Below are positions 1-33,423 of a DNA stretch of 33,423 nucleotides, one piece after another. Under the pieces are notes generated by a model, which was not told the DNA's origin, ran no database searches, and saw nothing but the letters and a program-made list of their open reading frames with translations. The stretch covers positions 1 to 33,423 of the forward strand of contig CANJKG010000004.1 in assembly GCA_947474775.1 (NCBI GenBank), given 5' to 3'. The stretch comes from Caulobacteraceae bacterium (lineage in GTDB: Bacteria; Pseudomonadota; Alphaproteobacteria; Caulobacterales; Caulobacteraceae). Position 1 is the first letter of the stretch. Each line of letters opens with the position of its first letter. Both the position numbers and the translations under genes were made by a program.

Positions 1-58
1 CGTATCCGCGCGCCTGGAGCGCCTCGAAGAGGGTCGGATGGGTGTTGGGGAAGGGCAT
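1..58 (-). CDS. N-terminal fragment of a probable DEAD/DEAH-box RNA helicase (runs off window start)
   Basis: Minus strand from ATG at 58 reads MPFPNTHPTLFEALQARGY, resembling the Q-motif N-terminus of DEAD-box helicases; only 19 codons visible. Confidence 0.5.
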   Translation of the reverse strand, partial: MPFPNTHPTLFEALQARGY

Positions 59-117
59 TGCCGCTGAAGACCCGAGCGCGGCCCGCCTGGCAACCCCTCT
101 CGTAGAGAACCGCTGGT

Positions 118-339
118 CTAGGAGAGACCCCGGGCGACCTCATCGTGCAGCTGGTAGAGCCGGCGGCGCTCCTCATAGTGGTCGGCGGCGGCGATCCGTT
201 CGCGCAGGACACGAACAGCGTCCTCGCCGTAGGTCGCCTTGAGTTCACGAGCCTCGGCGCGCACCTGCCGGCGCCGCCAATGGGATATGCGGCCGGATAG
301 CTCCGCCACCATGCCGCCCAGCAATGGAAGACCCACCAC
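118..339 (-). CDS. small hypothetical protein (73 aa)
   Basis: ORF fits the gap between dapB and the helicase start on the same strand; charged helical C-terminus; no family recognised. Confidence 0.45.
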   Translation of the reverse strand: MVGLPLLGGMVAELSGRISHWRRRQVRAEARELKATYGEDAVRVLRERIAAADHYEERRRLYQLHDEVARGLS

Positions 340-383
340 GCGCCTCCGCCAGCCTTCGAGGCCTGGGAGCGTGCGCCTGAGAT

Positions 384-402
384 GGTTAGCGGAGCGCTAA
401 CC
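384..402. terminator. perfect 8-bp inverted repeat overlapping dapB stop codon (candidate terminator or protein site)
   Basis: GGTTAGCG-GAG-CGCTAACC; dapB TAG is inside the right arm; no T-tract. Confidence 0.35.
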
Positions 403-1188
403 CTGTTTCGGCATCCCGAGCACGTCGACCATGTCGTATTCGCCGGCCGGGCGGCCGGCCACCCAGCGGGCCGCCGCCACCGCGCCCCTGGCGAACAGGC
501 CCCGGTCGCGGGCCGAGTGCGACAGGGTCAGGATTTCCTCGTCGGAGGCGAAGGTGACGCTGTGCTCGCCGACGATTCCGCCGCCGCGCATCACCGAGAA
601 GCCGATGTCGCCGCAGGTCCGCTCGCCGGTGATCCCGTCGCGGGCCCGCTTGGCCACCGCATCCAGGGCCACGCCGCGGCCCCTGGCGGCCGCCTCCCCC
701 AGCATCAGGGCGGTGCCCGAGGGCGCGTCCACCTTGCGCCGGTGGTGGGCCTCGAAGACCTCGATGTCGTAGTCGCTGGCCGCCAGAGCCCTGGCCGCCT
801 GGGCCACCAGGCCCAGCAGCATGTTCACTCCCAGGGAGAAATTGCCCGCCCGCACGATGGCGATCTTCCCGGCGGCGGCCGCCACCGCATCGATCTGGCC
901 CGGATTGAAGCCGGTGGAGCCGATCACCAGGGCCGGGCCGCCTCTCAGGGCGGCGCGGGCGGCGAGCTCGGCCGAGGCCGCGGCGCTGGTGAAGTCGATC
1001 ACCACATCGGCCATCCCAAGGGCCTGCTCCACATCCACCAGCCCAGGCGCCTCCGCGCCCGGCCGATCAAACAGGGCGACGGGCTCCATACCCTGGGCGC
1101 GCAACGTCGCGGCCACGGCCTGCCCCATGCGGCCGGCCGCGCCGGCGACGGCGATCTTGAGGATGGCGGACAGGGCGGAGTCTCCCAT
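397..1188 (-). CDS. dapB: 4-hydroxy-tetrahydrodipicolinate reductase
   Basis: ORF 397..1377; likely start [25 protein letters not shown] (Rossmann GxxGRMG); [15 protein letters not shown] motif typical of DapB. Confidence 0.95.
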
Positions 1189-1317
1189 AGCGACATCCGC
1201 TTCTCCCGCGACCCCGCCTAGCGGGTCAAGGCTCAGCTGGTTGTGGTCAGTCGCCCACCCGCCCTGTAGGGTGCGCCCTTCAGCCGCCGCCCCGCTTTGC
1301 AGGACCCGCCGACCCCC

Positions 1318-3612
1318 ATGGCCGACGAACAGAAACGCACATTCACCGATGAGGAAGCCCTCAACTTCCACCGCCACCCGACGCCAGGGAAGATCGCCAT
1401 CGCGCCGACCAAGCCGATGGCCACCCAGCGCGACCTGAGCCTGGCCTATTCGCCGGGCGTGGCGGTGCCGGTGCTGGCGATCGCCAAGGATCCGGAGCTC
1501 GCCTACGACTACACCTCAAAGGGCAACCTGGTGGCGGTGTTCTCCAACGGCACCGCGATCCTGGGCCTGGGCGACCTGGGCGCGCTGGCGTCCAAGCCGG
1601 TGATGGAGGGCAAGGGCGTGCTGTTCAAACGCTTCGCCGACGTCGACGCCATCGACATCGAGTGCTCGGCCACGGACCCCGACGAGATCATCAACGTCGC
1701 CAAGAACATCGGGATAACCTTCGGCGGCATCAACCTCGAGGACATCAAGAGCCCTGAGTGCTTCCGTATCGAGACCGAGCTGCAGGAACTGCTCGACATC
1801 CCCGTCTTCCACGACGACCAGCACGGCACGGCGATCATCTCCGCCGCCGGCCTGATCAACGCCTGCCACATCACCGGCAAGAACCTGGCCGACGTGAAGG
1901 TGGTGCTGAACGGCCCGGGGGCGGCGGGGATCGCCACCCTGGAGCTGATCAAGGCCATGGGCGTGAAGCACGAGAACTGCATCGCCGTGGATTCCAAGGG
2001 GGTGCTCTACCGCGGCCGAACAGAGGGCATGACCCAGTACAAGTCGGCGCATGCGATCGACACCGACAAGCGCACGCTGGCCGAGGCCGTGGCCGGCTCC
2101 GACGTGTTCATCGGGACCTCGGTGAAGGGCGCGCTGACCGGAGAGATGGTCAGGTCGATGGCGGCCAACCCGGTGATCTTCGCCATGGCCAATCCGGACC
2201 CGGAAATCACGCCCGAGGAGGCCCACGCGGTGCGCAAGGACGCCATCGTGGCCACCGGCCGCAGCGACTATCCCAATCAGGTCAACAACGTCCTGGGCTT
2301 CCCCTACATCTTCCGCGGCGCCCTCGACGTGCGGGCCCGGCGGGTGAACATGGAGATGAAGATCGCCTGCGCCAACGCGCTGGCCATGCTGGCCCGCGAG
2401 GACGTGCCGGACGAGGTGGCCGCCGCCTACCACGGCATGCAGCTGAAGTTCGGGCCCGAGTACATCATCCCAACGCCCTTCGACCCGCGCTTGATCTCCT
2501 ACATCCCGCCGTTCATCGCCCAGGCGGCCATGGACACCGGCGTGGCGCGCAAGCCCATCGAGGACATGGACGCCTACCGAGCGTCCCTGGCCCAGCGGCT
2601 CGATCCGTCCGCGGGCTTCGTCCAGAAGCTGCAGGGCGCGGTGCTGTCGCACGCCTCCACCAAGCGGATCGTGTTCGCCGAGGGCGAGGAGCCCAGCGTC
2701 ATCCGCGCCGCCTACGCCTTCCAGAGCGCCGGCCTGGGCAAGCCGATCCTGGTGGGCCGCGAGGAACTGGTGCGCGAGAATATGCGCCTCACCGGCCTCG
2801 ACCCGGCCGACGTGGAGCTGGAGGTGGTCAACGCCCGGCTGTCGCACTGGAACGAGCAGTTCACCGACTTCCTCTATGGCCGCCTGCAGCGCGAGGGCCT
2901 GTTGCGCCGCGACGTCCAGCGGCTGGTCAACCAGGACCGCAACGCGTTCGCCGCCTCCATGGTGGCGCTGGGCCACGCCGACGGCATGGTCACCGGGGTC
3001 ACCCGCTCCTTCGACCAGGTGCTGGAGGAGGTGCTGCAGGTGATCGATCCGGCGCCGGGCGGCCGGGTGATGGGCATGAGCGTGGTGCTGGCCAAGGGCC
3101 GCACCCTGTTCGTCGCCGACACCAACGTCACCGAGATGCCCGAGGCCGAGGACCTGGTGGAAATCGCCATCGAGGCCGCTCAGGCGGTGAAGGCGCTGGG
3201 CTACACGCCAAGGCTGGCCTTCATGTCCTACTCCACCTTCGGCAACCCCATGGGCCAGCGCTCGGAGAAGGTGCGCGAGGCGGTCGCGATGCTGGACGAA
3301 CTCGACGGCCTCGACTTCGAGTACGAGGGCGAGATGCCCCCGTCCCTGGCCCTGGAGCCGGCGGCGCGGGTGAACTTCCCCTTCATGCGCCTGACCGGCC
3401 CGGCTAATGTGCTGATCATGCCGGCGGTGCACTCGGCGGCTATCTCCACCCAGCTCATCCAGTCCCTGGGTGGCGCCACGGTGATCGGGCCGCTGCTGCT
3501 GGGCATGAGCAAGTCGGTGCAGATCTGCCCGCTCTCGGCCGGGGTGTCGAAGATCCTGCAGATGGCGACCATCGCGGCCTACGACCGGCCGCTGACGATG
3601 ATGGACGCTTGA
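1318..3612 (+). CDS. maeB: NADP-dependent malic enzyme with C-terminal phosphotransacetylase-like domain
   Basis: [26 protein letters not shown]...; malic enzyme NAD-binding domain followed by PTA-like domain ([22 protein letters not shown]). Confidence 0.95.
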
Positions 3613-3663
3613 TCGGCGCGCGGTCCGGCCCGGCCTAGCCAATCGCACGACAGATTTCGCGGG

Positions 3664-4962
3664 ATGAGTGAGCTTTCCCTGGGCGTCGACTTCGGCACCA
3701 CCAACACGGTGTTCGCCCTGGCCGGCGCGTCGGGCCCCGCCCACCTCGCCCGGTTCGCCGCGCCGCAGGGCGAGCTGTTCGCGTTCCGCAGTTGCCTGTC
3801 CTTCCAGGCGCCGCCCGAGCGGCCCTCGGAGCGGTCCGTCGCGGCGGGCCCCTGGGCCATCGAGGCCTATGCGGAGGATCCGGCAGAGACCCGCTTCATC
3901 CAGTCGTTCAAGACCTTCGCGGCGTCGGAGAGCTTCAGCGAGACCCAGGTTCTGGGCCGCCGCTACCGGTTCGAGGACCTGCTGTCGGCCTTCCTGCTGA
4001 AGATGCGCGAGTACGGGCGCCTGGAGGACCTGCCGCAGCGGCTGATCGTCGGACGGCCGGTGACCTTCGCCGGCGCGGCCCCCAACGAGTCCCTGGCGTT
4101 GCAGCGCTATGAGTCTGCGTTCCGGCGCATGGGGTTCACCGACATCCGCTACGCCTACGAGCCGGTGGGCGCGGCCTTCTTCTTCGCCCGCGAACTGGCG
4201 CAAGACGCCACGGTGCTGGTGGGCGACTTCGGCGGCGGCACCAGCGACTTCTCGATCATCCGCTTCGAGCGGGAGGCCGGCGAGATCCGCAGCCATCCCC
4301 TGGGCCGCTCGGGCGTCGGCGTGGCCGGCGACGCCTTCGACTACCGGATCATCGACAACCTGGTCTCGCCGGCACTGGGGAAGGGGTCGAGCTATGACAG
4401 CTTCGGCAAGGTCCTGCCGATCCCCAACCGCTACTACTCGACCTTCGCCCGCTGGGACCAGCTGGCCCTGATGAGCGCCGGGCGCGACATGCGCGAGATC
4501 CGGAAACTGCTGCGCGACGCCATAGAGCCGGAGAAGTTCGGCCGCCTGGTGGAGACCCTGGAGGAGAACCACGGCTACCAGCTCTATCGCTCGGTCTCGG
4601 CGCTCAAGGAGGCGCTGTCGGCCGCAGACAGCGCCGAGTTCCGCTTCGAGGCCGGGACCATCTCCCTGGCCAGACCCGTCCGCCGCGCCGAGTTCGAGGC
4701 CTGGATCGCCCCCGACCTGGCGCGGATCGGCCACGCAGTGGACGCGGCCCTGGCCGACGCCGGCCTGCCGCCTGAGAGCATCGACCGCGTCTTCCTCACC
4801 GGCGGCACGTCGCTTGTCCCGGCGGTCCGCAACATCTTCCACCGCCGCTTCCCCGCCGAGCGCATCGAGACCGGCGCGGAACTGGAATCCATCGCCTCGG
4901 GCCTGGCCCTCATCGGCCGCGAGCACGACCTCGGCCGCTGGACGATGCGGGCGGAGGCTTAG
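3664..4962 (+). CDS. Hsp70-family protein, ATPase domain only (YegD-like)
   Basis: GVDFGTTNTVFALAG phosphate-1 motif, VLVGDFGGGTSDFSIIR phosphate-2 motif, VFLTGGTSLVPAVR adenosine motif; no substrate-binding domain. Confidence 0.85.
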   Translation: MSELSLGVDFGTTNTVFALAGASGPAHLARFAAPQGELFAFRSCLSFQAPPERPSERSVAAGPWAIEAYAEDPAETRFIQSFKTFAASESFSETQVLGRRYRFEDLLSAFLLKMREYGRLEDLPQRLIVGRPVTFAGAAPNESLALQRYESAFRRMGFTDIRYAYEPVGAAFFFARELAQDATVLVGDFGGGTSDFSIIRFEREAGEIRSHPLGRSGVGVAGDAFDYRIIDNLVSPALGKGSSYDSFGKVLPIPNRYYSTFARWDQLALMSAGRDMREIRKLLRDAIEPEKFGRLVETLEENHGYQLYRSVSALKEALSAADSAEFRFEAGTISLARPVRRAEFEAWIAPDLARIGHAVDAALADAGLPPESIDRVFLTGGTSLVPAVRNIFHRRFPAERIETGAELESIASGLALIGREHDLGRWTMRAEA

Positions 4963-5070
4963 GCGAAAGCCGCCTGGATCGAAGTCTTCAGCACCGGTTG
5001 TGCTGTGCCCGCGGCGGGCGGAAAACCCATGGACGCGCAACCGGGCGCGAACACATCGAGGGCGGGCGCA

Positions 5071-5970
5071 ATGAAGGGCGAGAAGATCCTGATCACGGGC
5101 GCGACGGGCCAGGTCGGCCTGCCGGCGGCCCTGGCGCTGGCGAAGACCAACGAGGTCTGGGCGGCGGCGCGCTTCTCCGACCCGGCCACGCGGGTGCGGC
5201 TGACGGAGGGCGGCGTCAAGTGCGTCCAGGTCGATCTCGAGAGCACGGACATGTCGGCGATCCCCACGGACTTCTCGGCGATCGTGAACGGCGCCGTCGC
5301 GCGGACCAACAGGTGGCCGGAGGACCTGGAGGGGAACGTCGGCGGGCTCGGCCGGCTGATGCACCACTGCAAGACCGTGAAGGCGTTCCTGCACGTCTCC
5401 ACCACGGCGGTGTACAAGGAAGTCCCGCACCATCCCTACGTCGAGACCGACTCGCTCGGCGACAACCACGGGGTGATGGCGCATCGCGAGACCTACAGCA
5501 TCGCCAAGATCGCCGCCGAGGCGATGGCGCAGTTCTTCGCCAGGGAGTTCCAGATCCCGACCACCATCGCGCGGCTGAACGTGCCCTATGGCGCCAACGG
5601 CGGCATGCCGAGGCGCCACCTCCTGAACATCCTGGCGGGCGACCCCATACTGGTGCACGTGGACCACCCGAATGTCTTCAACCCCCTGCACGAGCGCGAC
5701 ATCGTGGCCATGATCCCCCGACTGCTGGGGGTGGCCTCGGTCCCGGCGACCATCGTCAACTGGGGCGGCAGCGACCCGGTCAGCCTGGAGGACTATGCGG
5801 CCTTCCTCGGCGACCTGGTGGGGAAGAAGCCGGTGTGGGCGGAGACCGAGAAGATCATCCGCGGCGTGCAGATCGACACCACCCGCATGCACAAGCTGAT
5901 CGGCCCGGCCTCCGTGCCCTGGCAGGACGGGTTTAGGGACATGGTGGCGGCCGTGAAGGTCCCGGCCTAG
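5071..5970 (+). CDS. NAD-dependent epimerase/dehydratase family protein
   Basis: MKGEKILITGATGQVGLPAALALAK (GxxGxxG), YSIAK catalytic-type motif; upstream in-frame M at 5005 is less likely as start. Confidence 0.8.
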   Translation: MKGEKILITGATGQVGLPAALALAKTNEVWAAARFSDPATRVRLTEGGVKCVQVDLESTDMSAIPTDFSAIVNGAVARTNRWPEDLEGNVGGLGRLMHHCKTVKAFLHVSTTAVYKEVPHHPYVETDSLGDNHGVMAHRETYSIAKIAAEAMAQFFAREFQIPTTIARLNVPYGANGGMPRRHLLNILAGDPILVHVDHPNVFNPLHERDIVAMIPRLLGVASVPATIVNWGGSDPVSLEDYAAFLGDLVGKKPVWAETEKIIRGVQIDTTRMHKLIGPASVPWQDGFRDMVAAVKVPA

Positions 5971-5991
5971 CCTATCCCACGCCTCCGACCG

Positions 5992-6006
5992 GAGCGCTTC
6001 GCGCTC
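5992..6006. repeat. REP-like hairpin between convergent genes
   Basis: GAGCGC-TTC-GCGCTC perfect stem in the gap between the epimerase and the convergent ORF at 6032. Confidence 0.4.
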
Positions 6007-6031
6007 TCCAGGATGACAGTTCTGGGCGGGT

Positions 6032-6556
6032 TCAGGCGGAACTTCGCCAGGGCGGGATGGTGAGGCTCGCGACCTCGTCGCCCTCTCCGCCTTGCGGGGG
6101 AAGATGGCGTTTTACGCCGAGGGCCTTGGCGATCCTGGCGATGAGCAGTTCGACGGGCTGGTCGAGGAAGCCGTGGTCGAGCTCGGCCTCGTCTAGGAGG
6201 TTCTCCAGCTCGCCCATGAGCTCGTCGCGTTCGGCTTCGTGCCAGACCAGGCGTTCTATGGGCAGGCTGACGCGCTCCCGGTGTTCGCGGATCCGGGTGC
6301 TGCGGACATGTTCGGCGTGTTCCTCGGCCGCGAGCTCGGCGGCCAGGCGGTCGCGTTCCAGCTTGGCCTCCAGGGCCATGGACTGCCGGGCGGAGCGGGA
6401 GATGCGGTGGAAGGCGGCGGCGACGTCGGCCTTCACCTTGGGGTCGTCAGTGGCCATCGCGGAGGCCTGCAGATCGGCGGCCAGCTCCATGGCCCACTCG
6501 GTCAACCTGGCGAGATCGCGGGCGTGACGTTCGGCCATGGAGAGCGCGTCGGGCAT
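6032..6556 (-). CDS. uncharacterised charged, helical/coiled-coil-like protein; putative SOS-regulated gene
   Basis: ORF 6032..6592; candidate starts ATG 6556 (MPDALSMAERHARDL...) or ATG 6538 (MAERHARDLARLTEW...). Heptad-like charged composition. GTTC-N7-GTTC lies directly upstream. Confidence 0.7.
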   Translation of the reverse strand: MPDALSMAERHARDLARLTEWAMELAADLQASAMATDDPKVKADVAAAFHRISRSARQSMALEAKLERDRLAAELAAEEHAEHVRSTRIREHRERVSLPIERLVWHEAERDELMGELENLLDEAELDHGFLDQPVELLIARIAKALGVKRHLPPQGGEGDEVASLTIPPWRSSA

Positions 6557-6571
6557 GAACAAAACAAGAAC
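6557..6571 (-). promoter_or_regulatory. putative LexA (SOS) box GTTC-TTGTTTT-GTTC
   Basis: Plus strand GAACAAAACAAGAAC; exact match to alphaproteobacterial GTTCN7GTTC, AT-rich spacer, abutting the ATG at 6556; TTGACG lies upstream on the minus strand. Confidence 0.6.
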
Positions 6572-6654
6572 ATATAAAATGCCCGGCGTCAAGCTGAAGT
6601 TGCTGGAGGTGGCCTCGGTCCCGGCGACGCATCAAGCGCAGTCCGAATGACGAT

Positions 6655-6669
6655 GTTCTTTCTTCGTTC
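6655..6669 (+). promoter_or_regulatory. second putative LexA (SOS) box GTTC-TTTCTTC-GTTC
   Basis: Exact GTTCN7GTTC in the same intergenic region, 98 bp from the first box (start to start). Confidence 0.45.
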
Positions 6670-6739
6670 TAAACGAGATCTAGCAATGGGGATGTATCGG
6701 TTGTTGCCGGCCCTAGCTCGGCAGGCCAACGGCCCATTC

Positions 6740-9586
6740 TCACCGCTTCCTCAACGTCGGGCTGTCCAGGTCGAGGTCCGTCACCGGGATCACCTCCAGG
6801 TTCGGCAGCTTGGCCTTCAGGGCCGGCGTGAAGACCTTGGCGTCGCCGGCGATGATGACGCTGGCGCCGGCGGGGTCCAGCAGGCGGCCGGCGAAGGCGC
6901 GGGCCTGATCGGCGCTGACGGCCTCCACCTTGGCGGTGTAGCGGGTCATCTCGTCCAGGGGCACGCCGTAGAGGGCCAGCTCGCCCAGGATGTCGGCCAG
7001 GCCGCCGCTGGTGGCCAGCTGGCGCCCGAACCCGCCCACCAGCACCGACTTGCGGGCCTTCAGCTCGTCTGGCGTGGCTCCCTGCGCAGCCAGCTTGCCC
7101 ATCTCCGCGGTGATCAGGTCCAGCACCTGGACGGCGGACTCGTTCTTGGTCTGGGCGGCGGCGCGGAAGGAGCCTGTGGTGCGATTGGCGGACAGCCGCG
7201 AGGAGGCGCCGTAGGACAGGCCGCGCTTGACGCGGATCTCCTGGTTCAGGCGGGCGGAATAGCCGCCGCCCAGGATCGTGTTGGCGACAATGCCCGCATA
7301 GTAGTCCGGGTCGCCCCGGGCGATGCCGGCCTTGACCACATTGACCGCCGCCTGGCCCGTGCCCGGAAGGTCCAGGGCCAAGGCGCGGGGCGCGGGCCGG
7401 GGCGAGATGGCCGGCGCGGGCGCCAGCGGGGCCGCGGGCCTCGCCCAGTCGCCGAACGCCGTCTCCGCGAGGGCGAAGCCCTGCTCGGCGGTGACGTCGC
7501 CGGTGAGCACCAGGACGGCGTTGTCGGGCCGGTACCAGGCGCCGTGCAGGGCGGCGAGGTCGGCCGGCCTGATCTTCGGCAGGGAGGCCGGCGTGCCGCC
7601 CGGGGCGTGGCCGAAGGGCGTGCCGGCGAACACCACCGGGGCGGCGGCGAAGGAGGCCACCTGGCCCGGCTCCTGATAGGCGACCTGCAGCCCATCCAGG
7701 GCCTGCTGGCGCTGGCGCTCCAGCTCCTCGGCCTTGAAGGCGGGGTTGCGGGCCACGTCGGCCATGATCGCCATGGCCTGGGTCAATCCGTTGGGCAGGG
7801 CGGTCAGCGTCACCGAGGAGGACTCCAACCCGGCGGCGGCCTCCAGGTCGGCGCCAAGGGCCTCGGTCTGCCGCGCGATCTCCTGCGCGGAGCGGGTCGC
7901 CGTGCCTTCGGTCAGCATGGCGGCGGTCATGGCGGCGACGCCGGAGAGCCCGGCCGGATCGGCCCAGGCCCCAGTCCTGATAGTGAGGTCGGCGGTGATC
8001 AGCGGCAGGTCGCTGGAGCGGGCGACGATGACGCGGAGGCCGTTGGGCAGGGTCTTCTCGGCGGGCTTCGGCAGCACGGGCGCCAGAGGCTCGGCGAGGG
8101 GCGGCGGAGCCTGACGCTCGCCTTCCGGCGCGAGGGCATGGGCCGGGCCATCGTACTTCACCGACGCCACCGGGGCCGCTGCGGCCTTGCCCTGCGCCTC
8201 GCCCGCCGGGCGCTCGCTCTCGGCGCGGTAGCGCACGGTCATGCGGCTCTCGTCGGCCAGGTACTTGCGCGCCACCCGCTGGACGTCGGCGGCGGTGACC
8301 GCCTGCAGGTCGGCGATCTCGGTGTTGGCGCGGGCGGCGTCACCGGTGAGCTGCAGGGCCATGCCCAGCGCATAGCCGCGGCCGTTGATGGTTTCGCGGC
8401 CGCGCACCTTGGAGGCGACCAGCTCGTTCTTCGCCTCGGACAGCTCGGCCTCGGTGGGCGGGACGTCGCGCAGGCGCTTCACCTCTGCCAGCAGGGCGGC
8501 CTCCCCCTCCGCGATAGTGTGGCCCTGGGACATGATGGCGGCGACCATGAACATGCCGGGGTCGCGCGGCAGGTCGGCGCTGGCGGTGGCCTCGACCGCG
8601 ATCTGCTGCTCATAGACCAGACTGTCGTAGAGCCTGGACGACTTGCCGGACGACAGGATGGAGTTCAGCACCGTGAGCGCAGGTGCGTCGGGGTCGGCCG
8701 CGCCCACGCCGTGCCAGGTGATCGCCACCGCCGGCAGCGGCACATTGGGGCCATAGCCTTCGAAGACGCCGGGCTGGGTGCGCGGCGGCTCCGTCACCGC
8801 GACGCGCGGCAGCGGCATGGCCGGGGTCTTCAGGCCGCCGAAATACCTGTCGATCCAGGCGTCGAGCCGGGCCGCGTCGAAGTTGCCCACCACGATCAGC
8901 TTGGCGTTGTCGGGCCGGTACCAGGCGGCGTGGAAGGCGCGCACGTCGTCGAGGGTGGCGGCGTCCAGCTCCTCGATGTTGCCGATGCCGGGGCGGCGAT
9001 ACGGATGTGTCGTGTAGCTGGCCTGCGGCAGGTAGAGGCCGAAGAACCGGCCATAGGGCTGGGAGAGGTAGTTCTGACGGAACTCCTCCTTCACCACGTC
9101 GCGCTCGGACTTGAAGTTCTCCTCGTCCACCACCAGCGAGCCCATCCGCTCGGCCTCGGCCCACAGCAGACGCTCCAGGTGGTTGGACGGCACCACCTCG
9201 AAATAGTTGGTGAGGTCGTCCCAGGTGGAGGCGTTGTTGAAGCCGCCCACGTCCTCGGTCATGCGGTCGAAGCTCTCGGCCGGCAGGTTGCGGGTGGCCT
9301 TGAACATCATGTGCTCGAACAGGTGCGCGAAGCCGGAGCGGCCCTCCGGATCGTCCTTGGAGCCGACGCCGTACCAGACCTGGACGCTGACATTGGGGGT
9401 GGCCGTATCGCGCGAGGTGAACACCTCCAGCCCGTTGGCCAGGGTCCGCTGCCTGTAGACGATGGGCGGGACCGCCATGGCCTTGGCTGGCGAGGCGGCG
9501 GGCGCCGGAGTCGGAGCGCGCGTCGTGGAACAGGCGGCCGTGCTCAACAGGGCGACGAGGGCGGCGGCTTGGAGGACACGGAACAT
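6740..9586 (-). CDS. M16-family metallopeptidase, two-domain, probable lipoprotein/exported
   Basis: MFRVLQAAALVALLSTAACSTTRA lipoprotein-type signal; HLFEHMMF (HxxEH) zinc motif; second M16 domain in C-terminal half. Confidence 0.93.
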   Translation of the reverse strand: MFRVLQAAALVALLSTAACSTTRAPTPAPAASPAKAMAVPPIVYRQRTLANGLEVFTSRDTATPNVSVQVWYGVGSKDDPEGRSGFAHLFEHMMFKATRNLPAESFDRMTEDVGGFNNASTWDDLTNYFEVVPSNHLERLLWAEAERMGSLVVDEENFKSERDVVKEEFRQNYLSQPYGRFFGLYLPQASYTTHPYRRPGIGNIEELDAATLDDVRAFHAAWYRPDNAKLIVVGNFDAARLDAWIDRYFGGLKTPAMPLPRVAVTEPPRTQPGVFEGYGPNVPLPAVAITWHGVGAADPDAPALTVLNSILSSGKSSRLYDSLVYEQQIAVEATASADLPRDPGMFMVAAIMSQGHTIAEGEAALLAEVKRLRDVPPTEAELSEAKNELVASKVRGRETINGRGYALGMALQLTGDAARANTEIADLQAVTAADVQRVARKYLADESRMTVRYRAESERPAGEAQGKAAAAPVASVKYDGPAHALAPEGERQAPPPLAEPLAPVLPKPAEKTLPNGLRVIVARSSDLPLITADLTIRTGAWADPAGLSGVAAMTAAMLTEGTATRSAQEIARQTEALGADLEAAAGLESSSVTLTALPNGLTQAMAIMADVARNPAFKAEELERQRQQALDGLQVAYQEPGQVASFAAAPVVFAGTPFGHAPGGTPASLPKIRPADLAALHGAWYRPDNAVLVLTGDVTAEQGFALAETAFGDWARPAAPLAPAPAISPRPAPRALALDLPGTGQAAVNVVKAGIARGDPDYYAGIVANTILGGGYSARLNQEIRVKRGLSYGASSRLSANRTTGSFRAAAQTKNESAVQVLDLITAEMGKLAAQGATPDELKARKSVLVGGFGRQLATSGGLADILGELALYGVPLDEMTRYTAKVEAVSADQARAFAGRLLDPAGASVIIAGDAKVFTPALKAKLPNLEVIPVTDLDLDSPTLRKR

Positions 9587-9653
9587 GGGAGCTTCCTGAT
9601 GGGGCGGCGAACCTAACGCCTCCGCTCGGCCGGACGAAAGCCAAGATGAGCGG

Positions 9654-10622
9654 TCAAATTGTGTCGCCCCAGCCGAGCCGCCGGGCGTTGGCGTAGGCGG
9701 GCTTGTCGCGACGGGGAACGAAGCGGGTCTCCAGGCGGCCATCGGGGGTGCAGAGCTTGAGGTCGATGCCCGGCTTGCCAGCGCGGGGCGCAGCCAGGAC
9801 GCGTGCGGCGGTGGGGGCTGTGGCCACGCCTGGCCGGGCGGCGAGGAGATAGGCGTACTTCTCGTCCTCGAAGGGTGCGTCCGCGCCCTTGGCCAAGCGG
9901 TGGTCGCGGCTGCGAGCCAGCCGTTGGGCGAAGTGGCACCAGTCGGGCGGGCTCAGCGGGCACGCTCGATGGTGCGGACAGGGCGCCAAGATGTGGCCGC
10001 CGGCCTCCAGCAGGCCCTCGCGCGCCGCCAGGATGCGCGCGTAGCCGGCTGGTGTGCCGGGCTCCACCAGGGCCAGCACGCCCTCGCAGGCGTCCCATAG
10101 CCCGCCGACCACCGCCGCCTGGCGCGCCGGCGCGATCTCGGCCAGGGCGTAGCTCGCCAGCACGAGGTCGGCGCGCGGAAAGGCGGCTGTCGCGGTCAGG
10201 TCGCCTTGACGCAGCTCGGCGCCGGCGAGCGCAGGGGCCCCCGCCTTCGCAAGATGCGCGGCGAGGTCCAGGAACGGACGGCTCGCGTCCAGCCAGGTCA
10301 CCGCCGCCAGCCCCGGCCAGGCCCCGACCGCCGCCCAGCTCCCGCCCGCCGGTCCTGCCCCTACGTCGAGCAACGAGCGGGGCCGGAAGGCCGGCGCTGC
10401 GGCCAGGGCTTGCGCGAACACAGCAGCGCATGCGGCGTAGGTGGCGGGCAGGCGGACCAGGGCGTAGGCGAGCGCGTCGTCGGCCTCGCGGATTACGGCG
10501 GCGGATGTCCGCCCAGCGCGATAGGCCTCGGAGGTGCGGGCGACCCGTTCGCCCAGGTCGCGCCTGGAAACCCCCTCCAGTTCGCGCTCGATCGCCGCGC
10601 GCAGGCCGGCCGGCAGCTCCAC
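9654..10622 (-). CDS. Rsm22-like small ribosomal subunit methyltransferase family protein
   Basis: RSLLDVGAGPAGGSWAA SAM motif; cysteine-containing HILAPCPHHRACPL segment and C-terminus typical of the Rsm22 family. Confidence 0.85.
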   Translation of the reverse strand: MELPAGLRAAIERELEGVSRRDLGERVARTSEAYRAGRTSAAVIREADDALAYALVRLPATYAACAAVFAQALAAAPAFRPRSLLDVGAGPAGGSWAAVGAWPGLAAVTWLDASRPFLDLAAHLAKAGAPALAGAELRQGDLTATAAFPRADLVLASYALAEIAPARQAAVVGGLWDACEGVLALVEPGTPAGYARILAAREGLLEAGGHILAPCPHHRACPLSPPDWCHFAQRLARSRDHRLAKGADAPFEDEKYAYLLAARPGVATAPTAARVLAAPRAGKPGIDLKLCTPDGRLETRFVPRRDKPAYANARRLGWGDTI

Positions 10623-10623
10623 C

Positions 10624-12564
10624 TCAGGCGCCGGCGCGGTTCTTGACCAGTTCGTCGACCACCGCCGGATCGGCGAGCGTGGAGGTGTCGCCCAGGTTGG
10701 AAAGATCGTTCTCAGCGATCTTGCGCAGGATGCGGCGCATGATCTTGCCCGAGCGGGTCTTGGGCAGCCCGGGCGCGAACTGCACCACGTCGGGGGCGGC
10801 GAACGGCCCGATCTCGCGGCGCACCCAGCCCTTCAGCTCGGCCTCCAGGATGTCGGTGGGGGTCACGTCGGCCTTCAGGGTGACGAAGCAGTAGATGCCC
10901 TGGCCCTTGATGTCGTGCGGGTAGCCCACGACGGCGGCCTCGGCGACGTTCTCGTTGCCAACCAGGGCGCTCTCGATCTCGGCCGTGCCCAGCCGGTGGC
11001 CGGAGACGTTGATCACGTCGTCCACCCGGCCGGTGATCCAGTAGTAGCCGTCCTCGTCGCGCCGCGCGCCGTCGCCGGTGAAGTACTTGCCGGGATAGGT
11101 CTTGAAGTAGGTGTCGATGAACCGCTGGTGGTCGCCATAGACGGTGCGCATCTGGCCGGGCCAGCTGTCGGTCAGGCACAGGTTGCCGCTCACCGCGCCC
11201 ATGAGCTGGTGGCCCTCCGCATCCACCAGCTGCGGCTTCACCCCCGGCAGCGGTTTGGTGCAGGAGCCGGGCTTCAGGGCCGTGGCCCCCGGCAGCGGGC
11301 TCATCAGGGTGGCCCCGGTTTCGGTCTGCCACCAGGTGTCGACGATGGGGCAGCGGCCCTCGCCGACCACGCGGTGGTACCAGAGCCAGGCCTCCGGATT
11401 GATCGGCTCGCCCACCGATCCCAGCAGGCGCAGGGTCTTGCGCGAGGTGCGCTTCACCGGCTCGTCGCCGTCGCGCATCAGGGCGCGGATGGCCGTGGGC
11501 GCGGTGTAGAAGGTCTGCACGTCGTGCTTGTCGATCACCTCCCAGAAGCGGGAGTTGGTGGGATAGTTGGGCACGCCCTCGAACATCAGGGTGGTGGCCG
11601 CATTGGCCAGCGGGCCGTAGACTACGTAGCTGTGGCCGGTGACCCAGCCCACGTCGGCAGTGCACCAGAAGATCTCGCCAGGCCGGTAGTCGAACACCAG
11701 CTCATGGGTATGGGCGGCCCAGGCCAGGTAGCCGCCGGTGGTGTGCAGCACGCCCTTGGGCTTTCCGGTGGAGCCGGAGGTGTAGAGGATGAACAGCGGG
11801 TCCTCGGCGTTCATCGGCTCGGGGTCGCACTGGTCCGAGACGGTCTTCTTCAGCTCCGAATAGTAGGCGTCGCGGCCGGCCTTCATGGGCACCTCGCCGC
11901 CGGTGCGGCGGACCACGATCACATCGGTGACGCCTGGGCACTCCTTCAGCGCCTCGTCCACATTGAGTTTCAGCGGCACAGTCCTGCCACCACGCAGGCC
12001 CTCGTCGGCGGTGATCACCACCTTGGAGTCGCAATCCTGGATGCGGCCGGCGATGCTGTCGGGCGAGAAGCCGCCGAACACCACCGAATGCACCGCCCCG
12101 ATCCGGGCGCAGGCCAGCATGGAGACCGCCGCCGCCGGGATCATCGGCAGGTAGATGGTCACCCGGTCGCCCTTCCCGACTCCCTTGGCCTTCAGCACAT
12201 TGGCCATCCGGCAGACCTCGGCGTGCAGGTCGCCGTAGGTGAGGATGTCGTAGACCTCCGGGTCGTCGCTTTCCCAGATGATCGCCGTCTCGTTGCGCCG
12301 CGCGGGCAGGTGGCGGTCGATACAGTTGACCGAGACGTTCAGCACCCCGTCGGCGAACCAGCGGATGCGGAAGTCCTCTGCGTCGAAGGAGACGTCCTTC
12401 ACCTCAGTGAACGGGACCATCCAGTCCAGCCGCTGGCCGAGCTCGCGCCAGTAGCCGTCAGGGTCCTCCCCCACGCGCCGGACGGCGGCCTCGTAGCCGG
12501 CAGCGTCCATCCGGGCGCGCCTGGCCCATTGATCGGGAACCGGGAAGATATCGCCGTCCGACAC
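10624..12564 (-). CDS. acs: acetyl-CoA synthetase
   Basis: [26 protein letters not shown]-binding motif, [38 protein letters not shown]; likely GTG start at 12564 ([13 protein letters not shown]). Confidence 0.96.
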
Positions 12565-12689
12565 GCCTTTAGGTCCTTCCTGGGGCGTGGGCCCCTGCAG
12601 TCGTCGCCACGGAGTATGCGGAGACGCGCCCTCTAGGCAACAGCGGCGGGACTCTTGCGGCGACTCAACGGCGCGGCCATCGTCGGGCC

Positions 12690-13163
12690 GTGGTGCGAAT
12701 CGGTCATATGGCGGCGCTGTCGGCGCTGGTCCTGCTCCTCGGCGGCTGCGGCGTGGGCGCACGCGGCGACGCCGCCGAGGACGTGGCCCGCTTCCTGGCG
12801 GCGGCCCAGTCGCACGACCGGGTGGCCTTCGAGGCCCAGGTCGACCGGCCCACCGTGCGCGACGACCTGCGGCGACGGATCGCCGAGGCGGCCCGCGCCG
12901 ACAGCCTGGACGTGGACGGCGGCCCCTCCGAATTCACCCTCGACCGGATGATCGCCCCGGCGGTGATCCACGTGGTGGACAGCGCCGGTGAACCCCTGGC
13001 CGAGGCGCCGCGGCCGTCGCAGGTCGCCACGGCCCTGAAGAAGGTCGACGACGGCAAGGTCTGCCTGCAGCGCGAAGGCGGCTGCCTGCTCACCTTCGCC
13101 CGCTCCAAGGAAGGCTGGCGGCTTGTCTCCATGCCGCCGTCGAACGTCACCGTCACGTTCTGA
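12690..13163 (+). CDS. DUF2939-like lipoprotein/exported hypothetical protein
   Basis: [21 protein letters not shown] lipobox-like signal; body resembles DUF2939; start may be GTG 12690 or ATG 12708. Confidence 0.7.
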
Positions 13164-13208
13164 GCCTTCAGGCTTGCGGCGCAGGCCGGGAAGGGAAATC
13201 GTCGACCC

Positions 13209-13964
13209 ATGCTGCTGCACATGTCCACCTGGGCCGAGATCGAGGGCTTCCTGGCCCGCTCGAAGACCGTCGTCATCCCCATCGGCTCCAACGAGCAGCA
13301 CGGGCCCACGGGACTTTTGGGCACCGACTGGCTATGCCCGGAGATCATCGCCCACGAGGCCCAGAAGACCGGGGACATCATCGTGGCGCCCACCTTCAAC
13401 GTGGGCATGGCCCAGCACCACCTGGACTTCCCCGGCACGATCGCGCTTCGGCCGTCCACCTTCATGGCCGCCATCGGCGACTGGGCCCGCAGCCTCGCCC
13501 ACCACGGCTTCGACAAGCTCTACTTCCTCAATGGCCACGGCGGCAACGTCGCCACCATCGAGGCGGCCTTCTCCGAGCTCTACGCCGAGGCCAGCTATGC
13601 CGGCCGCCCGCGCGGCTTCGCCTGCAAGCTGAAGAACTGGTGGGACCTGAAGGGGGTCATGTCGCTGGCCAACCGCCAGTTCCCCGCCGGCCACGGCAGC
13701 CACGCCACACCGTCCGAGATCGCCATCACCCAGTGGGCCTATCCCGACGCCATCAAGGCCGCCAACTACGCCCCGCAGATCGCCCCCACCGGCCCGATCC
13801 GGGAAGCGAAGGACTTCCGCGCCCGCTACGCCGACGGCCGCATGGGCTCCGACCCGGGCCTGGCCACGCCGGAGAAGGGCGGCGAGCTGGTGGCGGCCGC
13901 GGTGACGGCGCTGATCGAGGACGTGGCGGCCTTCAGCGCCGAGGAGACGCCCAACGCCGCCTGA
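13209..13964 (+). CDS. creatininase family protein (creatinine amidohydrolase-like)
   Basis: VVIPIGSNEQHGPTGLLGTDWL and FLNGHGGN metal-binding motifs. Confidence 0.93.
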   Translation: MLLHMSTWAEIEGFLARSKTVVIPIGSNEQHGPTGLLGTDWLCPEIIAHEAQKTGDIIVAPTFNVGMAQHHLDFPGTIALRPSTFMAAIGDWARSLAHHGFDKLYFLNGHGGNVATIEAAFSELYAEASYAGRPRGFACKLKNWWDLKGVMSLANRQFPAGHGSHATPSEIAITQWAYPDAIKAANYAPQIAPTGPIREAKDFRARYADGRMGSDPGLATPEKGGELVAAAVTALIEDVAAFSAEETPNAA

Positions 13965-14033
13965 ACCGTCGCCGCTGGACGCAGCCGTCGTCCAGGCGGA
14001 CTGTATCCTCAACGACAAGGCTGGGAGGACGTG

Positions 14034-14903
14034 ATGGCGGGCGCACTGGACGGACAGGTGGGCATCGTAACCGGGGCCGGGCGGGGCATCGGCCGGGCCA
14101 CCGCCCAGGCGCTGGGCGCGGCCGGGATGCATGTGGTGGCCGTGTCCCGATCGCGGGCCGAGATCGAGGAGACAGCGGAGCTGATCCGCGCCGCCGGCGG
14201 CCAGGCGTCCGCCGTAACTGTCGATGTCCGCGACCGCGCCTCCATCGAGGCCTGCGTCGAGGGCGTGCTGGCGACCCACGGAAAGCTCGACCTGCTGGTC
14301 AACAACGCCGGCAGCAACGCCGCCTGGGGCCCGGTCTGGGAGGTCGATCCCGAGCTCTGGCGCCAGGACATGGAGACCAACCTCTACGCCCCGTTCCTGT
14401 TCTGCCGCGCCGCCCTGCGCGTGATGGTCCCGCGCCGCCAGGGCCGGATCGTAAACATCACCGGCGGCGGGGTCAGCGGGCCCTTGCCCTACGACACCGG
14501 CTATTCGTCATCCAAGGCCGGACTGGCCCGGTTCAGCGAGACGATTTCGATCGAGGCCCGGCCGCACGGGGTGAAGGTGTTCAGCCTGGGGCCCGGCGTC
14601 GTGGCCACCAAGCTCGCCATGGGATTTTTCGATTCCCCCGAGGGCCAGCAAGGGGCGCCAGGGATGAAGGACAAGATGTCCGGGCGCTGGGTCGGGCCGG
14701 AGGTGGCGGGCCAAGTGGTGGCGACACTGGCGTCCGGTCGCGCGGACGCCGTGGCGGGCCTGCTGTTCACCGTCGCCGACGATCTCGAGCAGCTGATCAG
14801 GGACGCCGAGGTCATCCGCGCCGCAGACCAGCGCGTGCTGCGGGTGGTGCTGCCCGCCGGCCACCTCCCCGCCGTCATGCTCAAAGCCCGCGAGGAGACA
14901 TGA
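14034..14903 (+). CDS. SDR family oxidoreductase
   Basis: GIVTGAGRGIGRATA (TGxxxGxG), NNAG, YSSSK catalytic motif. Confidence 0.93.
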   Translation: MAGALDGQVGIVTGAGRGIGRATAQALGAAGMHVVAVSRSRAEIEETAELIRAAGGQASAVTVDVRDRASIEACVEGVLATHGKLDLLVNNAGSNAAWGPVWEVDPELWRQDMETNLYAPFLFCRAALRVMVPRRQGRIVNITGGGVSGPLPYDTGYSSSKAGLARFSETISIEARPHGVKVFSLGPGVVATKLAMGFFDSPEGQQGAPGMKDKMSGRWVGPEVAGQVVATLASGRADAVAGLLFTVADDLEQLIRDAEVIRAADQRVLRVVLPAGHLPAVMLKAREET

Positions 14904-14909
14904 CGGCGC

Positions 14910-15272
14910 TCAGGCCGTGACGATCTGGCCATTCTCCACCGTCAACGGCCAGGCCTTCAGGCGGTCGCCAACGCAGGGGCCGGTCACGCAGCGGCCCTCC
15001 AGGTCGAACAGCGCCCCGTGGCCGGCGCAAAGGATACGGTTGCCCGTCCGCGTCAGGTAGTTGTCGCCCATGGTAAGCGGCCAACCGGCGTGCGGGCAGG
15101 AATCCACGAAGCCGGTGACGGTCTCGCCCATGCGGATGACGAAGCCCGCGAACAGCTTGTCGCCCTCGCGGAACCGGAAGCCCTTGGAGCCCGGGTCGGC
15201 GACCTCCTCCAGGGCGCACAGGCGCGCGCCGGGCTCGGGCTGGGCGGGGTTGGCGCGGCTAACGATTGTCAA
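14910..15272 (-). CDS. Rieske [2Fe-2S] domain protein
   Basis: CAGHGALFDLEGRCVTGPC and SCPHAGWPL cluster ligands; TTG start at 15272 overlapping the YciI gene is proposed, start uncertain. Confidence 0.8.
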   Translation of the reverse strand: MTIVSRANPAQPEPGARLCALEEVADPGSKGFRFREGDKLFAGFVIRMGETVTGFVDSCPHAGWPLTMGDNYLTRTGNRILCAGHGALFDLEGRCVTGPCVGDRLKAWPLTVENGQIVTA

Positions 15273-15543
15273 TGGCCATCCTGAAGGCCCGGATATCCAC
15301 GCTCTGGAACAGGCCCGCGCGAGCATAGGGATCGGCGGCGGCGAAGGCCCGGGCCTCCGCCATGTCCTGCGCCTCTATGATCAGCAGTGATCCCGCCATC
15401 TGCCCGGCCTCGTCCAGGAACGGGCCGCCCACCTTGACGACGCCGGACATGCTTCGCACGTAGGCCAGGTGGTCCTCGCGGGCCGCCATGCGCCGGTCGA
15501 GCGCGTTCGGATGGTCGATACAGGTGAGCACGAACAGCGCCAT
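15259..15543 (-). CDS. YciI-like protein
   Basis: MALFVLTCIDHPNALDRRMAAREDHLAYVR...; YCII-type length and DP-x-A motif. Confidence 0.88.
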   Translation of the reverse strand: MALFVLTCIDHPNALDRRMAAREDHLAYVRSMSGVVKVGGPFLDEAGQMAGSLLIIEAQDMAEARAFAAADPYARAGLFQSVDIRAFRMAIDNR

Positions 15544-15554
15544 CGATGTCCCCT

Positions 15555-16559
15555 TCAGGTCTCTTCCCTGAGCGGCCGGGATAGCAGCCCTAGGATCGCC
15601 TCGTCCACGCCGACCTCGCCGGCCAGGATCGCCGCCGTCGCCTGGCAGATCGGCATGTCCACGCCCAGCTTCGCGGCCAGCTGGCGCACCGCCGGCGCCG
15701 AGGCCACCCCCTCGGCGACCGACAGCTTGCCGGACAGCGCCGCCTCAAGGGTCTCGCCGCGGCCCAGCGCCAGGCCGACGCTCATGTTGCGCGACTGCGG
15801 ACTGGAGCAGGTGAGCACCAGGTCACCCAGGCCGCAGAGCCCGGCCACCGTCTGCGCCTCGCCGCCGAGGGCTAGCGCGATCTTGGTCAGCTCCGAGAAC
15901 CCGCGGGTGATCAGGGCCGCGTGCGCGCTGCGCCCAAGGCCGCGTCCCTCGACGATGCCGCAGGCGATGGCCAGCACGTTCTTCACCGCCCCGCCGGCCT
16001 CGGCCCCGATCATGTCGCCGGCCAGGTAGGGCCGGAAGGTGGGGGTGGCGATGGCCTCCGCAAGGCTCCAGCCGAGATCGTCGTCCGGACAGGCCAGGGT
16101 CACGGCGGTGGGCAGGCCGCGCGCCACCTCGCCAGCGAAGCTGGGGCCCGAGAGCACCGCGGGCGCAGCCCCGGGAATAGTCTCCGCCAGCACCTGCGTC
16201 ATCAGCTTCAGCGTGCCCTGTTCCACCCCCTTGGCGCAGAGCAGGATGGGCAGGCCGGGCCGCGCGTGCGGCGCGAAGGCGGTGAGCGCCGAGCGCAGGT
16301 GCTGGGCCGGCGCCACCGCCAGCACCAGGTCCACGTCGGCCAGGTCGGCGAAGTCATGGGTGGCGCGGATCTTCGATTCCAGCACCACGCCGGGCAGGAA
16401 TAGGTGGTTCTCGTAGTTGGCGTTGACGTCCTCGACCACCTCCAGCTCGCGGGCCTGAAGGGTGACGGACAGCCCGGCCCGGGCGCAGACCTGGGCCAGC
16501 GCCGTGCCCCACGCGCCTGCGCCGATCACCCCCGCCTTCTGAATGGGGCCTTTCTTCAT
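15555..16559 (-). CDS. gpsA: NAD(P)H-dependent glycerol-3-phosphate dehydrogenase
   Basis: [44 protein letters not shown] motifs. Confidence 0.96.
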
Positions 16560-17653
16560 GCCTTGGCTCCCTTGCGGCCCGGTGTGTGGGTGGGACTGGC
16601 CAGAGCGGCGGCCTCGTCCAGCGGCCAGCGCGGCCGCGCGGGCACATCCAGCGGATCGAGCATCCCCAGCGCCAGCCGCTCGGCGCCGGCCAGCGCGATC
16701 ATCGCGGCGTTGTCGGTGCAGTAGGCCAGGGGCGGGGCGGTGAAGGAGAAGCCCCTGGCCTGGGCGGTGGCGGCCAGCCGCTCGCGCACCGCCTGGTTGG
16801 CGGCCACCCCGCCGGCAGCCACGAAGCGCAGGCCGCGCCCGCCGTACCTCTGGGCGTAGAGCGCCATGGCCCGGTCGCTGCGTTCGGCGAGCTGGTCGGC
16901 GATGGCGGCCTGGACGGCGGCGGCGAGGTCACGGCGCTCAGCCTCTGTCGTGAGGCCTTCAGCGAGGCGGGCGGCGGCGGTCTTCAGGCCGGAGAAGGAA
17001 AAGGCGAGGTCCTTGCGGCCCAGCAGCATGCGCGGCAGGACAAAGCGGGCCGGGTCGCCGCCGGCCGCCAGCTTCTCCAGCGCCGGCCCGCCGGGATAGG
17101 ACAGGCCCAGCGTCTTGGCGATCTTGTCGAAGGCCTCGCCGGCCGCGTCGTCGATGGTGGAGCCTAGCCGCCGGCATGCCCCGATCCCGTCGACCTCCAG
17201 CAACTGGCAATGCCCGCCCGAGACCAGCAGCAGCAGGAACGGATAGGGCAGGTCCGCCGCCAGCCGCGCCGAGACCGCGTGGCCCTCCAGGTGGTTCACC
17301 GCCACCAGCGGCAGGCCCAGCGCCAGCGCCGCCGCCTTGCCGAAGGACAGGCCCACCATCACCCCGCCCACGAGCCCGGGACCGGCGGTGGCGGCGATCC
17401 CGGTCATGTGGGCATAGGTGAGACCCGCTTCCGCCAGCGCCCGCTCGGCGATGGACTCGATGATCTCCACATGGGCGCGGGCGGCGATCTCCGGCACCAC
17501 GCCGCCATAGGGCGCATGCTCGGCCACCTGGCTGGCCACAACCGAGGACAGCACCTGCGCCCGGCCGCCATCGTCGAGGCGCACCACCGCGGCGGCGGTC
17601 TCGTCGCAGCTGGTCTCCAGTCCGAGGACGGTTTGCACGCTGGGCACGGTCAT
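16556..17653 (-). CDS. tsaD: tRNA N6-adenosine threonylcarbamoyltransferase
   Basis: [30 protein letters not shown]; overlaps gpsA start (ATGA-type coupling). Confidence 0.97.
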
Positions 17654-17723
17654 CCGGTTGCCGGAGGCGGCCCGCTCCTGTAGCAGGCCAACTCGTTCTC
17701 AGCCCCGAGGTAGACCGCCCACC

Positions 17724-18686
17724 GTGCCCACGCAACCGCCCGTCCGGATCGGGGCTCGCGGCTCCAAGCTGAGCCTGGCCCAGGCCGGGCAGGTGCAGCG
17801 GCGCATAGCCGGCCTGCTGGGAGCGGACCCGAAGGACGCCGCGCAGGTGGAGGCCGTCGCGCCGCTGATCGTCATCACCACCACCGGCGACCGGGTGCAG
17901 GACCGCCGGCTGCTGGAGATCGGCGGCAAGGGGCTGTTCACCAAGGAGATCGAGGAGGCGCTGCTGGAGGGCCGCATCGACTGCGCCATCCACTCGCTGA
18001 AGGACATGCCGGCGGCCCTGCCCGATGGCCTGTGCATCGCGGCCATCCCCGAGCGCGAGGACCCCCGCGACGCCTTCGTCAGCCTGAAGGCCGAGCGCCT
18101 GGAGGACCTGGCCCAGGGCGCGCGCCTGGGCACCGCCTCCCTGCGCCGCCAGGCCCAGTGCCTGAGCCGCCGGCCGGACCTCGCCGTCTCCATGCTTCGC
18201 GGCAATGTGGACACCCGGCTGGCCAAGCTGGCGGCCGGCGAGGCGGACGCCATCCTGCTGGCCTATGCCGGGCTGAAGAGGCTGGGGCTCGAGCGCCACG
18301 TGCGCAGCCTGCTCGATCCGGTGGAGGCGCCGCCAGCCCCTGGCCAGGGCGCGCTGGCCATCGAGACCCGCATCGTCGACCGCGACCTGCCCTGGGTCGA
18401 GGCCCTGCGACACGAGCCAACCATGCTCACGGTCGCCGCCGAGCGGGGGGCGCTGGAGGCGCTGGAAGGGTCCTGCCGCACGGCCATGGGCGCGCACGCC
18501 AGGCTGGTGGACGGCTCGCTGAAGCTGGTGGTGGAGGCCCTCACCGACGACGGCCAGGCGCGGTTCCGGCATGAGGGCGAGACCGAGCTGTCGCAGCTCG
18601 CCGACCCGCGCGCCTCGGCCCACGACCTGGGGTTCTCGCTGGGCCTGGCGGTGCGCGAGGCCGCCGGCGACGCCATCGCCCACTGA
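17724..18686 (+). CDS. hemC: hydroxymethylbilane synthase (porphobilinogen deaminase)
   Basis: RIGARGSKLSLAQAGQV, GLFTKEIEEALLEGRIDCAIHSLKDMPA; GTG start at 17724 proposed. Confidence 0.95.
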   Translation: MPTQPPVRIGARGSKLSLAQAGQVQRRIAGLLGADPKDAAQVEAVAPLIVITTTGDRVQDRRLLEIGGKGLFTKEIEEALLEGRIDCAIHSLKDMPAALPDGLCIAAIPEREDPRDAFVSLKAERLEDLAQGARLGTASLRRQAQCLSRRPDLAVSMLRGNVDTRLAKLAAGEADAILLAYAGLKRLGLERHVRSLLDPVEAPPAPGQGALAIETRIVDRDLPWVEALRHEPTMLTVAAERGALEALEGSCRTAMGAHARLVDGSLKLVVEALTDDGQARFRHEGETELSQLADPRASAHDLGFSLGLAVREAAGDAIAH

Positions 18687-19762
18687 TGACCCAGCTCGAC
18701 CGGCTTGCCGAGATCGCGCGGGAAGGCCGGGCGCATTTCGACGCCGGGCGGCTGGAGGCGGCGGAGCGGTGCTTCCTGGAGGCGGTGGCCATGGGGCCGG
18801 ACGACGACGGCGTCCTGCACAACCTCGGCGTCATCCGCGACCGGCTGGGCGACCTGCCCGGGGCCGAGGCCTGGCTCCGCCGGGCCGTGAGCGCCGCCCC
18901 TGGCCACTCAGAGCACCTGGCCGCGCTCGGGCTGGTGCGGCTCGCCCAGGGCGAATTCGCCGAAGGGTTCCGGCTCTATGACTCCTGGCGCGACACGCCG
19001 GGCTGGTCGGCCGATGCGGCGCCGGCCCTGTCGATCCCGCGCTGGAGGGGAGAGACCCTGATCGGCAAGCGGGTGCTGGTGATCTCCGAGGAGGGTCTGG
19101 GCGACCAGATCATGTACGCCCGCTTCGTCCGCCTGCTGCAGAAGCGCGGCGCCGCCGTCACCTGGATCTGCCCGGCCGTCATGGACCGGCTGTTCAAGGC
19201 CGGCCTGCAGGTGGACACCATCCTGATCGGCGGCGAGGCGCGGGTGACGGCGGATTTCTACCTGTCCTCCAGCGCCTTGCCGGTCGCCTTCATGCCCCTG
19301 CTCGGATAACCGCCCGCCGAGCCCTACCTGACGCCGCCGCCGCCGCGTTGGATCCCGGGCGCGCGCATCGGGGTGATGGCCCGGGGCAATCCCAGGCACT
19401 GGAACGACCGCCACCGCTCCCTGCCGCCGGAGCTCGGGGCCGAGCTCATGGCGCTGCCTGGCGCCATCGGCCTGGAGCCGCAGAACACCGGCGCCGCGGA
19501 TCTGCACGACACCGCCGCCATCATCGCCGGCCTGGACCTGGTGATCTCCGTGGACACCGCCGTGGCCCACCTGGCCGGCGCGCTCGGCAAGCCCGTCTGG
19601 CTGCTGCTGCCGGCGATCGGGACCGACTGGCGCTGGGGGCGCGAAGGCGCGGGCTCGGCCTGGTATCCCTCCGCCCGGCTGTTCCGCCAGCCGGCGCCCG
19701 GCGACTGGGCGAGCTTGATCGCCCAGGTGACAGCGCTGTCGCCGACGGCGTCAAGAGGCTAG
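18686..19762 (+). pseudogene. TPR protein with glycosyltransferase-9-like C-terminal domain, interrupted by an in-frame TAA at 19307-19309
   Basis: 18686..19309 (TPR half) and 19373..19762 (GT9-like half, DTAAIIAGLDLVISVDTAVAHLAGALGKPVWLLLP) are in the same frame; codons between read PPAEPYLTPPPPRWIPGARIGV without further stops. Confidence 0.8.
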
Positions 19763-19770
19763 AAGCCCCC

Positions 19771-20463
19771 ATGCCCAAGCTTCGCCAGAAGGTCTGGATC
19801 ACCCGCGCCGAGCCCGGAGCCTCGGCGACCGCCGAACGTGTGCAGGCGCTGGGCTACCAGGCGGTGGTCGCGCCGCTGCTGACCCTGCAGCCCCTGACGG
19901 GGGTCCGCGTCGACCTCTCGGGGGTTGCCGCGCTCGCCTTCACCAGCGCCAATGGGGTGCGCGCCTTCGCCGATATCTGCGGGGAGCGGTCGCTGCGGGT
20001 GTTCGCAGTGGGGGTCGCCACCGCCCAGGCGGCGCGCAAGGCCGGCTTCCGCGCCGTGCTCTCCGCGGACGGGGATGTCGGCGCGCTGGTGAACGGCATC
20101 GCCTCGCGCCGCAAGGAGCTGATCGGGACGGTGCTGCATCCCGGCGCCCTGGAGGTGGCCGGCGACCTCGTGGGCGGCCTGGAGGCGCAGGGCGTGCCCG
20201 CCAGGACCCTGGCGCTCTATGAGAGCGTGCCGGCGACCGTCGACGACCCGCAGGCGCTGGTCGCCAGCGACGCGGTGCTGCTGCATTCGCCCAAGGCCGC
20301 CACGGTGCTGGCGGGCGTCCTGAGGGCCAACCCGGCGCCCGGCCTGCGGGCGCTGGGCCTGTCGCGGGCGGTGCTGAAGCCGCTGGGCCGCCTGCCCCTG
20401 GCCGAGCGCGCCTATCCGCCGTTCCCTCTCGAAGCCGGGCTACTGAATCTGTTACACCGGTAG
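19771..20463 (+). CDS. hemD: uroporphyrinogen-III synthase
   Basis: MPKLRQKVWITRAEPGASATAERVQALGYQAVVAPLLTL; FTSANGVRAF; position after hemC. Confidence 0.92.
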   Translation: MPKLRQKVWITRAEPGASATAERVQALGYQAVVAPLLTLQPLTGVRVDLSGVAALAFTSANGVRAFADICGERSLRVFAVGVATAQAARKAGFRAVLSADGDVGALVNGIASRRKELIGTVLHPGALEVAGDLVGGLEAQGVPARTLALYESVPATVDDPQALVASDAVLLHSPKAATVLAGVLRANPAPGLRALGLSRAVLKPLGRLPLAERAYPPFPLEAGLLNLLHR

Positions 20464-20465
20464 TC

Positions 20466-21326
20466 ATGACGACGCCTTCAGATCCTGACGGCCTGCCCAA
20501 GGATCCCTCCGACTACCGGCCGCGGCGGATACTCTCACCCACCTTCTGGGCGATGATCGCGTTTGGCGTGCTCTGCGTGCTGGCCGGCGTGGCGGTGGCC
20601 ACCTGGGCGCCGAAGCTCATGCCCAAGGCCAGGCCAGGGGCGGCCGTCCAGGCCACCGCCGCGGAGCAGGCCCTGGTCACCGTCCCTCCCGAGCCTGCGC
20701 CCCTCGCCTTGCCCGCAGCGGCGGCGGCCGACATCGGCGAAGTGGAGCGGCTCAGCGCCCGGGTCGCGGCCCTGGAGACGCACGAAGCCCGGGTGAACGC
20801 GGCCGCCGCGGCCGCCCTGGCCGCCGCCGCCCTCATGGAGGTCTCGCAGAGTTCGCGCCCCTTCTCCGCCGAGCTCGCGGCGCTGAAGGCCGCCGCGCCG
20901 GGATCGCCGGAGCTGGCCGCGCTCACCCGGCTGGCGGAGACCGGCGCCCCCAGCCGCGCGGCCCTGGCGGCCAGTTTCCCCGACTACGCCGCCCGCGCCG
21001 CCGTCGCCAACCGTACGCCGGGCGAGGACGCCGGGCTGGGCCAGCGGATCGCCTACGGCCTGATGCGCGTGGTCACCGTGCGCCGCGTCGGCGACGTGGC
21101 CGGCGAGGGCCCCGACGCCCGCCTGGCCCGCGCCGAGCGGCTGGTGGAGGCCGGCGACATCGACGCAGCCCTGCGCGCCCTCGACACGCTGCCGCCCCCT
21201 GCGCGCGAGGCCATGGCGCCCTGGCGGACGCTGGCCGAGCGGCGGGCCGAGATCGACCGCGTCGCCTCCATCCTGCGCGGCCGGGCCCTGCAGACCCTGA
21301 CCGCCGCGGGCCTGGAGGGCGTATGA
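20466..21326 (+). CDS. COG4223/mitofilin (Mic60)-like inner-membrane protein
   Basis: Single N-terminal TM (FWAMIAFGVLCVLAGVAVATW), coiled middle, C-terminal VRRVGDVAGEGPDARLARAERLVEAGDIDAALRALDTLPPPA mitofilin-like signature; located between hemD and hemY. Confidence 0.8.
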   Translation: MTTPSDPDGLPKDPSDYRPRRILSPTFWAMIAFGVLCVLAGVAVATWAPKLMPKARPGAAVQATAAEQALVTVPPEPAPLALPAAAAADIGEVERLSARVAALETHEARVNAAAAAALAAAALMEVSQSSRPFSAELAALKAAAPGSPELAALTRLAETGAPSRAALAASFPDYAARAAVANRTPGEDAGLGQRIAYGLMRVVTVRRVGDVAGEGPDARLARAERLVEAGDIDAALRALDTLPPPAREAMAPWRTLAERRAEIDRVASILRGRALQTLTAAGLEGV

Positions 21327-22849
21327 TCCGCGCTGCGCTGGCCATCCTGCTGATCGCCGCGGCCGTGGTGGCCGGGCTGGCGCTGGCCGGCGACGCCGGC
21401 GCCGCCAGCGTGGTCTGGCTGGGCTGGCGGCTGGACATGACCGCGGCCACGGCGGTGCTGATCACCCTGATCCTGTCGCTGGTCACCACCATCGGCTGGC
21501 GGACCTTGCTGTGGGTGCTCGAGGCGCCCAAGCGGGCCGCGCGGGTGCGCATCGAGGCCCGCCGACGGCAGGCCAGCGAGGTTCTCACCAACGGCTTCCT
21601 GGCCGCCGCGGCCGGCGACGGGTCCGAGGCCCGCCGGCTGGCCAGGAAGGCCGAGACCCTGGCCACCGAGACGCCCGGCCTGGTCCGGGTCCTGGCCGCC
21701 CAGGCCGCCGAGGCCGCCGGCGACACCGCCGCAGCCCAGGCCGCCTATACCGCCATGCTCAGCTTCCCGGAGATGCGGCTGGCCGGCCACAAGGGGCTGA
21801 TGGCGCTGGCGGCCGGCCGCGGCGACCGCGAGGCCGCGCTGGGCCACGCGGAGGCGGCCTATGGCGCCGCCCGTCCGACCCGCTGGGCCTGGCGCGCCCT
21901 GCTGGAGGCCCGGCTGGAGGCCGCCGACTGGCCCGGCGCCCTGGAGCTGGTGCGCACGGCCCTGGCCCGCAAGATCGTGCCGCCGGTGATGGCGGAGCGG
22001 GCGCGGGCCGCCCTGCTCGCCGCCTCCGCCGCCCAGCTGGAACACGCCGCCGAGCCCAGGGGCCGTAACCTCGCCCTGGACCAGGCCGTGGAGGCCGCCA
22101 AGCTGCAGCCTGGCTTCGCGCCCGGCGTGGTGATGGCCGCGCGCCTGCTGGCCATCGACGGCAAGGCGGGCCGGGCGGCGAGCACCATCGAACAGGCCTG
22201 GAAGGCCGCGCCGCACCCCGCGCTCTGGCTGGCCTATCGCGACCTGAAGACCGCCGAGACGCCGAAGGCGCGCGCCGCGCGGCTGGCCGGGCTGGCGGCC
22301 ATCAATCCGCAGCATCGGGAGAGCCGCATCCTGCATGTGGAGCAGCTGCTGATCGCGGGAGACCCCGCTGGCGCCAGGGATGCGGCGCTGGCCCTGGACG
22401 GCGAACCGGAGAGCGCCCGCATCGCCGGGCTGATGGCCCGCGTCGCCTACGCCGGCGGCGGCGCCGACGAGGCGCGCATGTGGATGGCCCGCGGCCTGGC
22501 CGCCCCCCACGAGCCGGACTGGTCCGATCTCGATCCCGAGGGCCGCGCCTTCGCCTACCACGCCCAGGACTGGGCACGGCTGGTGACCACCTTCGCCGAG
22601 ACCGGGGAGCTGATCCATCCGCGCTTCGAGCGTCGCGAGCGGTCGCTGAGCGAGCTTCCGGAGCTGCCCCTGCCCTACCCCGACGCCGGCGCCTTCATGC
22701 CCGGCGATGGCGCCGAGCCGGTGCTCTACCCCGACGCGCCCGAGGAGTACGGCGGCGAGGATGTGCAGCCGCCGCCGCTCGCGCCGCCGCCGCCGCGCCG
22801 CTCCCAGGGCCGCCGGCGCCTGGTCGGCGGTCCCCGGGCCGCGAAGTAG
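21323..22849 (+). CDS. hemY: HemY N-domain-containing protein (heme biosynthesis operon protein)
   Basis: N-terminal two TM segments, GWRLDMTAATAV, TPR-like body; ATGA overlap with the upstream gene. Confidence 0.88.
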   Translation: MIRAALAILLIAAAVVAGLALAGDAGAASVVWLGWRLDMTAATAVLITLILSLVTTIGWRTLLWVLEAPKRAARVRIEARRRQASEVLTNGFLAAAAGDGSEARRLARKAETLATETPGLVRVLAAQAAEAAGDTAAAQAAYTAMLSFPEMRLAGHKGLMALAAGRGDREAALGHAEAAYGAARPTRWAWRALLEARLEAADWPGALELVRTALARKIVPPVMAERARAALLAASAAQLEHAAEPRGRNLALDQAVEAAKLQPGFAPGVVMAARLLAIDGKAGRAASTIEQAWKAAPHPALWLAYRDLKTAETPKARAARLAGLAAINPQHRESRILHVEQLLIAGDPAGARDAALALDGEPESARIAGLMARVAYAGGGADEARMWMARGLAAPHEPDWSDLDPEGRAFAYHAQDWARLVTTFAETGELIHPRFERRERSLSELPELPLPYPDAGAFMPGDGAEPVLYPDAPEEYGGEDVQPPPLAPPPPRRSQGRRRLVGGPRAAK

Positions 22850-22855
22850 CCAGGC

Positions 22856-23788
22856 TCAGAACGGCAGCGGCTGGCCCAGGCCCAGTTCGCGGGCCTTCTT
22901 CAGGACATAGGCGCTGCAGGCGACATCCTCGACGCCGACGCCCTGGCTCTCGAACAGGGTGACGGCCGCCGGCGAGGGCCTGCCCGCGACCTTGCCGCTC
23001 ACCACCTCGTGCAACTCCACCGCCTGGCTCCATCGGAATGCGCCGCGCTCGGCGGCCCATCGCAGCTCGCCGCACTCGATGCGAGCCTGGCGCAGGTCGT
23101 CCACGGCAATGACGGCGGCGCGGGTGATAGTGGTCTCGTCGATCTCGCGGCGGAGCCAGCTGTTGTTGCCGGCCGCCGAGATGTGGGCGCCCGGCTCCAG
23201 CAGGGCGCCGTCGAACACCGGCTCGGCCGACTTGGTGACGGTCACCACCACCTGCGATCCCACGACCGCATCGGCGCTGGACCCGACCGGCCTGACCTCG
23301 ACGCCGAGCCGGGCCTCCATCTCCTGGGCGAACATGGCGCGTCTCTCCGCGGCCCGGCTGAATACCTTGACCAGCTTCACTGGCCGCACGGCGCAGACCG
23401 CCTCGATCTGGGTGCGCGCCTGCCGGCCGGCCCCGATCAGGCCGACCACCGAAGCATCGGGCGCCGACATGTATTTGACCGCCACGCCGGTGGCGGCGCC
23501 GGTGCGGATCCAGGCCATTACCCCGGGCTCCAGCACCGCCTCCAGCGCGCCGCCGGCCGTCTCGTAGAGCAGCGTAAGGCTGGAGCCGTGGCGCACCGCA
23601 TGGGCCCCCGACCCCAGCGCGATCCCGCCCATGACGGCGAAGGTCGTGGTGGGCGAGTGGAAGCGCTGGCGCGGCATGTTCTCCACCAGGCCCGCCGCCT
23701 GTTGGCGGAAGAGATCTTCCAGCACGGCGATGCACTCGCCCATGGGCAGCAGCTTGCCGACGTCGTCGTTGCTCAGGAAAATCGCCAT
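22856..23788 (-). CDS. ornithine cyclodeaminase / mu-crystallin family protein
   Basis: ASVVGLIGAGRQARTQIEAVCAVRPVKLVKVFSR; start MAIFLSNDDVGKLLPM. Confidence 0.9.
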   Translation of the reverse strand: MAIFLSNDDVGKLLPMGECIAVLEDLFRQQAAGLVENMPRQRFHSPTTTFAVMGGIALGSGAHAVRHGSSLTLLYETAGGALEAVLEPGVMAWIRTGAATGVAVKYMSAPDASVVGLIGAGRQARTQIEAVCAVRPVKLVKVFSRAAERRAMFAQEMEARLGVEVRPVGSSADAVVGSQVVVTVTKSAEPVFDGALLEPGAHISAAGNNSWLRREIDETTITRAAVIAVDDLRQARIECGELRWAAERGAFRWSQAVELHEVVSGKVAGRPSPAAVTLFESQGVGVEDVACSAYVLKKARELGLGQPLPF

Positions 23789-23988
23789 GCCTGCCCCTGT
23801 AAGCGCATCCGCGTCATCTAGCATGGCCCCCGCCGGGCGGAGATTTTTAGGCAGCCCTGGACGGCGCCGCCTTGAGAACAAGCACAGGTCGTTTCAACGC
23901 CCCCGCACCGAGGCTTGGGGTGGACGATCCATGTCCGGCCCCGCAGATCGGGCGAGGTTCTTCAGGACGAAGCAGGGGTTGCGGGGCG

Positions 23989-25566
23989 ATGGGCAGGTTC
24001 GTGGGTGTTTCCTTGGCGCTGGCTATCGCCATGACGGGGGGACCACCAGCCGCGGCGCAGCAGGACATCGAGGCCCTGAAGGCACAGGCCATCGCCTATG
24101 TCGACGGCAAGGCGAAGCTCAACCAGGAAATCATCGACACCCTCTTCAGCTTCGCAGAGCCGGCCTTCGAGGAGGAGGAGACCGGCCGCTACCTGACCAA
24201 GATCCTCAAGGACGAGGGGTTCACCATCCAGTTGGGCGTCGGCGGCATGCCCACCGCCTGGGTCGCCACCTGGACCAACGGGACCGGCGGTCCGGGGCTA
24301 TCCTTCATCTCCGACGTCGATGGCCTGCGCGGCGTCTCGCAGAAGCCGGGCGTGCTCGCCAATGAGCCCCTGGTGGAGGGCGGCGACGGGCATGGCGAAG
24401 GCCACAACACCGGCATGGCCGTGAGCATCCTGGGCGCCCTGGCCACCAAGAAGATCATGCAGGAACAGGGGATCGCCGGGACGCTGCAGATCTGGCCCGG
24501 CATCGCCGAGGAGGTGCTGGGGGCTAAGGCGTTCTACGTCCGCGCGGGCGTCTTCAAGGGGATCGACGTGGTGCTGGCCAACCACGTCGGTCGGGACCTG
24601 ATGTCCGTGTGGGGCCAGGAGGGAAGCCTGGGCCTTATTTCCATGGAGTACCGGTTCAAGGGGACAACGGCTCACGCCGCGGGCGATCCCTGGGACGGCC
24701 GCAGCGCGCTGGACGCCGTGGAGCTCATGAACGCGGGCTGGAACTACCGGCGCGAGCACCTGCGCCCCGAACAGCGCTCGCACTATGTGATCACCCAGGG
24801 CGGCGACCAGCCGAACGTCGTCCCCGGCGAGGCGACGGTCTGGTACTATTTCCGCAACGTCGATGCGAAGTCCGTCGATGAGATGCGCCAGATCGCCGAC
24901 CGGATCGCCACCGGCGCCTCCCAGATGACCGACACCAGCTGGAGCCGCCGGATCCTCGGCTCGGCCTGGCCCCGGCACAACAACAAGGTCATCGGCGAGG
25001 TCTACGACGCCAACATCGTCCGCGTGGGCATGCCCCAGTGGAGCGCGGACGACCAGGCCTACGCCAAGGCGGTGCAGACGGCGTTGGGCGCCCCCGTCCT
25101 CGGCCTGAAGACCGAGGTCACGGAGATGGCCAAGCCGGGCCGTCCGGGCGGATCGGGCTCCGACGACATCGGCACCGTGATGTGGACCCTGCCCACCGCC
25201 CGGCTCTACTATCCGGCGAACATCCAGGGCCTGAAGGGCCACAGCTGGGAGGCCGCCCTGGCCTCGGCCACCCCGATCGCCCACAAGGGCGCGCTGGCCG
25301 GAGCCAAGGTCACGGCGCTGACCGCCATCGACTTCCTGCTGAAGCCGGACCTGATCGCCCAGGCCAAGGCCTATTTCACCGACGTCCAGACCAAGGACAT
25401 CAAGTACTATCCGCTCGAGGACCCCACGGACGTCCCGGCGATCTGGGTGAACGCGGAGGCCGACACCCGCAACCGGCCCCAGCAGCGGAAATTCTACTAC
25501 GACGCCAAGAAATACCGGACCTATCTCGACCAGCTGGGCGTCAAATACCCTGTCCTGACGAAGTAG
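23989..25566 (+). CDS. secreted M20-family amidohydrolase (AbgB-like)
   Basis: Signal peptide MGRFVGVSLALAIAMTGGPPAAAQ; FAEPAFEEEETGRYL, GHGEGHNTGMAVSILGA, GTTAHAAGDPWDGRSALDAVELMN motifs. Confidence 0.88.
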   Translation: MGRFVGVSLALAIAMTGGPPAAAQQDIEALKAQAIAYVDGKAKLNQEIIDTLFSFAEPAFEEEETGRYLTKILKDEGFTIQLGVGGMPTAWVATWTNGTGGPGLSFISDVDGLRGVSQKPGVLANEPLVEGGDGHGEGHNTGMAVSILGALATKKIMQEQGIAGTLQIWPGIAEEVLGAKAFYVRAGVFKGIDVVLANHVGRDLMSVWGQEGSLGLISMEYRFKGTTAHAAGDPWDGRSALDAVELMNAGWNYRREHLRPEQRSHYVITQGGDQPNVVPGEATVWYYFRNVDAKSVDEMRQIADRIATGASQMTDTSWSRRILGSAWPRHNNKVIGEVYDANIVRVGMPQWSADDQAYAKAVQTALGAPVLGLKTEVTEMAKPGRPGGSGSDDIGTVMWTLPTARLYYPANIQGLKGHSWEAALASATPIAHKGALAGAKVTALTAIDFLLKPDLIAQAKAYFTDVQTKDIKYYPLEDPTDVPAIWVNAEADTRNRPQQRKFYYDAKKYRTYLDQLGVKYPVLTK

Positions 25567-25643
25567 GCTCACCCGGCTTGGCGAACGGCGGCCTTACCGC
25601 TAAATAGGCGCACCCTGCGGCTGGCCTCCCAGCCGGAACCGGG

Positions 25644-25719
<76 letters not shown>

Positions 25720-25722
25720 CCC

Positions 25723-27423
25723 TCACCTCGGCGGCGCGCGCGGCATCGGCATGATCACGCCGACCTCCTTGGCGTAGGCTTCGTAGGCCTTCAGGAGTTC
25801 GGCCTTGCGGGCCGGCTCCTTCGCGGACAGGTCCACGGTCTCGCCGGGGTCCTGTGCGATGTTGAACAGCCGCCAGGTCTCGTCGCCGACGTCGATGAGT
25901 TTCCAGTCGCCCTGGCGCAGGGCGCGCTCGCTGAACAGGTGGGCGCCCACCGGCTGGTCGGCCGGATAGATCCGCGCCGCCTGGCCAGTTAGGTAGGGCA
26001 TCCAGCTACGCCCGCGGATCGGCTGCACCGGCAGCTTGCCGGGCTTGTCCGTCTTCGGCGCACCGGCCAGGTCGAGCATGGTCGGCGTGATGTCCATGAC
26101 GCTGGCGAAGGTCGGGTCGATGGCGCCCGCCCTGCCCAGACCTTTGCCCGTGACGAAGGAGACGACCCGCGTGCCGCCCTCACTCACCGAGGCCTTGTAG
26201 AGCCACGACGGGGCGGTCGATGCCCCGGCCCAGCCCGGGCCATAGGCCGGGAAGGTGTTGGGGCCGCCCATGGCTTCGAACCGGGTGTCCGACCGCGCCA
26301 AGCGCGCGCGCATGGTGGCGCCGGGGGAGGTCTCGGAATCCACCGCCTCGGCGCCATTGTCGGCCAGGAAGAAGATCACGGTGTCGTCGTACTCGCCGGT
26401 CTCCTTCAGCGCCGCGATCACCCGGCCGACATTCATGTCCAGGCGATCGACCATGGCCGCGTAGATCTCCATCCGCCGCGTCAGGGACGCCTTCTGCTCG
26501 CCCGACAGGGTCTCCCAACGGGGCCCCTTGGCCATGGGGTGCGGCAGGGTCTTCGCGTCGAGCAGGCCCAACTCCACCTGCCGCTTCAGGCGCCGCTCGC
26601 GCAGCAGGTCGTAGCCCTCGTCGTAGCGGCCCTTGTATTTGGCGATGGTCTCGGCCGGCGCCTGCAGCGGGTAGTGCGGGGCGGTGAACGGCAGGTAGGC
26701 GAAGAACGGCTTCCGCCCGTCTCGGCCCTCTCGGGTCGACTTGATCTGGGCGATCAGCTCGGTGGCGAACGCGTCGGAGGAATAGAAATCCGCCGGCAGG
26801 CTGGTGAGGGTCACCCCGTTGCGGCGATAGGTGGCTCCCGACACGGAATCGCCCAGCGTGGGACTGGTCACCAGGTAGCCGCCGAAGTGGTCGTGCGAAG
26901 CCTGCACCATGACGAAGCTGTGCTGGAAGCCGCGCTTCGACGGGTCCTGGTCCGGCGTGACACCCAGGTGCCATTTGCCGGAGTACAGCGTCCGATAGCC
27001 GGCGGCGGACAGCCGCTCCGCCACGGTCTTCACGTCGGAACGCAGATAGCCCTCATAGCCGGGCTGTCCGCGCTGATTGGCGGCCACCAGCTCCGCCATG
27101 GTCCCGAAGCCGGCGGTATGGTTGTCGGCGCCGGTCAGCAGCATAGAACGCGTCGGCGAACAGGTCGGCGCGGTGTGGAAGCCGGTGAGCCGCACCCCGG
27201 CCGTCGCCAGAGCGTCGAGGTTCGGGGTTTCGATCTCCCCCCCGAAGGCGCCGATGTCGGAGAAGCCGAGGTCGTCGGCGACGATCACCAGGAAGTTGGG
27301 ACGCTTCGGCGGCTCCGCGGCCCGGGCCGCGCCTGGCCCAACGCAAAGCGCCATCGCCGAAAGGATAAGCGCCAGCGGACTCCAGCCATACCTGCGCGCA
27401 CCGGATTTGCCTGAGCCCTGCAT
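25723..27423 (-). CDS. arylsulfatase (type I, formylglycine-dependent)
   Basis: CSPTRSMLLTG (CxPxR) sulfatase signature; RPNFLVIVADDLGFSDIGAFGGE N-terminal metal site; signal peptide. Confidence 0.94.
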   Translation of the reverse strand: MQGSGKSGARRYGWSPLALILSAMALCVGPGAARAAEPPKRPNFLVIVADDLGFSDIGAFGGEIETPNLDALATAGVRLTGFHTAPTCSPTRSMLLTGADNHTAGFGTMAELVAANQRGQPGYEGYLRSDVKTVAERLSAAGYRTLYSGKWHLGVTPDQDPSKRGFQHSFVMVQASHDHFGGYLVTSPTLGDSVSGATYRRNGVTLTSLPADFYSSDAFATELIAQIKSTREGRDGRKPFFAYLPFTAPHYPLQAPAETIAKYKGRYDEGYDLLRERRLKRQVELGLLDAKTLPHPMAKGPRWETLSGEQKASLTRRMEIYAAMVDRLDMNVGRVIAALKETGEYDDTVIFFLADNGAEAVDSETSPGATMRARLARSDTRFEAMGGPNTFPAYGPGWAGASTAPSWLYKASVSEGGTRVVSFVTGKGLGRAGAIDPTFASVMDITPTMLDLAGAPKTDKPGKLPVQPIRGRSWMPYLTGQAARIYPADQPVGAHLFSERALRQGDWKLIDVGDETWRLFNIAQDPGETVDLSAKEPARKAELLKAYEAYAKEVGVIMPMPRAPPR

Positions 27424-27554
27424 CTCGCACCCCCCAATCCATGACCATCGACGGGCGGCGTTCTGGGATCGTGCGATCCCCGCCGCCTCGTCCCCCGCGC
27501 CGATGGTTTTCCAGCGGTCCGCATCAAGGTGACATCGCGCGCCGCTCGAAGTCC

Positions 27555-27646
27555 AATTCGAAAGCGCCGGTCTCTCATAACGGCCGCAAATAGATCGCCG
27601 CCGGCCATTTATCTCCAATTCTTATGAGAGGCGAAAAATTCGAATT
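27555..27646. promoter_or_regulatory. mirrored 25-26 bp element in the sulfatase/TonB-receptor divergent region
   Basis: AATTCGA-N10-CTCTCATAA (27555-27580) and TTATGAGAG-N9-TCGAATT (27622-27646), inverted around a 41-bp core. Confidence 0.55.
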
Positions 27647-27763
27647 AGCCTTCGCCTGCCGTTTGGTGTCGTCTCACCTGTGCTGGACCCGAGACGGTCC
27701 AGACGACGCATCTTTGAAGCGTTCCCGACCGTCAACGTACGGTCGAATCATTGGGGGGGTGTC

Positions 27764-30685
27764 ATGCGCCACAGAGTGTTCCTGAACACGGCGGCCGGCG
27801 TGATGGCGATCGGCTCCGCCGCCTTGGCCCAGCCCGCTTCGGAGACCGAGGTCGGAGAGGTGGTGATCACCGGTTCTCGCATCGTCCGCGATGGCTATGA
27901 GGCGCCGACGCCGGTCACCGTGGCCACGGCCCAGGCCCTGAAGGCCGCGGCCCCTGGCAACCTCGCCGATGGCCTCAACCAGCTTCCCCAGTTCGGCGGT
28001 TCGATCGGACCGACCCGCCAGATCTACACCAACGTCACCGGCGCCAACCGCAGCGGCAACTTCCTGGCCCTTCGCAACCTCGGTCCCAGCCCGTCGGTAT
28101 CCGCGGGCCGCACCCTCACCATGATGGATGGGCGCAGGCTGCCGCCGACCACCTTCCAGGGTCTGGTGGACGCCGGCTCGATCCCGGAGTTGCTGGTCCA
28201 GCGGGTCGATGTGGTGACCGGCGGGGTCTCTGCGGTCTACGGCTCGGACGCCGTCGCCGGGGTCGTGAACTTCATCCTCGACAGCAGGTTCACCGGCGTG
28301 AAGGCCGAGGCCCAGGCGGGCTTCTCCAACTATAACGCCAGCGGGTTCTCCTACATCCCGGGCAAGCCGGGCCCCGGCAAGGACGGCGGGAAGAGCACGA
28401 TCAGCGACGGCAAGTCCTATAAGATCGGCGGCGCATTCGGCGCGCCCCTGTTGGACGGTCGCGGACACGTGCTGGCCAGCTTCGAGCGGACCAATCAGGA
28501 TCCGGTCAGGCGCGTGGACCGGCCCTATGGAACGGAAGGATGGGCGTTCGTCGGCAAGGCGGGCGCCGGACCGGCCGGCGCCGCGGCCAATCCCTTCTTC
28601 CTGTCGCGCAACGTCGTCCAGAACGTCAGCACCTACACCGGCAAGTTCACGGCGGGCCCGGCGGGCATCATCAACACCCTCGTCTCCGCCGACGGCAGGA
28701 CCGTCCGCCCCTGGGACGACGGCGCGCTCACGGGCGTTGCGGGGATATCGATCGGCGGCTCAGGTGACCCCAATCCGGTGACGTTGGCCCAGACCGGGGG
28801 CCTCAGGAACGACCAGGCTTTCGGCCAGGTCAGCTATGACCTCACCGAAGACGTCGCCGGTTCGGTGAACGCCACCTATTCACACAGCATCGGGAACATC
28901 GCCTCGGCCGGCGCCCAGATCTCCGGGATCCAGATGTTCAACGGCAACCCCTTCCTGCCGGCGGCGATCCAGCAGGTGATGACCGCGACCAACACGGCGA
29001 GCACGCCGTTCACCAAGCGGATGATCGACACCTATCCGATCGATGTGCGCGAAGCGAACAGCTCGCTCACCCTGACGGCGGACCTGAAGGGCAAGTTCGC
29101 CGACAAGTGGTCGTTCGAGGGCTACTATTCGTACGGCCGCACCCACAACAACTACTCGTCCATGCAGACCGAGAACAGCAAGTGGTACGCGGCCCTGGAC
29201 GCGGTGCGCGATCCGGCCACGGGCAACACAGTCTGTCGCATCACGCTCACCAATCCGACGGTCAAGCCGGGGTGCGTGCCCTACAACCCCTTCGGCCTGG
29301 ACAACGCCAGCGACGCGGCCAAGGCCTATATCGAGAGCGAATCCGCCTATGAGGCCACCCATACCACCCACATCGTCAACGCCAGCGTCTCGGGCGAGCT
29401 GTTCTCCACCTGGGCGGGGCCGATCGGGGTCTCGGTGGGCGCCGAATACCGCAAACTGCGGCTTGACCTGAACAGCAACTCCGATCCGTTCGAACCCCTG
29501 GACTACACCGGGATTCGCGGACTGCCGGCGACCCTGCCGCCCAGGTTCCTCAACACCAACCAGGGCGAGGCCCACGGCGGCACCAACGTCAAGGAGGTGT
29601 TCGGCGAAATCGCCGTTCCGCTGGCAAGAGATATGCCTTGGGCGAAGAGCCTGGAGGTTTCCGGCGCGGCGCGGCGCACCGACTATGCGCTCAGCGGTCC
29701 GGTCACCACCTGGAAGGGCGGGTTAAACTATGAGCCGTTCGAATCCCTGAGGTTCCGCGGCGCCATATCGCGGGACATCCGCGCGCCGACCCTGTTCGAG
29801 CTCTTCGCCACCGAATCGATCACCCGGGCGTCCACCCTCGATCCCTTCACCAACACCAGCGGGATCATTCCCGAGGGCCGGGGCGGCAACGCCAACCTGC
29901 AGCCCGAGATCGGCAAGACCAAGACCCTGGGGGTTGTCTATCGGCCCGAATGGGCCCCGCGTTTCGGAGTTTCGGTCGACTACTACGACATCCGGATCGC
30001 CGGCGCCGTGGGCACCCAGACCACACCGCAGATCCTGGCCGACTGTCTTGCCAGCAACGGCGCGGCCGCGGTCTGCAGCCTGATCGAGCGTCCGTTCCCC
30101 CTGACCAATCGCACGCCGGCGAACTTCCTGACCAAGGTCCGTCTGGTTCCGCTGAACCTGGCGTTCATCGAGACCAAGGGCGTGGATTTCGACGCCAACT
30201 ACAGCTTCGACCTCAGCACCCTGGTCGAGGGCAGGGTCGCGTTGCGCGCGGTGGTCAACTACGTGGACAGCTTTAAGACCCAGCTCACCGCCACATCCCC
30301 CGTCAACGAGGTGTCCGGCTGCACCTGCGTGTCGACCGGAGGGGCGCTGCCGAAATGGAAGGCGCTGGTCAGCGCCAACTACACCCACGAGGGCTTCGGC
30401 TGGCTGGTACAGGCCCGCTATATCGACAAGCTCAGGCTGGGCCCACAGGTCTATGTCCCGGACCACCTTCCGGCCTACACCTACTTCGACACCACGTTTA
30501 AGTACGACACCAAGTTCTCCGGCGTGAACACTCAGTTTTTCTTCACGGTCAACAACCTGTTCAACAAGATCTATCCGATCTGGACGGATCCAACGGCGAC
30601 TCCGGGCGGCGGCGGGCCGACCCTCTCCAGTATCTACGACGTGATGCTCCGCTACTACACGGTGGGCGTCAGGGCTCAGTTCTAG
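27764..30685 (+). CDS. TonB-dependent receptor
   Basis: Signal peptide, EVVITGSRIVRDGYEAPTPVTV plug start, VYGSDAVAGVVNFIL, C-terminal beta-barrel ending in aromatic residue (VGVRAQF). Confidence 0.95.
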   Translation: MRHRVFLNTAAGVMAIGSAALAQPASETEVGEVVITGSRIVRDGYEAPTPVTVATAQALKAAAPGNLADGLNQLPQFGGSIGPTRQIYTNVTGANRSGNFLALRNLGPSPSVSAGRTLTMMDGRRLPPTTFQGLVDAGSIPELLVQRVDVVTGGVSAVYGSDAVAGVVNFILDSRFTGVKAEAQAGFSNYNASGFSYIPGKPGPGKDGGKSTISDGKSYKIGGAFGAPLLDGRGHVLASFERTNQDPVRRVDRPYGTEGWAFVGKAGAGPAGAAANPFFLSRNVVQNVSTYTGKFTAGPAGIINTLVSADGRTVRPWDDGALTGVAGISIGGSGDPNPVTLAQTGGLRNDQAFGQVSYDLTEDVAGSVNATYSHSIGNIASAGAQISGIQMFNGNPFLPAAIQQVMTATNTASTPFTKRMIDTYPIDVREANSSLTLTADLKGKFADKWSFEGYYSYGRTHNNYSSMQTENSKWYAALDAVRDPATGNTVCRITLTNPTVKPGCVPYNPFGLDNASDAAKAYIESESAYEATHTTHIVNASVSGELFSTWAGPIGVSVGAEYRKLRLDLNSNSDPFEPLDYTGIRGLPATLPPRFLNTNQGEAHGGTNVKEVFGEIAVPLARDMPWAKSLEVSGAARRTDYALSGPVTTWKGGLNYEPFESLRFRGAISRDIRAPTLFELFATESITRASTLDPFTNTSGIIPEGRGGNANLQPEIGKTKTLGVVYRPEWAPRFGVSVDYYDIRIAGAVGTQTTPQILADCLASNGAAAVCSLIERPFPLTNRTPANFLTKVRLVPLNLAFIETKGVDFDANYSFDLSTLVEGRVALRAVVNYVDSFKTQLTATSPVNEVSGCTCVSTGGALPKWKALVSANYTHEGFGWLVQARYIDKLRLGPQVYVPDHLPAYTYFDTTFKYDTKFSGVNTQFFFTVNNLFNKIYPIWTDPTATPGGGGPTLSSIYDVMLRYYTVGVRAQF

Positions 30686-30772
30686 AGCCTGTTTGGTTCG
30701 AATGGGATCGAGAACCCGGTCTGGGGAGTTCGTGCGGGGATAGGCGTTCAAGACGCCTCCTCCGCGGCTTTG

Positions 30773-31303
30773 TCACGCCTTGGCGCGGGCCGGGCGGCGG
30801 CGCTGGGCGCGCACAGCGGCGCCGGCCATGCCGACGCCCAGGATCATCATCGCCCAGGTGGCGGGCTCGGGAACCGCGAGGCTGTCTACGACCGAGACGC
30901 GCAGGGTGGCCTGCTGGTCGTCCAGGATGATGGAGTTGTGGAGGCCGGGCGCCGTCAGCGCGCCGGGAGCGAACAGGTAGGTGTACTGGTTGCTGACGTC
31001 CGAGAACCAAAGCTCGATGGCGGCCAGCCCAGTGCCTTCGTAGTCGGTGAACAGCTTGGCCATCGAGCAGTCGACCGTGTCCGGGCCCAGGGTGGTCACG
31101 CAGTGCGGCAGGTTCACCCCGTTGATGACGACGGCGCCCACGGGCCCCGGCATCTCGATGAAGCCGGTGAATGAGCCGCTGAACTGGTTGTCGAAGGACG
31201 ACAGGGTGTTGAAGTCGTAACGCAGCCAGGTGGCCGCCTGGGCCGCCTGGCCGGCGAGGAATGTGAGCGCCGCAATGGTCGCGGCGATAGCCAGCCTACG
31301 CAT
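30773..31303 (-). CDS. PEPxxWA-CTERM sorting-domain protein
   Basis: N-terminal signal peptide; C-terminus VPEPATWAMMILGVGMAGAAVRAQRRRPARAKA. Confidence 0.9.
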   Translation of the reverse strand: MRRLAIAATIAALTFLAGQAAQAATWLRYDFNTLSSFDNQFSGSFTGFIEMPGPVGAVVINGVNLPHCVTTLGPDTVDCSMAKLFTDYEGTGLAAIELWFSDVSNQYTYLFAPGALTAPGLHNSIILDDQQATLRVSVVDSLAVPEPATWAMMILGVGMAGAAVRAQRRRPARAKA

Positions 31304-31334
31304 TGGGCCTCTCCATCGATCGCCGCTTATCAGG

Positions 31335-31371
31335 GTGAAGGATACGATGGGTCAACCACATGTATCCTCAC
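31335..31371. promoter_or_regulatory. 37-bp imperfect palindrome upstream of the PEPxxWA-CTERM gene
   Basis: GTGAAGGATAC-GATGGGTCAACCACAT-GTATCCTCAC; arms match except for one bulged A. Confidence 0.4.
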
Positions 31372-31397
31372 AGGCGAGCGCGTTACGCCCCTGAGAA

Positions 31398-31447
31398 CGC
31401 CCGCTTCCTCTCGCTGCGGGCGCTGTTCTGCCGCGACGAGTCGCGGC
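31398..31447 (-). terminator. two consecutive hairpins just after the MFS stop codon
   Basis: GCCGCGA-CGAG-TCGCGGC (31430-31447) and CGCCCGC-N11-GCGGGCG (31398-31422); no clear U-tract. Confidence 0.4.
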
Positions 31448-31450
31448 CGA

Positions 31451-32728
31451 TCAGGGGTAGTGACGGGCCGCGTAGCGCATGCCCGCCAGGCTGTGCAGGC
31501 CCGCCCAGGCGGACACCGCCATGCCGATGGTCAGGGCGATATGGAGCTGTCCCCCGAAGCCGTCGCTGATCATGCCCACGAAGAACGGTCCGAAGCCCGC
31601 GCCAACCGCCGCCAGGATCTGCGCTAAGGCGATCACCGCGCCGCGCATGGCCGGCGGAGTGATCCCGGTGAGCACGGTGTAGGTGGGCGCCATCCACGCG
31701 CCGGCGCAGAGGCCCGTCGCCAGCGCCATGGCGACGGCCAGCCACGCCGTGGGAGCCAGGGTGAAGGCGATCCCGATCGGGGCCATGGCCAGCATGGCGA
31801 TCGTCGCCACATAGCCCGCGCGATGGGGCTTCTTGCGCGCGAACCAGTCGGCGATGAATCCCGAGGCGAACGCCGACATGGCCTGCAGCACCCCATGGCC
31901 CAGCGCGCCCACGACGCCCACTTCCTTGAGGTCGAAACCGTGGGTGCGCATGAAGTAGGACGCCTGCCAGGTCGCGAAGCTGCCGTTCACGCCGGATGCC
32001 AGCATGCCGCTGATCGCGATGTTGAGGACAGCGGGCGTGGAGACCACGAACGCCACCACCACGCCTAACGGCGGCGCCTTGGCCGGGCTCGCCACGCCAT
32101 CGGCGCCGCCACGGCGGGGCTCGCGCAAGGTGAGCAGGCAGAGCAGCGCCAGCAGCAGTCCTGGAACCCCCGCGAAGAAGAAGGTGGCGCGCCAGCCGTA
32201 CTCGGCGGCGATGTAGCCGCCTCCGGCGAAGGCCAGGAAGCCGCCCAGGCCGGTGGCCACATAGAAGATGCCTATGGCCGAGCCCCGGCGTTCCTTGGGC
32301 ACGATGTCGGAGATCAGGGCCATGGAGGTCGGATGCCCGCCGGCCTCCGCCGCGCCCACGCCCATCCTGGCGGCGATCAGCCCGCCGATCCCGGTGGCGA
32401 AGCCCGCGAGCGCCGTGAGGCTCCCCCAGCAGGCCACCAGGATCGCCAGCAGGCGGACCCGGCGGGTGCGGTCGATCAACAGTCCCACCGGCAACATCGC
32501 GAGCACAAAGGCCAGGGTATAGAAGAGTGTGATCGCCCCCATCTGGGTGTCGGTAGCCCCGAACTCCTCGCGGATCGGCTCGGTCACCACGCCGACGATC
32601 TGCCGGTCCACCGAATGGCACGCATAGATCAGCAGCATCAGGATCAGGGCGTAGTACTGCGCCTTCTTGCTGGCGTAGAAGGTGTCGGCGTCCTCGCCGC
32701 CACGGTGCTTGGCTTCGGCTTCGGTCAT
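31451..32728 (-). CDS. MFS transporter
   Basis: MTEAEAKHRGGEDADTFYASKKAQYYALILMLLIYACHSVDRQIVG; 12-TM-type hydrophobic pattern. Confidence 0.93.
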   Translation of the reverse strand: MTEAEAKHRGGEDADTFYASKKAQYYALILMLLIYACHSVDRQIVGVVTEPIREEFGATDTQMGAITLFYTLAFVLAMLPVGLLIDRTRRVRLLAILVACWGSLTALAGFATGIGGLIAARMGVGAAEAGGHPTSMALISDIVPKERRGSAIGIFYVATGLGGFLAFAGGGYIAAEYGWRATFFFAGVPGLLLALLCLLTLREPRRGGADGVASPAKAPPLGVVVAFVVSTPAVLNIAISGMLASGVNGSFATWQASYFMRTHGFDLKEVGVVGALGHGVLQAMSAFASGFIADWFARKKPHRAGYVATIAMLAMAPIGIAFTLAPTAWLAVAMALATGLCAGAWMAPTYTVLTGITPPAMRGAVIALAQILAAVGAGFGPFFVGMISDGFGGQLHIALTIGMAVSAWAGLHSLAGMRYAARHYP

Positions 32729-33423
32729 TTGGTGGCCCCGTTGTACCGCGCCGCGTAGCGCACGCCCGCCAGGCTGTGAAGGCCGGCCCAAGCGGCGACG
32801 GCCATGCCGATGCTGAGCGCGATGTAGAGTTGGCCGCCCAAAGCATCGCTGATCACCCCGGTCACGAAGGGACCGAAGCCGGCCCCTATGGCGGCCATGA
32901 TCTGCACCAGGGCGATGGCCGAACCGCGCATGTTGGGTCGGGTGATCGACAGCAGCAGGGTGAAGGTGGGCGCCATCCATGCGCCCGCGAAGATGCCCGT
33001 GGCCAGCGCCATGGCCACCGCCACCATCGGGTCGGAGGCCAGGGTGAAGGCGACCCCCAGGGGCGCGATCATCAGCATGGCGATGGTGGCCGCATAGCCT
33101 GAGCGGTTGGCGCGCTTGCGGGCGAACCAGTCGGCGGCGAAGCCGGAGGCGAAGGCGCCGATCGCCTGCGCGACGCCGTGGCCCAGGGCGCCGACGATGC
33201 CGACCTCCTTCAGGTCGAAGCCATGGGTGCGCATGAAATAGGACGCCTGCCAGGTGCCGAAGTTGACGTTCACCGAGGACGCCAGCATGACGCTAAGCCC
33301 GAGGTTCAGGGCCGCCGGCGTGCCCAGGACGAATTTCACGGTCGTCATGAACGGCGGCGCCTTTTCCGCTGTGACGTCGGTGCCATGCTCGGTTGCGCCG
33401 CGCCGTGGCTCGCGCAGGGTGAA
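32725..33423 (-). CDS. MFS transporter, tandem paralogue (partial; 5' end beyond window)
   Basis: C-terminal 233 codons open to the window edge (FTLREPRRGATEHGTDVTAEKAPPFMTTVKFVLG...); strongly similar to the neighbouring MFS; ATGA overlap. Confidence 0.9.
   Translation of the reverse strand, partial: FTLREPRRGATEHGTDVTAEKAPPFMTTVKFVLGTPAALNLGLSVMLASSVNVNFGTWQASYFMRTHGFDLKEVGIVGALGHGVAQAIGAFASGFAADWFARKRANRSGYAATIAMLMIAPLGVAFTLASDPMVAVAMALATGIFAGAWMAPTFTLLLSITRPNMRGSAIALVQIMAAIGAGFGPFVTGVISDALGGQLYIALSIGMAVAAWAGLHSLAGVRYAARYNGATK

Follow-up and report, generated by a model that had tools for sequence, protein, structure and literature searches.

A dispersed and probably DNA-damage-induced multi-copy gene family of Phenylobacterium and a few sister genera, including a copy under predicted LexA control

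The closest described systems are the two damage regulons of Caulobacter crescentus. The LexA (SOS) regulon of this bacterium is governed through the operator GTTC-N7-GTTC, and about 97% of its SOS promoters carry a single LexA box (PMC12700426). DriD is an SOS-independent activator responding to DNA damage, for which the consensus is ATACGAC-N7-GTCGTAT; the didA site reads TACGTCCGTTTCTGGCGCA and the didA promoter contains ATACGTCCGTTTCTGGCGCA, and a cryo-EM study identified a conserved promoter G at -14 (PMC12340889). SidA and DidA are small damage-induced proteins controlled by LexA and DriD, respectively (PMC4211646). Our literature search combining Phenylobacterium with SOS or LexA found no paper.

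The window, that is, the whole stretch of 33,423 nucleotides analyzed here, belongs to a fragmented MAG of a Caulobacteraceae bacterium (2.97 Mb, 293 contigs, 82% complete). The exact motif GTTC-N7-GTTC occurs four times in it, three times around one minus-strand ORF and once in acs (Table 1), confirming the counts and coordinates of a preliminary description made by eye; the chance expectation given there, about 0.5 per window, agrees with the 0.44 +/- 0.61 obtained from 100 dinucleotide shuffles of the window (maximum 2). On this basis the ORF had been proposed to be a damage-inducible gene of no recognized family under a double LexA promoter. The TTGAC element of the -35 type and the membership of the gene in a multi-copy family had been overlooked.

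Table 1. Coordinates of the features discussed in the text, counted from the first letter of the window.
Feature	Position	Strand	Remark
ORF, 174 aa	6032..6556	-	ATG 6556-6554, stop 6034-6032; belongs to a paralogous family not described before
LexA operator GTTCTTGTTTTGTTC (predicted)	6557..6571	-	abuts ATG of ORF 6032-6556
TTGAC, -35-type element	6588..6592	-	16 bp upstream of operator 6557-6571
TGTTC, putative extended -10	6568..6572	-	common to DriD-type promoters (conserved G at -14)
Second GTTC-N7-GTTC GTTCTTTCTTCGTTC	6655..6669	+	98 bp upstream of ATG, orientation opposite
Third GTTC-N7-GTTC	6019..6033	+	overlaps stop codon of ORF 6032-6556
Fourth GTTC-N7-GTTC	10639-10653	+	within acs reading frame

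The host genome contains ten scattered copies of the family, the others sharing 26-40% identity with the window copy. In six of them (the window copy on C4 and those on C85, C179, C32, C251 and C207) an exact box immediately precedes the ATG, and the combined pattern GTTCN7GTTCATG occurs six times genome-wide, each time at a family copy, while the reversed control pattern is absent. The genome-wide scan proposed earlier therefore places every ATG-abutting box of this genome at a member of the family. It could be argued that the boxes are chance matches beside an uncharacterized or spurious ORF, and single chance boxes do occur, as GTTC-N7-GTTC alone is found 68 times in the genome and its reversed control 28 times. 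This reading is scarcely credible, however: it is already refuted by the conservation of the box and its zero spacing over dozens of copies, and these copies form one family under protein-level selection.

The same type of box precedes the canonical SOS genes lexA, ssb, uvrA, uvrB and mmcB of the host genome, and the box of its PA0069-type radical SAM gene is letter for letter that of the window gene, GTTCTTGTTTTGTTC; we therefore take GTTC-N7-GTTC as the probable LexA operator in this genome. A further gene (L014), taken by eye for imuA, also has a box; a Pfam scan named no family for it. In C. crescentus the SOS genes ccna_01391 and ccna_02355 carry the box GTTCttgttatGTTC, one base away from the window operator (PMC12700426). 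It is very improbable that a regulator other than LexA, such as a phage-type repressor, shares GTTC-N7-GTTC and owns these boxes; the operator specificity is deduced from sequence, and one genus described below illustrates that the family can fall under a different operator, but such a regulator would have to explain both the boxes of this type at the SOS and radical SAM genes of the host and the nearly identical one in C. crescentus. A conserved operator overlapping the promoter, the same operator at canonical SOS genes and a lexA gene in the genome place the window gene among the LexA-type genes.

Among the LexA-type copies, TTGAC lies 16 bp upstream of the operator in 40 of 64 and 17 bp upstream in nine of the 64. 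Of 65 such copies, 48 have no gap between box and start, and 63 have a distance of 3 or less. The extended -10 at the window copy was placed by the sigma73 promoter geometry in PMC12340889, and the operator is predicted to overlap both this element and the transcription start. Absence of the boxes upstream of orthologues had been named in the preliminary description as grounds for abandoning its proposal. The proximal box passes this comparison; the distal one does not, since none of the other family copies compared has a second box at the position equivalent to 6655. The distal box is real and unlikely to be a chance occurrence, and one other copy (L194) has two overlapping boxes at the gene start, but the term double promoter is unsupported because the distal box recurs in no other family copy. 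The clustering of three boxes at the locus likewise holds as an observation. The third sits in a 3'-flanking repeat, GAACCCGCCCAGAACTGTCATCC, and is probably a chance match and no operator, because similar 3' flanks of other family copies lack the box.

The remaining four host copies (C126, C5, C111 and C271) have no GTTC-N7-GTTC box and share instead a site, CTACGTCCGCTTCTGACGCA / TACGTCCGCTTCTGACGCA, 21-25 bp before the ATG; it matches both the DriD consensus and the didA site. The genome encodes one WYL protein, which matches the solved DriD chain 9pfq with E 7e-138 and is an orthologue of DriD over the full length; a DriD site, TACGTCCGATTCTGTCGCA, lies a short way upstream of where its gene starts. 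When the genome was scanned with a loose DriD pattern, the matches were the four copies, two sites around driD, and otherwise mostly GC-rich, scattered sites. Of 29 DriD-type copies, 28 have G at position 27 of the site (G-14), as do C. crescentus didA and CCNA_03891; after correction by eye of two wrongly assigned starts (L071 and L183), the ATGs fall at site positions 41-45. The sister copies thus combine a site at a fixed distance from the -10 (G-14) with a driD orthologue in the same genome, as expected of the DriD regulon, and it is likely that DriD controls them. Upstream of 6556 the window copy has no DriD site. The LexA control proposed in the preliminary description is thus strongly supported at the sequence level, with the proximal box conserved upstream of most relatives and most of the box-less relatives carrying a DriD site.

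The family was found in 22 of 120 Caulobacteraceae genomes sampled, representing 4 of 22 genera, and in 45 of 101 Phenylobacterium genomes, where copy number runs from 0 to 21; it is dispensable, being absent from the majority of these 101 genomes. Named records with the family are Phenylobacterium, unclassified Caulobacteraceae or Alphaproteobacteria, from which the genus coded g1 was taken to be Phenylobacterium, and no named Caulobacter record was among the matches. A class-wide search placed the family almost only in Caulobacteraceae; it was limited to eight scored candidates in each genome, and two known copies of the host genome escaped it. Our first set of 96 proteins divides into 59 LexA-type, 29 DriD-type and eight copies with neither site, these eight comprising two cut by contig ends, one frame fragment of a box-bearing copy and five from other genera. 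In a second set of 40 loci from five genomes, which partly overlaps the first, all 38 assessable loci have a site (30 LexA, 7 DriD and 1 both; L327 was scored via its duplicate record L146). Essentially every Phenylobacterium copy with upstream sequence is therefore preceded by a LexA box or by a DriD site.

Exceptions occur in two other genera. The copies of genus g5 are LexA-type except one. Those of genus g21 have neither site, and most of them have the palindrome TTGCA-N3-TGCAA between the -35 and the start, so control by damage does not extend to every member of the family. The palindrome occurs at 19 and 16 sites in two g21 genomes (G071 and G077, loci L315-L317, L322, L324 and L367-L399; control 0-1) and also lies upstream of a multi-copy terminase-small-subunit-like family with a weak PF03592 match. 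That family was considered as an explanation of the window and set aside, a search lacking a positive control having found it in none of four Phenylobacterium genomes. Upstream of the PA0069-type radical SAM gene of a g21 genome (L387, about 135-230), TTGCAATCTGCAA occurs together with a LexA box, GTTCTTATTTTGTTC.

The preliminary description had pictured the product as a helical, charged protein of no recognized family, and both points were borne out. The AF2 model of the window protein, built from 28 sequences, is all-helical (mean pLDDT 88, pTM 0.65), with helices at residues 4-35, 39-107, 112-125 and 135-146. The invariant residues in A2 (R54, R57, Q58, A61, L62, A64, R68 and E107) lie mostly along one stretch of the long helix. 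Searches with single members and alignments gave no significant family in Pfam, NCBIfam, PHROGs or PADLOC; a sequence profile search of the PDB gave a best E of 3.4, coiled-coil noise; and Foldseek with the AF2 model returned nothing at E <= 0.001 in PDB or BFVD. Foldseek matches to ferritin-like EncB and to a terminase small subunit were rejected as helical-hairpin resemblance only. Family members are about 200 aa long and soluble-looking, and the hydropathy of the window protein (maximum over 19 residues 1.05) and its helical, soluble-type model set it apart from small membrane-anchored peptides of the SidA/DidA type. Of 96 C-termini, 31 end in SSA and 64 in A or G, and most of those without SSA also finish with a small residue (G, A or P), the window protein ending ...PWRSSA; one may speculate that this small-residue terminus is a protease-recognition signal. 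Ka/Ks between closely related copies ranges from 0.12 to 0.90 and is mostly 0.2-0.5, so the protein is under purifying selection.

The two promoter types have been exchanged repeatedly. On a protein tree of the 96 copies, made by a quick method, the LexA/DriD label needs seven changes, at least five of which are forced by well-supported branches, against a mean of about 24.5 for shuffled labels. The clearest case is in the host genome: downstream of about codon 4, C251 (L069) and C126 (L072) share 94% identity over 485 bp, but the former has a LexA and the latter a DriD promoter. L143, L146 and L177 are nested in a DriD-rich clade and nevertheless have a LexA promoter at the ATG. In these three and in L328, a site resembling that of DriD (CACGTCAAAACCGGACGCA or a similar sequence) was seen by eye farther out than the LexA promoter, possibly reflecting dual control or a remnant of exchange. 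That LexA and DriD promoters have repeatedly replaced each other before one and the same protein implies that its appearance after DNA damage is selected for.

In copies that are 91-97% identical, the shared DNA begins near the promoter and ends near the stop codon, with unrelated flanks, and the homology boundaries vary by pair (-35 to -108 upstream, +3 to +117 downstream). Neither fixed ends nor terminal inverted repeats nor a transposase were seen at the copies when the flanks were read by eye, so the copies would have dispersed by duplication of short segments together with gene conversion, or else as a mobile unit not recognized as such. As separate observations, a 21-bp exact repeat, GGTGGCCTCGGTCCCGGCGAC, at 5730-5750 and 6608-6628 shows that a piece of the neighboring epimerase gene recurs upstream of the window ORF, and intergenic palindromic repeats of the form GTCATCCCGG...CCGGGAC, or hairpins whose arms are of the CACGAACCACACGAA type, often adjoin copies (flanks of L191, L192, L199, L201, L059 and L075; window 5985-6030).

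The restriction of shared DNA to a segment that begins at about -35/-110 and ends at the stop codon or a little past it would suit copies that are mainly self-spreading DNA, in which the unit of promoter and ORF moves and damage induction serves its spread, for example through recombination repair, rather than the cell. The M16 peptidase gene next to the window copy, conserved in 29 other Phenylobacterium genomes and in none of them adjoined by a family copy, and the variable copy number, with several copies at contig ends as is seen for repeats, would suit it too. We nevertheless consider this reading unlikely: the boundaries differ by pair and no mobility features were seen, Ka/Ks is mostly well below 1, phages, plasmids and viral contigs hold no relatives of the family, and gene conversion among long-standing duplicates would leave much the same picture. 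The related idea of a damage-triggered, semi-selfish cassette that spreads within and between genomes, swapping LexA and DriD and living off the damage response, is in our estimate improbable as well. We consider it very likely that the window gene is a LexA-controlled member of a dispersed multi-copy, DNA-damage-induced family of Phenylobacterium and a few sister genera, and the family very probably belongs to the response to broken DNA.

It is proposed that, at the window copy, LexA bound to GTTCTTGTTTTGTTC over the -10 region and the expected transcription start would block RNA polymerase. RecA on single-stranded DNA would then prompt LexA self-cleavage, upon which transcription should start on the ATG or no more than a few bases from it, giving a leaderless or nearly leaderless mRNA for the 174-aa helical protein. 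The leaderless mRNA is predicted because the G at -14 puts the ATG at about +1 to +4 in both promoter types; C. crescentus has 375 leaderless mRNAs that are translated as well as others (PMC4117421). At the sister copies, DriD activated by single-stranded DNA would span the weak -35 and recruit RNA polymerase, as at C. crescentus didA. The effector may be an oligomeric helical protein whose conserved Arg-rich helix face (R54, R57, Q58 and R68) binds a partner, with the possible outcome that division or replication is slowed or DNA is protected, a SidA/DidA-like role for an unrelated protein. We offer this checkpoint or DNA-protection role as a tentative guess, made mainly because C. crescentus uses the same control pair for SidA and DidA.

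SOS genes of unknown function are common; a family with up to about 20 paralogues per genome, each predicted to answer to one of two damage sensors that work by unrelated mechanisms, is unusual, and we did not find such a family in the literature searched. The two sensors are a cleaved repressor (LexA) and an activator switched on by single-stranded DNA (DriD), and several independent switches between them would make it possible to study by comparison how the damage response is shared out between LexA and DriD. Five DriD promoters were aligned in the C. crescentus study; the predicted DriD-type copies would make the regulon much larger than that, and the family points to an uncharacterized damage-response effector.

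Compared with the C. crescentus LexA regulon, the operator, its single occurrence per promoter and the near-identical box sequence agree (PMC12700426); here, in contrast, several paralogues of one gene are involved, the box is fused to the start codon, and the regulated family was found in only 4 of the 22 Caulobacteraceae genera sampled. The DriD regulon (didA, bapE, recJ, dnaG and CCNA_03891) is matched by the DriD-type copies in site and G-14 spacing and by the genome in its DriD orthologue, although the window copy lacks the site and the family is absent from the published DriD targets searched. SidA and DidA resemble this family in being small and in answering to the same pair of regulators, LexA and DriD, as predicted here from the promoters; DidA has a transmembrane helix, whereas the present family is soluble-looking, about 200 aa long and all-helical.
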